This document shows positions 1 through 64,000 of a stretch of 64,000 nt of DNA, piece after piece; position 1 is the stretch's first letter, and each line of letters begins with the position of its first letter. Source of the DNA: Methanohalophilus mahii DSM 5219 (GTDB taxonomy: Archaea > Halobacteriota > Methanosarcinia > Methanosarcinales > Methanosarcinaceae); assembly GCF_000025865.1 (NCBI RefSeq), contig NC_014002.1:310001-374000 (forward strand), in the 5' to 3' direction. Position numbers and translations under genes: made by a program. The notes below the pieces were generated by a model, which had not been told where the DNA came from, ran no database searches, and worked only from the letters and a program-made list of their open reading frames with translations.

Positions 1-1059
1 CCTCTTGATACAACATCCCATGAGATAGGGCTTGTTATTTCGGTATATACCATCTCCACTGCAATTTTCACTCTCATAATTGGACATTTCGTGGACCGGC
101 TGGATCGAAAAAAAGTACTGGTTCCCTGCCTTTTGATATATGGTTTGATGGGTCTGGCGAGTTTTTTTGCCACGGATTTGCAAACCCTTCTGATTCTGAG
201 ACTTTTGCAGGGTATGGGAGTAGCCGGAATGATGTCTCTTGCAATGTTGATTATCGGAGAAGCTTATTCTGGTAGTGAACGTTTGCATGCAATGGGTAGG
301 GTGAGTACGACGATAGCAATTGGTATAATTGCGGCTCCTCTTATTGGAGGTGGCCTGGCAATTGCCGGCTGGAACTATCCTTTCCTGTTCTATGCTCTTT
401 CCCTGCCCTTTGCAGTAATTATGTTCTTCCATCTGCCCGAAACAAGACTCCAAAACCTGGAAATCAATAAAAGAGGGTTACTGGATGCATTTGGTGCAAT
501 GCGGGATTTCCGTGTGGCCTACACAATATTTCTGGTTTTTGTGACATTTTTCCTGCTTTATTCAGTGGTAGTTTATGTGCCTTTTATGCTTAAGGAATAT
601 TTCGGATATACCGCAGATAAATCCGGAATTGTGCTTGCTTTTCAGGGAATTGCCGTTATTATTGTCGCTTCAAATGTACGCAGAATCGCCACAAAGTTTG
701 AGATGATTTCAATGATTGGTATTGGCTTTCTCCTTGTGAGTGTTGCTATATTGTTGCTGACACAGGTGAACTCTGTACTTCCTGTCTTTGCCCTTATGTT
801 CATTTTTGGCTGTGGCTATGGCCTTTCTCAGACAGTTATAGACGGGATGATCGTTCACATATCCCCGCCTCAGGTACGAGGGGGTGTACTTTCCATTCAT
901 AATTCCACAAAATATGTGGGGATGAGTTTGTCTCCTGCTCTGATGGGGATGGTTTACTTTTATTTTGGACTGCAAACTGTTTTTTTGCTTGCCGGTTTAC
1001 TGGCTTTGTTTGCTGGGATTTCTGTTTATATGGTGAGAGAATGGTTTGTTGATATCTGA
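1..1059 (+). CDS. MFS transporter, 5' end outside window
   Basis: This is a major facilitator superfamily permease, most likely a drug or metabolite exporter in the cytoplasmic membrane. The frame is open from base 1, so the true start lies upstream; a GTG at 91 is internal. The segment GHFVDRLDRKKVL (codons from about 82) is the MFS motif A loop between helices 2 and 3, so only about the first two helices are missing. The rest is a run of hydrophobic helices separated by short loops, ending in a basic-acidic tail. Substrate cannot be read from the sequence. It is followed by a 116-base gap before the next gene on the same strand. Confidence 0.85.
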   Translation, partial: PLDTTSHEIGLVISVYTISTAIFTLIIGHFVDRLDRKKVLVPCLLIYGLMGLASFFATDLQTLLILRLLQGMGVAGMMSLAMLIIGEAYSGSERLHAMGRVSTTIAIGIIAAPLIGGGLAIAGWNYPFLFYALSLPFAVIMFFHLPETRLQNLEINKRGLLDAFGAMRDFRVAYTIFLVFVTFFLLYSVVVYVPFMLKEYFGYTADKSGIVLAFQGIAVIIVASNVRRIATKFEMISMIGIGFLLVSVAILLLTQVNSVLPVFALMFIFGCGYGLSQTVIDGMIVHISPPQVRGGVLSIHNSTKYVGMSLSPALMGMVYFYFGLQTVFLLAGLLALFAGISVYMVREWFVDI

Positions 1060-1175
1060 ATTTAGTTAGGTTCGACAGTACAAATGGATATGGACTCGTT
1101 ATATTTATTAATCCAGTGAATTATTTATCATATCGATGTGCTCTGGATTTTACACTATCTTTTTGAGGAATATTC

Positions 1176-1952
1176 ATGGAGACTGATTCAGTACAGAAGA
1201 AACTGGCAGTACTTATCGATGCTGACAATGCACAACCTTCCATAGTGGAGGGACTTTTTTCGGAAATAGCCAAATACGGGATCGCAAGTGTAAAACGGAT
1301 TTACGGTGATTGGACGCGTCCCAACCTGAAAAACTGGAAGGACAGCCTGCTGGAACATTCCATCCAGCCGATGCAGCAATTCAGTTATACTTACGGGAAA
1401 AATGCCACCGACAGTTCCCTTATAATCGATGCGATGGACCTGCTTTATTCCGAGCCCCTAGATGGTTTCTGTATTGTTTCAAGTGACAGTGATTTCACAC
1501 GTCTTTCATCCAGGATAAGGGAATCTGGTCGTAAGGTCTACGGCTTCGGGGAACTCAAGACTCCAAAACCCTTTATTGCAGCCTGTGATAAGTTCATATA
1601 TACGGAAAACCTGCGTAAGGAGGAAGACATAGTAGATACAGTAGCTGAGTCACCAATGCAGGCTCCGGGGAAATGGGATACCAACCGTCTCAAAGGTGAC
1701 AGCAAGCTAGTTAAAATGCTAAGGGATGCTGTGGAAGATTCAGCTGAGGAAAGTGGCTGGGCCTTCCTGGGCAATGTGGGCAGCAATCTTGTGCAGAAAC
1801 AGCCGGATTTCGATCCTCGTAACTATGGTTACAAAAAAATGTGGGATATTTTCCGGGCAATAGATCTTTTTGATATCGATGAGGTCCGGGCGGATAATTC
1901 CAGCAATAACCGGTTGATTTACGTGAAGGATAAAAAAAGCGATGGGAAGTGA
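1176..1952 (+). CDS. NYN domain (LabA/DUF88) protein with OST-HTH/LOTUS domain
   Basis: This 258-residue protein starts with a NYN (PIN-like) nuclease domain at about residues 9-145. It shows the acidic LIDADNAQPS motif near the N-terminus and IVSSDSDFTRL around residue 105, which supply the metal-binding aspartates of this fold. After a polar linker, residues of about 170-250 (DAVEDSAEESGWAFL through NPRNYGYKKMWDIF-like pattern) match an OST-HTH/LOTUS winged-helix RNA-binding domain. Family knowledge suggests a metal-dependent RNase or RNA-binding factor in the cytoplasm. The exact substrate is unknown. It stands as a single transcription unit. Confidence 0.82.
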   Translation: METDSVQKKLAVLIDADNAQPSIVEGLFSEIAKYGIASVKRIYGDWTRPNLKNWKDSLLEHSIQPMQQFSYTYGKNATDSSLIIDAMDLLYSEPLDGFCIVSSDSDFTRLSSRIRESGRKVYGFGELKTPKPFIAACDKFIYTENLRKEEDIVDTVAESPMQAPGKWDTNRLKGDSKLVKMLRDAVEDSAEESGWAFLGNVGSNLVQKQPDFDPRNYGYKKMWDIFRAIDLFDIDEVRADNSSNNRLIYVKDKKSDGK

Positions 1953-1985
1953 TTTTCTTTTACAATCGCTTTCTTGAGCTGGTTT

Positions 1986-3152
1986 TTAGATGTTTGATAT
2001 GAAATTCTCGATTCTATCAAGAGCTTCTTTGATGTCTTCCCTGGAGGCTGCGTAGGCGCATCTGAGATACCCATTTCCGGCCCTGCCGAATACATTGCCT
2101 GGTATGGTAACAACCTGCTGCTGGTCGAGCAGTCTTTCGGCAAACTGTTCCGATGTCAGGCCTGTGGACGCAACAGAGGGGAATGCATAAAAGGCCCCGC
2201 CTGGGTTGAAACAATCCAGGCCGATATTATTGAATCCCTTGACAATAAGCCTGCGACGCCGGTTATATTCATTGACCATTTTCTCCACTTCTTCCTCACC
2301 ATTCTTGAGGGCCTCGATTGCTCCGACCTGTGCGGTAATCGGGGCACAAAGCATGCTATACTGGTGTATGCGCATCATGGCTGCTAACACCGGTGCAGGG
2401 GCAAGTGCATAGGCCATTCTAAAACCGGTCATCGAATATGCCTTGGAAAACCCGTTGAGGACTATGGTGCGTTGCCTCATGCCATCCAGGGAGGCAAAAC
2501 ATGTATGACGTGTGTCATAGGTCATTCTCTCATAGACTTCATCCGAGATGACCATTATATCATGTTCTTCCACTACTTCCGCGATGGGTTCCAGTTCCCT
2601 TTTATCCATCACGGCACCGGTGGGATTGTTTGGATAATTGAGCAGTATGGCTTTGGTTTTCGGAGTGATCGCCTTTTTAAGGTTTTCGGAAGTAAGTTTG
2701 AATTTGTCTTCCATGCATGTTTGTACAGGAACCGGATTTCCACCTGCAAAGATGACCGCCGGTGCATAGGCAACATAAGAGGGTTCCACAATTATGATTT
2801 CGTCACCCGGATCGGTGATGGCACGCACCGCCAGGTCAAGTGCTTCACTTACTCCCGATGTCACCAGTATTTCGCATGTAGGGTCATAGTACAATCCTTG
2901 CTTCTGGGTATAGGTTCTGGATATTTCGTCCCTGAGTTCTACAAGTCCATAGTTGGATGTATAGGATGTTTCTCCCTGTTCCAGTGAATGAATGCAGGCT
3001 TCCCGAATGTGCCAGGGGGTAATATAATCGGGTTCTCCAACTCCGAGGGATATCATGTCCTCATTGTCGGAGACCATGTCAAAAAAGCGGCGAATACCCG
3101 AAGGGGGCACCCTGTCCAGATAACTGGCTACAAAGCGTGAAGTGTCTGTCAG
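1986..3152 (-). CDS. Class I/II PLP aminotransferase (AspB-like), CTG start proposed
   Basis: This fold-type I PLP aminotransferase probably transaminates aspartate or an aromatic/branched amino acid. The PLP lysine lies in GFSKAYSMTGFR; LLNYPNNPTGAV and the conserved ISLGVGEPDYITPWHIRE are also present. The first canonical start, GTG at 3110, would remove the upstream in-frame residues TDTSRFVASYLDRV, which look like normal family N-terminus. An in-frame TGA at 3156-3158 bounds the frame, and the only well-placed initiator is CTG at 3152-3150. It lies seven bases after a full AAAGGAGGT Shine-Dalgarno (3166-3160 region). That gives 388 residues. It follows the Lrp gene by 14 bases, which suggests an operon with its own regulator. 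Confidence 0.85.
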   Translation of the reverse strand: MTDTSRFVASYLDRVPPSGIRRFFDMVSDNEDMISLGVGEPDYITPWHIREACIHSLEQGETSYTSNYGLVELRDEISRTYTQKQGLYYDPTCEILVTSGVSEALDLAVRAITDPGDEIIIVEPSYVAYAPAVIFAGGNPVPVQTCMEDKFKLTSENLKKAITPKTKAILLNYPNNPTGAVMDKRELEPIAEVVEEHDIMVISDEVYERMTYDTRHTCFASLDGMRQRTIVLNGFSKAYSMTGFRMAYALAPAPVLAAMMRIHQYSMLCAPITAQVGAIEALKNGEEEVEKMVNEYNRRRRLIVKGFNNIGLDCFNPGGAFYAFPSVASTGLTSEQFAERLLDQQQVVTIPGNVFGRAGNGYLRCAYAASREDIKEALDRIENFISNI

Positions 3153-3166
3153 TTCTCATACCTCCT

Positions 3167-3658
3167 TTAGGGGGAAACCGGCAGACGTTTTACATGTTCG
3201 GGCTCTTCCATGATCAACCCGTCTTCTTTGTATGTCTTGAGTACGAAATGTGTGGCAGTATTATGCACCTGTTCCAGAGTGGCTATCTTCTCTGCAACAA
3301 AAAAAGCGACCTGTTTCATGGATTTGCCACGGACTGTAAGGGCTATGTCATGTTCTCCTGAAAGCAGTCTGACAGAACGCACTTCGGGGAAACGGTACAG
3401 TCTTTCAGCGATACCCTGGTATCCCTGTTTGCGTTCCAGTGTCACTTTCAGTTCAATGATTGCATAGACATAATCTTCTCCTGCAAGTTCCCAGTCAATC
3501 ACTGTTTTATATTTGCGGATTATCTTTGCTTTTTCAAGCTGGTGAATCCGCTTCTGAACTTCTTCCGGAGTCATGTCAACAAGGGCGGAGATTTCCTCGT
3601 GAGTTGCCCTGGCATCATTTTCCAGAATCTCCAGTATATCCCTTGTTTTCCTGTCCAT
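3167..3658 (-). CDS. Lrp/AsnC family transcriptional regulator
   Basis: A 163-residue Lrp/AsnC regulator. Residues 1-60 form the winged helix-turn-helix (RDILEILENDARATHEEIS onward). Residues of about 70-150 form the RAM/AsnC ligand-binding ferredoxin-like domain, including VRSVRLLSGEHDIALTVRG. Lrp proteins usually sense an amino acid and control amino-acid metabolism genes. Here it sits between rps8e and the aminotransferase on the same strand, with the aminotransferase Shine-Dalgarno overlapping its stop codon. Control of the downstream aminotransferase is likely but inferred. A Shine-Dalgarno-like AAGGTGG precedes the ATG. Confidence 0.9.
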   Translation of the reverse strand: MDRKTRDILEILENDARATHEEISALVDMTPEEVQKRIHQLEKAKIIRKYKTVIDWELAGEDYVYAIIELKVTLERKQGYQGIAERLYRFPEVRSVRLLSGEHDIALTVRGKSMKQVAFFVAEKIATLEQVHNTATHFVLKTYKEDGLIMEEPEHVKRLPVSP

Positions 3659-3682
3659 GCTCTTTGAGCCACCTTTTTTTGT

Positions 3683-4060
3683 TTATTTTGTAAGGATTGC
3701 GTTGACAACGCCATCCTGGCCCGGGCGGCTGGTGATCCTGGCATCTCCAAGTTCGGTCTTGATAATGCTGCCCTTTGTGAGTATGTTACGCCTTACGTAG
3801 TGCTCGTTGGCTTCATTATCGGTAACATTCTCTATTGTAACTGCTGATGTCTTTCCGGTAGAGGGGTCGGTGACATTGGCAATTTTTTCCTGTAGAAGCT
3901 TTATTTTTTGGGCGCCGCCCCTGGTCTTTACGGATTTTCTTCTTGTTTCTGCGACATGTGTTGCTGCAGGTTCACTGCCGATTTCATATTTCCTTTTTCC
4001 GCGTGCTGTTTTTCTCTTGGCAGATGTGGCCGTTCTCTTTGATCTTCCCTGGGATATCAT
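3683..4060 (-). CDS. rps8e: 30S ribosomal protein S8e
   Basis: A 125-residue archaeal/eukaryal-type small-subunit ribosomal protein. The N-terminus ([20 protein letters not shown]) is very basic, and the conserved [20 protein letters not shown] and [16 protein letters not shown] segments are characteristic of S8e. The length is normal. A GAGG Shine-Dalgarno lies about eight bases before the ATG at 4060. It is the first gene of a possible rps8e-Lrp-aminotransferase transcription unit, with 24 bases to the Lrp start. The promoter is shared back to back with RNase Z. Confidence 0.95.
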
Positions 4061-4180
4061 GATTGGAACCTCTGTTTTGTGATTTAAGTATAATACTAAG
4101 CTTTGCTATTAGGAGAGTTCATTAATTGTAATATCGTATATGAACCTTTCGAATATAGACTTCTCACGAGATTGGATAAC

Positions 4181-4190
4181 CATAAATAAT
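4181..4190 (+). promoter_or_regulatory. TATA box for RNase Z
   Basis: An AT-rich cataaataat element lies about 25-30 bases before the ATG at 4213. This spacing would place transcription initiation at or next to that ATG, implying a leaderless mRNA. No Shine-Dalgarno is visible before either candidate ATG. Confidence 0.5.
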
Positions 4191-4212
4191 GCTTTTACTT
4201 ATGATATTTATT

Positions 4213-5127
4213 ATGCTTCGTGTAGTGTTCCTTGGTACAGGGGGAGCTCTCCCAACTGTGAACAGGAATCCCTCTTCTATTCTGGTAAACAGGGACGGGG
4301 AGTTGCTGCTTTTTGACTGTGGGGAGGGTACCCAGCAGCAAATGATGCGTGCCAGGACTGGCATGATGTCCCTATCTTCTATTTTCATTTCACATTTTCA
4401 TGCAGATCATGTGCTGGGAATTCCCGGCCTTTTGCAAACTCTTTCTTTCCACGGCAGGGATACTCCACTGACTATATATGGTCCCGTCTGGGTGGAACAA
4501 TTTGTAAAACTGGTCTCACTACTTGGCTACTGCCGATTGAATTTTGAGGTCAAAGCAGTACCCCTTGAAGCCGGGGATGTTGTCCAGCGAGAAGGTTATG
4601 TGGTCAATGCAATTGCAAGTGAGCACAGTGTTCCTTCTCTTGCCTATGCTCTTGTAGAAAATGAACGCCCTGGCAAATTTGACCGCCGTCGTGCTGAAGA
4701 GATGGGTGTACCTGTAGGCCCACTTTATTCCCGTCTCCAGAAAGGGGAATCTGTAGAAGTAAATGGCAGGATCATCCATCCCAATGAAGTGATAGGTCCT
4801 TCCCGTAGGGGGCGTAAACTCATCTATACTGGTGACACCCGTCCGTGTGAGGCCATTCTTGAAGCAAGTAAAAACGCTGATGTATTGATTCATGATGGCA
4901 CACTTGCACAGGAAAAAGCGGATTGGGCCCGTGAATCATTGCATTCGACAGCAAATGAGGCTGCGGATGTGGCAAAAAAAGCAGGGGTAAAGCGGCTCAT
5001 TCTGACCCATATCAGTTCGAGGTATACTGACGATTCTTCTGTACTTCTGGAGGAGGCAAAAGAAGTTTTTGAAAAAACCTGTGTGGCAGATGACCTGATG
5101 GAGTTTGAAGTCCTCTATGGGGAATAA
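4213..5127 (+). CDS. rnz: Ribonuclease Z (tRNA 3' endonuclease)
   Basis: RNase Z removes the 3' trailer of precursor tRNAs by zinc-dependent phosphodiester cleavage. The start at 4213 gives LRVVFLGTGGALPTVNRNPS immediately at the N-terminus, as in the family, and a length of 304 residues. An ATG at 4189 in frame would add an unusual eight-residue hydrophobic leader. The metallo-beta-lactamase motif HFHADHVLGIPGLL lies at about residue 62. The flexible-arm region with GRKLIYTGDTRP and the late LTHISSRYTDD motif complete the active site. The gene is preceded by a TATA element positioned for a leaderless transcript. Confidence 0.95.
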   Translation: MLRVVFLGTGGALPTVNRNPSSILVNRDGELLLFDCGEGTQQQMMRARTGMMSLSSIFISHFHADHVLGIPGLLQTLSFHGRDTPLTIYGPVWVEQFVKLVSLLGYCRLNFEVKAVPLEAGDVVQREGYVVNAIASEHSVPSLAYALVENERPGKFDRRRAEEMGVPVGPLYSRLQKGESVEVNGRIIHPNEVIGPSRRGRKLIYTGDTRPCEAILEASKNADVLIHDGTLAQEKADWARESLHSTANEAADVAKKAGVKRLILTHISSRYTDDSSVLLEEAKEVFEKTCVADDLMEFEVLYGE

Positions 5128-5145
5128 TGGGGCAGTCAGGTGTTT

Positions 5146-5409
5146 TTAAATGAAGGTCCAATCGATTTTCTCATCATTTTTGTCGTAAAGGGTAACTTCG
5201 GCCTGCATCTCTTCCATCTGGCTGGGTAATTCTCTAACTCCCAGATATAGGGTATCTCCTGGTCTCAAATCCCTTTTCGGATCAGTGCGGGCAAAATAAA
5301 CATTCCCTCCACTTTTTATTTCTTTGACCATTACTCCTTTCCATTTCAGGTTGTTTATTATGTTGACAACTTTGCACTCAAACCTGTCTGATTCTTCTAT
5401 TTCTGTCAC
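5146..5409 (-). CDS. Small unknown protein paired with AAA ATPase
   Basis: An 87-residue soluble protein that I do not recognise. It begins at GTG 5409, preceded by GAGGTGAC. It is rich in beta-strand-forming stretches (FECKVVNIIN, GVMVKEI, GNVYFARTD, RPGDTLYLGVREL), suggesting a small beta-barrel such as an OB- or TRAM-like fold; this is a guess from the pattern. It follows the AAA ATPase gene by 14 bases on the same strand and is almost certainly co-transcribed with it. A role as substrate adaptor or nucleic-acid-binding partner of that ATPase is possible but unproven. Confidence 0.72.
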   Translation of the reverse strand: MTEIEESDRFECKVVNIINNLKWKGVMVKEIKSGGNVYFARTDPKRDLRPGDTLYLGVRELPSQMEEMQAEVTLYDKNDEKIDWTFI

Positions 5410-5423
5410 TTTGTCACCTCTTC

Positions 5424-6527
5424 TCAGACGTAAAGGTGGGTATTTGTTTCCTTTTTCTGCAACCCTGACGCAGCTTTTTCAAAATAATGTGCTTCAACTT
5501 TTTCCATGTCATCCATTATTGCATTGTGAAGGGCACTTTTGAGAATTTTTTCCACAATATCTCTTCCCGAAAGGCCGTTGGTCAGTTTTGCAAGTTCATC
5601 CACGTTAGCTTCAGCTTTTATGGGGAATGTCTGTAGATTTAATTTTATTATTTCTTTTCTTTCCTCTTTACCGGGAAGTACAAACTCTATCTCCTCTTCA
5701 AAACGGCTCCTGACTGCCCCGTCAAGTACTGCTGTTCTGTTTGTGGCACAGATGGTGCATACTCCTTCACTTTGGCTGATGCCGTCCATTTCTGTGAGCA
5801 GGGCGTTGACGATCTCGGCTACATCGCCCCTGAGTTCCTGGTATCGCCTGTCAAGGGCAATGGCATCCAGCTCGTCTATGAAAATAATGCTGGGTGCAAG
5901 TTCACCAGCTTTTTCATATAGCTGGTGTATCTGTCTGGAACCTTCTCCCACAAATTCTCCTATAAGTTGTGTGGCTTTGATCGGGAGGAATGCCACATCA
6001 GTTTTATTTGCAAGAGCTTTTGCGACCATGGTCTTTCCTGTACCTGATGGTCCATGAAACAGGATGTTACGGGGTGCCCATTTGCCAAATCTCTCGGGCT
6101 CTTCCAGGTATCGCTCGATGAGCTTGCATTTGCGTTTTGCTTTAACCTGTCCTACTATATCATCAAATGCAATTTCCACGGGATATTCGATATCGGTTTT
6201 TTCTTTCTCTTCCTGATTTACTACAATTGTAGTGGATTGGCCTATTATTGTGTCTTCGGGCCTTACTTCCTGGATCCTGTATGCAAAATCAGGGAACATT
6301 CGTTGATCAAAGAGGTAATCGTTTTTTCGGGCAATGTAACCATTCCATTGCATTCTCGCGTAACATTCAAAGAGTTCTGGTTCTTCGATGCGCGGGTATT
6401 CTTCAATAATTCCACAGAGAGGATAACCAATAGGTTGCAAAATTACAATTTCTGCAGTAGCTTCTTTTGCCTCGATTGCTTCCTGGGGTATTTTTTTCAG
6501 ACTGGAACGTTGTGCGGATCTTGCCAT
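5424..6527 (-). CDS. AAA+ ATPase (COG1223-like, 26S regulatory subunit-like)
   Basis: A single-AAA ATPase of 367 residues. The first 130 or so residues form a non-AAA N-terminal region of unclear fold. The AAA module follows: DDIVGQVKAKRKCKLI box, Walker A FHGPSGTGKTMVAKAL, Walker [15 protein letters not shown], a second-region-of-homology segment RSRFEEEIEFVLPGKEER, and a C-terminal helical lid. It resembles archaeal predicted ATPases grouped as COG1223 rather than PAN or Cdc48, which lie elsewhere or have different N-domains. It likely acts as a protein or complex remodeler. GGAG precedes the ATG. It is followed closely by a small unknown gene. Confidence 0.85.
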   Translation of the reverse strand: MARSAQRSSLKKIPQEAIEAKEATAEIVILQPIGYPLCGIIEEYPRIEEPELFECYARMQWNGYIARKNDYLFDQRMFPDFAYRIQEVRPEDTIIGQSTTIVVNQEEKEKTDIEYPVEIAFDDIVGQVKAKRKCKLIERYLEEPERFGKWAPRNILFHGPSGTGKTMVAKALANKTDVAFLPIKATQLIGEFVGEGSRQIHQLYEKAGELAPSIIFIDELDAIALDRRYQELRGDVAEIVNALLTEMDGISQSEGVCTICATNRTAVLDGAVRSRFEEEIEFVLPGKEERKEIIKLNLQTFPIKAEANVDELAKLTNGLSGRDIVEKILKSALHNAIMDDMEKVEAHYFEKAASGLQKKETNTHLYV

Positions 6528-6900
6528 ATTTTCTCCTTTATGTCATATGGGTCGTGTTGCAGTATTAAAAGTTTATCCATAGGATTTGATGACTATCACA
6601 ATAATTACTCGCACTCATCTGATTGAAATAATAAAACATCTTGATTCCAGGAGAAATCATGTTGGTTCTGTTAGCAACGATTAATTTGATTTATAGGAAT
6701 ATATGAATTAATTTGGGTAACCTGTATGTCTGTTTTTATACAAAGAGTTTAGATTTATATATTGTATGCCTATTACTATATATATGAAAACATACTCTAC
6801 AACAGCTTAGCAATTTAAGTTATGATCAAATAAGTCAGGTATTTTCCGGGAAAAGGAAGTTATATCGATAATTATCAAATCATATTTAGAGGTTTAAAGA
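6528..6900. other. 373-base AT-rich intergenic region with divergent promoters
   Basis: This gap separates the divergent AAA ATPase and response-regulator genes. It is strongly AT-rich. Two TATA-like elements are visible, gatttatata near 6751-6760 and tatatatatg near 6777-6786, which could drive the rightward gene. GTATG at about 6764 and CATAC at about 6790 form a short inverted repeat. No open frame with family resemblance and no tRNA is seen here. Confidence 0.5.
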
Positions 6901-7266
6901 ATGGCCACAATTCTGGTAGTTGAAGACAATCCAATGAACATGGAACTTACAGTGGATTTGCTTGAATCTTACGGATATGAAGTAATGCAGGCAGAGGACG
7001 GTTCACAGGCTCTTGATGTTGTAGAGAAAAATACTTTTGATCTCATCTTACTTGATATGCAGCTGCCCAAAATGGATGGGCTTGAAGTTCTGGAAAAATT
7101 CAAAGAGATTGAAAATTCAAAAGATACGCCTGTAGTTGCATTGACAGCACATGCAATGAGGGGCGATGATAAGAAATTTATTAATGCAGGATGTGCGGGA
7201 TATATATCCAAACCAATCGATATACATGAATTCCAACAAACTATCTCATCTTATGTCGACAATTGA
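6901..7266 (+). CDS. Stand-alone response regulator receiver protein
   Basis: A 121-residue CheY-like receiver domain with no output domain. It carries the acidic pair in VVEDNPMN, the phospho-acceptor Asp in LILLDMQLPKMDGLE (about residue 53), the conserved Thr/Ser in VVALTAHAMRGD and the Lys in GYISKPIDIHEF. Such single-domain regulators relay phosphate from histidine kinases in methanogen signalling pathways. No kinase gene adjoins it; a PAS histidine kinase lies far away at about 52 kb. It appears to be a monocistronic gene with a long upstream region. A TAGAGG-type Shine-Dalgarno lies just before the ATG. Confidence 0.92.
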   Translation: MATILVVEDNPMNMELTVDLLESYGYEVMQAEDGSQALDVVEKNTFDLILLDMQLPKMDGLEVLEKFKEIENSKDTPVVALTAHAMRGDDKKFINAGCAGYISKPIDIHEFQQTISSYVDN

Positions 7267-7460
7267 TTGTAGCTATTCCGGGATTTCAACCTTGGATTAA
7301 ATGCTTTATGTAAGGGTTCCGCTCTTGCATTCATCACAATATATTTTCTGCATCTAATCTCTTTTCAATAAATATCTGACACTTTTTGCCAGGGATATCC
7401 AATACATTTCATGTACAGGGGTTTGTTTTTTCCTTTTCCAATAGTTTTAATATCTATGTG

Positions 7461-7470
7461 GCCTATAAAA
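7461..7470 (+). promoter_or_regulatory. TATA box for thi4
   Basis: The element gcctataaaa lies about 25-30 bases upstream of a GAGG Shine-Dalgarno at 7491-7494. That spacing fits a short-leader transcript starting near 7490 and favours the ATG at 7503 over the upstream ATG at 7470, which overlaps the element. Confidence 0.5.
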
Positions 7471-7502
7471 TGAGCAAATTAGCAGCATTTGAGGCAGGAT
7501 TC

Positions 7503-8279
7503 ATGGAACTTGATGAGAGAATTATTACCCGAGCGATAGTTGAAGAATTTACCAATGTTTTTCTGGACTATACTGATGTTGACGTGGCCCTGGTAGGGGG
7601 GGGTCCGGCAAACCTTGTTGCTGCACGTTATCTTGCAGAAGCAGGATTAAAGACTGTACTTTTTGAGAAGAAACTATCTGTGGGAGGCGGTATGTGGGGC
7701 GGTGGCATGATGTTCCCGCGTATTGTGGTCCAGGAAGAAGCGCGCAGGATCCTTGATGATTTTGATGTACCATATCATGAGTATGAAGAAGGTTACTATG
7801 TGGCAAACTCAGTTGGTACTGTGGGCAAACTTATAAGCGCAGCGGTTTCTGCAGGGGTTGAAATATTCAATCTGGTAAGTTTTGAGGATGTTATGATACG
7901 GGATAAAGATGAGGTATGCGGGCTTGTTATTAACTGGACAGCAGTTGAAATAGGCCGGCTTCATGTTGATCCTCTTACAATCCGTTCTCGCCTGGTACTT
8001 GACGGAACCGGCCACGAGGCTACTGTATGCAATACTGTGCAGCGCAAGATACCCGGGGCTTTTGGCGGTAAAGGGGTGGTGGGTGAAAAACCAATGTGGG
8101 CTGATACTGGTGAGCGTCTTGTAATGGAAAATACCCGGGAAGTTTATCCCGGTCTGATAGTTACAGGTATGGCTGCCAATGCCGTTGCAGGTTCTCCTCG
8201 CATGGGTCCTGTTTTTGGAGGGATGCTTCTTTCAGGCGAAAAGGCCGCACAGCTTGCAATTTCCCGTCTGAAAGACTGA
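7503..8279 (+). CDS. thi4: Thi4-family thiazole synthase, sulfide-using (His) type
   Basis: A 258-residue Thi4 homolog, which makes the thiazole moiety of thiamine from NAD, glycine and a sulfur source. The start at 7503 (ELDERIITRAI) has GAGG eight bases upstream and matches family length; ATG at 7470 is the alternative. The FAD/NAD-type GGGPANLVAARYLAE motif lies near residue 28, and GGGMWGGGMMFPR follows. In the segment VEIGRLHVDPLT the position of the sacrificial cysteine of yeast THI4 is histidine (about His154). This is the pattern known for methanogen Thi4, which uses free sulfide catalytically. A damaged thiL lies at 28.5 kb. Confidence 0.92.
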   Translation: MELDERIITRAIVEEFTNVFLDYTDVDVALVGGGPANLVAARYLAEAGLKTVLFEKKLSVGGGMWGGGMMFPRIVVQEEARRILDDFDVPYHEYEEGYYVANSVGTVGKLISAAVSAGVEIFNLVSFEDVMIRDKDEVCGLVINWTAVEIGRLHVDPLTIRSRLVLDGTGHEATVCNTVQRKIPGAFGGKGVVGEKPMWADTGERLVMENTREVYPGLIVTGMAANAVAGSPRMGPVFGGMLLSGEKAAQLAISRLKD

Positions 8280-8319
8280 TAATGGAGAAAAGTTTATTTA
8301 AGAGAAATACATGTATAGG

Positions 8320-8338
8320 ATGCCCTCGCGTAGGGCAT
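8320..8338 (+). other. Hairpin upstream of tRNA-His
   Basis: A perfect seven-base stem (ATGCCCT / AGGGCAT) with a CGCGT loop lies between thi4 and tRNA-His. No strong T-run follows, so it is a weak candidate for a thi4 terminator and may instead be part of the precursor tRNA leader. Confidence 0.4.
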
Positions 8339-8347
8339 TCTCAATAT

Positions 8348-8422
8348 GCCGGGGTAGGGTAGCGGTTATCCTGTAGCCCTGTGGAGGCTACGATCTGAGT
8401 TCGATTCTCGGTCCCGGCCCCA
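8348..8422 (+). tRNA. tRNA-His (GTG anticodon)
   Basis: The sequence folds as a complete cloverleaf. The acceptor stem GCCGGGG pairs with TCCCGGC. The anticodon stem TAGCC/GGCTA encloses the loop CTGTGGA with anticodon GTG. The T-arm is CTGAG-TTCGATT-CTCGG. The discriminator is C73, as expected for tRNA-His, and CCA is encoded at 8420-8422. The base before position 1 is T (8347), so the G-1 identity element is not encoded and would have to be added after transcription. Confidence 0.95.
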
Positions 8423-8470
8423 TTTTCTTTAATTTTCGCAGGAAAACTTATTTTTAATGTTTTTGAGGTA

Positions 8471-8812
8471 TTAATTGTTTATTTCAAATTCAGGATATAT
8501 CTCAGAATTATCCATTAATTCTTCATAAGCATCATGCCTGGGACTTATTATTACAATATGGGCTGGTGGATGTATTTTTCTCAGTTTGTTAATCGCAGAG
8601 CCGGCATTATTTTCCAGGCCTACAAGCGCTGCAAACTTACAATTTGAACGCAAGGGTACTCCCACAACCTTTACAAGAAGAGTGTCTGCATAGTTTGGTT
8701 CGATACGTTTTGGACAGGAACTGAATTTCATGCTCCCGTATTGCTGCAAATCATGCAGCGCAATCCTGACTTTGTTTTTGTCTTCTCCCCTGATTACCGC
8801 AAAGGATTTCAT
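8471..8812 (-). CDS. DUF356-like methanogen protein
   Basis: A 113-residue cytoplasmic protein of unknown function that looks like the methanogen-restricted DUF356 family. Visible features are FAVIRGEDKNKVRIALHDL at the N-terminus, a central DTLLVKVVGVPLRSNCKFAAL strand region, and a HPPAHIVIISPRHD segment. No catalytic motif is obvious. It is convergent with tRNA-His and upstream of nothing in an obvious operon; proC lies 84 bases behind it on the same strand. Family assignment is from memory of the pattern and should be confirmed by profile search. Confidence 0.75.
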   Translation of the reverse strand: MKSFAVIRGEDKNKVRIALHDLQQYGSMKFSSCPKRIEPNYADTLLVKVVGVPLRSNCKFAALVGLENNAGSAINKLRKIHPPAHIVIISPRHDAYEELMDNSEIYPEFEINN

Positions 8813-8896
8813 ACAAACCCCCCGTTGAAGGCTTTGTAATTAACTAAATCATAAAACTATATCAATTTTTGTATTGTTTCAGGAAAGATAGGGGGA

Positions 8897-9715
8897 TTAT
8901 TTCCCCATTTCACGGGAGCGTTTTGCAGAAGCCATCACTGCATCTGTAAAAGCCGCCCTTATTCCGTTTTTCTCAAGTGCATGAACCCCGTGGATGGTTG
9001 TCCCTGCAGGAGAAGTCACCATGTCCTTGAGTTCTGCCGGATGTTTTTTTGTTTCAAGGACCATCTTTGCTGCACCAAGTACTGTCTGGGCTGCCAGTTT
9101 CAGTGCACTTTCCCTGTCAAGTCCTTCAAGCACGCCGCCGTCTGCCATAGCCTCGATCACGGGGAAAATATATGCAGGTCCGCTCCCTGAAACTCCTGTA
9201 ACCGCATCCATGAGATGTTCAGGTACAAGAGCGGCAGAACCCATGCTTGAAAATATTTCCATTGCGACTTCAGCATCTTCTGCGGATGCATTTTTCCCTG
9301 CACTGACTGCAGAGGCTGCTTCGCCTACGGTTGCTGCAATGTTTGGCATCACACGAACGACTCTTGTATCTTCGTGTAATTCCTCTTCAATGGTGGCTGC
9401 AGGAACCCCTGCCGCAATTGAAATTATGAGTTTGTTTTCGTTAATATGGTCTGCAAAACCTCGTAGTACATTGCGAAGTATCTGGGGTTTGACCGCAAGG
9501 ATGATGATTTCTGAATTATCCACAGTATCAAAGTTATCTGTTGATACGTTAATTCCAAGTTCATCTTTAAGTGCCTGCAGCGCAGGTTCATAAACATCGC
9601 TGGCATAGATATTTGCAGGTTTTGCTTTTCCTGCACGAACTATGCCTCTAAGCAGGCTTTGCCCCATCTTGCCGGTCCCTATTATGCCGACTTTCTTGTT
9701 TTCGAGGTGCATCAT
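8897..9715 (-). CDS. proC: Pyrroline-5-carboxylate reductase
   Basis: ProC reduces 1-pyrroline-5-carboxylate to L-proline with NAD(P)H, the last step of proline synthesis. The 272-residue protein has an N-terminal Rossmann fold with [17 protein letters not shown], the central [13 protein letters not shown] and [12 protein letters not shown] segments, and the C-terminal dimerisation domain containing the family signature from [19 protein letters not shown] to [15 protein letters not shown]. Length is normal. It lies six bases downstream of the MBF1 gene on the same strand and is probably co-transcribed with it. Confidence 0.96.
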
Positions 9716-9721
9716 ATCACT

Positions 9722-10204
9722 TCATTTTTTCTTGATGGTTACTATATCGCCAAGAGTAGTACCCTTGTTCAGGGTATTTGTATCCCAGTCATCTTCTCCC
9801 ACTTTCTCGGTGAGTTCGATATCAAGGGCCTGTTCAATCTTTGTACGTACCGAATCTTCGGGTACGATGTCTCCCTTCTCTATCTTTTTGATCAGGGATG
9901 CTTTTTCCTTTATGTTGGAAGCAAGTTCTTCCTGGGTAAGGCCCTTTTCTTCCCTTGCCTCTCTTATGGTTTGTTCGTATTCGTCTATGAGTTCTTCTGT
10001 AGGAGCAGTTACCGGGTTCTTTTTGGGCTTTGAACTCTTTTTAATCCCCTGCCGCACAGGAGCATTCTTTCTGGATACTGGTTTCCGGGTGCTTACTGAT
10101 GTTCCGTATTGTGAACATCGGTTACAGGCGTTGAGTTCGCTTCCCTCGACATTTATCTTAAAAGGCTCCCCTTTAATTTCTGCACCACATATTTCACACT
10201 GCAT
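9722..10204 (-). CDS. Multiprotein bridging factor 1 homolog
   Basis: A 160-residue archaeal MBF1. The N-terminus has a zinc ribbon with cysteine pairs in MQCEICGAE and [10 protein letters not shown] basic, flexible linker of about residues 40-70 follows, then a cro/C1-type helix-turn-helix (EARKEEKG-like start, [20 protein letters not shown]) at about residues 80-135. The family bridges regulators and the basal transcription machinery and may also contact the ribosome. It is divergent from pan, sharing an 85-base promoter region, and precedes proC by six bases. Confidence 0.93.
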
Positions 10205-10251
10205 AAAAAATCATCTCTTACATGGAAGCTGCCATGCCTCTTTTCGAAAGT

Positions 10252-10260
10252 GCTATATAC
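10252..10260 (+). promoter_or_regulatory. TATA box for pan
   Basis: The element gctatatac is located about 25 bases before the expected start of a short leader that contains CGGAG (10281-10285). This supports the ATG at 10290 as the pan start and argues against the long open extension upstream. Confidence 0.55.
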
Positions 10261-10289
10261 CTATGGACTTAAATATTATTCGGAGCTAT

Positions 10290-11579
10290 ATGAACGAAAC
10301 GAGTGATGATACGTTAAATCAGGGGAATTACGGATTAAAAAATATGTCCGATATTGAATATGATTATATGGGTTCTGAAGGAGACGAAGACTTTTCAAAG
10401 TACCTTCTGGACAGGATGAAGCAACTTGAATCCCGCAACAGCAAACTTAAAGAGCAGTGCGACCAAATCGAATCTGAAAAAAAGTATGTAGAATCCCAGA
10501 AAGTGAAGTATGAAAGGGAAGTTCGCAAACTTCGCTCTGAGATTAACAGGCTTAAGACTGTTCCTTTGATCGTGGCAAATATCATTGATGTCATTGACTC
10601 CAATAAAGTCTTGATACGAAGCAGTTCGGGCCCCCAGTTCATGGTAGGGGTTTCCCAGTACATAGATGATTCCAGATTGGTTGCCGGTGTCAGGGTTGCC
10701 CTGAACCAGCAGACCCTTTCAATAGTGGATGTTCTTCCCTCGACAGAAGAACCGGAAGTTTCAGCAATGGAAGTCCTGGAATCTCAGGATATAAGCTATG
10801 AAGATATCGGTGGACTGGATAATCAGATTCAGGATATCATTGAATGTGTCGAACTTCCTCTCATTAAACCCGAGTCTTTTGAACGCGTGGGTGTGGAACC
10901 TCCCAAAGGTGTGCTGCTGCACGGCCCGCCGGGTACCGGTAAAACGATGATGGCAAAAGCGGTTGCCCATCGTACTGACGCAACTTTCATCCGTGTTGTG
11001 GGCTCGGAACTTGTGCAAAAGTACATTGGCGAAGGTTCCAGACTGGTCAGGGAAGTTTTCGATATGGCAAGAAAGAAAGCTCCAAGCATTATTTTCATAG
11101 ATGAGCTGGATGCCATTGCAGCAACCCGGCTGAGTGACACCAACGGTGCTGACAGGGAAGTACAGCGCACTCTCATGCAACTTCTTGCGGAGATGGATGG
11201 ATTTGAGAACCGAGGTGATATTCGTATAATTGCAGCTACCAACAGGGTGGATATCCTTGATCCTGCCATAATTCGTCCGGGTCGCTTTGATAGGATGGTA
11301 GAGGTTCCGATGCCGGATACAGAATCTCGTAGCTTGATCCTCAGGATTCATTCCAGAGGGCTTTCCCTTGCCCTGGATGTGGACTTTGACAAACTTGCCA
11401 CCCTTACAGAAAATACGAGTGGTGCGGATCTGCATGCACTGACTACCGAGGCAGGTATGTTTGCTGTACGCAATGATCGTGATAGTGTGACAATGGCTGA
11501 CTTTATGGCTGCCATTGATAAGGTCCTAAAGCCCCGCCAACCTCAGGTTAATGAGCATCCAGCCTCAATGTTTGTTTAA
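10290..11579 (+). CDS. pan: Proteasome-activating nucleotidase PAN
   Basis: PAN is the hexameric AAA ATPase that unfolds proteins and feeds them to the 20S proteasome. The start at 10290 gives 429 residues, the usual size. The first 60 or so residues after a short acidic tail form a coiled coil ([17 protein letters not shown] onward), followed by an OB domain, then the AAA module with Walker [17 protein letters not shown] (about residue 212), Walker [16 protein letters not shown], and the arginine-finger region [14 protein letters not shown]. The C-terminal residues are SMFV; the family's HbYX tail is seen here as a variant ending in F-V rather than Y-X. The open frame extends upstream to 9642 only by chance over MBF1. 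Confidence 0.95.
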
Positions 11580-11608
11580 AAGGGGGTATACCCTTTTCTC
11601 TTTTTCAT

Positions 11609-12181
11609 ATAAAACCGGAAATAAGGATTCTGGGTATTGATGATTCAGCGCTGGTAAGTGACCGTATACTTGTGGTAGGGACTTTTTTCAGAGGGGGGAT
11701 GTGGCTTGACGGAGTGTTATCCACCTACATTACCAGGGATGGTATGGATGCTACCGATTCATTAATAAAGATGATATCAGCCAGCAAACACAGGAATCAG
11801 GCGCGTGTGATAATGCTGGATGGAGTCACATACGGTGGTTTCAATCCGATTGATATCGTGCGTTTAAATGAATCTACAGGAATGGGTGTGATTGTGCTGA
11901 TGCGCTCGATGCCTGATTTTGAGAATATAAAAAATGCTCTATATCATCTGGAATACCCGGATGAAAGGTTTGCGATAATAAAAAAAGCAGGCAGGATATC
12001 GAGGGTGGTAACTTCACATTCCCATACGCCGGTTTACATCCAGTGTGCAGGCATCGATGAAATTTCCGCCACCAGGATAGTCCAGTTAAGTGCCACCCAT
12101 AGCAATATTCCAGAGCCTTTGAGGGTTGCACATCTCATTGCCACAGGTATTATTTGTGGTGAATCCTGCGGTAAACCTTGA
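11609..12181 (+). CDS. DUF99 family protein, no canonical start codon
   Basis: A DUF99 family protein of about 190 residues and unknown function; the fold resembles endonuclease V but I cannot show activity. The conserved N-terminus IKPEIRILGIDDSALVSDR lies upstream of the first canonical initiator, GTG 11672, which would cut off this motif. Between the pan stop (11577-11579) and this motif there is no in-frame ATG, GTG or TTG. The listed start is ATA at 11609; TTT at 11603 or CAT at 11606 are where a family start would be expected. AGGGGGT at 11581-11587 could serve as Shine-Dalgarno. It follows pan closely and is probably co-transcribed. Confidence 0.75.
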   Translation: MKPEIRILGIDDSALVSDRILVVGTFFRGGMWLDGVLSTYITRDGMDATDSLIKMISASKHRNQARVIMLDGVTYGGFNPIDIVRLNESTGMGVIVLMRSMPDFENIKNALYHLEYPDERFAIIKKAGRISRVVTSHSHTPVYIQCAGIDEISATRIVQLSATHSNIPEPLRVAHLIATGIICGESCGKP

Positions 12182-12186
12182 TGAGT

Positions 12187-13533
12187 TTAATCCTGGATTG
12201 AAGCCAGTACTATCTTTTCCCCTCTTTCCAGAATCTGCCTTGCCTTTTTCTCCGTTTTAGCTTCGGCAAAGACCCTGACAATTGGTTCGGTACCGGAGGG
12301 GCGTATCAGTAGCCACCCGTCTTCATACCATATCTTGAAACCATCGGTGGTATCAATCTCAATTCCTTCTCCCTGTACGTGGATGGCTACGTTTTCAAGC
12401 GTTTTTTTCAGATTACCACATTTTACCTTTGTTTTGGCATTATGGTATGCCGGAACATTTGCAGCCATCTGTGAAGGTTTCACTCCCTCTGCCATTATGT
12501 CAAGTAATTTGGCACAGGCCATTGCACCGTCCCTGCAGTACTGGTGTTCCGGGAAAATAAGTCCTCCATTGCCTTCTCCGCCAAAAACAGCGTCGATTTC
12601 CATCATCCTGCGTGCTACATTAATGGATCCTACGGCTGTCCAGTGGAGTTCTACGCCTGCTTCTTTTGCAATGTCCAGCATGCGCCGGGATGAACTGACC
12701 GGTGTCACGATTGGTCCCTTTTTACCGGAGATCACATATTTTGCCATCATGGAAAGCAGTATTTCTTCATCAATGAAAGTACCATTTTCATCAAAGAAGA
12801 CTGCCCTGTCTGCATCCCCGTCCTGAGCAACTCCCAGGTCAACATCGTAATTTTTGACAATATCCCTGAGTTCTCCCAGTACATCGGGTGTTGGCTCGGG
12901 ATTTCTCCAGGGGAAAGTGCCATCCGGCTGGGCGTTGATCGTTATGACCTCACATCCCAGTTTACGCAATAAGAGGGGTAATGTGAGAGAACCTGCACCA
13001 CATCCCGTATCTATGGCCACTCGAAATTGTTTTGCGCTGATTTTTGTGGAATTGACCGATGAGATTATTCCATTGATGTAGTAATCATTGGCATTATAAT
13101 CCCGGTTAAGTTCACCTGTCATGTTCCAGTTAGCAGTGTGGAATTCGCCGCTGTAGTAGATATTTTCGACCTTTTTCTCCCCCTCTTTGGAAAATTCGGT
13201 ACCATCTGCGGCTATAAGTTTTATGCCATTATATTCCCTGGGGTTGTGGGATGCAGTAATAACAATTCCAGCATCTGCATAATCGCGCACATAATACTGG
13301 ACAGACGGTGTGGGGCAGGTTCCAATGTCGATAACTTTTATGCCCGTTGAAAGTAAACCGGATATTGCAGCTGCTTTTAGCATCTCTCCTGAGATGCGTG
13401 TATCTCTTCCGATTGCTACAGTTTTATCTTCTCCCAGATGGGTTCCCAGACTTCTGGCAAGGTCGATTGCAAATTTAGGTGTAATGAATTCGTTAGCTAT
13501 ACCACGTACTCCGTTGGTTCCAAACAGGCCCAT
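12187..13533 (-). CDS. glmM: Phosphoglucosamine mutase (alpha-D-phosphohexomutase)
   Basis: A 448-residue phosphohexomutase, most likely GlmM converting glucosamine-6-phosphate to glucosamine-1-phosphate for UDP-GlcNAc and glycan synthesis. The N-terminal LFGTNGVRGIANEFITP, the phosphoserine loop VITASHNPREYNG (catalytic Ser about residue 96), the metal loop DGDADRAVFFDE and the sugar-binding GEGNGGLIFPEH are all present. The C-terminal domain contains the phosphate-contacting IRPSGTEPIVRVFAEA. A phosphomannomutase role is possible because archaeal members overlap in specificity. It is convergent with the DUF99 gene, five bases apart. Confidence 0.92.
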   Translation of the reverse strand: MGLFGTNGVRGIANEFITPKFAIDLARSLGTHLGEDKTVAIGRDTRISGEMLKAAAISGLLSTGIKVIDIGTCPTPSVQYYVRDYADAGIVITASHNPREYNGIKLIAADGTEFSKEGEKKVENIYYSGEFHTANWNMTGELNRDYNANDYYINGIISSVNSTKISAKQFRVAIDTGCGAGSLTLPLLLRKLGCEVITINAQPDGTFPWRNPEPTPDVLGELRDIVKNYDVDLGVAQDGDADRAVFFDENGTFIDEEILLSMMAKYVISGKKGPIVTPVSSSRRMLDIAKEAGVELHWTAVGSINVARRMMEIDAVFGGEGNGGLIFPEHQYCRDGAMACAKLLDIMAEGVKPSQMAANVPAYHNAKTKVKCGNLKKTLENVAIHVQGEGIEIDTTDGFKIWYEDGWLLIRPSGTEPIVRVFAEAKTEKKARQILERGEKIVLASIQD

Positions 13534-13647
13534 TTGTAAACTCTCCTACTTGCTATACTAGATGGCACTTTACTATTTTAGGTTTATCTGGAGGTGGTCT
13601 ATCACCAAGAATTATATTTAATGACTTCCAATCTATGGACCATGCTA

Positions 13648-13935
13648 ATGAAAGACGAAGGCCGGCTTGTAATCTGGCCGGCTTCCATAGATCGTTCCAA
13701 AAGCAGGAATGAAGGAAGGATTGTATCTCGTAAAAGTTCAGTAAAGGAGCCGAATCTGGAAGAGATGGAAAAGGCAGCTGCATCCCTTGGCCTAAATCCT
13801 GAGGTTCAAAAAGACAAAGCTTATCCGCGTTCCTGGTGGGAGAAAAGTGGGCGCATCATGGTGGATAAGAACGAATCCAGAACTACCACGGCAAGATTGA
13901 TTTCTAAAACTATTAAAAAAGATAGACAGGGCTGA
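13648..13935 (+). CDS. srp19: Signal recognition particle 19 kDa protein
   Basis: SRP19 binds helices 6 and 8 of 7S RNA and primes SRP54 binding during membrane-protein targeting. The start chosen (KDEGRLVIWPASIDRSKSR) gives 95 residues, matching the family; ATG at 13642 and 13621 are in-frame alternatives. The motif SRNEGRIVSRKSSVKEP and the YPRSWWEKSGRIMVD region are typical. A TATA-like ttatattta at 13612-13620 lies about 30 bases before the start, so the mRNA may be nearly leaderless. The gene ends inside an intrinsic terminator hairpin. Confidence 0.92.
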   Translation: MKDEGRLVIWPASIDRSKSRNEGRIVSRKSSVKEPNLEEMEKAAASLGLNPEVQKDKAYPRSWWEKSGRIMVDKNESRTTTARLISKTIKKDRQG

Positions 13936-13950
13936 ATGCCCTTTTTTTAT
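13928..13950 (+). terminator. Intrinsic terminator after srp19
   Basis: The stem AGGGC/GCCCT with loop TGAAT is followed directly by seven T residues. The srp19 stop codon lies in the loop. Because secG converges from the other side and a T-rich tract also follows on that strand, it may act in both directions. Confidence 0.75.
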
Positions 13951-13962
13951 AATGGATTATTT

Positions 13963-14136
13963 TTATGGCCAGGTGCCATAACTGGCGCTTAAGAGAATAA
14001 CAGCAAGTCCACAAAGCAATCCAAAGACTATAACTGCTTTGGGGTCCAGGTGGATTGCCCTTTTATCCTCTTCATAATATCTCATAAGACCGGCAGAGGA
14101 CATCAAACCGTTGTTACTCTGTTTCTTTTTTCCCAT
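13963..14136 (-). CDS. secG: Preprotein translocase SecG (Sec61-beta type)
   Basis: A 57-residue tail-anchored subunit of the SecYEG translocon. The reading from 14136 gives a basic N-terminus (MGKKKQSNNGLMSSAGLMRY), the family signature around YEEDKRAIHLDPKAV, and a single C-terminal transmembrane helix (VIVFGLLCGLAVILLSA) ending at Trp-Pro. This order is diagnostic of archaeal Sec61-beta, which differs from bacterial SecG. It is short enough to be missed by length-filtered gene callers. It lies 69 bases downstream of mtnA on the same strand and may share its transcript. Confidence 0.92.
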   Translation of the reverse strand: MGKKKQSNNGLMSSAGLMRYYEEDKRAIHLDPKAVIVFGLLCGLAVILLSASYGTWP

Positions 14137-14205
14137 ATTCTTCCATCTCTTTCCTTTTGTTTACTTGTATCCTGATTGTATTTTATACTTTAAAAGCTTG
14201 CGCCC

Positions 14206-15225
14206 TCAGGTTCTTACTTCATCTATCAAAAATGGTGGTCTGAAGATTCCTTTTTCTGTAATTATAGCCTCAATATATTCCATCGGTGTGCTGTCAAAAG
14301 CAGGATTTATCACAGGTACGTCTTCAGGTGCTATCTGTACCCCCTGCATGTAGCGCAATTCATCAGGATCTCGTTCTTCTATCTTCACGCTGTCTTCCCA
14401 TCCCTTGAAATCAAATGTAGAGGCAGGTGCTGCCACATAAAAAGGAATTTCGTGTTCCATGGCCACGATTGCATGGCTGTAGGTTCCGATCTTGTTGAAT
14501 ACAGCATCTTCTGTAATGCGGTCTGCCCCGACTATCACCTTGTCCACAAGCTCGTGTCGCATCACATAACCACTCATGGAGTCCGAGATTAGTTTGACCG
14601 GTATATTGTCCTGCATCAGCTCCCAGGTCGTAAGCCGGCCTCCCTGGTTCAGAGGCCGGGTCTCACATGCGACCACATTGATATCTTTTCCTTGCTCCAC
14701 AGCGGAACGTACCACTCCCAGAGCTGTGCCCCAGTCCACACAGGCCAATCTGCCGGCATTACAGTGGGTCATCACGGTGTCACCGTCTTCCAGCAGGGAA
14801 GCACCATGTTTACCTAGAGTTTTGTTGGTCTGCACATCTTCATCTGCAATGGCCTGTGCTTCGTTAAGAGCTATGTCACGTATGCCTTCGGTGTCGTAGG
14901 CTTCAGAGACGGCTTTGATCACCCGGTGTACTCCCCATCCCAGGTTTATGGCTGTGGGTCGGGTTGCAAGGATGATCCCTGTGGCATTTTTGAGATCTTG
15001 CAGGAGGCTTTCCATATCATTTGCACTGCTGAGTTTGCTGGCAAGGGCAATACCATAGGCACCTGCTGCTGCCAATGCGGGTGCTCCCCTGACCCTCAAT
15101 GATTTGATTGCTTCACACAGCTGTGCAAGATTTTCACATTCGATTTCCCTGTATTCGACAGGCAACAGGGTCTGGTCGATCATCCTCACAGTAGAATTCT
15201 CAGCATTCCATTGAATTGTTCTCAT
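14206..15225 (-). CDS. mtnA: S-methyl-5-thioribose-1-phosphate isomerase (MtnA-like)
   Basis: A 339-residue member of the MtnA/eIF2B-related isomerase family, which converts 5-methylthioribose-1-phosphate (or a related ribose-1-phosphate) to the ribulose form. It has SLRVRGAPALAAAGAYGIAL, the catalytic cysteine in MTHCNAGRLACVDWGTALG (about residue 155) and the catalytic aspartate in VIVGADRITEDAVFNKIG (about residue 235). The conserved ETRPLNQGGRLT loop is present. Archaeal paralogs include ribose-1,5-bisphosphate isomerase and aIF2B, but the N-terminal TIQWNAENSTVRMIDQ start favours MtnA. It is followed by secG. Confidence 0.9.
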   Translation of the reverse strand: MRTIQWNAENSTVRMIDQTLLPVEYREIECENLAQLCEAIKSLRVRGAPALAAAGAYGIALASKLSSANDMESLLQDLKNATGIILATRPTAINLGWGVHRVIKAVSEAYDTEGIRDIALNEAQAIADEDVQTNKTLGKHGASLLEDGDTVMTHCNAGRLACVDWGTALGVVRSAVEQGKDINVVACETRPLNQGGRLTTWELMQDNIPVKLISDSMSGYVMRHELVDKVIVGADRITEDAVFNKIGTYSHAIVAMEHEIPFYVAAPASTFDFKGWEDSVKIEERDPDELRYMQGVQIAPEDVPVINPAFDSTPMEYIEAIITEKGIFRPPFLIDEVRT

Positions 15226-15310
15226 TATTGTTTCACTCTGGTGATAATTAATTAGGTCTGGTTGAGATATTTTACACCTTTATATATATCTTCCACCTAA
15301 ATACCCATTC

Positions 15311-17134
15311 ATGGTCAGTTCAAGGGCGATTCATGATCCGGTGCATAAAACTATCCTGTTGACTCCTCTCCAGAAGGAACTCGTGGAAACCCCTCAGCTG
15401 CAGAGGCTACGTTCCATCCAGCAGCTCGGCCTTGTTGATATCGTTTATCCGGGTGCAAAGCACAGTCGTTTTGAACATAGCCTAGGTACCATGCATATGG
15501 CATCCCTGATGGCCGATGCCCTGTCTCTGCCGCAAGAGGATAAAGTGAAAGTGGAGGTTGCAGGTCTTTTGCATGATGTAGGCCACTCTGCATATTCTCA
15601 TGCTGTGGAAGATGTCCTTAAGCGCAATCCTGATATCAATCCACAATACGGTGGCATAATAAGGGAAAATCACGAAGCTTTCAGTGAATATGTCATAAGA
15701 AATTGTTTTGCAGGCAACGGAAATATTGCAAGAAAAGTTGAGGAAGAGCTGGGTCAGGATCCTGTTGATTTTTTCGACCAAATCGCCCTCATGGCAACAG
15801 GTAAGTCATCTTTTCTGGAAAAGCCCTATCTGGGACAGTTGATATCCGGTGACATAGATGCTGATAGGATAGATTTTTTGCTTCGTGATTCCTATCACAC
15901 TGGCCTATCTCTGGGACTAATAGACGTGGACCAGATAATACAGAACCTGAGCATCCGCAATGGCAATATCGTACTGGGTAAAAAGGATGGCTGTAGTTAT
16001 GATGAAGATATGACATTGACGGTTGCTGAATCAATGCTCATAGCACGCACTCATCACTATAATGCTATAGTGCATCATCCTCATACACAGTCTGCCAGGA
16101 TTATGTTATTACGATCTCTTGAAAATGCTCTGGCTATGTTCGGGGAAAAGAAGGATGCAGAATCTGTGAATGACGAGGTGGGTTTGTTTTTCACAGAATA
16201 TAATGATGCTGACTTGCTTTATTTCATAAAAACATACGGCAATGATCAGGCACAACGGCTTATCAGTTCAGTCCTGGCGGGAAATATCTGTGACCCAATT
16301 GTGCGATTTAACCAGAAAAACCTCAACCCGGCAACCCGTATGGCCCTGTCTACAATAGCCCGGCATGGTGTGGCAAAGAAGATGTTCGAGGAGCAGCTTG
16401 AAAAGAGAATAGGGGATGTTTTTGTAGATTTGAGTGTTGCCAGCGGAGTGCCCCGCAGTACAAGAGTTGTTGTGAACGGTGAGGATAGTTTCTTTTACGA
16501 TGAATCTGCCCTTGCAAACGGTCTGGTAAGGGCAATTTCCAGGCAACTGTCACTGGTTGTTTTTTCTCCGGTCGATGGTATCGGATGCCCCGAAGCTGCA
16601 CAACTTAAGGATGTTGTAGGCCACACTGTTGAGACCCTTTCTCCTCAGTTGCTGAGATTTATACGCCAGGAAAATTATCTGCCCGTAGAGGGGCTGATAT
16701 TGTTGTTCTATACCGTTAATTCCATCTTCTGGAAAGAGGAAGGTGGCTTTGTCTCGATTCCACGTTTACGTAATATAACTTGGATATATCGTATGGTCCA
16801 GCGGTTCAGTGAGGATGTAAGACTTCGTAACCTCTTTGACTATAATTTCCACTGCAACTACGGTTTTCCTTACAGCAACAGGGTTTTTGAGGACATCCAG
16901 TTGCTCGTGGCAATGGGTATTGTGGACGAAGACCTGCGTTACTATGAAAAGGATAACAGGTTTCACCAGCGCTATGAGTATGTCCTGACGATGCACGGAG
17001 TTAAATATGGAAAACAACTTTCAGAAGCCTACAGCCGTGAATTCAGGGAACTTACAAAAGTACTCAGGCAGGATAAACACTCTATCCCCCGGGATATCGT
17101 AACAATTCCTGCCCGCCGTTATCAACAACCTTGA
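15311..17134 (+). CDS. HD-domain phosphohydrolase (dNTPase/SAMHD1-like)
   Basis: A 607-residue cytosolic HD superfamily phosphohydrolase. The metal site is visible in SRFEHSLGTMHMASL and VAGLLHDVGHSAYSHAVED (His-Asp pair about residue 78-80), with the later aspartate in ISGDIDADRIDFLLRDS. The N-terminal VHKTILLTPLQKELVETPQL is typical of archaeal relatives of dNTP triphosphohydrolases. The C-terminal 200 residues are less conserved and may serve in oligomerisation or nucleotide sensing. Substrate is not certain. The TrmI gene follows nine bases later on the same strand, suggesting an operon. Confidence 0.88.
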   Translation: MVSSRAIHDPVHKTILLTPLQKELVETPQLQRLRSIQQLGLVDIVYPGAKHSRFEHSLGTMHMASLMADALSLPQEDKVKVEVAGLLHDVGHSAYSHAVEDVLKRNPDINPQYGGIIRENHEAFSEYVIRNCFAGNGNIARKVEEELGQDPVDFFDQIALMATGKSSFLEKPYLGQLISGDIDADRIDFLLRDSYHTGLSLGLIDVDQIIQNLSIRNGNIVLGKKDGCSYDEDMTLTVAESMLIARTHHYNAIVHHPHTQSARIMLLRSLENALAMFGEKKDAESVNDEVGLFFTEYNDADLLYFIKTYGNDQAQRLISSVLAGNICDPIVRFNQKNLNPATRMALSTIARHGVAKKMFEEQLEKRIGDVFVDLSVASGVPRSTRVVVNGEDSFFYDESALANGLVRAISRQLSLVVFSPVDGIGCPEAAQLKDVVGHTVETLSPQLLRFIRQENYLPVEGLILLFYTVNSIFWKEEGGFVSIPRLRNITWIYRMVQRFSEDVRLRNLFDYNFHCNYGFPYSNRVFEDIQLLVAMGIVDEDLRYYEKDNRFHQRYEYVLTMHGVKYGKQLSEAYSREFRELTKVLRQDKHSIPRDIVTIPARRYQQP

Positions 17135-17143
17135 GGTGTATAT

Positions 17144-17896
17144 ATGAAAGAAAATGAAACGGTGCTTTTGCGCACCCGCCATAAAGATAAATTCCGGGAA
17201 TATTTGACCACGGTCTCGGGTAAACAGTTCCACTGCGAATTTGGTATTGTTGAAACGGCCGAGTTGCGGGATATAGAACCCGGCGGTACGATTGTGTCCC
17301 ATATGGGGCAGCAATTCTCTGTTATCAGGCCCCGGGCTCCGGATATGTTCAGACTTGCAAAACGCACGGGTGCACCTATCATGCCCAAGGATGTGGGCCA
17401 GATTATTTCCCATGCAGGTATAAATTCTTCGGACAGGATACTCGAAGCCGGCACCGGAAGTGGCGTGCTTGCCATTTATCTGGGTTCTGTAGCAAAGGAA
17501 GTGATAAGCTATGAGATACGTGAGGATTTTGTGGAGAATGCCCGGGCCAATTTGTCCATGGCCGGCCTATCCAATGTGGAAGTTCGCTGCGGGGATATTG
17601 TGGATGTGATGAGGCAGGGCACTGATTTTTTCGATGCTATAGTACTTGATATTAAAGATTCTGCAGAATCTGTCAAATATGCCTGTTCTAGCCTGCTTGA
17701 CGGAGGTTTCCTTGTTGTTTATTCACCTTTCATTGAACAGGCAAAAGCTGTATACCTGGAAGCTGTGGGGGCAGGATTCTACAGTGTACATACACTTGAA
17801 TGCATGGAAAGGGAGTTATCTGTATCCGAAAGAGGCACAAGACCTGCCCCGGCACGCGTAGGCCACACCGGTTATCTGACATTTGCCAGAAAATGA
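17144..17896 (+). CDS. trmI: tRNA (adenine-N1)-methyltransferase TrmI
   Basis: A 250-residue SAM-dependent methyltransferase that makes m1A57/58 in the tRNA T-loop. The N-terminal small beta domain includes GTIVSHMGQQFSVIRPRAPD, and the SAM site is in RILEAGTGSGVLAIYLG (about residue 105) followed by YEIREDFVENARANL. The motif DAIVLDIKDS corresponds to the catalytic loop region of the family (normally D-x-P; here the residue after Leu-Asp is Ile). The C-terminus ends with ARVGHTGYLTFARK, as in other TrmI proteins. GAGGTG precedes the ATG, which follows the HD hydrolase by nine bases. Confidence 0.9.
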   Translation: MKENETVLLRTRHKDKFREYLTTVSGKQFHCEFGIVETAELRDIEPGGTIVSHMGQQFSVIRPRAPDMFRLAKRTGAPIMPKDVGQIISHAGINSSDRILEAGTGSGVLAIYLGSVAKEVISYEIREDFVENARANLSMAGLSNVEVRCGDIVDVMRQGTDFFDAIVLDIKDSAESVKYACSSLLDGGFLVVYSPFIEQAKAVYLEAVGAGFYSVHTLECMERELSVSERGTRPAPARVGHTGYLTFARK

Positions 17897-18022
17897 CCGA
17901 GGGCAGATTTTTATTTTCCATTTTCACATAATGGTCTACAATAGACAGATTATTCTGCAGCATAGGAAACTCAATTTGATTAATTTAATATAGGTTCTAT
18001 TCATTAGTTCATTTCGATTAAC

Positions 18023-19501
18023 GTGTCTGGTAAGGGATTATGGAAAAAAAGTGTTGAATCAATCAGGAAACCTTTAGAAGATGGACATAGAATTGCCCTG
18101 GAAAAAGGTATTAGTGAAACAGCTATAATTGATTTTAGTTCGACATCCAATCCTATGGGCAGTCCCTTTGATCACCCGGGTTGCAAACTCTGTCTGGAAG
18201 ATCTTTTTTCCCGTGTGGGATCCATGTATTCCCACTTCCATGATAATGAATATTCAGAATTAAGGGCCAGTGCTGCCAAATATTTTGGAAAAAATATTTC
18301 TGCTGATAACATTGTTCCTGCTCTGGGAGTTGAAGATGTAATACGCATGGTATCTTCCTCGGTAATTGAAACAGGGGATACCGTTATTCTGAGCAGGTCG
18401 CAGAACCCTGCCAATGAAAAACATTGTATAATCAGTGGTGGGGAAGTGAGGTATGTTTTTGAGGAGGATTTTAAAAACATATCATCAGATGTGCTTAACA
18501 AGGCAAAAATAATCCTGCTTACCAACCCTGACAATCTTTCAGGCCAGCTTTATTCAAAAAAGGATTTGATTTCTCTTCTACAACGCTGTAATGTCCATTC
18601 CACCCTGCTGGTGGTCGATGAAAGCCTGTTAGACTTAACAGACGTATCTGCCACTTTGGTTGATGAAGTACCTTCTGTTACCAATCTTCTGGTGATACGC
18701 TCCCTGAAAAACACCTTTTCCCTTCCCGGGGCAGGAATCTCTTTTGGTATTACTGATGTGGATTTTGCAACGATTCTGAACAGGGTCCGCAACTGCTGCA
18801 ATATAGGGCCAATGGATGAAGCAGTTGCTCTGTCCTTGTTGGATATGCCTTCCGATATTGCGAATGATTATCTGACTGCTTCAAGACAATTTGTCCGGGA
18901 AAACCGCCAGTATCTTATGGAACGGCTGGGCAAGGTGCGCAGGTTCATACCACATGAAAGTAATACATCCTTTGTACTTGTTGATGTAAGCGCTGCGAGT
19001 CTCGATTCGGTCGAATTGACTCACAGGCTTGCTGAAAAGGGTCTTCTTGTAAGGGATTGTTCCTGCTTTTATTCCATGGATCGTAATTTTATCAGGGTCT
19101 CGGTGAGACCGAAAGAGGATACTGATAGGCTTGTGGAGGCTATAGGGACAGTCGTAGTTGACAGTGCCCGGGATAGTGCCATGGAGAACCTTAACCAGAT
19201 ACTGGACGAAGAACCCGTCAGGCCTCTTGGTGCTAACACGGCCTGTCCATATTATCCCTGCCATTTCAAGGGTCAGGATTGCACTTTCTGTTTTTGCCCC
19301 TTTTATCCCTGCGGGGATGAGCGCACAGGAGGCAGGTGGGTTTGTCGCTCAAGTGGAGGTAGGGTGTGGAGTTGTGAAAAATGTGGTCTGGTCCACAAAA
19401 AACAAAATGTACAGAAACTCCTTGATGTCCTCAAAGGTGAGGGGGAGATGGAAGACAAACTCAAAAAAGCCTGGGATGAGGTAATGGAGCCCCTATTATG
19501 A
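18023..19501 (+). CDS. cobD: L-threonine-O-3-phosphate decarboxylase CobD with C-terminal Cys-rich domain
   Basis: The first 370 or so residues are a PLP fold-type I enzyme that forms (R)-1-aminopropan-2-ol phosphate for the cobamide nucleotide loop. The PLP lysine lies in VIRSLKNTFSLPGAG (about residue 235), and LTNPDNLSGQLYSKKDL is the cofactor-binding region. Residues of about 405-465 form a cysteine-rich domain beginning CPYYPCHFKGQDCTFC and ending WSCEKCGLVHK. The M. mazei homolog is, as I recall, a bifunctional threonine kinase/decarboxylase; here the kinase role is inference. The start is GTG 18023. The gene overlaps cbiB by four bases and opens the cobamide cluster. Confidence 0.9.
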   Translation: MSGKGLWKKSVESIRKPLEDGHRIALEKGISETAIIDFSSTSNPMGSPFDHPGCKLCLEDLFSRVGSMYSHFHDNEYSELRASAAKYFGKNISADNIVPALGVEDVIRMVSSSVIETGDTVILSRSQNPANEKHCIISGGEVRYVFEEDFKNISSDVLNKAKIILLTNPDNLSGQLYSKKDLISLLQRCNVHSTLLVVDESLLDLTDVSATLVDEVPSVTNLLVIRSLKNTFSLPGAGISFGITDVDFATILNRVRNCCNIGPMDEAVALSLLDMPSDIANDYLTASRQFVRENRQYLMERLGKVRRFIPHESNTSFVLVDVSAASLDSVELTHRLAEKGLLVRDCSCFYSMDRNFIRVSVRPKEDTDRLVEAIGTVVVDSARDSAMENLNQILDEEPVRPLGANTACPYYPCHFKGQDCTFCFCPFYPCGDERTGGRWVCRSSGGRVWSCEKCGLVHKKQNVQKLLDVLKGEGEMEDKLKKAWDEVMEPLL

Positions 19502-20502
19502 TGGATTTTATTTTTGCCGGTTATATGCATATGATTTATGTGCTTTTATTTGCTGTGTTAATTGATCTTGCAGTAGGGGAACCTCCGGCTCGCCTGCACC
19601 CGGTGGTCTGGATCGGGACACTGATTGGCATTTTCAAAAAGTACATTCCTTCATCGGGAAGAAAAGCCTATGGTGTTTTCATGGGTCTTTCATGCATTCT
19701 TTTTGCATCCCTTATTGCCTATATTGTACTTTTAGTGTCGAGTCAATCCCTGGTGCCTGAACTTGTGGGTATAGTTATTGAAGCCTATTTCCTCAAAAGT
19801 ACTTTTGCTATCCGCAGACTGTTATTTGCCGGAGAAGAAGTTGCATCATCTCTGGAAGTAGGGGCTCTGGAAGAGGCCAGAAAACAACTTTCTATGTATG
19901 TAAGCAGGGATACCTCAAAACTTAGTGGCTCCCATGTATCTTCTGCTGCCATAGAAACCGTATCCGAGAATTACGTAGATTCTATTCTCTCTCCCCTGTT
20001 CTATTATTCTGTAGCAGGCCCTTTCGGTCTGATAGCAGCTTATGCTTTTAAAGCCGTAAGTACCCTTGATTCCATGGTTGGTTATCGGGATGAAGCACAT
20101 AGGGACGTCGGTTTCTTCTCGGCAAAACTGGATGATGTACTTAACTGGGTTCCTGCCCGGATTTCCCTGTTTTTCATCTGGCTGGCTGTATTTTTCCTGA
20201 ATATAATGCCAAAAACTATGTCTTTTGATCCTTCAGGTGCCTGCTCCTGTTCAACTAATGATTGCAAGGTCCCGGATTCTCCCAATTCAGGATACCCAAT
20301 GGCAGCAGTTGCCGGTGCTATAGGTGTGAAACTGGAAAAACCGGGAGTCTATGTGCTGGGACAGGGGCTTGCATCCCCGGGAGCGGAATCTATTAAAAAG
20401 GCAAACCGGCTTGTAGAAGGAGCAGCTCTTATATCTATAGCGTGCTTTTCGCTTGTAATTTATGTTTTTACAAATTTCATATGGAAATTATATATAATCT
20501 AA
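19498..20502 (+). CDS. cbiB: Adenosylcobinamide-phosphate synthase CbiB
   Basis: A 334-residue integral membrane enzyme that attaches aminopropanol phosphate to adenosylcobyric acid. The N-terminal ADLAVGEPPARLHPVVWIG-like segment, the EARKQLSMYVSRDTSKLSG motif (about residue 125), the ENYVDSILSPLFYY segment and the C-terminal SPNSGYPMAAVAGAIGVKLEKPG are family signatures. Several hydrophobic helices are evident. A short cysteine-containing insert (SGACSCSTNDCK) precedes the SPNSGYP motif. Its start ATG overlaps the cobD stop by four bases, indicating translational coupling. Confidence 0.93.
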   Translation: MMDFIFAGYMHMIYVLLFAVLIDLAVGEPPARLHPVVWIGTLIGIFKKYIPSSGRKAYGVFMGLSCILFASLIAYIVLLVSSQSLVPELVGIVIEAYFLKSTFAIRRLLFAGEEVASSLEVGALEEARKQLSMYVSRDTSKLSGSHVSSAAIETVSENYVDSILSPLFYYSVAGPFGLIAAYAFKAVSTLDSMVGYRDEAHRDVGFFSAKLDDVLNWVPARISLFFIWLAVFFLNIMPKTMSFDPSGACSCSTNDCKVPDSPNSGYPMAAVAGAIGVKLEKPGVYVLGQGLASPGAESIKKANRLVEGAALISIACFSLVIYVFTNFIWKLYII

Positions 20503-20515
20503 TCAAAGTGATACA

Positions 20516-21103
20516 ATGAAACTGTCTGATGTAGAATCCAGGAATATAAAAGGAGAACAGCCCGAAGAAGCTGATACCGGCTATACTTATGATATAATGG
20601 ATATCCTGAAGGAAGAGGGTATTACTGAAGAGGTACTTGTGGAAGCTTCAATGGGACTTTACACACCTCACCCCGGAATCGAGACACGTGAAAAGGCAGA
20701 AGCCCTTTTTATAAGGGAACTTCGTCTTGCAATTTCTGATCCCAATCTTTGTATGCTGATCTATTCCGGTATCCTGCTTGAAAGAGAGGGTCGCAATGGG
20801 ACACTGCCTAACATAAGTCGCGATTCCTATGAAAGGGACCTGACCTTCCTGATAGCTGATGAGGTACTGGGGATGAGCATTTCCAAATATATCAGTGGGG
20901 ACAAGGGAATGTTTGAGTTTGTCAGGTTCGACAAACAAAAGCCGGGTATACTTGCAGAACTCGGTCCTTTCATGGATGATGTCATCGGTGGACTTATCGG
21001 AGGCGTTTCTGCCAATATGTATACCAGAGGAATGGCGGAGATTGGCAAATCCAAAAATAAAGATGACGACGAAAAACATGGCGGTGGTGTGATAGCCGGA
21101 TGA
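20516..21103 (+). CDS. cobZ: Alpha-ribazole-5'-phosphate phosphatase CobZ
   Basis: A 195-residue PgpA-like phosphatase in the cobamide cluster. CobZ dephosphorylates alpha-ribazole-5'-phosphate or adenosylcobalamin-5'-phosphate and replaces bacterial CobC in methanogens. Characteristic stretches are ITEEVLVEASMGLYTPHPGI, FLIADEVLGMSISKYISG and the glycine-rich MDDVIGGLIGGVSANMYTRG near the C-terminus. The protein ends in a charged, glycine-rich tail. It starts 14 bases after cbiB and overlaps cobS by four bases. The assignment rests on similarity to the M. mazei family and operon position. Confidence 0.88.
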   Translation: MKLSDVESRNIKGEQPEEADTGYTYDIMDILKEEGITEEVLVEASMGLYTPHPGIETREKAEALFIRELRLAISDPNLCMLIYSGILLEREGRNGTLPNISRDSYERDLTFLIADEVLGMSISKYISGDKGMFEFVRFDKQKPGILAELGPFMDDVIGGLIGGVSANMYTRGMAEIGKSKNKDDDEKHGGGVIAG

Positions 21104-21927
21104 GCGGATTACTACTCGCAGTCAGGACGGGTTTTGGTTTCTTATCGACAATTCCCGTGGGAATTACCATGGAAGGCCTTGATGAGCTGGTTAAACGAAG
21201 TTACCTGTTTGTCTTTACAGGCATTGTACTGGGTCTTTTGATTGGCATGTTTACAGGAATTGTGGAGTATGTGTTCCCCGCAAATATTTCCGCAGCCCTG
21301 GTTATTGTTTTTATTTATTATCTAACAGGCCTCAATCATCTGGATGGCCTGGCGGATTTTGGTGACGGGTGTACGGCTCACGGTTCTCTTGAAAAGAAGA
21401 TCAAGGCCCTTAAGGATATGTCGCTGGGTATAGGCGGGGTGGCATATTGTGTCATAGGTCTGATTTTGCTCTATGCCAGCATTTCCTCTCTTCAGCAGCA
21501 GATATACATTACCGGGACAATATCATCGCTACCACAGTGGACACTTTTGCCCCTATCCCTGCTTGTGGCGGAAATCGGTGCTAAACAGGGTATGCTCACA
21601 ATAGCAGCTTTTGGCAAATCCATCCATGAAGGCCTGGGTTCCATGGTGATCGATAAGACGGACGTCGGTAAATATCTGGCTGGCCTGGCAATGGGTGGTG
21701 TTGTATCTGTCCTCAGCCTGGGTTTAATCGGCCTGATAGGTTTTGTGGCAGCCATATTGGGGGCTTTCGGGGTTCTCAATGTTTCTAACAGGCATTTTGG
21801 TGGTGTCAATGGGGATTGTATAGGTACCGCCAATGAAATTGCCAGACTTACCTCTTTGATTGCCATTACTCTGGCGCTAATTGCCATCAATGCAGGATAC
21901 GGAGGTCTTTCATGGATGCTTTTATAA
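21100..21927 (+). CDS. cobS: Adenosylcobinamide-GDP ribazoletransferase CobS
   Basis: A 275-residue polytopic membrane enzyme that joins adenosylcobinamide-GDP with alpha-ribazole (phosphate) to complete cobalamin. The acidic metal-binding motif is in GLNHLDGLADFGDG (about residue 85), followed by EKKIKALKDMSLGIGGVAY. The C-terminal FGGVNGDCIGTANEIARL is the second family signature. About seven hydrophobic helices are apparent. The start overlaps the cobZ stop and the end overlaps cobY by 16 bases, so all are coupled in one operon. Confidence 0.95.
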   Translation: MSGLLLAVRTGFGFLSTIPVGITMEGLDELVKRSYLFVFTGIVLGLLIGMFTGIVEYVFPANISAALVIVFIYYLTGLNHLDGLADFGDGCTAHGSLEKKIKALKDMSLGIGGVAYCVIGLILLYASISSLQQQIYITGTISSLPQWTLLPLSLLVAEIGAKQGMLTIAAFGKSIHEGLGSMVIDKTDVGKYLAGLAMGGVVSVLSLGLIGLIGFVAAILGAFGVLNVSNRHFGGVNGDCIGTANEIARLTSLIAITLALIAINAGYGGLSWMLL

Positions 21928-22529
21928 TGGCCGGTGGACAGGGTTTGCGCCTGGGTATGGGCGAGAAACCCTGTGTGGATATTCTGGGTAAACCCATGAT
22001 ATGTTATGTTGTGGATGCCCTGGAGGAGTCAGAAAGCATTGGTGATGTTTATGTGACAGTATCTCCTTTCACCCCTCACACCGAAGAAGTTATAGAAAAT
22101 CGTTATGGGGGCAATGTCAAAACCATTGATACTGCCGGTGATAATTATGTTGGTGATATGGTTTATGCTGTGGAACAGGCTAACGTTGCAGAACCCCTGA
22201 TGGTAATCATGTCTGACCTGCCCCTGATAACAGCCGATCTTATTGATTCCATTGTGGAGGAATACTACAGGTGTGGAAAACCTTCAATGTCGGTATTTAT
22301 ACCCCTTTCCCTCTGTAAAAAAGTGGGTCTGCGTCCGGATACCGTTTTCAACTGGAGTGGAAACCTTATAGTTCCCACTGGAATAAATATCCTTGACGGA
22401 AGCAAAATCCGGGAGGAACAGGAATATTATAATTATCTACTGGAAGACCCTGAAGTAGCCCTGAATGTCAATACTGCAGAGGATTTGCAGCGCTGCACTG
22501 ATATTCTGGAAAAAAGGCAGAATAAATAA
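21912..22529 (+). CDS. cobY: GTP:adenosylcobinamide-phosphate guanylyltransferase CobY
   Basis: A 205-residue nucleotidyltransferase of the archaeal CobY type, which activates adenosylcobinamide phosphate with GTP and replaces bacterial CobU. The N-terminal AFIMAGGQGLRLGMGEKPC is the nucleotide-binding loop, followed by VDILGKPMICYVVDAL. The metal-binding region is LMVIMSDLPLITADLID (about residue 100). The C-terminal NVNTAEDLQRC is typical of this fold. It overlaps cobS by 16 bases. Confidence 0.94.
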   Translation: MDAFIMAGGQGLRLGMGEKPCVDILGKPMICYVVDALEESESIGDVYVTVSPFTPHTEEVIENRYGGNVKTIDTAGDNYVGDMVYAVEQANVAEPLMVIMSDLPLITADLIDSIVEEYYRCGKPSMSVFIPLSLCKKVGLRPDTVFNWSGNLIVPTGINILDGSKIREEQEYYNYLLEDPEVALNVNTAEDLQRCTDILEKRQNK

Positions 22530-22542
22530 TTCGGGGTTCTCT

Positions 22543-22938
22543 ATGACAAATTGTGTCAATATTAAGGGCAAGGATTATTCTCTGGAGACACTGCGGCTTA
22601 TTGTGGGTACGCAGAATCTGGATCTCACAAATTCTTTTGCTGAAGAATATCTCCTGTTGTGTGAAGTTGTGGACAATCCTTTTATTCTTCCTTTTTTCCT
22701 TGAAAAATTCTATACTATGGACATAAAGGACCCTGAAAATTTCCGGTTGGCGCTGTGGAGGGTACAGGTTGATTCTGACCTGCGTCTTGGAGAGGACATA
22801 AGTAAACATCAGCAACGCAGTTATGTTACGCGCACACTGGAAAAATTGCTTTTCAGTGAGGTGTTGCTTGAAGTTGTCACAGAGCCGGATACTTCTGATG
22901 GAAGTGGTTTTTTGTTAACTTCCGGGGAAGATACATGA
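22543..22938 (+). CDS. Hypothetical protein, last gene of the cobamide cluster
   Basis: A 131-residue soluble protein that I do not recognise. The chosen ATG at 22543 follows cobY by 13 bases and has CGGGG about six bases upstream; an open extension to 22465 lies inside cobY and is unlikely. The sequence is mostly predicted alpha-helical, with ETLRLIVGTQNLDL and EEYLLLCEVVDNPFILPF segments and an acidic C-terminus. No metal-binding or catalytic motif is seen. Its position suggests a role connected to cobamide use or simply read-through transcription. Confidence 0.72.
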   Translation: MTNCVNIKGKDYSLETLRLIVGTQNLDLTNSFAEEYLLLCEVVDNPFILPFFLEKFYTMDIKDPENFRLALWRVQVDSDLRLGEDISKHQQRSYVTRTLEKLLFSEVLLEVVTEPDTSDGSGFLLTSGEDT

Positions 22939-23058
22939 ATTTTTATAGCAGGAATCCCTTATTTTATATGTAAATAAATTCCATTGTGATTAATCACAGG
23001 TGGACATTTTTGCTATTATGTTCTAATTAAATTGTGAAATATTTATAAGGTGTTTCAA

Positions 23059-23787
23059 ATGGAGGAAACGGCAATTCCTGAAAGGGTTAGTACTGGTATT
23101 AGTGGACTGGATGAGATGCTCAAAGGCGGGTATTTTAAAGGTACTGCAAACGTTGTTTCCGGGAAATCAGGTACCGGTAAAACGATTTTTGGATCCCAGT
23201 TCATTTATGAGGGGGCAAAGAACGGGGAGAAGGTGATGTGTATAATCACATCGGAAGAATCCAAATCCATTGTTCGGGAAATGAAAGCATCCTTTGATTG
23301 GGATTTCAAGAAACTTGAGGATGATGGTTTACTTTCTTTTGTCGATATTACTGACCCGGGACTGCGTCTCCAGAAAAGTGTGGAAATCGCACCCTCAGAG
23401 CTTATCAAGAGTTTCAAAAAACTTATTGAAAGCAAGCTTGATGAGGTGCAGCCTCAGAGGGTATTCATTGATTCAATTGAGGCCCTTTTCCTTGCCATTG
23501 AGTCAAATTACAAACTGAGGACCCTGATAGATGATGTGTTTGGTGTCCTGCGCAGCCGTGAGGTAACTTCTGTCATTTCAGTTGGTAAGATGTTTGATCT
23601 TGATGCGATGGTGGAATATGGTGCGGATTCAGTAATCAAACTGGAACGTGTCAGGGTGGGTAATAATCTTCAGCGTACCATCTTTGTTATGAAATTGAGA
23701 GGTTCAAGCACGATCAATGAGGTGCGTGTGCTTAATATTTCGGATAATGGTATGTCGGTGCTTGCCCAGTCTCCGTATCTGGAGTAA
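23059..23787 (+). CDS. KaiC-like RecA-superfamily ATPase
   Basis: A single-domain KaiC-type ATPase of 242 residues. The N-terminal RVSTGISGLDEMLKGGYFKG leads into Walker A VVSGKSGTGKTIFGSQFI (about residue 36). The paired glutamates of the KaiC family lie in CIITSEESKSI, and Walker B is RVFIDSIEALFLA (about residue 140). Archaeal KaiC-like proteins are linked to signalling, motility and other regulated processes, but no partner is adjacent. ATG 23059 is chosen because AAGGTG lies six bases upstream; GTG 23050 is an alternative. It is convergent with radB. Confidence 0.9.
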   Translation: MEETAIPERVSTGISGLDEMLKGGYFKGTANVVSGKSGTGKTIFGSQFIYEGAKNGEKVMCIITSEESKSIVREMKASFDWDFKKLEDDGLLSFVDITDPGLRLQKSVEIAPSELIKSFKKLIESKLDEVQPQRVFIDSIEALFLAIESNYKLRTLIDDVFGVLRSREVTSVISVGKMFDLDAMVEYGADSVIKLERVRVGNNLQRTIFVMKLRGSSTINEVRVLNISDNGMSVLAQSPYLE

Positions 23788-23798
23788 ATCTTCTTATT

Positions 23799-24476
23799 TT
23801 ACTTCAGTCCTTCCTGGGTTATTGTGAATTCCCTGCTCAATCCTTCCGGACGGGAGCGATGTTTGAGCAGGTTGGCTTTTCTTTTATTTTCACCTGTGCG
23901 CTCAAGCTGGATTATGGTTTTTGACATATGTTCGACCGTACTGCCGCCAACAGGTTTCAGTTTGCCCGTTCCTATGTCTGAATAGACCTGGTTTGTGATA
24001 ACAACTACAATTCCTCTCTTGCGGGCCAGGCCGTGCAGATAGCCAATCTGATTGGCAAGTTCTCTGCGAGTGCGGATACTTTTCTCTTCATCTTCAAGGC
24101 CAAAACGGTAATAAGCAGTTGCTGAGTCAACAATTATAAGTCCGATGTTCTGGGCACTTATTTTCTCTATCTCGTGGATTGCAGAGTACTGTTCCTCGAA
24201 ACTGTGGGGTTCGTAGATGATTATGTTCTGGGCAATTTCCCTGGCATTTTCACCTGCGATCTGCCTGAACCTCTCCGGTGATATTGCCTCAGTATCAACA
24301 AGGATTGCTTTTTTGTTATTATTTACACAATAGACTGCAAGCTGGAGGCAGAGGTTTGTCTTTCCGCTCCCGGATTCTCCGTATATCTGGGTCACAACTC
24401 CCGGTTCGAATCCTCCTCCAAGAAGTTCATCTATGGGCTTGCATCCTGATGTAAGTAAGTCGGTTATATTGCACAC
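23799..24476 (-). CDS. radB: DNA repair and recombination protein RadB
   Basis: RadB is the euryarchaeal RecA-family paralog of RadA that assists homologous recombination. The 225-residue protein lacks the N-terminal helix-hairpin-helix domain of RadA and begins almost directly with SGCKPIDELLGGGFEPG. Walker A is IYGESGSGKTNLCLQLA (about residue 32), Walker B is IGLIIVDSATAYYRF, and the VVITNQVYSDIGTGKLKPVG loop follows. The start is GTG at 24476; an in-frame stop lies 18 bases further upstream and no ATG is available. It is convergent with the KaiC-like gene. Confidence 0.94.
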   Translation of the reverse strand: MCNITDLLTSGCKPIDELLGGGFEPGVVTQIYGESGSGKTNLCLQLAVYCVNNNKKAILVDTEAISPERFRQIAGENAREIAQNIIIYEPHSFEEQYSAIHEIEKISAQNIGLIIVDSATAYYRFGLEDEEKSIRTRRELANQIGYLHGLARKRGIVVVITNQVYSDIGTGKLKPVGGSTVEHMSKTIIQLERTGENKRKANLLKHRSRPEGLSREFTITQEGLK

Positions 24477-24808
24477 CTCAATTGGTTCAAGTTATTGCTA
24501 TTATCGGTGTTTAGGTTATACGTCTTTTGGAAAAGTTCTTCTTTTTTATTTGTTACCATATCGGATAATACAGCAAAATTCGGAGTTTCGTATTGTTTCA
24601 TTGTATATCATATTTGTTATCAAATACTATTCGGTGTATTCAGACATAGGGTGAAAAAGCATTATAAATGAATGAATCCTATTTCGTATCTACTTACTGC
24701 GGGAAGTCAGTAGTTTAGGGGAAATCGGGATCTGATCCATGATTGTTGATTCCTTTCTATCTTCTTTGGCTCTCCTGATTGTGTTTATTGTTGCAAGGAT
24801 GTAATATA
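24477..24808. other. 332-base intergenic region, promoter and possible structured leader of the nrd operon
   Basis: The left part is AT-rich and carries the divergent radB promoter. A TATA-like attataaatg lies at 24661-24670. If used, it would give the redoxin-nrdD-nrdG mRNA a leader of about 115 bases. In that leader TACTG near 24693 can pair with CAGTA near 24707, and GGGATCTGATCC near 24729 is partly self-complementary. No open frame of family quality is present. This could be a regulatory leader but the pairing is short. Confidence 0.4.
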
Positions 24809-25063
24809 ATGTCTGAAATTATTGTCTATACCACCGATGTCTGCCCGAAATGTGCCCGTCTGAAAGCGACGCTAAAAGAGAATAATGTACAGTTTGAAGA
24901 AGCAGATATGACCTCTGCGGAAGCACTTACAGAACTGCGCATAAATGGTGTCTTTACAAGTGAAGCACCAGTATTGCAGATAGGGGATGATTTCCTTACA
25001 TCTGACAACATATTCAAAGGTAGTGATGTGGATATGGACGTCCTTCAGGATTGGATTTACTAA
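24809..25063 (+). CDS. Glutaredoxin/NrdH-like redoxin
   Basis: An 84-residue thioredoxin-fold redoxin with a CPKC active site (TTDVCPKCARLKATLKE, about residue 11-14) and the cis-proline region SEAPVLQIGDDFL. It lies 18 bases upstream of nrdD on the same strand, strongly suggesting that it is the electron donor for the class III ribonucleotide reductase, as has been described for methanogen enzymes of this subtype. The start at 24809 is chosen because AAGGATG lies seven bases before it; a longer frame from 24779 has no such signal. Confidence 0.9.
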   Translation: MSEIIVYTTDVCPKCARLKATLKENNVQFEEADMTSAEALTELRINGVFTSEAPVLQIGDDFLTSDNIFKGSDVDMDVLQDWIY

Positions 25064-25081
25064 ATTAAATGGGGGCTTAAT

Positions 25082-27463
25082 ATGGATTCTATGGCAGAAG
25101 AAATTGAAAAGAAAGTGAAAAATACCGATATAAGCGGTGTCCCTGAGGACACCACCACTTCGTCCAATATTGTTGAAAAAACGTCCGAATCATCTCCAAG
25201 ACAGCAGACCCTTGACGGTAGTTTTGTTTCAATCATGCCTAAAGTCAGGACCACTGATGGGCATATGGTTGAATGGGACCGCAATATCGTTGTAAACCAG
25301 TTGCTGAAAGAAACCTCTCTCAGTGAACGTTTCCATGGTATCCCGGCCGTTACTCGCGATGAGGCCCTTGTCATAGCAAAGGAAACGGAAAAAAGGATTC
25401 GTAGTATGAACCTCAGGTTCCTTTCCGGCCCGCTCATCAGGGAAGTTGTTAATATGGTCCTGATTGAGCGCAATGATGTGGAATGGCGTAATATTTCCAC
25501 CAGGGTAGGTACTCCTGTTTATGATGCCTGCGAGATCGATATGGGTACCGGCTTTGAAGCCAAGGAAAATGCCAATCTCCAGGAGAATGCGGAAACCTCC
25601 CATAAGAAGAAAGCCGATAAGATCTCTAAGGAACAATATCTTTTACTCCTGCCACCCAAACTTTCCGACCTTCACCTGAATGGTGATTTGCATATCCATG
25701 ACCTGGAATACATGGGAACCCGGGCTTTCTGTCAGGACTGGGATTTGAGGTATTTCTTCTATTATGGTCTCATGCCGGATGGTTCCGGTGCCAAGGCCAG
25801 TGTTGCAGGTCCTGCAATGAAAGCCGAAGTCGCGGTGCTTCATGCGGTAAAAGCTCTGGGTAGTGCCCAGACGAATTTTGCCGGCGGTCAGGGATTTTAT
25901 AACTTCCTTACGTTCCTTGCGCCATTTTTAGAGGGTAAGTCCTACAAGGAGATCGAACAGCTGATGCAGATGTTCGTTTATGAGATGACTCAGATGATGG
26001 TAGCCCGGGGAGGACAGCTCGTCTTTTCCTCCGTACAGCTTTCTCCCGGGGTTCCAAAACTCTGGAGAGATAAACCTGCAGTTTATCGCGGACGTGTCTG
26101 GGATGGTTCTGATGGTAGTGACGTTAGGGTTTATGGTGAGTATGAAAGGGAGGTCCGTCTTGGCTTCCAGGCGCTTATGAATGTCATGCTTGAAGGTGAC
26201 TACTGGGGTAAACCCTTTAATTTCCCCAAACCGGAGATATCCATTGAGCCTGATTTCATGGAAGAGGACGAGATGTTCAATCGTGCCCATCCGGAACTTC
26301 CGACCTATGATGATCTTTATAACCTGACATTCGAACTTACCGCCAAGTTTGGTACTCCTTACTTTGATAACCAGCTTCCTCCTTACAGGGGTGCAGGTGA
26401 AGGAATCTCCTGTTACCAGTGCTGTGCCTATCAGTTTTCTGCAAATGCAGAAGATGATGATGAATTTGAAGAAAAGCTCAACTTCACGGACGGAAAGCAC
26501 TTTTCCATGGGTTCATGGCAGGTTGTTTCCCTGAATTGCCCAAGGGCTGCCTACGAGGCACAGGGGGATGACAAGGAACTATTTGCAAGGCTTAAGGGTT
26601 TGATGGACAGGGCAATTGAGGTATTCCATACCAAACTCAAATGGATGACCCCGATCATTGAATCCGGCAGGATGCCTTTTGCCACCCAGCAGCCCAAGGA
26701 CCCGGTTACCGGCAAGAAAGGTGCTGTTGCTGTTGATATGGATAGTCTTGTGTTTACCATCGGTGTGGTGGGTATCAATGAGATGGTCCAGTACCATACA
26801 GGTTCCCAGATGCATGAGTCAAAAGAGGCTTTCAAGGTTGCTGTCAGGGCAATGACAGAAATGGAAATGCATGCCCGCAAGATCTCTGAGGAACATGGAA
26901 TTGAGATAGCCCTTGCAAGAACACCTGCTGAAACCACCTGCCAGAGATTTGGTGTTTCTGACCTGCTTCATGATGAGTACAGGGAAAAGGCTGCTTCGGT
27001 TCTCAAGGGAGATGTGGAATCCTCGGTTTCCAGACTCAAGGAAACACACGATTTGCCTGTGTATTACACTAATGGTACACATGCACCACCGGGCGCAGAC
27101 CTGTCCCTGATGGAGCGGATCAATGTGGAGCATGTGTTCTTCCCGATTGTTGATGGGGGTAATATCATGCACATCTGGCTTGGTGAAGGTTCTCCCGATG
27201 CAAAGGGACTGAAAGACTTTACAATGCATCTTGCACGCAACACCCAGACCGGCTACTTTGCTTTTACAAAAGATATGACCGTCTGTATGAATGATTTCCA
27301 TATGATGTCCGGGTTACAGGATTGTTGTGAGAATTGTAATTCAGATAATGTGGAGCACCTTTCCAGGGTAACCGGTTATATCCAGTCTGTAGGCGGATGG
27401 AATGCTGCCAAGAAACAAGAACTTGCGGACAGGATGAGATATGGCTCCCCGGACATGCGTTAA
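25082..27463 (+). CDS. nrdD: Anaerobic ribonucleoside-triphosphate reductase (class III)
   Basis: The oxygen-sensitive glycyl-radical enzyme that makes dNTPs. The 793-residue protein starts with a variable acidic tail, then an ATP-cone domain (residues of about 55-140, KVRTTDGHMVEWDRNIVVNQ). The barrel contains the active-site cysteines in GISCYQCCAYQF (Cys444, Cys447/448) and the glycyl radical site in SRVTGYIQSVGG (Gly765). A C-terminal metal site includes Cys748, Cys749 and Cys752. The redoxin next door and the double-cysteine pattern fit the redoxin-dependent methanogen subtype rather than the formate-dependent E. coli type; this is inference. nrdG overlaps its end by 23 bases. Confidence 0.95.
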   Translation: MDSMAEEIEKKVKNTDISGVPEDTTTSSNIVEKTSESSPRQQTLDGSFVSIMPKVRTTDGHMVEWDRNIVVNQLLKETSLSERFHGIPAVTRDEALVIAKETEKRIRSMNLRFLSGPLIREVVNMVLIERNDVEWRNISTRVGTPVYDACEIDMGTGFEAKENANLQENAETSHKKKADKISKEQYLLLLPPKLSDLHLNGDLHIHDLEYMGTRAFCQDWDLRYFFYYGLMPDGSGAKASVAGPAMKAEVAVLHAVKALGSAQTNFAGGQGFYNFLTFLAPFLEGKSYKEIEQLMQMFVYEMTQMMVARGGQLVFSSVQLSPGVPKLWRDKPAVYRGRVWDGSDGSDVRVYGEYEREVRLGFQALMNVMLEGDYWGKPFNFPKPEISIEPDFMEEDEMFNRAHPELPTYDDLYNLTFELTAKFGTPYFDNQLPPYRGAGEGISCYQCCAYQFSANAEDDDEFEEKLNFTDGKHFSMGSWQVVSLNCPRAAYEAQGDDKELFARLKGLMDRAIEVFHTKLKWMTPIIESGRMPFATQQPKDPVTGKKGAVAVDMDSLVFTIGVVGINEMVQYHTGSQMHESKEAFKVAVRAMTEMEMHARKISEEHGIEIALARTPAETTCQRFGVSDLLHDEYREKAASVLKGDVESSVSRLKETHDLPVYYTNGTHAPPGADLSLMERINVEHVFFPIVDGGNIMHIWLGEGSPDAKGLKDFTMHLARNTQTGYFAFTKDMTVCMNDFHMMSGLQDCCENCNSDNVEHLSRVTGYIQSVGGWNAAKKQELADRMRYGSPDMR

Positions 27464-28259
27464 AGATTTCGAGGTAAACTTTGGGGACTATGTTCCCCTT
27501 TCTACCCTCGATTGGCCGGGCAAGGCCTCAGTAGTTTTCTTTTTAAGGGACTGTCCTTTCAGGTGTCCCTACTGCCAGAACTATTCTATCTTGAATGGTT
27601 ATGAGCTGGTCGAAAGTTCCCAGATCAGACAGTTGATGGAAACCTCCCGTCCGTTTGTAAGTTCTGTGGTAATCTCCGGTGGTGAACCCCTGCAACAGGA
27701 GAAGGCAGTTTCCGGAATCGCTCAAATGGCCAGGGATATGGGGCTTCTGGTCGGGATACATACCAATGGTGTACACACTGATGTTTTAGAAGACCTTATT
27801 GAAAATGAATTGGTTGATGGTGTTTTTATCGATGTCAAAGCCTCTCTTGAAAATGCCGAGGATTATGGCAGGATGATCGGCTATGGTTCCTATCCTGCTG
27901 TGACAATTTCCCCGTTAGATGCTGTGAATAATGTACAGCGTTCCATAAAAATGGCTGCAGAGAACAAACTCCTGCAGGAATTAAGGACAACCGTGCTGCC
28001 GGGCTTTATGGATAAACCCGAGGATATTGAATCAATTGCTTCTTCTATTGTAAAATGTGCTGGCAGGGATATTCCTTATTTTATCCAGCAGGGTGAAACG
28101 GAACATTCAATGGACAGGAACCTGAGGGAACTGTCTCCCTTGAGCCGGGATGAACTTTTATCCCTGGGTAATGCTGCAACTCCTTTCCTGAATAATGTCT
28201 GTATACGTACAGGCAAAAATGGTACTGAAAAAATAACTTCAAACCAATCTGTAGCTTAA
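27441..28259 (+). CDS. nrdG: Anaerobic ribonucleotide reductase activase (radical SAM)
   Basis: A 272-residue radical SAM enzyme that generates the glycyl radical on NrdD. The N-terminal NFGDYVPLSTLDWPGKAS is followed by the [4Fe-4S] motif RDCPFRCPYCQNY (Cys38, Cys42, Cys45). The SAM-contacting VVISGGEPLQQ lies at about residue 77. The C-terminal portion (residues of about 200-260) is longer than in bacterial NrdG and resembles the pyruvate-formate-lyase-activating-like archaeal activases. Its start overlaps the nrdD end by 23 bases, with AGGATGAG before the ATG. Confidence 0.93.
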   Translation: MAPRTCVKDFEVNFGDYVPLSTLDWPGKASVVFFLRDCPFRCPYCQNYSILNGYELVESSQIRQLMETSRPFVSSVVISGGEPLQQEKAVSGIAQMARDMGLLVGIHTNGVHTDVLEDLIENELVDGVFIDVKASLENAEDYGRMIGYGSYPAVTISPLDAVNNVQRSIKMAAENKLLQELRTTVLPGFMDKPEDIESIASSIVKCAGRDIPYFIQQGETEHSMDRNLRELSPLSRDELLSLGNAATPFLNNVCIRTGKNGTEKITSNQSVA

Positions 28260-28463
28260 GTAAGTTCTTTATATGTGCCGGCAGTACCTTTTATAATGTA
28301 TGTTTATGAGAAGCATGCCTGCTGAATCATTGCCTGTCCTGCAGGTAGTTGATTTAAAGGTGTGATTTCTGGCTTTTTCCGATGTCTTCTGATTTGATAA
28401 ACCAGAACATTCGTATTGATTATATGATGCGAAGGCAGGCATTGGATATTTCCGGAGGTTTCG

Positions 28464-29451
28464 ATGGTATCAACGATAAAGGATATTGATGAACGCGCAT
28501 TTATCGCACAGCTGGCTTCAGTTTTTGGCAGGGGAAAAGATGAATTAAAGGTGCCTGCCGGGGATGATGACTGCAGTCCTTGAATTTGGCGGGGAGTACC
28601 TTGTGGTTACTACGGACATGTTGCACCAGAAGACCGACTTTCCCGATACAATGACTCCCTGGCAGATCGGCTGGATGGCTGCTGCGGTGAATTTCAGTGA
28701 TATTGCTGCAATGGGCGGCCAGCCTCTGGGTTTGCTTGCAGCTGTGGGCTATCCCCAAAACATGTCTCTGGAAGACGCCGGGGAAATCGCCCGGGGAATG
28801 CGAGATTGTGCAGAATTCTGTGGCACTTCGGTAATCGGGGGAGATGTGGATTCCCATGAGGAACTTACTGTCACAGGAACTGCCATGGGCAGGGTTTCCA
28901 AAGAAGAACTTCTCACCCGCAAAGGCGCAAAACCGGGTGACCTGCTCTGTGTTACTGCCACCCTGGGAGGAGCCGGGGCAGCCCTGGAGGCCTATCTGAA
29001 AAATATGAATGTTGATGATGATTTCATGAAACCCCTGCTGGAACCGGTCCCCCGGATTGCCGAGGGCAGAAAGCTTGCAAAAAGCGGTGCTGTGACCTCT
29101 GCCATGGATACCAGCGACGGGCTGGCACTGTCGCTGTATGATCTTGCATCTGTTAATAAAGTGGGATTTGTCCTGAAGGAAGAATCCCTGCCAATAGACA
29201 AGCGTGTGTTTGAGATTGCTACAAGCAAGAAAGAAGCCCTGGAAATGGCACTGTATTCAGGCGGGGATTTCGAGTTATTGGTAACGGTTTCAAAGGATAA
29301 GTTCAAAGCGTTACAGGCCGAATCTTATTTAACTGTTGTAGGAGAAGTTGTTGACATTGATGGGGCTATTAGTTTGATTGGCAAAGATGGGGCAAACTTT
29401 GCTATTGATCGAAAAGGTTATTTACATATGGGAACATCTGATCAGATATGA
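28464..29451 (+). pseudogene. thiL: Thiamine-monophosphate kinase, frameshifted
   Basis: ThiL phosphorylates thiamine monophosphate to the active diphosphate. An excellent start (ATG 28464, GGAGG five bases before) opens a frame reading IDERAFIAQLASVFGRG and VPAGDDDC, the expected family N-terminus with its metal/ATP aspartates. This frame stops at 28581-28583. The remainder, AVLEFGGEYLVVTTDMLHQ through the C-terminus, continues in another frame up to 29451. Comparison with the expected DDCAVLEF suggests loss of one GC from TGCGCAGTC near 28574. Translation from the internal ATG 28564 would lack the conserved aspartates. It may be a true mutation, a sequencing error or recoding. Confidence 0.85.
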
Positions 29452-29472
29452 TTATACAAAGGAGATTATGGT

Positions 29473-32400
29473 ATGAAAACCGGATTTAAGATTTTATTGA
29501 TAGGATTTATGATTATTGGAATGGGTTGTGGAGTGGCAGCTGCAGAGTCGGCACCTAACGCTTCTGTAACTAACGTATCTTCTGATGTTGATAGTGCTAC
29601 AATAGATTTCAATGTAAATCAGAGTGATGCTTCGACTCGCATTGCCTACGGTATTTCTAATTCCCTTTCCTCTTGGTCTGATTGGAATTATGAAGATTCT
29701 AATAGTCGCAGTATTGTTCTTTCAGAATTAAATGATGGGACCATGTATTATTACAGCGTTTATGCTTACAATGGTACTAATGATAGTTTTGTGTATAATA
29801 CCACGATTTCTACATTTAACACAGATTCTCCAACTGCACCTAACGCTTCTGTAACTAACGTATCTTCTGATGTTGATAGTGCTACAATAGATTTCAATGT
29901 AAATCAGAGTGATGCTTCGACTCGCATTGCCTACGGTATTTCTAATTCCCTTTCCTCTTGGTCTGATTGGAATTATGAAGATTCTAATAGTCGCAGTATT
30001 GTTCTTTCAGAATTAAATGATAGGACCATGTATTATTACAGCGTTTATGCTTACAATGGTACTAATGATAGTTTTGTGTATAATACCACGATTGCTACGC
30101 TTAACACGACTTCTCCAACTGCACCTAACGCTTCTGTAACTAACGTATCTTCTGATGTTGATAGTGCTACAATAGATTTCAATGTAAATCAGAGTGATGC
30201 TTCGACTCGCATTGCCTACGGTATTTCTAATTCCCTTTCCTCTTGGTCTGATTGGAATTATGAAGATTCTAATAGTCGCAGTATTGTTCTTTCAGAATTA
30301 AATGATGGAACCATGTATTATTACAGCGTTTATGCTTACAATGGTACTAATGATAGTTTTGTGTATAATACCACGATTGCTACGCTTAACACGACTTCTC
30401 CAACTGCACCTTCAATTTCTGATATATCTTCATCTAATATTGGTGGTGACCGCGCTACGATAAATTATGTAGTTAATCAGAGTGATGCACCTACCAGAAT
30501 TGCTTACGGTACTTCTTCTGATCTGTCTTCTTATGAATGGTCAGGTTGGTTTAATGATTCAACAGTTCACAACGAGACCATTTCAAATTTGAATGGATCT
30601 ACGAAGTACTATTACAGCATTTATGCTTACAATGAAAGCAACAATAGTGTATTTTACAATTCATCTATAGAAAGTTTCACAACAATTTCTAATTGGGGAG
30701 ACCGTATTTGGGATGAAAAAGCAAACCAGTCCAATAAATACACATGGGATGGTCGCAGTTTCTCCGGCTTCTACTATGATCTTGACACAGGTGACACATC
30801 CGAATCCATGACAATCACCATTGATGGTCGCAGAATAGATGATGGAGATCTTGTCTATACTACAAAACCCATCGACAAGGAGTTTGAATTTGGCTCCTGG
30901 GGAGAGTATCAGATAATCGGATTCATGGCAGAGAGATATTTTGCCGGCTATTCTGTAAATACTTCCAGCGATGTTACAGGTGATGATGTCAGTCTGATTT
31001 CTGACGGTGTCCTATCAAAGGTTTTGATAGATACAGACGATGATGAATCTGTCTACTCCGGATCATCTCTCACTCTTGAAGAAGGCTATTCTCTCAACAT
31101 CAAACAGGTTGATGTGAATGGTGATAGTGTATGGATAAGTCTTACTAAAGATGGGGATGAGGTCGATGATGCAATTCTTTCCTCCGATGAAACCTATGTT
31201 TATGAAAAGGATCTTGGGGGAGTAGATGATGTTCCTGTAATTGCCGTACACATTGATGATGTATTCAGCGGTACTGAGACAAACGCTGTTTTCATAGATG
31301 GCATCTTCCAGATTTCAGATGACTATGTGGAAGTAGACAGAGGAGATGAATTTGGTGAAATGGAAGTAACGTCTCTTTCTTCTACTGAAATAAAGATGGA
31401 AAATGAAGACTCTATAAGTCTTGATGAAGGTGACATTATTGACATCATGGGCAAACTCAAATTCATAGTAGCAGACGATAATGATGTATTGAGATTTGCA
31501 CCTTTTGTTGACATGTCCGAACCCGGCACCTATGAACTCAGGGGTACCATTGCTGAAGATGAAGGATTCAGCTGGACACCTCTTAATTTTGAAGGGTTCT
31601 ATTATGATATCGATGAAGGATTAAGAAGTGAGTCTCTCAATGTGACTAATTATAATGGCCGGAATATAGACGCAGGCGATCTAATCTATAAATCCACTCC
31701 TGTAGAAGTCGAGTTTGAATATGGGCCATGGGGTAAATACAATGTGATAGGTTTCATGGCCGAGAAATACTTCGCCGGTTACTCTGGTGATACAAGTGAT
31801 GACATCACAGATGATACTATAAGCCTCATGTCCAGCGGTCAGCTCTCTAAGGTCCTCATAGACGATGACGATGAAAAATCGGTTTATACAGGCTCTTCCC
31901 TGATTCTGGAAGAAGGTTATGCTCTCAACATCCGGGAAATTGATGTCAACGGTGACAGGGTAATGATTCAGCTGACTCAGGATGGCGACAATATTGAGTC
32001 AGCTATAGTATCTTCCGATGATGAATATGTCTATGAGAAAGATGTCGGTGATGAGGACGATGTACCAATAATTGTTGTTCATTTCAATGAAATATTCAGC
32101 GGTACCGAAACCAGTGCCGTATTCGTTGAAGGCATCTTCCAGATTTCTGAAGATTATCTGGAAGTTGAAGATGGAGATGACTTTGGAGTAATGACCGTTG
32201 ATAGTACAAGTGGAAGCATTATCCTTGAAAACGAAGATAACATCGACCTTGATGAAGGTGACACCATAGACATCATGGGTGAGATCAAATTCAAGGTTGC
32301 CGATGACAGCAGTACTGTCCGTTATTACCCATTCGTTGAAGTGGAAACAAAACCCTATGACTCACTGGACATTGACATCGAACCAACCACAGTTGTCGAA

Positions 32401-33273
32401 GGTGATGAGATCACTTTCACAGTAACATCCCGTGGGGCTGCTATCAGGGACGCATCAATACTCATCCATGGTGACAGGGTCGGAATCACTTCAGATGAAG
32501 GTGTTTTCGAGTATGATGCTGATGATGCGGGTAAGTTTACTGCAACAGCTGAAAAGGAAGGTTATGTTTCATCAAAGGGCAATTTCGAAGTGATTTCCCC
32601 GGATGATGAGAGCAAAAAGATCAGTATCGAAGTTTCCCCGGAGGAAGTCTTTGAGGGTACACCGATAACAATCTCTGTGGTCAAGGCGATCGGCTCTGAA
32701 CCACTGGAGGGTGCCGAGGTATTCTTTGATGGCAAATCCCTGGGTGAAACCGATGAGGATGGCACGATAACCTACAATCCCAAAGAGCCCGGTACACACA
32801 AGATCGAGGCCAAGGTTGATGGTTACCTTGATGCGGAATTGAATATCAAGGTCAATGAACTGGCAGCAAACTTCGAATTCAGTAACCTGAGGATTGATCC
32901 ACTGCCTGCCACTGCCGGTGAGGAATTCACGGTGATGCTTGATTCGATCAACACAGGTAATGCAGAGGGTAGTTACACTGTCGAGTTATCGATCAACGAC
33001 AATGTGGTCGACAGCCAGGAAATAACTCTCGGACAGAACAATTCCACAACCATTGAATTCACCTCTACTGCAGGTGAACCGGGTACCTATCTTGTAAAGG
33101 CAGGCGGCCTGTCAACAACCATGGATGTGGAAGAGGGAACCAGTATTGTATGGTATGTGCTTGGAGGCCTTGTCCTTGTACTTGGTGGAGGTGCAGCCTA
33201 CATATTTGCCACAGGCGGAACTGCCAAATTCGCTGAGATCGCAGAATCCCTGCGTTCCAGGCTGGGCAGGTAA
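29473..33273 (+). CDS. S-layer family protein with Fn3-like repeats and two DUF1608-type domains
   Basis: A 1266-residue exported cell-envelope protein. Residues 1-25 form a signal peptide (KILLIGFMIIGMGCGVAAA). Residues 27-311 are three nearly identical 95-residue repeats and 312-406 a diverged fourth, with a fibronectin-type-III-like pattern. Each identical repeat has six N-glycosylation sequons. Two Methanosarcina-type S-layer domains follow at about 423-679 and 697-957 (GFYYDLDTGDTSES and GFYYDIDEGLRSES start them). Two carboxypeptidase-regulatory/PEGA-like beta domains and a CARDB-like domain follow, then a transmembrane anchor at about 1225-1247 and a short basic tail. It could be the main S-layer protein or an auxiliary one. 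AAGGAG precedes the ATG. Confidence 0.9.
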   Translation: MKTGFKILLIGFMIIGMGCGVAAAESAPNASVTNVSSDVDSATIDFNVNQSDASTRIAYGISNSLSSWSDWNYEDSNSRSIVLSELNDGTMYYYSVYAYNGTNDSFVYNTTISTFNTDSPTAPNASVTNVSSDVDSATIDFNVNQSDASTRIAYGISNSLSSWSDWNYEDSNSRSIVLSELNDRTMYYYSVYAYNGTNDSFVYNTTIATLNTTSPTAPNASVTNVSSDVDSATIDFNVNQSDASTRIAYGISNSLSSWSDWNYEDSNSRSIVLSELNDGTMYYYSVYAYNGTNDSFVYNTTIATLNTTSPTAPSISDISSSNIGGDRATINYVVNQSDAPTRIAYGTSSDLSSYEWSGWFNDSTVHNETISNLNGSTKYYYSIYAYNESNNSVFYNSSIESFTTISNWGDRIWDEKANQSNKYTWDGRSFSGFYYDLDTGDTSESMTITIDGRRIDDGDLVYTTKPIDKEFEFGSWGEYQIIGFMAERYFAGYSVNTSSDVTGDDVSLISDGVLSKVLIDTDDDESVYSGSSLTLEEGYSLNIKQVDVNGDSVWISLTKDGDEVDDAILSSDETYVYEKDLGGVDDVPVIAVHIDDVFSGTETNAVFIDGIFQISDDYVEVDRGDEFGEMEVTSLSSTEIKMENEDSISLDEGDIIDIMGKLKFIVADDNDVLRFAPFVDMSEPGTYELRGTIAEDEGFSWTPLNFEGFYYDIDEGLRSESLNVTNYNGRNIDAGDLIYKSTPVEVEFEYGPWGKYNVIGFMAEKYFAGYSGDTSDDITDDTISLMSSGQLSKVLIDDDDEKSVYTGSSLILEEGYALNIREIDVNGDRVMIQLTQDGDNIESAIVSSDDEYVYEKDVGDEDDVPIIVVHFNEIFSGTETSAVFVEGIFQISEDYLEVEDGDDFGVMTVDSTSGSIILENEDNIDLDEGDTIDIMGEIKFKVADDSSTVRYYPFVEVETKPYDSLDIDIEPTTVVEGDEITFTVTSRGAAIRDASILIHGDRVGITSDEGVFEYDADDAGKFTATAEKEGYVSSKGNFEVISPDDESKKISIEVSPEEVFEGTPITISVVKAIGSEPLEGAEVFFDGKSLGETDEDGTITYNPKEPGTHKIEAKVDGYLDAELNIKVNELAANFEFSNLRIDPLPATAGEEFTVMLDSINTGNAEGSYTVELSINDNVVDSQEITLGQNNSTTIEFTSTAGEPGTYLVKAGGLSTTMDVEEGTSIVWYVLGGLVLVLGGGAAYIFATGGTAKFAEIAESLRSRLGR
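29551..30405 (+). repeat. Three tandem 285-bp coding repeats, near identical
   Basis: Units begin at 29551, 29836 and 30121, each with gcacctaacg. They agree at nearly every base including silent positions. Differences that I see are a single G/A position in the aatgat-gg-accatg stretch of each copy and a handful of changes in the last 35 bases of copy 1. A fourth, diverged unit in the same register begins at 30406. This indicates recent amplification or gene conversion. Confidence 0.95.
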
Positions 33274-33284
33274 AACCAGAATAT

Positions 33285-33313
33285 GAGCGCTTACAAAAGC
33301 GCTCTTCTTTTTG
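33285..33313 (+). terminator. Intrinsic terminator after the S-layer gene
   Basis: An eight-base stem GAGCGCTT/AAGCGCTC with an ACAA loop is followed by TTCTTTTTG. It lies between the convergent S-layer and XRE regulator genes; the weaker T content on the other strand suggests it mainly serves the S-layer transcript. Confidence 0.75.
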
Positions 33314-33841
33314 TTATTCCATTTCCATTTTTCGTGCCACATTCTCGATTGCCTCGAGAAGACTATCCCTTGGCATAATGGTTGATACGGGTATTTTGAT
33401 AATTTTTTCTACCGTAGGGCTTACGATAGGTGCGCAAACAAGTGCCCTTGCTCCTTCCCTTTCAGCCCTCACAGCTGCGATGATTGCTTCTTCCATGGAG
33501 GTAGCCGCATATTCACGTATGGTGCACAGGTTTCCATGAATTTTCCTTTTTGTCTCTTTAATATTATCCAGTACCGGACGGGACGCTATAACGGCTATGA
33601 ATTCCCCGCCCTCGTATCCTTCCAGTTTCTTAATGGTCTTCACTATCTGGCGCATCGTGCGTAAATTGGGTTCCCGGTTGCCGGACATAAGTTTGTAAAG
33701 GGTACTTGGTGGAATGGAAGAATGCTCGGAAAATTCTATAGCTGTAAGGCCCAGGTCTTCCTTGATGACCTTCAATAAAGTATGCTGGAACGCTTCATCG
33801 GATTCAAATGCTGATTCGATAACTTTGTCTGCAATACTCAT
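33314..33841 (-). CDS. XRE-type transcriptional regulator with C-terminal sensing-like domain
   Basis: A 175-residue regulator. The helix-turn-helix lies at about residues 25-75 (LTAIEFSEHSSIPPSTLYKLMSG). The C-terminal half, VLDNIKETKRKIHGN through KIIKIPVSTIMPRDSLLEA, resembles a small alpha/beta sensor domain of the type seen in archaeal COG-level predicted regulators; its ligand is unknown. It is divergent from a SsuABC-like transporter and probably controls it, since paired 12-base repeats overlap that promoter. It converges on the S-layer gene terminator. Confidence 0.85.
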   Translation of the reverse strand: MSIADKVIESAFESDEAFQHTLLKVIKEDLGLTAIEFSEHSSIPPSTLYKLMSGNREPNLRTMRQIVKTIKKLEGYEGGEFIAVIASRPVLDNIKETKRKIHGNLCTIREYAATSMEEAIIAAVRAEREGARALVCAPIVSPTVEKIIKIPVSTIMPRDSLLEAIENVARKMEME

Positions 33842-33965
33842 TTTCCTATCTCCATTTATTTATAGCATTAAAAGGTAATGATGGATGGTATATTAATACT
33901 TTTAGGACATAATATAGCGGTACAAGGCAAGTTTTAAATAATGTCTCGGTGAAATTTACAATATT

Positions 33966-33989
33966 GACTATATAGTAGACTATAGTGAT
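33966..33989 (+). promoter_or_regulatory. Tandem 12-base repeats over the ABC transporter promoter
   Basis: GACTATATAGTA at 33966-33977 is followed directly by GACTATAGTGAT at 33978-33989. The first contains the palindrome ACTATATAGT, which is also a good TATA element about 40 bases before the ATG at 34012. Binding of the divergent XRE regulator here would block the basal transcription factors. This is inference from position. Confidence 0.4.
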
Positions 33990-34011
33990 AAATATAAAAA
34001 GGTGGATCATA

Positions 34012-35022
34012 ATGAAAAAAATAAGTAAAATACTATTCCTCATACTTGTTGTGGCAGGTTCTGTCTTCCTTGCAGGCTGTGCTTCTCAGGATGGAGATGG
34101 CACAGAAGAGGCGGCGGACGTGACCACTCTTAACATAGGTTATCAACCCAGTACCCATCAGCTTTCCTATATGACAGCAAGGGAAAAAGGATGGTGGGAA
34201 GAGGATCTTGCTTCCTATGGTGTGGAAGAAGTGAAAGAATATGAATTTCCGACCGGTGCTCCTGAAATGCAGGCAATGCTTGCAGGAGACCTGGATGTGG
34301 CCTATGTCGGCGCTGCACCATTCATATCAGCCTTGAGTAACGGTCTTGATGCCAAAGTAGTTGCAGGCGTGAATTCCCAGGGATCCGATCTTGTATTGCG
34401 TCCTGAACATTCCTATGAAGGTCCTGAGGATCTCAAGGGATTGAGCATCGCAACGTTCCCGCCAGGTACAATTCAGGATACAATTCTGCGTGACTGGTTG
34501 AAAGATAATGGTGTAGATCCTGATGATGATGTTGATATAAAGCCGATGGGCCCCGGTGATGCCATCTCTGCAATTTCCGCAGGCCAGATTGATGCTGCAT
34601 TCCTTCCCCACCCTGCTCCAACACTGATTGAACAGGAAGGTAACGGCAGGTCTGTTGTATATTCCGGTGAAATGCTACCTGACCATGCATGCTGTGTGCT
34701 TGTTGTAAGTGGAAACCTGATACGCAATCATCCAGAAATGGTAACCGAGATTGTAAATACCCACATAAAAGCCACAGATTATAATCTTGAAAATCAGGAT
34801 GAAGCTGCACAGATATTTGCAGAAAGACAGGGATGGGAAGTTAATGTGGTCCGTACTTCCATTGATGAATGGGATGGCCAGTGGATTGCTGACCCTGCCA
34901 TAATTGCAGATTCCACTGTGGATTATGCACAGGTGCAGTATGAACTTGGTTATGTCAATGAAAAGTTTACCCGGGAAGACATATTTGATATGAGCTTCTA
35001 TGAACTGGCCATAACTGAGTAA
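34012..35022 (+). CDS. ABC transporter substrate-binding lipoprotein (SsuA/TauA/NitT type)
   Basis: A 336-residue exported binding protein. It begins with a lipoprotein signal (KKISKILFLILVVAGSVFLAG then Cys in the lipobox LAGCASQ) and a short acidic linker. The mature part has TTLNIGYQPSTHQLSYMTAR, ATFPPGTIQDTILRDWL and the SAGQIDAAFLPHPAP motif typical of the sulfonate/taurine/nitrate-type periplasmic-binding family. The substrate is not evident. ATG 34012 is preferred, with GGTGG about seven bases upstream; an ATG at 33985 would spoil the signal peptide. The permease and ATPase genes follow. Confidence 0.9.
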   Translation: MKKISKILFLILVVAGSVFLAGCASQDGDGTEEAADVTTLNIGYQPSTHQLSYMTAREKGWWEEDLASYGVEEVKEYEFPTGAPEMQAMLAGDLDVAYVGAAPFISALSNGLDAKVVAGVNSQGSDLVLRPEHSYEGPEDLKGLSIATFPPGTIQDTILRDWLKDNGVDPDDDVDIKPMGPGDAISAISAGQIDAAFLPHPAPTLIEQEGNGRSVVYSGEMLPDHACCVLVVSGNLIRNHPEMVTEIVNTHIKATDYNLENQDEAAQIFAERQGWEVNVVRTSIDEWDGQWIADPAIIADSTVDYAQVQYELGYVNEKFTREDIFDMSFYELAITE

Positions 35023-35106
35023 AATAAACAGCAACCTTTTTAAAGACCTGTTGATTATAGGTCGCCGGAAGTGGAGGCTATTCCTCCACACATTTCCGGA
35101 GGTATC

Positions 35107-35886
35107 ATGAAAACCAAACCGGTTTCAAAAAAAGGCATAGAAATCATTTCCCTGGTAACAGCCATTATTTTATGGCAACTTTTAGCTGATCTTGTTATAG
35201 GGAATACCTTCATTCTTCCAAGTTTTACAGATGTAGTTTATGCTTTCATCACAATAATCGAAAGGGGAGTTCTGTTCACCGATCTTACGATAAGTCTGCT
35301 GCACTTTGGAATAGGTATCATTTCGGCTCTTGTTATAGGTGTCCCAATCGGGATTGCAATGGGATGGTTCCATAATGCAGACAGGGTAGCAGATCCCCTG
35401 ATTGAGATTGTGCGCCCGATTCCTCCTCTTGCATGGATTCCCTTTGCAATTGTGTGGTTTGGTCTGACTCACATATCTGCCGGATTTGTAGTTTTTGTAG
35501 GAGCCGTTTTCCCGATTATTATCAATACATTGACCGGTTTCAAAAGTGTTTCAAAAGTTTATGTGGAAGCCGGCAAGGTGCTGGGTTGTATGAAAAGTAC
35601 CTCTCTTATTCGTTATATTGCACTACCCTATTCACTGCCCTCTATAGCTGCAGGCATAAGAATTGCCATGGGTGTTGGCTGGATGTGTCTGGTAGCAGCT
35701 GAGATGTTCGGTGTCAGTAAAAACGGTCTGGGATACAAGATATGGTGGCATTATTATCTTCACCAGATGGATTTTGTGCTGGTCTACATGCTCATTCTGG
35801 GCTTTTTGGGGCTATTGATAGATCGTGTTTTCCGCTGGTATGTGGACGGGAAATTGCTTAAATGGAGAAAAGGAGTCGTTGTTTAA
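35107..35886 (+). CDS. ABC transporter permease (SsuC type)
   Basis: A 259-residue inner-membrane permease of the nitrate/sulfonate/taurine family. About six hydrophobic helices are visible, and the coupling EAA-like loop is EAGKVLGCMKSTSLIRYIALP (the EAGK-LG pattern at about residue 155). GVPIGIAMGWFHNADRVADP and PIPPLAWIPFAIVWFG are also family typical. ATG 35107 has a strong GGAGG five bases upstream and is preferred to the in-frame ATG at 35071. The ATPase gene starts at the next base after the stop. Confidence 0.9.
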   Translation: MKTKPVSKKGIEIISLVTAIILWQLLADLVIGNTFILPSFTDVVYAFITIIERGVLFTDLTISLLHFGIGIISALVIGVPIGIAMGWFHNADRVADPLIEIVRPIPPLAWIPFAIVWFGLTHISAGFVVFVGAVFPIIINTLTGFKSVSKVYVEAGKVLGCMKSTSLIRYIALPYSLPSIAAGIRIAMGVGWMCLVAAEMFGVSKNGLGYKIWWHYYLHQMDFVLVYMLILGFLGLLIDRVFRWYVDGKLLKWRKGVVV

Positions 35887-36642
35887 ATGGGCAGACTTGT
35901 GATTGAGAATGTGGGGCAGAGTTTTGAGAAGGATAAGGGTGAGTCTACCGATGCTCTCAAAGATGTGAACTTTGAGGTAAAAGATGGTGAATTTGTCTGT
36001 ATCATTGGGCCATCAGGTTGTGGAAAAACTACCCTTTTGCGCATTGTTGCCGGATTGGACAGGGCGGATTCGGGCAGGATCCTACTGGATGGTGAGACGA
36101 TAACTTCTCCCGATCCACGCAGGGGGATGGTCTTTCAGGAATATTCATTGTTCCCCTGGAGAACGGTTATAGACAATGTGACATTTGGTCTGGATATGAG
36201 TGGTATGGATAGGAAAGAATCCAGGAAGATTGCTGAAGAATATCTGAGGCTTGTAGGCCTTGAACAGTTCCGGGACAGTTATCCTTACGAACTTTCAGGA
36301 GGAATGAGACAAAGGATCGCTATTGTCAGGGCCCTTGCAAACGATCCTGCAGTTTTGCTTATGGATGAGCCTTTTGGGTCCCTTGATGCCCAGACACGCA
36401 ATAAACTCCAGCAGGAACTGTTACAGATATGGGAATCTAAGAAGATAACAATTCTTTTTGTAACACACAGTGTGGATGAAGCAGTTTATCTCTCCGACAG
36501 GATTGCTGTTATGACTTCCCGTCCCGGGCGAATAAAGGAAATGGTTGATGTCGATCTACCTCGTCCCAGGGACAGGACAAGTATCTCTGCAAATAAACTG
36601 CGTAACAGGCTGCTGAAAATGCTGGCTGAAGAAAATAAATAA
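35887..36642 (+). CDS. ABC transporter ATPase (SsuB/TauB type)
   Basis: A 251-residue ABC ATPase with Walker A IGPSGCGKTTLLRIVAG (about residue 40), Q-loop VFQEYSLFPWRTV, signature LSGGMRQRIAIVRAL, Walker B VLLMDEPFGSLDAQTR and H-loop FVTHSVDEAVYLSDR. The order and the PGRIKEMVDVDLPRPRDR tail place it in the nitrate/sulfonate/taurine group. It immediately follows its permease gene and is convergent, one base apart, with the bactofilin-like gene. Confidence 0.93.
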   Translation: MGRLVIENVGQSFEKDKGESTDALKDVNFEVKDGEFVCIIGPSGCGKTTLLRIVAGLDRADSGRILLDGETITSPDPRRGMVFQEYSLFPWRTVIDNVTFGLDMSGMDRKESRKIAEEYLRLVGLEQFRDSYPYELSGGMRQRIAIVRALANDPAVLLMDEPFGSLDAQTRNKLQQELLQIWESKKITILFVTHSVDEAVYLSDRIAVMTSRPGRIKEMVDVDLPRPRDRTSISANKLRNRLLKMLAEENK

Positions 36643-36643
36643 C

Positions 36644-37084
36644 TCATTCAGAATGTACGATTACTTTCGTGCCTGATTCTATACTTTCAACATTGACTTT
36701 ACCAATAAGTTCCAGTTCTTTTTTTGCCCTTACAAACTTTATATTGCAACCAGGCCGTACTTTCATCCAGCCATCTGTAATGGCGTGGCCACCGATTGTG
36801 CAACGATCAAGCAGAGTCGCATTCCTGCTGGCATAAATATCCCCGTCTACCCTGCAATTTGGGCCCAGTATCACTTCTTCTGCATGGAGATTTCCTCTCA
36901 CAACTGTACCCTTGCCAAGTTCTACGTTGCCGGCAACTTTCAGATTTTTCCAGAAATTAGTATCTGATCCTGTAATGAGATTTCCATCCAGGCTTATATT
37001 TTGCTCAAAATAGGACTTTTTCCGGAGAATGTAGGTATTACTCTGTGGATGGAATTTCATGATATTCTCATTGTCTTCATTCAT
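36644..37084 (-). CDS. Bactofilin-like / left-handed beta-helix protein
   Basis: A 146-residue protein built from regularly spaced glycine and hydrophobic residues (LDGNLITGSD, LKVAGNVELGKGTVVRGNLHAEEVILG, RVDGDIYASRNATL), the pattern of a right- or left-handed beta-helix as in bactofilins (polymer-forming cytoskeletal family) or hexapeptide transferases. No acyltransferase catalytic His is evident. An alternative start at the later ATG (about 37060) would give KFHPQSNTYILRKKS at the N-terminus. It lies 42 bases downstream of the toroid-protein gene on the same strand. Confidence 0.75.
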   Translation of the reverse strand: MNEDNENIMKFHPQSNTYILRKKSYFEQNISLDGNLITGSDTNFWKNLKVAGNVELGKGTVVRGNLHAEEVILGPNCRVDGDIYASRNATLLDRCTIGGHAITDGWMKVRPGCNIKFVRAKKELELIGKVNVESIESGTKVIVHSE

Positions 37085-37126
37085 GGTTTCAATATTATAA
37101 ATGGCTTGTATTTTAGCCCTTCTGCT

Positions 37127-37882
37127 TTAAGCGTTGATATACAGAGCAAGAGTTATCAGTGACTGTGCAGTAGCCGTAATATCTCCGTTATTTTTACCCC
37201 AACTACCATTATCATTCTGTTTTTTCAGTAACCAACGGATCGATTGGTCTATCTCACCTGAGCGACCGGCCATTATCAGTGCCTGCAAAACAAGATTGCT
37301 GGTTGCTATGAATTTCCAACCACCGTTTTCCTGCACCCGTGACAACAACCAGTCCGTTTTTTCCCTGATAAAATCAGTGTAGTCTTTTCCTGTCAGTTCT
37401 GATTGTTTTATGAGGCAAATTATTATCAAGGCAATCGTACCGGGATGTTCCCATGTACTATCAAAATCCTTTATGATTTTCTGGCATTCGCCGGGACAGG
37501 GCACTTCGAGATCTGCAAGGGCAATCAGGGCATAGGTTCTATCATATATATCTTCTAAATTACCATTATTCTGTTTGGTTTTGATATAATGGGTTACTGC
37601 AGGATAATAGATTCCCATTGTGGCAAGGGCTGAGGCACCTCTGCAAATTTCCCTGAAAGATTGTGGCCTGTGAATCTCTCTTATTAGGGTGGATGTACGG
37701 GTATATCCTCTGCCCCAGTGGTAGCTGGCTGTTGTGCTTCTGGCATATTCCTTGAGGGTCACAGGCTGACTTTCATCCAGCCAATCAAGCCCTCTTCTTG
37801 CTGCATCCTTATATTTAATTTCCTTTGCCTGAATCTTACAATCCCCTGGCTTTCTTGATAGGTTTTTTATAGAGTTCTTCAA
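37127..37882 (-). CDS. Prenyltransferase/squalene-oxidase-repeat (alpha/alpha toroid) protein
   Basis: A 251-residue soluble protein with repeats of the terpenoid-cyclase/prenyltransferase-beta type: AARRGLDWLDESQ near the N-terminus, REKTDWLLSRVQENGGWKF at about residue 170 and QSIRWLLKKQNDNGSWGKN at about residue 215. These QW-like motifs build an alpha/alpha barrel. The catalytic DxDD motif of squalene cyclases is absent, and the protein is too short for a complete cyclase. A polyketide or isoprenoid role cannot be claimed. Its start overlaps the DUF169 gene by 47 bases, so the two are probably coupled. Confidence 0.78.
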   Translation of the reverse strand: MKNSIKNLSRKPGDCKIQAKEIKYKDAARRGLDWLDESQPVTLKEYARSTTASYHWGRGYTRTSTLIREIHRPQSFREICRGASALATMGIYYPAVTHYIKTKQNNGNLEDIYDRTYALIALADLEVPCPGECQKIIKDFDSTWEHPGTIALIIICLIKQSELTGKDYTDFIREKTDWLLSRVQENGGWKFIATSNLVLQALIMAGRSGEIDQSIRWLLKKQNDNGSWGKNNGDITATAQSLITLALYINA

Positions 37883-38537
37883 GATGCTCTACTATATTTT
37901 CAAGAATTGGGCCTGGTATTCCCACAAGCATTTCATCCCTGCCTATATCGGTTGTCCTGCGACATCCGAAACATCCCATGGAGTAATTTATATCTCCGGT
38001 CTGGATGGGAATTATAGTTGAATCTACGCAGGTGGCCTGGAATGGTGCTGTGCTCATGGTTACCCTTCCTCCCGTTTCAAAAGTAAACGCTGGCACAATC
38101 CAGTAAAGGGTTTCGGGAAGATCGATCAAAATCACCACATCGGGTTTAAAGTCAGCCTTTGCAAGAGGACAAACCACTGTTGCCTGCATGCTGCATTCCT
38201 CGAATTCCGCTCTCTCCTCTATCATCTTAGCAGCTGCTTGAGGTGTATCGAACATGCCGATTTTGGAGTGGAACTCACCACTTTTAACATTGTCTGGTGT
38301 TTCTAAAAGTCCCAGACTGGAACCGCCTACCACGCATGCATGTTTATCTGCCGGTATCACAAGACATTCACCCTTCCTTGCCTTCATGATAGACTGGCAA
38401 TGACGGGTTTTTTTCTCGGGTTGGTTAAAGTTTGCAGGAACATCTTCGCCCCTTTTAACCAATTTCACGGCTACTGGTTCGTATCTTAGTTGCAGTATTT
38501 CCTTGAGTTTGTCACTTATTTCTTTATTTTCCATCAA
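37836..38537 (-). CDS. DUF169 family protein
   Basis: A 233-residue protein of the DUF169 family, whose function is unknown. Family-like stretches are LQLRYEPVAVKLVKRGEDVP at the N-terminus, the RHCQSIMKARKGECLVIPAD region with a Cys pair, and the late TGDINYSMGCFGCRRTTDIGRDEM, in which the cysteines could bind a metal or cluster. No transmembrane segment is apparent. It is the first gene of a three-gene run with the toroid and bactofilin-like genes and follows the Mrp gene by 31 bases. Confidence 0.85.
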   Translation of the reverse strand: MMENKEISDKLKEILQLRYEPVAVKLVKRGEDVPANFNQPEKKTRHCQSIMKARKGECLVIPADKHACVVGGSSLGLLETPDNVKSGEFHSKIGMFDTPQAAAKMIEERAEFEECSMQATVVCPLAKADFKPDVVILIDLPETLYWIVPAFTFETGGRVTMSTAPFQATCVDSTIIPIQTGDINYSMGCFGCRRTTDIGRDEMLVGIPGPILENIVEHLEELYKKPIKKARGL

Positions 38538-38568
38538 AATCCCCTGCCCTTAAAAATAAACTGGAAGA

Positions 38569-39402
38569 TTAGTTGAACTTTTCTTCCACAGAACTAACGA
38601 TTGAATCGAATTTTTCTTTCCAGATGGATTTATCGTCATTGACATATACATCTCCTTTGTCTCCTGTTGATGAAACATCGGGTTCGATAGGCAATGTGGC
38701 AAGTATGGGGGTGTTGAAATCTTTTGCAGCCTTTTCTACAGATTCACCGCCGAAGACCTGTATCTCTTCATTGCAGTGGGGGCAGATTACACCGCTCATG
38801 TTTTCGACCATTCCGATAACAGGTACTTCCAGCATTTCTGCAAATTTCAGGGATTTCCTGACACTTGTAAGTGCTACGTCCTGGGGGGTTGTGACAACGA
38901 TGGCACCATCGACCCTGCCCAGCAACTGTACTATGCTTAATGGTTCATCTCCTGTGCCCGGAGGCAGGTCTATGATCAGGTAGTCCAGTACTCCCCAGTC
39001 AACTTCTTCAAGGAACTGTTTTATGGCACCCATCTTGGCGGGTCCTCTCCAGACCACGGGGGAATCCGGATCGTCCAGCAATAAACCTATGGACATGACC
39101 TTGAGGTTATCTGCAACCTGTACAGGCAGAATACCTTTTTCTCCTACTTCAGGTCTCTGGTCTGCGATACCAAACATTGTGGGAATACTTGGTCCATGAA
39201 TATCACTGTCAAGCAGCCCTACCTTTTTCCCGCGCCTGGCAAGGGCTGCAGCTAGGTTTGCAGAAACGGTACTCTTTCCTACACCGCCTTTGCCACTCAT
39301 GACCATGAGCTTGTTTCTTATTCCACGCAGATTCGATACAATTTTTGGTTCTTCAACTTTGGAATTTACCAGACTTTCAGCTGACTGTATATTTTGACTC
39401 AT
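38569..39402 (-). CDS. Mrp/NBP35 family Fe-S cluster carrier ATPase
   Basis: A 277-residue deviant-Walker P-loop ATPase (VMSGKGGVGKSTVSANLA, about residue 35) of the Mrp/NBP35 family, which carries and delivers [4Fe-4S] clusters to apoproteins. Switch regions LLDSDIHGPSIPTMFG and YLIIDLPPGTGDEPLSI are intact. The cluster-binding CXXC is in GVICPHCNEEIQVFGG (about residue 205). Methanogens have large demands for Fe-S cluster delivery. It starts 14 bases after the DUF134 gene. Confidence 0.94.
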   Translation of the reverse strand: MSQNIQSAESLVNSKVEEPKIVSNLRGIRNKLMVMSGKGGVGKSTVSANLAAALARRGKKVGLLDSDIHGPSIPTMFGIADQRPEVGEKGILPVQVADNLKVMSIGLLLDDPDSPVVWRGPAKMGAIKQFLEEVDWGVLDYLIIDLPPGTGDEPLSIVQLLGRVDGAIVVTTPQDVALTSVRKSLKFAEMLEVPVIGMVENMSGVICPHCNEEIQVFGGESVEKAAKDFNTPILATLPIEPDVSSTGDKGDVYVNDDKSIWKEKFDSIVSSVEEKFN

Positions 39403-39416
39403 TCTAATTACTCCAT

Positions 39417-39722
39417 TTATTCAGTAGTGTAATTTCCGCCTTTGATATCGATGGCCTGTCCTTCAACAAGAGCTCTGGCGACTTTTTTTCTCGCATTTTT
39501 CAGTTCTTCCCAGAAAGCTCTTCTGGAAATTCCCATCTCAAGGGCAGCTTCTTCCTGTGTCAGCTCATCCACATCCACAAGTCGGATGGCTTCCAGTTCC
39601 TCAAATGCGAGTTCTACTACCTCAACTTCAGACCTTGGTATCCCGCAGGGTTTAAAGCACATAATAGTGGGCTCTGCCCGTATCCTGCGGGGGCATTTTG
39701 GTCTTCCTCTCCTGCATTTCAT
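39417..39722 (-). CDS. DUF134 family DNA-binding-like protein
   Basis: A 101-residue protein with the DUF134 signature: a basic, Cys-containing N-terminus ([20 protein letters not shown]) and a sigma-70-region-4-like helix-turn-helix ([21 protein letters not shown], about residue 50). Such proteins are often found next to Mrp-family ATPase genes, as here. A regulatory or Fe-S-linked sensor role is plausible given the cysteines. It is divergent from orc1. Confidence 0.88.
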
Positions 39723-39834
39723 AAGTTAACCAATCACCCATAGGTGAGCAAATATATAAAGGATTCCAAATTGCCCTGCAAAAAAGCTATTATATTTACA
39801 GGGGAATTTAATATTAGGTTTAGGAGTCAGGTAT

Positions 39835-40950
39835 ATGAAAAATAATATGCTTCTCTGGGATGAGACAATTTTCAGGGATCCCACCGTACTGGAGCTGGAT
39901 TATCTTCCCGAACAATTTATGCACCGGGATTCCCAGCTACAATCTCTCATCTATAGTTTAAAGCCTGCAGTAAAAGGTATGAGACCTATTAATTGTCTTG
40001 TATATGGTCCGCCCGGCACCGGTAAAACCAGTGCTGTATTAAAGGTTTTTGAAGAAATAGAAACACATACATCGGATGTGGTTCTGGTTAAGATCAATTG
40101 CCAGATGGATTCCACTCGCTTTGCTGTTGTTTCACGCATATATCGCAAACTTTTCAATATAGATCCTCCGTCTTCGGGGGTAGCCTTCAGGAAACTTTTT
40201 GAAAAGATTGTACTGAAACTTATCGAAAAGGACAAGGTAATGGTGGTGTGTCTGGATGATATCAATTATTTATTCCACGGAGGACATGCCGATGAGATCA
40301 TGTATTCCATATTACGGGCCCATGAACAGTATCCCGGTGTGAAAATGGGTGTTATTGCGATTGTAAGTGATACGGGAAAACTTTACAGGTTTGATCCAAA
40401 GGTGAGTTCTGTATTCCTGCCAGAAGAGATTGAATTTCCTTCTTATTCTTATGATGAAGTAGGAGACATCATTTCTTCCAGAATCCAGCTGGCTTTTTAT
40501 CCGGAGGTAGTGCCGGAGGAAGTCAGGGAAAAAATAGTGAATTATGTCGATTTGACCGGTGATCTGCGTGTTGGTATCGATCTACTCAAGAGATCAGGCC
40601 TGAATGCAGAAAAAAGGGCAAGCAAAAACATTTCAGAGGACGATGTGGATAAGGCCTATGAATCATCACGTCTTTTGCATCTGAGGCGTAACATATCATC
40701 CCTTTCAGATAATGAAAAAGAGATCCTGCGGCTTGTGGCGGAAAATGATGAAATCAAAGCAGGCGAACTTTACGAACTTTTTACGGGCAATAATGAATTG
40801 GGATATACCCGGTTTTATGGGTTGGTGAATAAATTGAAGGATTCGCATTATCTGGATGTTTCGTTTTCGGGTGAAGGTATGCGGGGCAGAACCCGTATTA
40901 TTCGTCTGAATTATCCTGCAGATGATGTAATAAAATGTATTCGGGGTTGA
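39835..40950 (+). CDS. Orc1/Cdc6 replication initiator family protein
   Basis: A 371-residue AAA+ initiator. Walker A is [19 protein letters not shown] (about residue 60). Walker B reads VVCLDDINYLF, with Asp-Asp in place of the usual Asp-Glu. Sensor/lid regions follow, and the C-terminal winged-helix (DNEKEILRLVAENDEIKAGEL onward) binds DNA. Archaea often carry several paralogs. I see no clear origin-recognition-box repeat in the 112-base upstream gap, so this may not be the origin-linked copy. The ModE-like gene begins five bases after the stop. Confidence 0.9.
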   Translation: MKNNMLLWDETIFRDPTVLELDYLPEQFMHRDSQLQSLIYSLKPAVKGMRPINCLVYGPPGTGKTSAVLKVFEEIETHTSDVVLVKINCQMDSTRFAVVSRIYRKLFNIDPPSSGVAFRKLFEKIVLKLIEKDKVMVVCLDDINYLFHGGHADEIMYSILRAHEQYPGVKMGVIAIVSDTGKLYRFDPKVSSVFLPEEIEFPSYSYDEVGDIISSRIQLAFYPEVVPEEVREKIVNYVDLTGDLRVGIDLLKRSGLNAEKRASKNISEDDVDKAYESSRLLHLRRNISSLSDNEKEILRLVAENDEIKAGELYELFTGNNELGYTRFYGLVNKLKDSHYLDVSFSGEGMRGRTRIIRLNYPADDVIKCIRG

Positions 40951-40954
40951 TATT

Positions 40955-41500
40955 CTGGAAACTCGTACAAAGGTCTGGCTGACACACGAAGGCAAACCTG
41001 TGATTGGTGCCGGTAAAGTGCGTCTATTAAAAGTGATAGATGAAGAGAAATCCCTGAAAAAAGCCTGTGAAAAACTCGACATTTCCTATAAACATGCCTG
41101 GAATATATTGAAGAAGATGAATTTGAGAATCGGACACGATGTTGTAAGGACTGTCAGGGGAGGTAAGGAGCAGGGTACTTTTCTTACAGAGTATGGAAGG
41201 GATCTGATAAATCAATATGAGATGAATCGGGATTATGTTGACAGGATGGTGGAGGAAGAATTATCCTCTGAAAATATGGGTGAGACCAACAATATTCCCG
41301 GTAAGGTTAGGAAAGTAGAATCTTCTGATGGAATTTCTCGAACCCAAATTGAAGTTGAGTCTGCAGTATTAACTTCTATAATGGGAGAAAAGGAATTAGG
41401 AAATCTGCATCTCGATGAGGGGGATGAAGTAATTGCTACTATTCGGGCTGTCGATATAGATGTTTCTCCTGCGAAATATACTAAATATGGGGGGGAATAA
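40955..41500 (+). CDS. ModE-like transcriptional regulator, CTG start proposed
   Basis: A molybdate-type regulator. The N-terminal winged helix-turn-helix matches ModE ([20 protein letters not shown], then [19 protein letters not shown] and [13 protein letters not shown]). The C-terminus ([15 protein letters not shown] and AIDVSPAK-like segment) resembles a single molybdate-binding Mop/TOBE unit. GTG at 41000 would remove the conserved TRTKVWL start. In-frame upstream codons contain no ATG, GTG or TTG after a TAA at 40931; CTG at 40955, or ATT just before it, is the best initiator. GGGG lies eight bases upstream. The start is four bases after the orc1 stop. Confidence 0.82.
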
Positions 41501-41502
41501 AC

Positions 41503-42267
41503 CTGCGACTGCTTTCCTGGAATGTCAATGGTTTGCGGGCAGTTGCTAAAAAAGGATTTCTGGAATGGTTAACTTCTGAATCACCTGATATTCTGTGTTT
41601 GCAGGAGACAAAAGCCCGCCCTTCCCAGCTCCCGCCGAATATCAGGCGCATAGATGGTTACTATAGTTATTTTAGTGCTGCTGAAAGAAAAGGCTATAGT
41701 GGGGTTGCCCTTTACAGTAAGGTCCAGCCACAAGAGGTTCGTTATGGTTTTGGTATAAACCGTTTTGACCATGAAGGAAGGATTTTGATTGCCTTTTTTG
41801 ATCATTTTGTACTTTTTAACATTTACTTTCCCAATGGTAATTCTTCAGATGAGCGGCTTCAGTATAAAATGGATTTCTATGGGGCTTTCCTGGAATATAC
41901 ACAGGAATTAAGACAAGAGGGTTATTCTGTAGTCGTATGTGGAGACTTGAACACCGCACACAAAGCGATTGATATTGCAAGACCTAAACAAAATGAAAAA
42001 CGCTCAGGCTTTCTTCCTGTGGAAAGGGAATGGATAGATAAGTTTCTCTCTCACGGTTTCCTTGACACTTTCAGGCTTTTCAATGAAGAAGAAGGTAACT
42101 ATACCTGGTGGGACCTGAAGACCAGAGCAAGGGATCGTAATGTGGGGTGGAGGCTGGACTATTTCTTTGTAAGTGCTGATCTAAAACAGGGTGTAAAAGA
42201 AGCCTTTATTTTGAGTGAAGTGACCGGTTCAGATCACTGTCCTGTAGGATTAGAACTGGATTCCTGA
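41503..42267 (+). CDS. xth: Exodeoxyribonuclease III / AP endonuclease, CTG start proposed
   Basis: A 254-residue exonuclease-endonuclease-phosphatase family enzyme for AP-site repair. The frame read from CTG 41503 begins [18 protein letters not shown], the exact family N-terminus containing the first metal-binding Asn; the next canonical start, TTG at 41533, would delete it. A GGGGGG Shine-Dalgarno ends seven bases before the CTG, and the ModE-like stop is only two bases upstream. Further motifs are ILCLQETKA (metal Glu), [34 protein letters not shown] and [10 protein letters not shown]. Length matches the family. Confidence 0.9.
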
Positions 42268-42283
42268 ATAAAATATAAAAAAG

Positions 42284-42303
42284 CAGAGCGCAAAAACGCT
42301 CTG
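42284..42303. terminator. Bidirectional terminator hairpin
   Basis: A seven-base stem CAGAGCG/CGCTCTG with a CAAAAA loop lies between the convergent xth and thermosome genes. An A-rich stretch before it and the AT-rich flank after it support function on both strands. Confidence 0.65.
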
Positions 42304-42317
42304 TAGTAAAAATTACT

Positions 42318-44003
42318 TTACATTCCGCCCATGCCTGGAGGCATTCCACCCATACCTGGTGGCATTCCGCCGCCCATGCCTGGTGGCATGCCGCCTTCGC
42401 CACCGCCGCCTGATGGGGATGGGTTGGAGGATGCAATTACATCGTCGATCCTCAGGATCATGACGGATGCTTCTGCTGCAGCGTTGATTGCCTGTGTCTT
42501 GATTCTCAGAGGTTCAACGACACCTGCGTCCCACATGTCAATTACTTTTCCGCTGTAGACATCAAGACCGGCGGTCTTGGCGCCCTTCTCATGGTGGGAG
42601 CGAAGTTCTACAAGCATGTCGATCGGGTCAAGACCTGCGTTTTCTGCAAGGGTTCTTGGGATAACTTCAAGGGATTCTGCGAATGCTTTAACTGCCAGCT
42701 GTTCCCTGCCGCTGAGGGATGATGCGTAATCCTGCAGTTGGAGGGCCACTTCTACCTCTGGACCGCCTCCGCCGGATACGAGTTTTTCATCCTCTATGGC
42801 TACGCCGACTACACGAAGTGCATCATGGAGTGCCCTTTCAATATTGTCGACTACATGTTCGGTTCCGCCACGCAGGAGGATGGATACGGATCTTGGGTTG
42901 ACACAGCCTGTAATAAAGACCATGTTGTCGCCAGCAATCTTTCTTTCTTCCACGGCTTCGGTCTTTCCAAGGTCATCTGCGGTCATTTCCTCGATGTTGG
43001 TAATCAGTTTACCACCGGTGGAACGTACGAGTTTCTCCATGTCACTCTTTTTGACACGTCTGACTGCAAAAATTCCTTCCTTTGCAAGGAAATGCTGTGC
43101 CATGTCATCAATACCTTTCTGGCAGAAGACAACGTTTGCACCGCTTGCGACTACTTTATCTACAAGACCTTTAAGCATCTTTTCTTCCTGGTCAAGGAAG
43201 GACTGGAGCTGGTCTGGTGAAGTGATGGAGATTTCCGCGTCGACTTCAGTTTCCTTGAGCTCGATGGCACTGTTGATAAGTGCGATTTTTGCATCGGTGA
43301 CTTTCTTTGGCATGTTGGAATGTACACGCTCTTTGTCAAGGATCATTCCTTCAATGAGTTCTGAATCCTCGATGCTTCCACCGACTTTCTTTTCGACCTT
43401 TATGTTGTCAATGTCGATGGTTTCGCCATCAGTCTTGTCAACAATGCTTGCAACGGCGGATACGGCAATTTCGCTGAGTACATCTTTGGAAGCCTCTGCA
43501 CCCTTTCCTGTCATGGCAGTATTGGAGATGTTAATCAGGGTGTCCCTGTTATCAATTGTAACATCCTGTGCAAGTTCCTTGAGCAATTCGCCAGCTTTCT
43601 CAGCTGCCATCCTGTATCCGGATGCGATGATTGTTGGATGTACATCCTGCTCGATCATGTCTTCTGCTTTTTTGAGCAGTTCACCGGTGATCACAGCAGC
43701 AGTGGTTGTTCCGTCCCCTACTTCATCATCCTGGGTCTTGGAAACTTCCACGATCATCTTAGCAGCAGGGTGCTCGATATCCATTTCCTTGAGTATGGTC
43801 GCACCGTCATTTGTGATCACTACGTCCCCTAGGGAGTCTACAAGCATCTTGTCCATTCCCTTTGGTCCGAGTGTGGTCCTGACAGCTTCAGCTACAGCTT
43901 TTGCAGCCATTATGTTGTTGCTCTGGGCATCCCTGCCCCTGGTTCTCTGATTTCCGTCTCTTAAAATAAAAATTGGCTGTCCGCCAGACATCTGTCCTGC
44001 CAT
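42318..44003 (-). CDS. thsA: Thermosome (group II chaperonin) subunit
   Basis: A 561-residue group II chaperonin that folds proteins in an ATP-dependent double ring without GroES. The N-terminal [20 protein letters not shown] with the phosphate-binding [18 protein letters not shown] and the catalytic [15 protein letters not shown] region are intact. The C-terminal tail is a Gly-Met-rich repeat (GGMPPGMGG units), as in other archaeal subunits. A TATA element lies at 44081-44088 on the same strand. It is highly conserved and probably abundant. Confidence 0.97.
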
Positions 44004-44080
44004 TACTTTTACCTCCGTATTATATACATCAAATTGATATTCCCTGCATTATACAGGTCGTTTGTACATGTTTGTGGTTC

Positions 44081-44088
44081 TATATAAA
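44081..44088 (-). promoter_or_regulatory. TATA box of the thermosome gene
   Basis: Read on the minus strand the element is TGTTTATATAG, a good archaeal TATA box. It lies about 80 bases before the thermosome ATG and would give a leader of about 50 bases. Two near-copies of ACAAAC with an intervening palindrome lie just downstream and could be a heat-shock operator. Confidence 0.5.
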
Positions 44089-44166
44089 CATTGCTGCAAA
44101 GGGAATATCCGTTAGCCTATTGAAAATTATATTCTAAAAAAATAATATAATAAAAAGAAAAGAAAA

Positions 44167-44340
44167 TCAGCGAACAATGGCTTTTTGGGATCTTCTTTTG
44201 AATCTCCTCTTTGTACCTGCAGAAGAATATCTCTGTGCAGGTGCAGTGTGTGCCTTGTTAGCTTTGGCTTTTTTAACTTTGATTGTGTTGCCTTTACGTC
44301 CCTTTATTTTTACCCATTCAATACTTCCGGTTTTGCCCAT
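44167..44340 (-). CDS. Small basic protein (DUF5350-like)
   Basis: A 57-residue, very lysine/arginine-rich protein starting [17 protein letters not shown] and ending [15 protein letters not shown]. It is not a recognisable ribosomal protein. The composition suggests RNA or ribosome binding, and it resembles the small methanogen family DUF5350. The ATG at 44340 is preceded by GAGAGTGAT. It stands alone between the thermosome and the betaine operon, on the same strand as both. Confidence 0.75.
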
Positions 44341-44418
44341 AATTATCACTCTCTATGATATTGATTATTTGAATATGTGGATTACTTTAGAGGAAATGCT
44401 AGTTATTAAAGGTTGCGG

Positions 44419-44457
44419 AAAAAAAGAAAAAAAGAAGTGAGGATTGTAATCCTCACT
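44419..44457 (-). terminator. Terminator of the betaine transporter operon
   Basis: A ten-base perfect stem AGTGAGGATT/AATCCTCACT with a two-base tip lies across the stop codon of the last binding-protein gene. On the minus strand it is followed by TCTTTTTTTCTTTTTTT, the expected T-rich release signal. Confidence 0.8.
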
Positions 44458-45349
44458 GGGTTCCAAGTACTTCATCGTACTTTTCAGGATTCTCGGTAAG
44501 CCAGTCAGATGCAGCCTCTTCAGGAGATTGGCCTTCATCGATAGCGATCATTATTGATTCGATATCATTAAGATCCATTTCATAGTTCTGGATAAGCTGG
44601 TAGAACTCTGGTCTGTCCTCTTCAAAACCGGGTCTTGTGAGGATGACAAGGTTGTCACTTCCTCCATATATTCCCTTTGGATCTTCAAGGAATTGCAGGC
44701 CTTCCATACGTGCGAATGTCCAGTGTGGCCTCCAGAGGGTAGCTACGATCCATTCCTCATTGTCAAGGTTATCCTGAAGTGTTGTGGCCATTCCCACAGT
44801 ACTGCTGGAATATAATTCATATTCTTCAAGGTTATATTCCTCGAGGGCCTGCTCTGTGGTGACCATTATTCCTGCACCGGGTTCAATACCAGTGATTTTG
44901 CCATCGAATTTGCTGGCATTGCCTTTCAGGTCTTCCACGGTGGTAATTCCGGAATCATATACGTAGTCTGGAACAGCAAGTCCAATTTTAGCACCTGAGG
45001 ACACGACTTGTGCTTTGTTCAGACTGTCTCCGTATTGATCCCAGTATGAAGCCTGGGTTGCAGGTAACCATGCTTGGATAAGGACATCAATGTCTCCCTG
45101 TGAGGTTGCCTGGTATAGACCTCCTAAATCTGCGGATACAGTTTCGTATTCATAGCCTCCTTCATCAAGGATATGCAGAAATACATTTCCAGTTGCACGT
45201 GAGTCGTCCCACTGGACTACTCCAATTCGTACTGGCTCTTCTGTAGTCTCTTCACTAGGAGTTTCATCGCTCTGGGATGTGCAACCTGCACCGATTAAAG
45301 CGATTGCCACTATAAGGCATGCTAATATTTTCAAAAGCTTATATTTCAA
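44453..45349 (-). CDS. Glycine betaine-type ABC substrate-binding lipoprotein (second copy)
   Basis: A roughly 298-residue OpuAC/ProX-family binding protein, membrane-anchored by a lipobox (LIGAGCTSQ). It has VRIGVVQWDDSRATGNVFLH, ITGIEPGAGIMVTTEQAL and IVATLWRPHWTFARME, the last containing the aromatic betaine-cage type residues. The start TTG 45349 is preferred because AAGGTGAT lies four bases upstream; ATG at 45370 is an alternative. It is 50% or so similar by eye to the upstream paralog, and the pair shares one transporter. Substrate specificity of the two may differ. Confidence 0.88.
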   Translation of the reverse strand: MKYKLLKILACLIVAIALIGAGCTSQSDETPSEETTEEPVRIGVVQWDDSRATGNVFLHILDEGGYEYETVSADLGGLYQATSQGDIDVLIQAWLPATQASYWDQYGDSLNKAQVVSSGAKIGLAVPDYVYDSGITTVEDLKGNASKFDGKITGIEPGAGIMVTTEQALEEYNLEEYELYSSSTVGMATTLQDNLDNEEWIVATLWRPHWTFARMEGLQFLEDPKGIYGGSDNLVILTRPGFEEDRPEFYQLIQNYEMDLNDIESIMIAIDEGQSPEEAASDWLTENPEKYDEVLGTQ

Positions 45350-45404
45350 ACTAATCACCTTTTTTCTCAAAAATTAAATAGATAAAATTATTAAAAACAG
45401 GAAC

Positions 45405-45421
45405 AAGGGTTAACTACCCTT
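45405..45421 (-). terminator. Intercistronic hairpin between the two binding-protein genes
   Basis: AAGGGT and ACCCTT form a six-base stem with a TAACT-type loop across the stop of the upstream binding-protein gene, followed on the minus strand by a T-rich stretch. It could be a partial terminator or an mRNA-stabilising end that sets a higher level of the first binding protein. Confidence 0.45.
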
Positions 45422-46316
45422 ATTCAGTTCCAAGCCATTCGTTAACTTTTTCTGGGTTGTCGCTAACCCACTTCTCAGCAGCTTCTTCGGCACTCATACC
45501 TTGGTCTATATATGACATGACCTTTTCATTATCGGTAACAGTCCATTTGAATCTGGTGAGTATTTCATATGCCTGAGGTTTGTCTTCTTTAAGACCTGGT
45601 CTTGCTATGGTCACAATATCATCTGATCCATAGACATCTTTTGGATCATCCAGATATTTCAAATCCCAGCGTGCAAATGCCCAGTGTGGATTCCACAGAG
45701 TTACAATGATTGGTTCTTCATCAGCTATGGCACTTGTAAGTGCGGATGTCATTCCAGGACCACTGCTTGCTTGCAGCGTGTATCCGTCAAGACCGTATTC
45801 CTGAATGGCTTCATCTGTTTGTGACATGATACCTGCACCAGGGTCTATACCAGTTATTGTGCCTTCAAACTTTGATTCATTACCTTTAAGTTCGGGAATC
45901 GTATCAACATCAACATATTGAGGTACAACCAATCCCGTTTTGACATTTGGTGTATTTACATTGACATTTTCAATCTGGCCACCATATTGTTCCCAGTAGT
46001 TCGCCTGGGTGTTTGGTAACCATGCACATACTGAGAAATCAGCATTACCATTTGCAATACCCTGATACATTATACCAGCTGCAACATTATTGAGTTCAAC
46101 TTCATATCCATCTTTCTGGAATACTTCCTGAACTACATTTGTTGTTGCAACTGCACTTGCCCATTGTACATATGCAATTGTTACACTTTTTTCTTCGGTC
46201 TGTGTCTGGTTTCCATCATCAGTATCACCTTCATCTCCCTGCTGGGCACAGCCTGCAGCAAAGAGGGAAAGCACTAATAAAATTCCTACTAAAATTGCTT
46301 TATATTTATTATCCAT
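45420..46316 (-). CDS. Glycine betaine-type ABC substrate-binding lipoprotein (first copy)
   Basis: A 298-residue binding protein with a lipoprotein signal (AILVGILLVLSLFAAGCAQQ) and a glycine/acidic linker rich in Asp, Gly and Gln before the fold. The mature domain has VTIAYVQWASAVATTNVVQE, ITGIDPGAGIMSQTDEAI and IIVTLWNPHWAFARW. These are the OpuAC-family motifs for quaternary amine binding. AGGAGG precedes the ATG. It lies 52 bases downstream of the permease gene. Confidence 0.9.
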   Translation of the reverse strand: MDNKYKAILVGILLVLSLFAAGCAQQGDEGDTDDGNQTQTEEKSVTIAYVQWASAVATTNVVQEVFQKDGYEVELNNVAAGIMYQGIANGNADFSVCAWLPNTQANYWEQYGGQIENVNVNTPNVKTGLVVPQYVDVDTIPELKGNESKFEGTITGIDPGAGIMSQTDEAIQEYGLDGYTLQASSGPGMTSALTSAIADEEPIIVTLWNPHWAFARWDLKYLDDPKDVYGSDDIVTIARPGLKEDKPQAYEILTRFKWTVTDNEKVMSYIDQGMSAEEAAEKWVSDNPEKVNEWLGTE

Positions 46317-46368
46317 ATTTTATATTCCTCCTGTGTTGATTGGATAAAAAGAATGAAGGCTTTAGCAC

Positions 46369-47199
46369 TTATTTTGGGGTAAGGTGCTGTGTAAGCCTGT
46401 CAAGTACAATAGCGATTATGACAATTCCAAGCCCTGCTTCGAATCCAAGTCCTATATCAACTCTCTGGATTCCTATCAAAACCTGGTATCCAAGGCCTCG
46501 GGCTCCGATCATTGAGGCAATAACGACCATTGAAAGGGCAAGCATTATACATTGGTTTACACCGGCCATTATGGTCTTTAAAGCTACAGGTATTTCCACC
46601 TTGATAAGTTTTTGCCATGAGGTTGACCCAAAAGCGTCGGCAACTTCCACAAGTTCTGTAGGAACCTGGGTGATTCCAAGGGTTGTAAGCCTGATTGCAG
46701 GGGGCATTGAGAAGACAACGGTTGCAATCATACCTGGCACGTTACCAAGTCCAAAGAAGATAACTGCCGGGATAAGATAAACAAAGGAAGGCATTGTCTG
46801 CATAAGGTCCAGAATCGGTCTAAGTATCCTGTAAAGAGTCTCACTCTTTGCCGCAAGTATGCCCAGCGGAATACCTATTATTAGAGCCAGTGCAGCAGAC
46901 GAAATTACAAGAGCAATGGTCTCCATGGAGTATTCCCAGAGATCCATACTCAGTATTACTATGAATCCAAGGGCAGTACCCAAAGCAAGCTTCCAGTCCT
47001 TGCGACCGATTACGTATGCAAGGACTGCTAGCAACACAACAAACAACAGAGGTGGCATTGCCATCAGTACGTCTTTGAAAATATCTATAAAAAATTTAAA
47101 GACGCCGCTGAATGCATCAAGGGCAAAGCCAAAAGTATCACTAATCCAGTAGACTGCAGCTTCGACAACACTGCCTAACGGCAACTGTGGTACTATCAT
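46369..47199 (-). CDS. Glycine betaine-type ABC permease (ProW/OpuAB-like)
   Basis: A 276-residue permease with about six helices. [41 protein letters not shown] and the coupling-loop motif [20 protein letters not shown] (the EAA loop) place it in the ProW/OpuAB group. The protein moves the betaine-type osmolyte through the membrane. Its start overlaps the ATPase gene by four bases, so translation is coupled. Confidence 0.92.
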
Positions 47200-48419
47200 T
47201 GTTCTGCCTCCTCAACTTGTTCTTCATCTTCAGTGGTCTTAAGTGCAGCAAGAATACTGCCTCTGACAACCACGCCTACAAGTTTATCATTTTCATTAAC
47301 AATCGCAATTGGCTGATCTGTTTCCGCCCGGATTGATATAAGGTCTTGAAGCGGAGTATCGAGTGTAGTTTTCGGGAACTCCTTTATGATGACATCTTCC
47401 ATGGTTTTTCCGGCTTTCTGTGCTCGCACTGCATCATCAGCTTTCAGGAATCCCTGAAGACGCTTGGCTTTATCTACCACGTATATGGAGGATATGCCAT
47501 GCTTTTCCATGAGTTTGAGGGCGACTTGTAGACCGGATTTGAATGATACAACCGGGTCGGGTCTCTTCATTATATTCTCAGCGGTAAGAATCTTTGTCTT
47601 ATCCACACCTGCAACGAACTTTGAGACATAATCATTCGCAGGGTTTGTAAGAATTTCTTCAGCGGTCCCGATCTGGGCAATTTCTCCATCTTTCATCAGG
47701 GCAATACGGTCACCGAGTTTGAGGGCTTCATCCAGATCATGTGATACAAAAACAATGGTTTTCTGCATCTTTTCCTCAAGTTCCAGCAACTCATCCTGCA
47801 TCTCACTGCGGATAAGTGGGTCAAGGGCGCTGAAAGCTTCATCCATTAAGAGTATCTCCGGGTCTGTTGCAAGGGCTCTCGCAAGTCCTACCCTCTGCTG
47901 CATACCTCCGCTCAACTGGGATGGTTTGCTGAACTCATGACCTTTCAGTCCAACAGTTTCGATTGCAACTGCTGCCTTTTCATGTCTCTCATCCTTTGAG
48001 AAATCCTGTATTTCAAGACCGTAGGCAACATTATCAATGATAGTTCTGTGTGGCAAAAGAGCGAAATTCTGGAAGACCATACTGATCTGCTTTTCCCTGA
48101 TCAGCCTGAGTCTTTCACTGGATGCCTTTGTAACATCCTCATCGCTAATAGTTATTGATCCGGATGTGGGTTCAATAAGCCGGTTCAGACAACGCAAAAG
48201 GGTTGATTTACCGGAACCGGAAAGGCCCATGAGTACAAAAATTTCTCCTTCATACACGTCAAAACTAACATTATACAGGCCTACTGTCTGGCCAGTCTTG
48301 TTGAAGATTTCATCTTTTGAAAGACCTTCTTCAACATAGGACAAAGCTTTTTTTGGTTTTTTACCAAATATCTTTGTTAAGTTGCTAACTACAATTTTCT
48401 TCGTTCTTTCTTCAGAAAT
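47196..48419 (-). CDS. Glycine betaine-type ABC ATPase with tandem CBS domains, ATT start proposed
   Basis: A 407-residue ProV/OpuAA-type ATPase. Walker A is [17 protein letters not shown], signature [15 protein letters not shown], Walker [15 protein letters not shown]-loop [15 protein letters not shown]. The C-terminus has two CBS domains (about residues 285-400), which in this family sense ionic strength. The first canonical start, TTG 48344, would cut the conserved strand [20 protein letters not shown]. The frame upstream has no ATG, GTG or TTG; ATT at 48419 gives [10 protein letters not shown], with AAGGGG eight bases before. It heads the four-gene operon. Confidence 0.88.
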
Positions 48420-48655
48420 AAAAATAACCCCTTTATTTTTTAATAGGTTATTTAGTAAAAGATCATGACAATCTTTTTTGTAAATGTACTCTCAATATTA
48501 AGCAGGGCATAATCGTTTGGAATTCAAATTAAAAATGGCTTTATTCTTTTTATACTTTATGGTGATAAATATTCTATGAAAAAGTGGCGCTATCTGCTGA
48601 AAATTCCAGTCTATGTGAATAATTATATATTGTCAGGCACCTCATTTAACATTAA

Positions 48656-49909
48656 ATGTCGCTTGAACCTATCCATATAAAGGCCATACAAGAAATCGCA
48701 TCCGGTATTGAAATGGACGTAGATAAGAAAGATGAAGACAGCGATGCTACTAATCTTCTTGATTTTTTGAAAGAACTAAAATACGGCTCCAGAATTGTTT
48801 TGAAATCCATCGGGAGGCTATACAGGGGAAAGGTAGACATGGCCCGCATGTCACAATCAAAAGACCCTGTTGAAAGAACTCTTTCTTCTGATAGTGGAAG
48901 TACCAACACTTTTCTCTTTGATTCGGGGCTCGCACTGGATTTCTGTCATTGTGCAATGGCTTCCTCACCGACGGACCTTGGCATCCATTCAAAAAGAACA
49001 ATTGTTGCTGCTACTTATTCCTCTTCTGCAAATGTTACTATTAACACCTCACATGACTGGAAATTATTTGATAGGGGCAATGGAAGAAGTCGCCTGGTAA
49101 AAATTGAGGCAGGTCTGCTGGAGACCAGGGAAAAACGCCTCGTTCACAATATTGCTCTTTACCTTTCCGAATCCGAACACATTCTCTGGATGAAAGATAT
49201 TTTCTCAAAGGGAGATTTTTTCATAATGGATGGGCCCATATACCCTAAACAGTTAATGTACTGGATGGTTGTGCCTTCAGAGGAAGTCAGAATAAGATAT
49301 GACCCTTCGGCATTGAATATCTTGCAAAACTATATTGACATCATGGATCATTCAATGGATAATAACCTTCCACTGGTAGGATTTGTGAAAAATCCTGAAG
49401 ATATGCAGATTGTACAAACGCTTAAAAAACAGGAAACGGAACTGGATATACCCTGGCTGGTGGATGCCCAGTTTTTCAAAAATGTCCTCCATCCTTCTGC
49501 TGAAGATTCACATAATTGTATTACTTATACAAACTGGTTCATGCAACCCAACCAGTTCTATGAGAATATGCTCCAGACCACAAGTCCTTTGATGGATAGT
49601 TCTCTTTCCCACAAGTATGATGCAGAGGATTATGCATTGACATTTTTTGTAATCTATGTTCCTGCTATGAATGTTCTTTTTAAAGTAGAATCTCCTTATG
49701 GTTTGACAAAAGATGATGACATGAGGCACCTGATCACACGCAAGGTACTATATGATATTTCAGTAGGCGGTATTCCACCGACTCTCTCCAAGGTGGATTC
49801 GATAGCAAAGATACGCAAAAAAGAAAGGAAACAGATTCTGGGGCAGTTCAACAAACTCAGGGTTGATACGAAATACAACGATATACGCTGGAGTGATACA
49901 GATGGATAA
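48656..49909 (+). CDS. nurA: NurA nuclease, HerA partner
   Basis: A 417-residue NurA-family nuclease that works with HerA in DNA end resection. The first acidic site lies in SSDSGSTNTFLFDSGLALDF-like stretch (about residue 75-90), with further conserved residues in LPLVGFVKNPEDMQIV and NVLFKVESPYGL. The ATG at 48656 lies about 30 bases after a ttatatat element, so the mRNA may be nearly leaderless. The end overlaps herA by eight bases, confirming coupled expression. Confidence 0.9.
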   Translation: MSLEPIHIKAIQEIASGIEMDVDKKDEDSDATNLLDFLKELKYGSRIVLKSIGRLYRGKVDMARMSQSKDPVERTLSSDSGSTNTFLFDSGLALDFCHCAMASSPTDLGIHSKRTIVAATYSSSANVTINTSHDWKLFDRGNGRSRLVKIEAGLLETREKRLVHNIALYLSESEHILWMKDIFSKGDFFIMDGPIYPKQLMYWMVVPSEEVRIRYDPSALNILQNYIDIMDHSMDNNLPLVGFVKNPEDMQIVQTLKKQETELDIPWLVDAQFFKNVLHPSAEDSHNCITYTNWFMQPNQFYENMLQTTSPLMDSSLSHKYDAEDYALTFFVIYVPAMNVLFKVESPYGLTKDDDMRHLITRKVLYDISVGGIPPTLSKVDSIAKIRKKERKQILGQFNKLRVDTKYNDIRWSDTDG

Positions 49910-51692
49910 TGATGACGATATACTTGCTTATGCCACAGGTACTAAGGGGGGCAGTGTATCCTCGAGAGAACCGGTTGAAGATTTTGAGGAATATGTTCCT
50001 GATACAGTGGATAATCCGGATGAATCATTCTTTGATGATGCGCTGGGTACAATTACAACAGGGATCGATCCTCTGGAAATAACTGAAGCAGGTGCACGAC
50101 TTACTGGTTACATTACTGCTTCACACAGGCCGAATGTCAGGCTTGGTACATATGTACTGGTTCCCTATGGAGATGAAGATCTGTTTGCAAGGGTCTGGAA
50201 GCTGCAGTACCTTCAGGAATTTGAAGTGGATGATGCGACAGAATTGCATTCCAGACGCATGTTAAAGGCCAATAATACCAATGAGATAGATTATAAATTC
50301 CTTGCATATCTCGACCCTCTATGTATCCTGTCTCCCGCAAAGGCAGGCCTAATGCGTCGCATGGCCGACAGGCTTCCCCGGCCCAATACTCCAATATTGC
50401 CCGTTTCTGAAAAACTCAAGATCCAGACAGGTCTCAACATCCCTACTGAAGGTATTTTTCTGGGACATTTGAGTGTGGGGGGTGAACTTGTCAGGACACA
50501 TGCTTCTCCTCCAACAGTTGCCTACTACCTGCGTAACGATTATTCAATGGGGGATCCGCTTATGTTCCGTCATATGCTGGTGTGTGGAAGTACCGGTACG
50601 GGGAAAACCTTCCTAACAAAGAATATTCTGCGCCAATTCCTAGCATCGGACAACCAGTATCTTGTAAGGGGTGAACAGGGCAGAAAGAAAAACCCGTGTC
50701 TTGTGATTATGGACCCGCAGGATGAATATTCCCAGTTGTTTGAGGATAATGCGGAGATAGGATATGCCGACGAAGTAACCTTTGCAGAAGAGGATGTCTT
50801 GCACGGGGGACATCAGGATACAAGGACATTCCTGGCAAGTGTGGATGGTCAGTCCTATCCGGGTAAATCCCGTGCACAACAAATGGAATTTACAATTCCT
50901 TTCGAACTTGTAAGGAATAATTCCTGGTTGATATCAGCAGCTGAATTGACGGAAAACCAGTATATAGGCCTTGAGCTGTTGCTTGAGGATTATTTCAGGA
51001 CTCCTGCAAACCATACCTATCAGGGATTTACGGATTTTATTGCAGATGAAGGCACACGTTCTGTTTATGTGGATAGTGGAAAAATCCATGAATCTTCCTA
51101 TGATGCCATTGTGCGTAAGGTCAAAAACCGCTCATTCAGCAAGGTATTCGACCAGCCGGCAAAACCGATAACCGAAATACTTGATGAGGTTTTCAAGCCG
51201 GGCAGGGTCAGTGTTTTTCCGACCGAGTATATAAATAATAGTCGTATAAGAGATCTCATTACTCTCACCTTGATGACAATTGTAGTTGATAACAAACTCA
51301 GTACATCAGGCAACGATTCTGTTAAGAAAACCCCTGTATTACTGGCTCTTGATGAAGCACATAGATATCTTTCCGGTGCGATGTCGGCTCATTCCAGACG
51401 TATCGTATCCAGATTCGCAGATGCAGCAAGACAGGGGCGCAAGGAGACACTTGGTCTTTTCCTGATTACCCAGGATCCACAGGATATCGATGATACGGTG
51501 CTCAAGCAGATAAATAGCCGTATTATTCTTAATCTCTCAAACGACAATGCCATAAATGCATTAAATGTTCCACTGGAATTTGAAAAAAGGATTCCTTATC
51601 TTCGCAAGGGGCAGATGATAATTCAGAGTCCGGATAACAGTGATATTGTAGAGGTTACCGGTCTGCATAAATGTGTGGTAAAACACGCCTGA
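49902..51692 (+). CDS. herA: HerA bipolar DNA helicase/translocase
   Basis: A 596-residue hexameric FtsK/HerA-type ATPase that with NurA generates 3' single-stranded ends. The N-terminal HAS-like beta barrel is at about residues 60-170. Walker A is VCGSTGTGKTFLTKNILR (about residue 225), Walker B VLLALDEAHRYLSG (about residue 480) and the late LITQDPQDIDDTVLKQINSRII. The start at 49902 (DNDDDILAYATGT) is preferred because it overlaps nurA by eight bases; the frame open to 49863 lies within nurA. Its stop lies in a palindrome shared with the converging kinase gene. Confidence 0.92.
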   Translation: MDNDDDILAYATGTKGGSVSSREPVEDFEEYVPDTVDNPDESFFDDALGTITTGIDPLEITEAGARLTGYITASHRPNVRLGTYVLVPYGDEDLFARVWKLQYLQEFEVDDATELHSRRMLKANNTNEIDYKFLAYLDPLCILSPAKAGLMRRMADRLPRPNTPILPVSEKLKIQTGLNIPTEGIFLGHLSVGGELVRTHASPPTVAYYLRNDYSMGDPLMFRHMLVCGSTGTGKTFLTKNILRQFLASDNQYLVRGEQGRKKNPCLVIMDPQDEYSQLFEDNAEIGYADEVTFAEEDVLHGGHQDTRTFLASVDGQSYPGKSRAQQMEFTIPFELVRNNSWLISAAELTENQYIGLELLLEDYFRTPANHTYQGFTDFIADEGTRSVYVDSGKIHESSYDAIVRKVKNRSFSKVFDQPAKPITEILDEVFKPGRVSVFPTEYINNSRIRDLITLTLMTIVVDNKLSTSGNDSVKKTPVLLALDEAHRYLSGAMSAHSRRIVSRFADAARQGRKETLGLFLITQDPQDIDDTVLKQINSRIILNLSNDNAINALNVPLEFEKRIPYLRKGQMIIQSPDNSDIVEVTGLHKCVVKHA

Positions 51693-52787
51693 TCAGGCAC
51701 GGGGGATAGTGACCCAGAATACGCTTCCCTTTCTATCTTCCCTGTCTTCAACACCTGTCTGGCCTCCATGTATCTCCATTATCTTTTTTACAATGGCAAG
51801 TCCGAGTCCGGTCCCTTTTATGCTGACTGATGATCCTGCCCTTTCGAACCTTTCGAATATTAGTTCTTTTTTATCATCGGGTACTCCCTCTCCCTCATCT
51901 ATGAAAAGTATCTTCCACATGCCATTATCTTTTATTATATCGATGGTTATTTGGCCTTTTTCAGGTCCGTATTTGATTGCATTTGAAAGGAGATTGGAAA
52001 ATGCTTCATGGATTGATTTGTGGATGTTTGCGGGATACTCTCCGCTATCATTTATTTTCAGATCGATCTCTTTTTCTTGAATTTCTTCTTTATATTCGTC
52101 TGCGACTTTTTTCAGCATCATGGAAAGGTCTGATCTTTCGAATTTGATGTCTGTGAGTGTATCAAGTTTTACAAAAACAGATGCATTTTCAATAAGTTCC
52201 AGTATCCGGTTTATGTTTCTGTTGATAGTAAGGGCTATCTTCTTTTTTTCTGCGCCCTCTTCCCTATCTGCCAGCAACTGTGAGTAACCCTTAATTATTC
52301 CTGCGGGATTTTTCAGATCATGGCTTACTATATCTCCGAATAACTCTTTGATATGATAATTTTTTTCAAGGCTTTTGGTATATTGTTCTAATCTTTTTTC
52401 TGCATCCCTTCTTTCTGTTATATCTCTGATTATAGCCATATCAGCAGGTCTGTTGTTGTGTTCTATGTAAGATGCACTGATCTCTACAGGAACCCTTGAT
52501 CCTTTTTTGCTGAGCATTTCGGTTTCATATCTTTCAGGGATATCAGGGTCTTTTTTGAGCCTGCGATGATATCGTTCGCTGATCATATTGATGTTTTCAG
52601 GAGGAAAGATGTTTTTGAAATCCATTCCCTTAAGTTCTTCAGGTTTATATCCTATAATCTCCCTGAACTTAGGATTTGCAAATATTATGGCCTCATCCTG
52701 AATTATTATTATCCCGTCATTACTTTTTTTGACCAGGGTGGAATACATATCCGTAGGATTTTGTTTTGATTTGTCTATTTTTCCCAC
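51693..52787 (-). CDS. PAS-domain sensor histidine kinase
   Basis: A 364-residue soluble kinase. A PAS domain (residues of about 15-130, with FREIIGYKPEELKGMDF and RDITERRDAEKRL) is followed by a dimerisation/phospho-acceptor helix with the H-box DIVSHDLKNPAGIIKGYSQL and the catalytic domain: N-box EAFSNLLSNAIKYGPEKG, G1 DEGEGVPDDKK and G2 GTGLGLAIVKKIMEIHGG. No transmembrane segment is present, so it senses an intracellular signal. GTG 52787 with GGGGAG upstream is the preferred start; ATG 52805 is the alternative. No partner regulator adjoins it. Confidence 0.88.
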   Translation of the reverse strand: MGKIDKSKQNPTDMYSTLVKKSNDGIIIIQDEAIIFANPKFREIIGYKPEELKGMDFKNIFPPENINMISERYHRRLKKDPDIPERYETEMLSKKGSRVPVEISASYIEHNNRPADMAIIRDITERRDAEKRLEQYTKSLEKNYHIKELFGDIVSHDLKNPAGIIKGYSQLLADREEGAEKKKIALTINRNINRILELIENASVFVKLDTLTDIKFERSDLSMMLKKVADEYKEEIQEKEIDLKINDSGEYPANIHKSIHEAFSNLLSNAIKYGPEKGQITIDIIKDNGMWKILFIDEGEGVPDDKKELIFERFERAGSSVSIKGTGLGLAIVKKIMEIHGGQTGVEDREDRKGSVFWVTIPRA

Positions 52788-52907
52788 AATTACTCCCCTC
52801 TTCATTTAGCGATAAATTAGTTCCTAATAGTGCTATGTACTGTTTTTGTTTTATCTTTTTGCCGAAACGTATATATTCAGGTAATACCTATGAAGGGCCG
52901 CACAAAT

Positions 52908-52981
52908 GGGCCGGTAGCTTAGTCAGGCAGAGCGATGGACTCTTAATCCATAGGCCGAGGGTTCAAATCCCTTCCGGCCCG
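52908..52981 (+). tRNA. tRNA-Lys (CTT anticodon)
   Basis: A complete cloverleaf: acceptor GGGCCGG/CCGGCCC, anticodon stem ATGGA/TCCAT enclosing CTCTTAA with anticodon CTT, T-arm GAGGG-TTCAAAT-CCCTT and discriminator G. CCA is not encoded. A TATA element acgtatatatt lies at 52868-52878. Confidence 0.96.
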
Positions 52982-53089
52982 CCTATTTTTCTTTTCTCAT
53001 ATATATCTAAGAACATAATGCATCTCTTCTTCAGTTTACGAAAAGGCTGAACAACAAAACCTATATACTACTTTCTTAATATTTATTGA

Positions 53090-53164
53090 TAAGGAATGGG
53101 GTTCCGTGGGGTTGATAGTTAGCCATCGATCTCATTCCTTGATATAAATGGAGGATTTGAAAAT
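53090..53164 (+). promoter_or_regulatory. Structured 5' leader of the DUF3303 gene
   Basis: A TATA element (ctatatacta, 53061-53070) would start transcription near 53090. The leader contains two mutually exclusive hairpins: GGAA(53093-53096)/TTCC(53102-53105), and AAGGAATG(53091-53098)/CATTCCTT(53133-53140). GGAGG at 53150-53154 lies ten bases before the ATG. This layout resembles an RNA switch but no known riboswitch class is recognised. Confidence 0.45.
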
Positions 53165-53428
53165 ATGTTATATATGGATGTTAGTACATGGGAACCTACT
53201 CTCAGTGACAAGGTAATTGAACATTTCAAGGAACTGAAACCACCTGCAGGTATCAATATAATAAAACAGTGGGTTGACCTTACAGGAGGACGTTATTTCA
53301 TCCTCTACGAATGTGATGATGCAGAAGCCTATGCGGCTTTCAACCTTCCGTGGTCCGATATCTGCGAAATAGACAGTGTTCCTGTGATGGAATCAACTGA
53401 TTTCATAAAATTGATGTCAAAGCAATAA
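53165..53428 (+). CDS. DUF3303-like small protein
   Basis: An 87-residue soluble protein starting LYMDVSTWEPTLSDKVIEHF and containing GINIIKQWVDLTGGRYFILY and ECDDAEAYAAFNLPWSDI. This ferredoxin-like or dimeric alpha/beta-barrel pattern matches small proteins annotated as DUF3303. No catalytic residues are obvious. Its structured leader, own promoter and good Shine-Dalgarno suggest tight control. Confidence 0.8.
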   Translation: MLYMDVSTWEPTLSDKVIEHFKELKPPAGINIIKQWVDLTGGRYFILYECDDAEAYAAFNLPWSDICEIDSVPVMESTDFIKLMSKQ

Positions 53429-53442
53429 TTTATAAGGGAAGT

Positions 53443-54021
53443 TCAATCTTCCCCTATAAGTTCTACTTCTTTTTTATCATTGCCGATTTCGATCTCAACA
53501 ATTCCAGGGTTAAATGGGGTTGTATCATACGTATAACGAATATCCCCTTCAGGACCGGCTCGAATGACCTGTGAGGCTTTTACATCCATCTGGATCGTTT
53601 CTGTATTTTCCTGAGCATCCCCACTGATGTTTATATTGAAGGTGCCGGAAGGTACATTTGTGTCTATGTATGTGGCAACTGAATCTTCAGCATCCCTGTG
53701 CTGTCGGAAAGGCATTAACATTTTAACGGTAAATGTCATGTTCTTAACAGGCCTTGTCTGGACTTTAAATTCATTTGCCCCTTCTGGAATTTGCACCTTG
53801 TGGAAATCATAACTGTATCTGCCGTCATGTACAGCAACCGCAACATTGAATCTCACGATCATGTTTATGCGGGTGTCAGGTTCAGTATTGCCTGTTATTG
53901 TAATGTTTTCCCCGGGTTTGAGCCTCTTGTGTGATACGTCCCACTCAATATCGGAGTCCTTTGTGTCTGGCTTTTCTTCGATAGGTTTCAATATAGAGTT
54001 TATTATTTTGTAGAAACCCAA
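53443..54021 (-). CDS. Hypothetical beta-rich protein
   Basis: A 192-residue protein that I do not recognise. It has no signal peptide or membrane helix and is dominated by beta-strand patterns (HKRLKPGENITITGNTEPDT, NEFKVQTRPVKNMTFTVKM, GTFNINISGDAQENTETIQM), suggesting two Ig-like or S-layer-associated beta sandwiches. The C-terminal IVEIEIGNDKKEVELIGED is acidic. It converges on the DUF3303 gene. Function is unknown. Confidence 0.7.
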   Translation of the reverse strand: MGFYKIINSILKPIEEKPDTKDSDIEWDVSHKRLKPGENITITGNTEPDTRINMIVRFNVAVAVHDGRYSYDFHKVQIPEGANEFKVQTRPVKNMTFTVKMLMPFRQHRDAEDSVATYIDTNVPSGTFNINISGDAQENTETIQMDVKASQVIRAGPEGDIRYTYDTTPFNPGIVEIEIGNDKKEVELIGED

Positions 54022-54178
54022 AAAAATGTTATATCCGGTTGTTGAAATAGAAAATCCCCCTTATTTTTATAAGCATGATTGAACGTATGCCAATTTATTT
54101 CTCAGCCCCGTTTTCAACTAGTTGTTATATGTATTATCAGTTATTATCTTATATAAAATTCACAGGAGAGTGAGATTT

Positions 54179-54349
54179 ATGCCCAAGGTTAGTGTGGATA
54201 TACCCCAGCAGTTGCTGGATGATCTTAATTGTCACGTAGGGGAAAACAGGAAATTCGTGAGCCAGTCGGATGCTATCCGGACTGCAATACGTAAATTACT
54301 GGATAGAATGGATGATGTGGATACAAGGCACGGAAGAGTTAAAGAATAA
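54179..54349 (+). CDS. Ribbon-helix-helix (CopG-like) DNA-binding protein
   Basis: A 56-residue RHH protein: PKVSVDIPQQLLDDLNCHVG forms the ribbon, followed by RKFVSQSDAIRTAIRKLLDRM. It binds DNA as a dimer and is probably an autoregulatory repressor. ATG 54179 is chosen because GGAGAGTGA lies upstream; the longer frame from 54122 covers the TATA region ttatataaaat. It could be an orphan antitoxin, but no toxin-like gene is adjacent. Its end overlaps the converging TIM-barrel gene by 11 bases. Confidence 0.85.
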   Translation: MPKVSVDIPQQLLDDLNCHVGENRKFVSQSDAIRTAIRKLLDRMDDVDTRHGRVKE

Positions 54350-55127
54350 GATTTGATTTCAAATATTCCATACATTCTGTACCATTTTCCAGATTTTTCA
54401 TTTCTGTAATGAACAACCCATCATAACCCTCTATCCTGTCAAATATCTTTTTCCAGTCAATACAACCCTTGCCAAGAGGGAGGTGTTCATCCCGTTTTTC
54501 ATGGTTGTCATGTATGTGGGAATGGATCATTATTTCTCTACAGGAATCCAGAAACTCATCAAGCAGGCCCATTGTATTGGCATGGCCGATATCCAGTGTC
54601 ATGCCCATATTATCCGAATCAACCTTTTCTATTATTTCCAGTATCTCAGCAGGATATTTTCCGAATATATGAGGCATATCTGGCATATTCTCCAGTGCGA
54701 GCATAATTCCTTCTTCCTCTGCAATCGTGCTCATCTCTTTCAGGGATCTTATCGTATTATCCCAGGCTTTTTCGGGATATAATGCTCCTTCAGGAGAGAG
54801 ATAACCGGGATGGACTACTGCAATTTCAGCAAGACCTGATGCTGTGTGCAGGCACTGTCCCATCTGCCTTATAATTTCTTTATGTATGCCGGGATTGAGG
54901 GTTGCAAGGTTTATGTCAGAAAATGGCAGGTGTATTGTGAAGGTTAGGTTTGTTGTATCCTTTATCTGTTGTAGCCTGCCAATGTTTTCAGCAGTAATTT
55001 TCTGTTTTCCTTCCTGTACAAGTTCGATTGCTGAATATCCCATCTCTTCCAGTTCATAAGCCCATTCAAGCGGCTTTTCCCCGCTTGCTCTTGCAGAAAA
55101 CCCGATTGCAGGTGGCAACTCACTCAC
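54339..55127 (-). CDS. Sugar phosphate isomerase/epimerase-type TIM barrel protein
   Basis: A 262-residue AP-endonuclease-2/xylose-isomerase-like TIM barrel. Metal-ligand-like residues are seen in VVHPGYLSPEG, LALENMPDM (Glu), MTLDIGHANTMGL (Asp, His), HSHIHDNHEKRDEHLPLG and LFITEMKNL (Glu). These are the usual zinc ligands of the fold. Substrate is unknown; sugar isomerisation or AP-site cleavage cannot be separated by sequence alone. It overlaps the DUF54 gene by eight bases. Confidence 0.85.
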   Translation of the reverse strand: MSELPPAIGFSARASGEKPLEWAYELEEMGYSAIELVQEGKQKITAENIGRLQQIKDTTNLTFTIHLPFSDINLATLNPGIHKEIIRQMGQCLHTASGLAEIAVVHPGYLSPEGALYPEKAWDNTIRSLKEMSTIAEEEGIMLALENMPDMPHIFGKYPAEILEIIEKVDSDNMGMTLDIGHANTMGLLDEFLDSCREIMIHSHIHDNHEKRDEHLPLGKGCIDWKKIFDRIEGYDGLFITEMKNLENGTECMEYLKSNLIL

Positions 55128-55554
55128 CTTCTCTTAATGGAGGCATATCCTTTTCATAGACAGGTTTTCCTTCTTCTGTGGGGGGTGCTAACCAGTTTAT
55201 TATGTCTTCCAGTTCTCCTCCATTGCATTGAATTTCCACGTGGATCGACCCGAGTTCTTCTTCTCCTGCAGGGAAACTAATGCGTCCCACAAAAGCAACC
55301 TGTTTATTGAGCATGAAACTTATTTTTTCTTCCGGGCTGTGTATTCCTTTTTCGAGAACGGACCTTGCAGTATCGAGAATTTCTTCATCCCTCAGCAGGT
55401 GGTGGAAGATTTGCAGGTCACGATGGTTGCAATCTATAACTGCGATATTATCATCTAAACGGGGTGCAAGACCACTAATCCTTGTAAGGCCCTCACATAC
55501 CTTTGAGGCATCCTCTGTTGGATTTACACAGGCCCATAACTTAACGCTGGCCAT
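55120..55554 (-). CDS. DUF54/RNA-binding domain protein
   Basis: A 144-residue protein of the archaeal RNA-binding (DUF54) family, beginning SVKLWACVNPTEDASKVCEG and including NIAVIDCNHRDLQIFHHLLR and a central FMLNKQVAFVGRISFPAGEEE. The family is thought to bind RNA and is linked to the exosome and tRNA functions. It lies between the UPF0200 kinase and TIM-barrel genes with overlaps of 14 and 8 bases, so the three are one coupled operon. Confidence 0.85.
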   Translation of the reverse strand: MASVKLWACVNPTEDASKVCEGLTRISGLAPRLDDNIAVIDCNHRDLQIFHHLLRDEEILDTARSVLEKGIHSPEEKISFMLNKQVAFVGRISFPAGEEELGSIHVEIQCNGGELEDIINWLAPPTEEGKPVYEKDMPPLREGE

Positions 55555-56092
55555 TTATCCTTTCCACCGTATCTTTTACGTGCTGTCTGAATTCCTTGAG
55601 ACTTGCGGTGTTGTCAATGGTTACATCGGCAGTTTCCATTGCCTGGCCCATTCCCCATTTCATTTCCCTTTCATCCCTTCTCTTCAAATCTTCGATTTTT
55701 TGCATATCATCGCTTCTGCATCTTTTGCGTACACGTTCAAACCGGTTCTCAATAGGGCTGCTTATAGCTATTAATGAAAATTCATTTCCAAATTCTTTCT
55801 TGAAAGTTTCCACCTCTGCAATCCCGCGGACGCCATCGATCACAACAACATCGTCACCTTTCTGTTTGATTTTCGGGATACATCTCCTGGCAACGGCATC
55901 CATACCTTCTTTGTCTCTCAGGTCATTGGCTATCATTCCCGTGTTGCTGTCTGTTGGCTCGAGCTGGCGGTGCTTGACCTCTTCCCGGATCACATCTCCC
56001 ATATTGATTACATTAAGTCCCATATTCCGGATCACTTTAGAGGCTTCGGATTTCCCGGAGGCGGGCATTCCTACAAAGGCTATTATTTTCAT
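55541..56092 (-). CDS. UPF0200 family P-loop kinase
   Basis: A 183-residue P-loop kinase of the archaeal UPF0200 type. Walker A is IIAFVGMPASGKSEASKVIR (first 20 residues), followed by INMGDVIREEVKHR, VVVIDGVRGIAEVE and a lid-like RKRCRSDDMQKIEDLKRRDE. It resembles adenylate and dephospho-CoA kinases, but archaeal dephospho-CoA kinase activity belongs to another family, so the substrate remains open. It overlaps the DUF54 gene by 14 bases. Confidence 0.88.
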   Translation of the reverse strand: MKIIAFVGMPASGKSEASKVIRNMGLNVINMGDVIREEVKHRQLEPTDSNTGMIANDLRDKEGMDAVARRCIPKIKQKGDDVVVIDGVRGIAEVETFKKEFGNEFSLIAISSPIENRFERVRKRCRSDDMQKIEDLKRRDEREMKWGMGQAMETADVTIDNTASLKEFRQHVKDTVERINGQR

Positions 56093-56130
56093 GAGTTGCT
56101 TCTCCTTTCCTGCCCTATGATATGTTATTA

Positions 56131-56139
56131 TTTATATAT
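56131..56139 (+). promoter_or_regulatory. TATA box of the dus gene
   Basis: The element tttatatat lies 22-30 bases before the ATG at 56161. There is no Shine-Dalgarno before that ATG, so a leaderless transcript is likely. Confidence 0.55.
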
Positions 56140-56160
56140 CGTTATCCCATAGGAAATACC

Positions 56161-57114
56161 ATGCGAATCGGAAAGGTAAGACTTGGGGGAAACCTCCTGC
56201 TTGCTCCAATGGCAGAGGTGACAAATCTTGCCTACCGGGTAGTTTGCAGGCGCAGGGGGGCATCCTTTGCCTTTACCGAGATGGTTAATTCCGAAGCCAT
56301 CCTGCATGGCAATAGAAAATCGTATCAGATGGCATCAAGCTGTGCAGATGAAGGTATATTCGGTATCCAGATATTTGGTAATTCCCCGGTCTCTATGGCA
56401 AAAGCAGCAGGTATACTTGAAAATACAAAATTCCCCTCTATTATAGATATTAATGCGGGATGCCCGTCTCCCAGAATCCGTAAAACGGGTGCAGGTTCAA
56501 TGCTCATGGAAAAACCTGATGTGCTGGAAAATATTGTGCGTTGCGTGGTGGAGTCAGTAACTGTGCCGGTTACTGTAAAGATACGCGTATTCAGGGATGT
56601 GTCACAGACTGTAGAACTCGCATCAAGACTGGAAAACGCCGGTGCCTCAGCCATAACAGTCCATGGAAGGACTGCCACCCAGCAATATTCGGGGTTGGCG
56701 GATCATTTGTACGCTCGCAGGATTAAAGAGGAGTTATCAATTCCTGTTATTGCAAACGGGGATATCCGGAATGGTGCTTTTGCTGCCCAGCTCCTTGAAT
56801 ATACAGGATGTGACGGTCTTATGATAGGGCGGGCCGCAATGGGGGATCCTGATGTCTTTTTAAGGATAGAGACATTCCTTGAAAACGGCACAGAGTTTCC
56901 TTCTGCTGATTGTGATCAGCGAAAAAACCGTCTGGAGGAATACCTGAAACTGCTGGAATCGTATGGGTTGGAGAAAAACGTTAACCTGGCAGCACATTCC
57001 GCCTGGTTTACCAGGGGTCTTGCAGGTTCCAGGTCATTTCGCAAATCCATCCAGAATGTAAAAAATAGTGATGGTATTATTTCCAGGATGGAAGTGCTAT
57101 GTAGCGAGTCATAA
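56161..57114 (+). CDS. dus: tRNA-dihydrouridine synthase
   Basis: A 317-residue FMN-dependent reductase that forms dihydrouridine in tRNA. The N-terminal LLLAPMAEVTNLAYRVVCR, IDINAGCPSPRIRKTGAGS (active-site Cys within NAGCPSP, about residue 104), AITVHGRTATQQYSGLADH and VIANGDIRNG match the family. The C-terminal 70 residues form the helical tRNA-binding region. ATG 56161 gives RIGKVRLGGN at the N-terminus; a longer frame from 56122 covers the TATA box. Confidence 0.93.
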   Translation: MRIGKVRLGGNLLLAPMAEVTNLAYRVVCRRRGASFAFTEMVNSEAILHGNRKSYQMASSCADEGIFGIQIFGNSPVSMAKAAGILENTKFPSIIDINAGCPSPRIRKTGAGSMLMEKPDVLENIVRCVVESVTVPVTVKIRVFRDVSQTVELASRLENAGASAITVHGRTATQQYSGLADHLYARRIKEELSIPVIANGDIRNGAFAAQLLEYTGCDGLMIGRAAMGDPDVFLRIETFLENGTEFPSADCDQRKNRLEEYLKLLESYGLEKNVNLAAHSAWFTRGLAGSRSFRKSIQNVKNSDGIISRMEVLCSES

Positions 57115-57310
57115 TTGCTTTCTTGTAGTTCTTCCAATATAAATTTTTGTCATTTGTTATCACCGAAAAACTAAATAGGAATTAGCTATTCTACACAATT
57201 AAACATTGCATTTATTCCAATTACCATCCAAACGGTAATTGTTGGTGCACGCGGACTAATATCCGCTATCTACAATTATATGTCCATTACATTTGTTACG
57301 GAGAATACAG

Positions 57311-57856
57311 ATGAAAGAAATAAGAATACATGGTCGAGGCGGACAGGGTTCGGTAACAGCCGCCGAACTACTGGCAGGCGCCGCTTTTGAGGATAGCCAG
57401 TTCAGTCAGGCATTCCCGGCCTTTGGTGTCGAAAGACGTGGAGCACCGGTTCAGGCCTTCACACGGATAAGCGATGCTCCTATCAGGCTCAGGAGCCAGA
57501 TATATGAACCGGATTATGTAATCGTTCAGGACCCCACACTCATTGAAGTAGTAGATGTAGAAAGCGGGGCAAAGGATGATGGTATCATACTGATTAACTC
57601 TGATTTTGCTCCGGAAGATTTTGATCTTGACACCAATGCCCGTATAATGACCGTTAATGCAACAAAGGTAGCTCTTGATATCATTGGCAGACCGATTGTC
57701 AATACTGTTCTTTTAGGGGCCTTTGCAGGTGCTACCGGCGAGGTCAGGGCCAGTTCAATTGTCAATGCGGTAAAAGGGCGCTTCTCTGGTAAGATCGGAG
57801 AGAAAAACGCAGAGGCTGTGCAGAAAGCCTATGATTTGATGGCGGAGGAAAAATAA
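57311..57856 (+). CDS. porC: Pyruvate:ferredoxin oxidoreductase gamma subunit
   Basis: A 181-residue gamma subunit of the CoA-acylating 2-oxoacid oxidoreductase, which interconverts pyruvate and acetyl-CoA. The sequence [20 protein letters not shown] and the [20 protein letters not shown] motif are diagnostic. ATG 57311 has GGAG five to six bases upstream and is preferred over 57293. The order porC-porD-porA-porB with one- to four-base contacts is the standard archaeal arrangement and suggests one operon. Confidence 0.95.
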
Positions 57857-58116
57857 TGAGCATTCCACTTGGAGGAGTCTGTGAACCAGGTACTACGAGG
57901 TTAAACAAGACCGGTGGCTGGAGGACTTTCAGGCCAGTCTATGACTACGATAAATGTATCAAATGTAAATTATGTGAATTGCTCTGTCCCGACATGGCGG
58001 TACTACCCAGGGACGACGGGTTCTTTGAATTTGATTACGACTACTGCAAAGGATGTGGAATCTGTGCCAATGAATGTCCCACGGAAGCCATTGATATGGT
58101 ACTGGAGGAAAAATAA
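57856..58116 (+). CDS. porD: Pyruvate:ferredoxin oxidoreductase delta subunit (ferredoxin-like)
   Basis: An 86-residue subunit carrying two [4Fe-4S] clusters, with motifs CIKCKLCELLCPD (about residue 34) and CKGCGICANECPTEA (about residue 63). It passes electrons from the catalytic subunits to ferredoxin. The start shares one base with the end of porC, and porA begins at the next base after the stop. Confidence 0.97.
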   Translation: MSIPLGGVCEPGTTRLNKTGGWRTFRPVYDYDKCIKCKLCELLCPDMAVLPRDDGFFEFDYDYCKGCGICANECPTEAIDMVLEEK

Positions 58117-59331
58117 ATGACAGTTATACGTACCCTTGAAAAGGATAAGATGGATGTGGCCGAAGGTTCCTATGCAGTGGCTCATGCTGTGAAGGTATGC
58201 AGGCCAAATATTATTTCCGCATATCCTATCACACCACAGACCCATATTGTGGAGGACCTTTCCCAGTTTATGGCCGATGGTGAGATTCCCAACTGTGAAT
58301 ATATAAACGTGGAATCCGAGTTCTCCGCCCTTTCAGCCCTAGTGGGATCCGCAGCAGCAGGTGCACGGTGTTATTCAGCCACCACCTCACAGGGTCTGGA
58401 ACTGATGCACGAGGTTCTTTTCAATGTGTCAGGGATGCGCCTGCCAGTTGTAATGACCATAGCAAATCGTGCGGTCAGTGCCCCTATCAACATCTGGAAC
58501 GATCATCAGGATTCCATTTCCCAGCGTGATACCGGCTGGATCCAGATGTATGCTGAGGACCTGCAGGAAATTTCGGATATGACCGCCCAGGCTTACAGGG
58601 TTGCAGAAGATAAGGATGTAATGATGCCTGCAATGACCTGTATGGATGGTTTCATCCTGTCTCATGTTTATGAGCCCGTGGTATTGCTGGAACAGGATCT
58701 TGTGGATGAATATCTGCCTGCTTTTGAACCGGAATATACACTCGATCCTAAAAACCCGCTGACCTTCGGTGCCTTTGCAGATCCGAGTGCATATACGGAA
58801 TTCAGGTATCTGCAGCAACAGGCAATGGATAATGCACTACCCAAAATAGAAGAAGCTGCCAATGAGTTCTATGAGATATTTGGAAGGTACTATGGTGGCC
58901 TGATTGATGAATATGAGACAGAAGATGCTGACATCATACTCATGGCTATGGGTTCACTTGTGGGAACCATCAGGGATGTCGTGGATAAACTCCGTGCGAA
59001 AGGAGTCAAGGTTGGTTTGCTTAAAGTAAGGACTTTCAGGCCATTCCCGGCAGAAGCAATAAAGAATGTTATCAAGGATGCCAAAGTCGTTGTCGCACTT
59101 GACAAGAACATCTCTTTAGGACTCAATGAAGGTTCTCTCTTTACCGAGACCAAGGCAAGCCTGTATAATACTAAGGTTGATGTCCCGATAGTGGGCAGGA
59201 TGCTTGGCCACGGTGGTCGTGACATTCCCGTAAAAACCATTGAGGACATTGTAGAGGAAGCCAAAGGCATAATCTCTTCGGGTATCAATACTGAGAGCAA
59301 ATATGCTGATCTGAAGGAGGAATTGTTGTGA
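58117..59331 (+). CDS. porA: Pyruvate:ferredoxin oxidoreductase alpha subunit
   Basis: A 404-residue alpha subunit. It contains [19 protein letters not shown], the conserved [19 protein letters not shown] and [20 protein letters not shown], a central [19 protein letters not shown] and a C-terminal [11 protein letters not shown]. This subunit forms half of the TPP-binding catalytic core with PorB. It overlaps porB by four bases. Confidence 0.96.
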
Positions 59332-60206
59332 AATCATTGTTTACATCAGGACACCGTGGTTGCGCAGGTTGCTGTGACGCAATGGTGGCCAAGTTCACCC
59401 TTATGGCCGCAGGGGAAGACTGTATCGTTATATCTCCTACCGGCTGTCTGGAAGTTATGAGTACACCCTATCCTGAAACTTCCTGGGAGGTTCCATGGAT
59501 ACACTCCCTTTTCGAGAATGCAGGAGCTGTGGCTTCTGGTGTGGAAGCTGCCCTTAAAGCAATGGGTAAGAAAGGTGATACCAAGGTAATCGCTCTGGCG
59601 GGAGATGGTGCTACCCTTGATATAGGGATGAGGTCCATTTCCGGTGCCTTTGAGCGGGGTCATGATATTACCTATGTATGTATCGATAATGAGGCATACA
59701 TGAATACCGGTGTGCAGAGAAGTGGTGCCACACCCTTTGATGCATCCACCACAACAAGCCCTGCCGGAAAGGTTTCCTATGGGAATCCCAGACCCAAAAA
59801 GAACATGCCTGCAATTATGGCAGCTCATGGTTCTCCATACATTGCCACAACTTCCCTTGGTTATCCCAAGGACATGATCAAGAAGATCAAGAAAGCAACA
59901 GAGATTGAAGGTCCCACCTACATCCATGCCCATGCGCCCTGTACCACAGGTTGGGGTTTTGACACTTCAAAGACCGTGGAAGTTGCAAAACTGGCAGTAC
60001 AGACCGGTCTGTGGCCGCTGTATGAAATGGAAAACGGTGAAGTTACAAAGGTACGCAAGATAGGTAAACAGAAAAAACCTGTCGAGGATTATCTCAAGAT
60101 GCAGAAGCGGTTCAAACATCTTTTCAAAATGGAAGGTGGAGAGGAACAGCTCAAACTGATCCAGGCACTTGCAGATAAAAATATTGAAGATTTCGGGCTT
60201 GAATAA
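59328..60206 (+). CDS. porB: Pyruvate:ferredoxin oxidoreductase beta subunit
   Basis: A 292-residue TPP-binding subunit. The N-terminal [16 protein letters not shown] carries cysteines for a [4Fe-4S] cluster, with a further Cys in [15 protein letters not shown]. The TPP/Mg motif is [16 protein letters not shown] through [16 protein letters not shown] (about residues 85-130). The product is acetyl-CoA for assimilation, or pyruvate in the reverse direction. It closes the por operon. Confidence 0.96.
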
Positions 60207-60230
60207 GCCTGAATCTTATTCCCTTTTTCT

Positions 60231-60869
60231 ATGACAGCAAACAATCTTTCTAATTTCCCTCAAATATGGGGACTTCTTAAAAAAGAATATCCTGATCCCC
60301 AACCTGCTCTGCATTTCAAAACCCCGCTCCAACTGCTTGTAGCCACTATCCTGTCGGCCCAGAGTACGGATGTGCAGATCAATAAAGTCACACGTGAGTT
60401 GTTCAGGAAATACCGTTCGGTCTTTGATTATGCGGATGCGGACATCAGTGAACTGGAAAAGGATATCTATTCCACAGGTTTTTACCGCAACAAGGCCAAA
60501 CACCTGCAACAGAGTGCCAGAGTTATTATCGAGGACTTTGATGGTGAAGTTCCGTCCACGATGGAAGACCTGTTAAAACTCCCCGGGGTGGCCCGCAAGA
60601 CCGCTAATATAGTGCTTGCAAGAGGTTTTGGTGTAAAAGCGGGAATTGCTGTGGACACTCATGTCAAACGTCTTGCTACACGCCTGGGTTTTACTGTAAA
60701 TAAGGATCCTGTCAAAATTGAACGGGATCTGATGGAGCTTGTTGACAGGAATGAATGGGACGATTTTTCCCTGACATTGATATTACATGGCAGGAACATA
60801 TGTTTTGCCCGCAAGCCCGCCTGTGGGAAATGTGTTGTAAATCACCTCTGCCCCTCGAGTTTGGTTTGA
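60231..60869 (+). CDS. nth: Endonuclease III
   Basis: A 212-residue base-excision-repair glycosylase/AP lyase. The helix-hairpin-helix with catalytic Lys is LLKLPGVARKTANIVLA (about residue 118), and the catalytic Asp is in GIAVDTHVKRLATRLG. The C-terminal cluster is bound by Cys residues in the spacing C-x6-C-x2-C-x5-C (ICFARKPACGKCVVNHLC). It starts 24 bases after porB. An xth gene lies at 41.5 kb. Confidence 0.95.
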   Translation: MTANNLSNFPQIWGLLKKEYPDPQPALHFKTPLQLLVATILSAQSTDVQINKVTRELFRKYRSVFDYADADISELEKDIYSTGFYRNKAKHLQQSARVIIEDFDGEVPSTMEDLLKLPGVARKTANIVLARGFGVKAGIAVDTHVKRLATRLGFTVNKDPVKIERDLMELVDRNEWDDFSLTLILHGRNICFARKPACGKCVVNHLCPSSLV

Positions 60870-60977
60870 TATCTCCTCTCCTTATAGTTCATTTCATTCA
60901 GACCTATATGTAACAACAAGAGTGTGAATCCATTTTTTCCACAAACTATACAAATCTAAAAAGCCTCTCTTTTTATT

Positions 60978-62069
60978 ATGTCACGTATTGTTGTCCACGT
61001 AGACATGGACTACTTCTATGCTGCTGTCGAGGAGCGTGAAGACCCTTCTCTTAGGGGCAGGTCTGTAGTGGTCTGCATGTATTCGGGTAGAGGGGAGCAC
61101 AGAGGCTCGGTAAGTACTTCCAATTATACAGCCCGCAAATATGGTATAAAATCCGGTATGCCATGTTCCAGAGCCATTAAACTGAATCAGGATGCTGTTT
61201 TTCTTCCTGTAAGAAAAGAGTTTTACACTGAAGTTTCTGACAGTATCATGGAAGTACTGCGCTCTCATGCGGATAGTGATGAATCTTTTGAGCAGATAAG
61301 TATAGATGAGGCATTCATCGAAGTTACGGCAAACTGTAACGATGATTTTGAATGTGCCCTTAAATTGGGTGAAGATATTAAACAAAAGATTCTGGAAAAA
61401 GAACAGCTGACCTGTTCTGTGGGGATTGGCCCCAACAAACTCATTGCTAAAATGGCATCCTCGGAAAATAAACCCAATGGAATTACTGTCATTTCACAAC
61501 ATGATGTAAAACCATTTCTGGAAGATCGGACTCCTTCTCAACTCTGGGGTGTGGGGGATGTCACAGCCGGCAGGCTTGAACAGATGGGCATAAAAAAAGT
61601 GGGGCAACTTGCTTCTTCGGATATTGTGTCTCTTACAGATGCTTTTGGTAAAAAGAAAGGCTCATGGCTCAAAAAAGCGGCACAGGGGATGGATGAGTCT
61701 CCTGTCAGGCAGCGGGAAGGCAGTGAGCAAATTGGAAGGATAGCCACTTTACCGGAAAATTCATCGGAGTATGATCTGATAATGCCAGTTCTGGATAACC
61801 TTGCCGATGATGTGATCAGAAAGACCATTGAAAGAGGCGTTTCTTTCCGTCAGGTTACACTGATCGTAATCACATCTGATTTCAAAACCCAAACTCGTAA
61901 TCATACCCTTCAGAGGGCGGTTGCTGAGAAAGAAATTCTGAGGTCAAATCTGGACAAATTGTTAACAACCTTCCTTGAGGAAAACAAATCGGCCATTCGC
62001 CGTATTGGAGTTAGGGTTGCCGGGTTACAGGAAGTATCGTCTCAGACAACGCTTGCTTCTTATTTTTGA
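60978..62069 (+). CDS. dinB: DNA polymerase IV (Y family)
   Basis: A 363-residue translesion polymerase. Palm residues lie in VHVDMDYFYAAVEERED and QISIDEAFIEVTA, the finger loop is SNYTARKYGIKSGMPCSRA. Thumb and little-finger domains follow, including RTPSQLWGVGDVTAGRLEQ. The C-terminus VSSQTTLASYF ends with the expected PIP-box-like QTTLASYF for PCNA binding. It lies about 110 bases after nth in its own transcription unit, with a possible AT-rich promoter at 60945-60955. Confidence 0.95.
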   Translation: MSRIVVHVDMDYFYAAVEEREDPSLRGRSVVVCMYSGRGEHRGSVSTSNYTARKYGIKSGMPCSRAIKLNQDAVFLPVRKEFYTEVSDSIMEVLRSHADSDESFEQISIDEAFIEVTANCNDDFECALKLGEDIKQKILEKEQLTCSVGIGPNKLIAKMASSENKPNGITVISQHDVKPFLEDRTPSQLWGVGDVTAGRLEQMGIKKVGQLASSDIVSLTDAFGKKKGSWLKKAAQGMDESPVRQREGSEQIGRIATLPENSSEYDLIMPVLDNLADDVIRKTIERGVSFRQVTLIVITSDFKTQTRNHTLQRAVAEKEILRSNLDKLLTTFLEENKSAIRRIGVRVAGLQEVSSQTTLASYF

Positions 62070-62074
62070 GCCAT

Positions 62075-62533
62075 TTAAAGAAGAGATTCGAATGATTTCG
62101 CACCGTCCAGTTTTTCGGGACTTATTATGTCATTTTCCAGGATTTCATCTTTGATGTTGATTGGAACATCTGCTCGCAGGGCAAGGGCGATACAATCACT
62201 GGGTCTTGCATCGAATTCCATTTTTACATCATTTTTGCTCAAAGTCAGACGGGCGTAAAAGACTCCTTCTGCCTTTTCGTCAATCAATACGTTTTCAACT
62301 TTACCTTCCATTCTTGAGAGGATGGACATCAAAAGGTCATGGGTCATTGGGCGTGGTGTAGTTTCACTGTTTAATGCATTATTTATGGACAGGGCTTCCA
62401 GATGCCCGATATAAATCGGCATTATTTTTCCGGCCGGACTTTCGAGGATGACAGTCGGTGCTATTCCCTCATCCATTTTCATCAGGTAAACTCCCTTAAC
62501 ATTAACCTGGCAGGTTTCGTCTTCCTCTGGCAT
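62075..62533 (-). CDS. DUF151 bifunctional-nuclease-family protein
   Basis: A 152-residue protein of the DUF151/bifunctional nuclease family. It shows VILESPAGKIMPIYIGHLEA, TTPRPMTHDLLMSILSRM and RPSDCIALALRADVPI, all family signatures. Homologs in plants and bacteria are reported nucleases; activity here is not shown. It converges on dinB with a five-base gap. Confidence 0.9.
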   Translation of the reverse strand: MPEEDETCQVNVKGVYLMKMDEGIAPTVILESPAGKIMPIYIGHLEALSINNALNSETTPRPMTHDLLMSILSRMEGKVENVLIDEKAEGVFYARLTLSKNDVKMEFDARPSDCIALALRADVPINIKDEILENDIISPEKLDGAKSFESLL

Positions 62534-62580
62534 GCCTTTATCATGAAATTCAATAATATTAATATCTTATCAATTGATTT

Positions 62581-63120
62581 TTATTGATGTAAATAATGCA
62601 GGGGATTCAAGAGGCCTGGAGGTTTTTTGGACCCGAACCAGTTACCTCCCAGATACAATTTATGATCTGTAACAGGGTATTCTTCCCAGATTTCAAAATG
62701 CAGCATGGCAGGATTTTTTTCTTTGAGTGCCTGGATGTATCGTGGTGATGTGCTGTTTATCATCGCAGGGTTGAGTACCTGCCCGACTTCTCCAATCTGG
62801 TCATATTTTTTGACCCTTGTACCTTTTTCCGGAATGGTCATGTCCATTTCCCCGTATTTATAATATGTCCCGGAGTTTCCCCGGATTATTAGATGGTAGG
62901 TTTTATTCCAGTACTCTATCATTGAGGGTGAAGTCATGATTCCAATTTCTACAACTTCCCCTTCCTCTATGGCGAAAACCGGGGTTCCTTTTTCTGCATA
63001 TAGGTCAATGCCACAGTGATGGCGGTCTTTTCTGTCTTCCCAGAAACAACCCGCTTCACCATCAGCAGGTACATGTAACGGTACTGGAAGGGGGCATCTT
63101 TTTTCATTCCCTGTTTCCAT
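62581..63120 (-). CDS. LytM/M23-fold protein with degenerate active site
   Basis: A 179-residue soluble M23 (LytM)-fold protein. Two zinc ligands are seen in HCGID (His35, Asp39) and a third in AMLHFEI (His141). The other two histidines of active M23 peptidases are replaced: the Tyr-x-His position reads YKYG (Tyr89) and the first His of HxH is Met139. It is therefore probably zinc-binding but not peptidolytic. No signal peptide is present. The start METGNEKR at 63120 has GGAGG upstream and overlaps the hydantoinase gene by 17 bases; a longer frame from 63210 has no such support. Confidence 0.85.
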   Translation of the reverse strand: METGNEKRCPLPVPLHVPADGEAGCFWEDRKDRHHCGIDLYAEKGTPVFAIEEGEVVEIGIMTSPSMIEYWNKTYHLIIRGNSGTYYKYGEMDMTIPEKGTRVKKYDQIGEVGQVLNPAMINSTSPRYIQALKEKNPAMLHFEIWEEYPVTDHKLYLGGNWFGSKKPPGLLNPLHYLHQ

Positions 63121-64000
63121 AGCCCCCTCCTCCGGGAGTTTTAATAATGAATGTATCTCCTTCTTCCACTTCGATTTCATCAGCTGCTGCGAGTTCAATA
63201 GTTTCCCCACTTTTCCTTTTTAGGAGGTTTTCGCCGGTGCTTGCATTTCCCCCGCCTGCCATTCCTTCTGGTGGGTATTTCCTGTGACTGGAAAGAATTG
63301 CTGCCTTCATTTTTTTGAGAAAATGTATCTTTCTGAGTACACCGTTGCCTCCCTGAAATTTTCCTTTTCCTCCGCTACCCCTCCGAATATTGAATTCTTC
63401 TATTCTCACAGGAAAACGTAATTCCATGATTTCAGGATCTGTTATCAGGGAATTTGTCATGTGTGTCTGCACCGCATCTTCTCCATCAAAACCATTGCCT
63501 GCTCCTGCCCCTCCACAGATGGTCTCATAATACTGGAATCTGTCATTGCCGAATGTAAAATTATTCATTGTTCCCTGGGACGGTGCAAGTGTACCGAGGG
63601 CTCCGTAGAGACAATCCACGATGTATTGGGAAGTTTCGACATTGCCGGCTACAACAGCTGCAGGATATGACGGATTAAGCATCGAATTTTCGGGAATGAT
63701 TATCGTAATAGGTCTGAGACAGCCCGAGTTAAGCGGAATGTCATCCTGCACAAGTGTCCTGAATACGTAAAGTACCGCAGCTTTGCAGACTGCAGACGGT
63801 GCATTGAAATTGCTTTTTGTTTGAGGCGAAGTGTGTGTAAAATCTATAATTGCTTTTGTGTTATCCCTGTCAATTCTTACCCGTACCGCAATTTTACTGT
63901 CATCATCCAGCCTGTACTCAAAGTTTCCGTCTTCTAAAACATCAATTACTTTTTCCACTGCCTTTTCGGCATTATCCTGTACGTGTTGCATGTATGCAGT
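63104..64000 (-). CDS. Hydantoinase B/oxoprolinase family protein, 5' end outside window
   Basis: The frame is open to the window edge, so the N-terminal part is missing (a full HyuB is about 500-600 residues). The visible 299 codons show the C-terminal domain: TIIIPENSMLNPSYPAAVV, GNVETSQYIVDCLYGALG, CGGAGAGNGFDGEDAVQTHMTN and the closing GDTFIIKTPGGGGYG. This is the HyuB/acetone carboxylase-like family, which hydrolyses cyclic amides such as 5-oxoproline or hydantoins with ATP via HyuA. The M23-fold gene overlaps its end by 17 bases. Confidence 0.9.
   Translation of the reverse strand, partial: TAYMQHVQDNAEKAVEKVIDVLEDGNFEYRLDDDSKIAVRVRIDRDNTKAIIDFTHTSPQTKSNFNAPSAVCKAAVLYVFRTLVQDDIPLNSGCLRPITIIIPENSMLNPSYPAAVVAGNVETSQYIVDCLYGALGTLAPSQGTMNNFTFGNDRFQYYETICGGAGAGNGFDGEDAVQTHMTNSLITDPEIMELRFPVRIEEFNIRRGSGGKGKFQGGNGVLRKIHFLKKMKAAILSSHRKYPPEGMAGGGNASTGENLLKRKSGETIELAAADEIEVEEGDTFIIKTPGGGGYGNRE

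Follow-up and report, generated by a model that had tools for sequence, protein, structure and literature searches.

Does the halophilic methanogen Methanohalophilus mahii, an archaeon, carry a broken copy of thiL, whose product completes the activation of vitamin B1, or is the break confined to its reference sequence? We addressed this question in a window of 64,000 nucleotides, corresponding to positions 310001-374000 of the single-contig, complete 2,012,424-bp chromosome of M. mahii SLP. Coordinates given below are those of the window, on its plus strand, unless stated otherwise. The gene opens with an ATG (28464-28466) that comes after TTCCGGAGGTTTCG, and the GGAGGT read directly at 28454..28459 bears out the good ribosome-binding site that the first-pass annotation had assigned to it. 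The 5' part of thiL (28464..28583, frame 0) consists of 39 codons and a TGA, encodes an N-terminal helix and a GDDDC loop, and is translated as MVSTIKDIDERAFIAQLASVFGRGKDELKVPAGDDDCSP up to the stop at 28581-28583; the peptide ends in VPAGDDDCSP, and the frame does close just after VPAGDDDC, as had been described. The 3' part (28564..29451) lies in the +1 frame, with its first ATGs at 28564 and 28567 and homology from 28573, and no further stop or frame break follows in it. The break site itself, GACTGCAGTC (28569..28578), is a perfect 10-bp palindrome and is 2 bases shorter in the alignment than the corresponding site of all seven congeners. The stretch 28564-28583, from the first internal ATG to the stop, is 338,564-338,583 in genome coordinates.

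The identification of the gene as thiL is well founded, as its 3' part alone passes the TIGR01379 model (267.7 bits for a cut-off of 184.15, model positions 28-319). As with other ThiL proteins, which have AIRS/AIRS_C domains, its alignment to the model is complete from position 28 onwards, and the 3' part matches the solved chains 8yks, 5dd7 and 3c9r. It differs from them in two respects: the first 37 residues, including the DDC loop, sit in another frame, and one invariant glycine is an alanine. By score, the 3' part alone reaches the level set for ThiL, but the break at 28569-28578 leaves the DDC loop outside the open frame of the catalytic body.

What the split removes can be judged from the ThiL of Acinetobacter baumannii, in which, as described, ATP lies at the dimer interface, N-terminal helix included, and an N-terminal Ile-Gly-Asp-x-Asp loop contacts the ribose-phosphate moiety of the bound nucleotide, ADP or AMPPNP (PMC6416309). 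The name "metal-binding motif", under which the loop had first been annotated, is therefore a loose one, although the DDC loop is indeed located in the split-off 5' part. The split-off 39 codons take in this helix as well as the loop on the ATP side. From the gene as recorded, two products at most are expected: an N-terminal peptide of 39 residues and, should an internal ATG serve as start, a 295-residue fragment devoid of helix and loop. Since it would lack both, a product started at the internal ATGs is predicted to be inactive and should not phosphorylate thiamine monophosphate.

The frame break is confirmed by comparison with the genus. A DNA search covering eight genomes, own genome included and M. 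mahii being represented by that genome alone, gave seven congeners, all of which have 2 extra bases right after GATGAC in a MAFFT alignment. All seven score over the TIGR01379 cut-off in one frame, with matches that begin at model positions 2-5 (about 27-28 for the window), and the surroundings of thiL are collinear in the three congeners compared. At a wider scale, the 60 related genomes searched, own included, all have a TIGR01379 match, which is over the cut-off in 53 of them. The wider ThiL set comprised 76 loci, or 63 distinct relatives once 13 duplicates were removed; the DDC columns are invariant in it. As the DDC loop and the enzyme body are in one frame in all 63 relatives, the break is specific to the window's genome among the genomes compared, and chance is not a concern for its reality. 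Intact thiL orthologues in the sister species (7/7 congeners) are what a pseudogene calls for, whereas a programmed +1 frameshift calls for a conserved shift site together with the break, and the break is found in 0/7 congeners. On the reading favoured below, this would be an ordinary, young frame break seen in one genome, and neither a conserved nor a programmed feature. As a separate observation, the start of thiL (28451-28750) is closest to the copy of congener G004 (97-98% DNA identity), while its 3' part is closest, at the protein level, to that of congener G007 (91.8%). These differing nearest relatives possibly reflect recombination inside the gene.

Regarding how the two bases were lost, the most likely route would be replication slippage, dropping one TG of a TGTG pair; beside it would stand a G-to-A difference, which turns GCG into GCA, both alanine, and would be silent in the original frame. 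At the break site, where the window reads TGCA, six congeners read TGTGCG and the seventh TGCGCT, and none of the seven contains the TGCGCAGTC that the first-pass annotation had expected. Loss of one TG with a silent G/A difference would hence fit better than the bases that had been guessed. A template switch at the quasi-palindrome, as a one-step cause, could explain both changes but is not needed, slippage plus a silent difference being simpler; the window has 63 palindromes of this 10-bp kind in 63,991 positions, close to the chance expectation. The idea that a new CTGCAG site is avoided was dropped, as the window has 38 such sites.

The 3' part gives some indication of the age of the break. 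Over the 292 aligned codons that follow it, the window has 15 nonsynonymous and 12 synonymous unique changes, compared with 26 and 37 for five close congeners pooled, the two distant congeners being omitted from this count. There is thus no significant excess of amino-acid changes in the window relative to the five close congeners (Fisher p = 0.25). Taken one by one, these congeners show nonsynonymous to synonymous ratios of 1:9, 2:5, 6:4, 11:5 and 6:14, so that one with an intact thiL reaches 11 to 5. The alanine mentioned above (G132A in P0001 numbering, codon 28957..28959) replaces a glycine shared by 63/63 relatives. It is a weak sign of relaxed constraint, because departures from one or another otherwise invariant column are also seen in 9/63 relatives, although in none of the seven congeners. 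The thiL break is either recent or absent from the DNA of the living cell.

Is the enzyme needed? The first-pass annotation took the thiamine pathway to be in use, and its genes are present. The window contains thi4, encoding a sulfide-dependent ADP-thiazole synthase (7386..8279, +; TIGR00292, 315.5 bits, cut-off 148.3), and elsewhere in the genome are three ThiC-family homologues and a ThiN homologue, the latter in a 444-residue open frame. The window also encodes the beta subunit of pyruvate synthase, a thiamine pyrophosphate-dependent type of enzyme (porB, 59328..60206, +; NF008819, 421.4 bits, cut-off 405). The second thiL and the thiamine transporter that had been suggested as ways out were sought in the genome, the transporter through three uptake families, and neither was found. 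Four other TIGR01379 matches, at 36-92 bits, were rejected as second copies, being below the cut-off of 184.15, and none of the uptake families ThiT, ThiB and NCS1 has a match in the genome. Nor does any thiamine pyrophosphokinase in the genome pass its cut-off; the only PF04263 match (22.2 vs 30.7 bits) sits in a 208-residue protein that is probably similar to archaeal pterin diphosphokinases of the MptE type. We found no TPP riboswitch in the window, where only two tRNAs reach the gathering threshold, and no thiL copy in phage records. Of the known routes to thiamine pyrophosphate, only ThiL was found in this genome, and its complete loss would be odd, as the first-pass annotation had rightly anticipated; this keeps an error in the reference alive as an explanation. 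As for physiology, the strain is described as growing heterotrophically on methanol or methylamines, biotin stimulating its growth in mineral medium (PMC3017947), and its growth factors are entered as not reported in a later table (PMC6491703).

Two features lie downstream of the gene. An S-layer family protein (29473-33273; TIGR01567, 514 bits) has repeated N-terminal segments; the long DNA matches to congeners G007 and G003 leave out roughly 29.5-30.7 kb, and those to G005 a shorter part. Two genes after thiL, an SsuA/NMT1-type ABC transporter is encoded at 33985-36642 (binding protein, permease and ATPase; PF13379 130 bits, PF09084 61 bits), for which a thiamine precursor is a possible candidate ligand.

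The quality of the reference and the state of other genes also bear on the question. What differs in thiL is one unit of a dinucleotide pair and not a homopolymer miscount, and Sanger errors do not usually take the form of a two-base loss away from homopolymers. The genome was sequenced by Sanger only, at 8-fold average coverage, and finished, with a stated error rate of less than 1 in 100,000 (PMC3017947), which allows up to about 20 errors in 2 Mb. The genome paper, in its own count, gives 45 pseudogenes (PMC3017947), and a methylome study drew on single-molecule data for M. mahii (PMC4752239; GEO GSE69872). A draft genome of another strain, M. mahii DAL1, has also been published (MAFX01000000, PMC5009974). 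Among the titles listed by literature searches on ThiL with archaea and on Methanohalophilus with thiamine, none concerns the thiL break.

A survey of 404 kb of the genome against collinear DNA of G007 flagged 10 events in the 283 G007 genes that have a counterpart in the window's genome, and 7/273 in the reverse direction. These are upper counts, several of the events being start-site or spurious-ORF artefacts as judged by eye, and they are close enough for the two genomes to be regarded as much alike in flagged breaks. Internal stops in four window genes look like start-site differences, being located at codons 6-18. Among the other events, nikR (genome 281663-282080, minus; about 11663-12080 of stretch L108) is split by a two-base deletion relative to the 7/7 congeners aligned, with about 98% amino-acid identity to G007 on either side of the break. 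A flavodoxin-like gene (genome 432106-432540, plus; about 18106-18540 of stretch L112), aligned with four congeners, has a 6-base deletion that results in a TAA at codon 41. In coaD, encoding pantetheine-phosphate adenylyltransferase (genome 270756-271217, minus; about 756-1217 of L108), codon 44 is an in-frame TAG, against GAG, GGG or GGT in five congeners; NF001985 matches the G007 copy at 188.9 bits. A TAG in the citrate synthase gene of this genome has been described (PMC3017947), and alongside it the coaD TAG may be read as pyrrolysine. A search combining pyrrolysine, Methanohalophilus and "TAG codons" found no paper.

Taking these results together, we lean slightly towards a real and recent two-base deletion in the single thiL copy, without rescue. 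The small genome-specific breaks in other conserved genes (nikR, flavodoxin, coaD) count in favour of the deletion being present in the living cell's DNA, as do the dinucleotide-unit nature of the change in a finished Sanger genome and the 45 pseudogenes counted; the Gly to Ala change at an invariant column adds weakly. Conversely, the lack of a significant amino-acid change excess in the 3' part counts against it, and reported growth in mineral medium, with ThiL as the only known route, suggests a working enzyme. The close rival, to which we give a substantial but lesser probability, is that the living strain has an intact thiL and that the reference is in error, through a base call, a clone mutation or thinly covered finishing. 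The constraint still visible in the rest of thiL would then be as expected, as would the growth in mineral medium and the single copy of a gene for whose product no substitute was found, and Sanger-only data at 8-fold leave room for the error within the 20 or so allowed. Against this, a two-base loss outside a homopolymer is atypical for Sanger reads, and similar multi-base differences exist in other genes of the genome, though these could be errors too. There is a precedent for such an error, the frame-broken aIF1 of Sulfolobus solfataricus being reported as full length on re-sequencing (PMC8211752).

A real deletion could also be compensated for, and we consider it unlikely that some full-length ThiL is made by a +1 slip at the end of frame 0, or that stop-restart at the internal ATGs yields two pieces with some joint activity. 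Frame 0 ends in CCT TGA (28578..28583, read directly), from where slipping forward by one base would lead back into the thiL frame and give a product one residue shorter than those of congeners, and the ATGs at 28564 and 28567 are located shortly before the TGA, by 17 and 14 bases. The CCT-TGA arrangement, however, results from the deletion, in a single genome, and nothing about it is conserved; no well-spaced ribosome-binding site was seen for an internal ATG of the 3' part. Corrective frameshifting of indels is known, mostly from mitochondria as presented in PMC5009743, but for cellular archaeal genes PMC8211752 describes only -1 frameshifting as shown, and a +1 case as merely suggested, in a haloarchaeal virus. 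It is quite improbable that the loss is real and that +1 slipping at CCU-UGA supplies the cell with the little full-length ThiL on which it lives; were it true, it would be a natural corrective frameshift in a needed cellular archaeal gene. We regard it as least probable of all that a true loss is tolerated through uptake of thiamine pyrophosphate or an unrecognised kinase. The ABC transporter just downstream would be the candidate for uptake, but the collinear DNA is also present in congeners with an intact thiL and no ThiT, ThiB or NCS1 match exists; the lone thiamine pyrophosphokinase-like match stays below its cut-off, and the genome retains ThiN and the three ThiC-family genes.

The preferred reading, that of a real deletion, likens this thiL to the recent frameshift pseudogenes of single archaeal lineages, with one small indel in an otherwise full-length gene and intact sister copies, but thiL differs from them in being expected to be needed for growth, so that error or rescue has to be considered. 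As in aIF1 and fucA1 of S. solfataricus, the break falls within a gene that would be expected to function; those cases are described as a -1 shift at slippery tracts or as a gene found intact on re-sequencing (PMC8211752), whereas thiL would need a +1 shift, without a conserved site.

If the break is a reference error, a note should be added to the record of this species, the type species of Methanohalophilus, and the strain should not be entered in metabolic models as unable to finish vitamin B1. If it is real, M. mahii would be a methanogen without a known means of making thiamine pyrophosphate, which is a small puzzle. Either outcome leaves general understanding unchanged.
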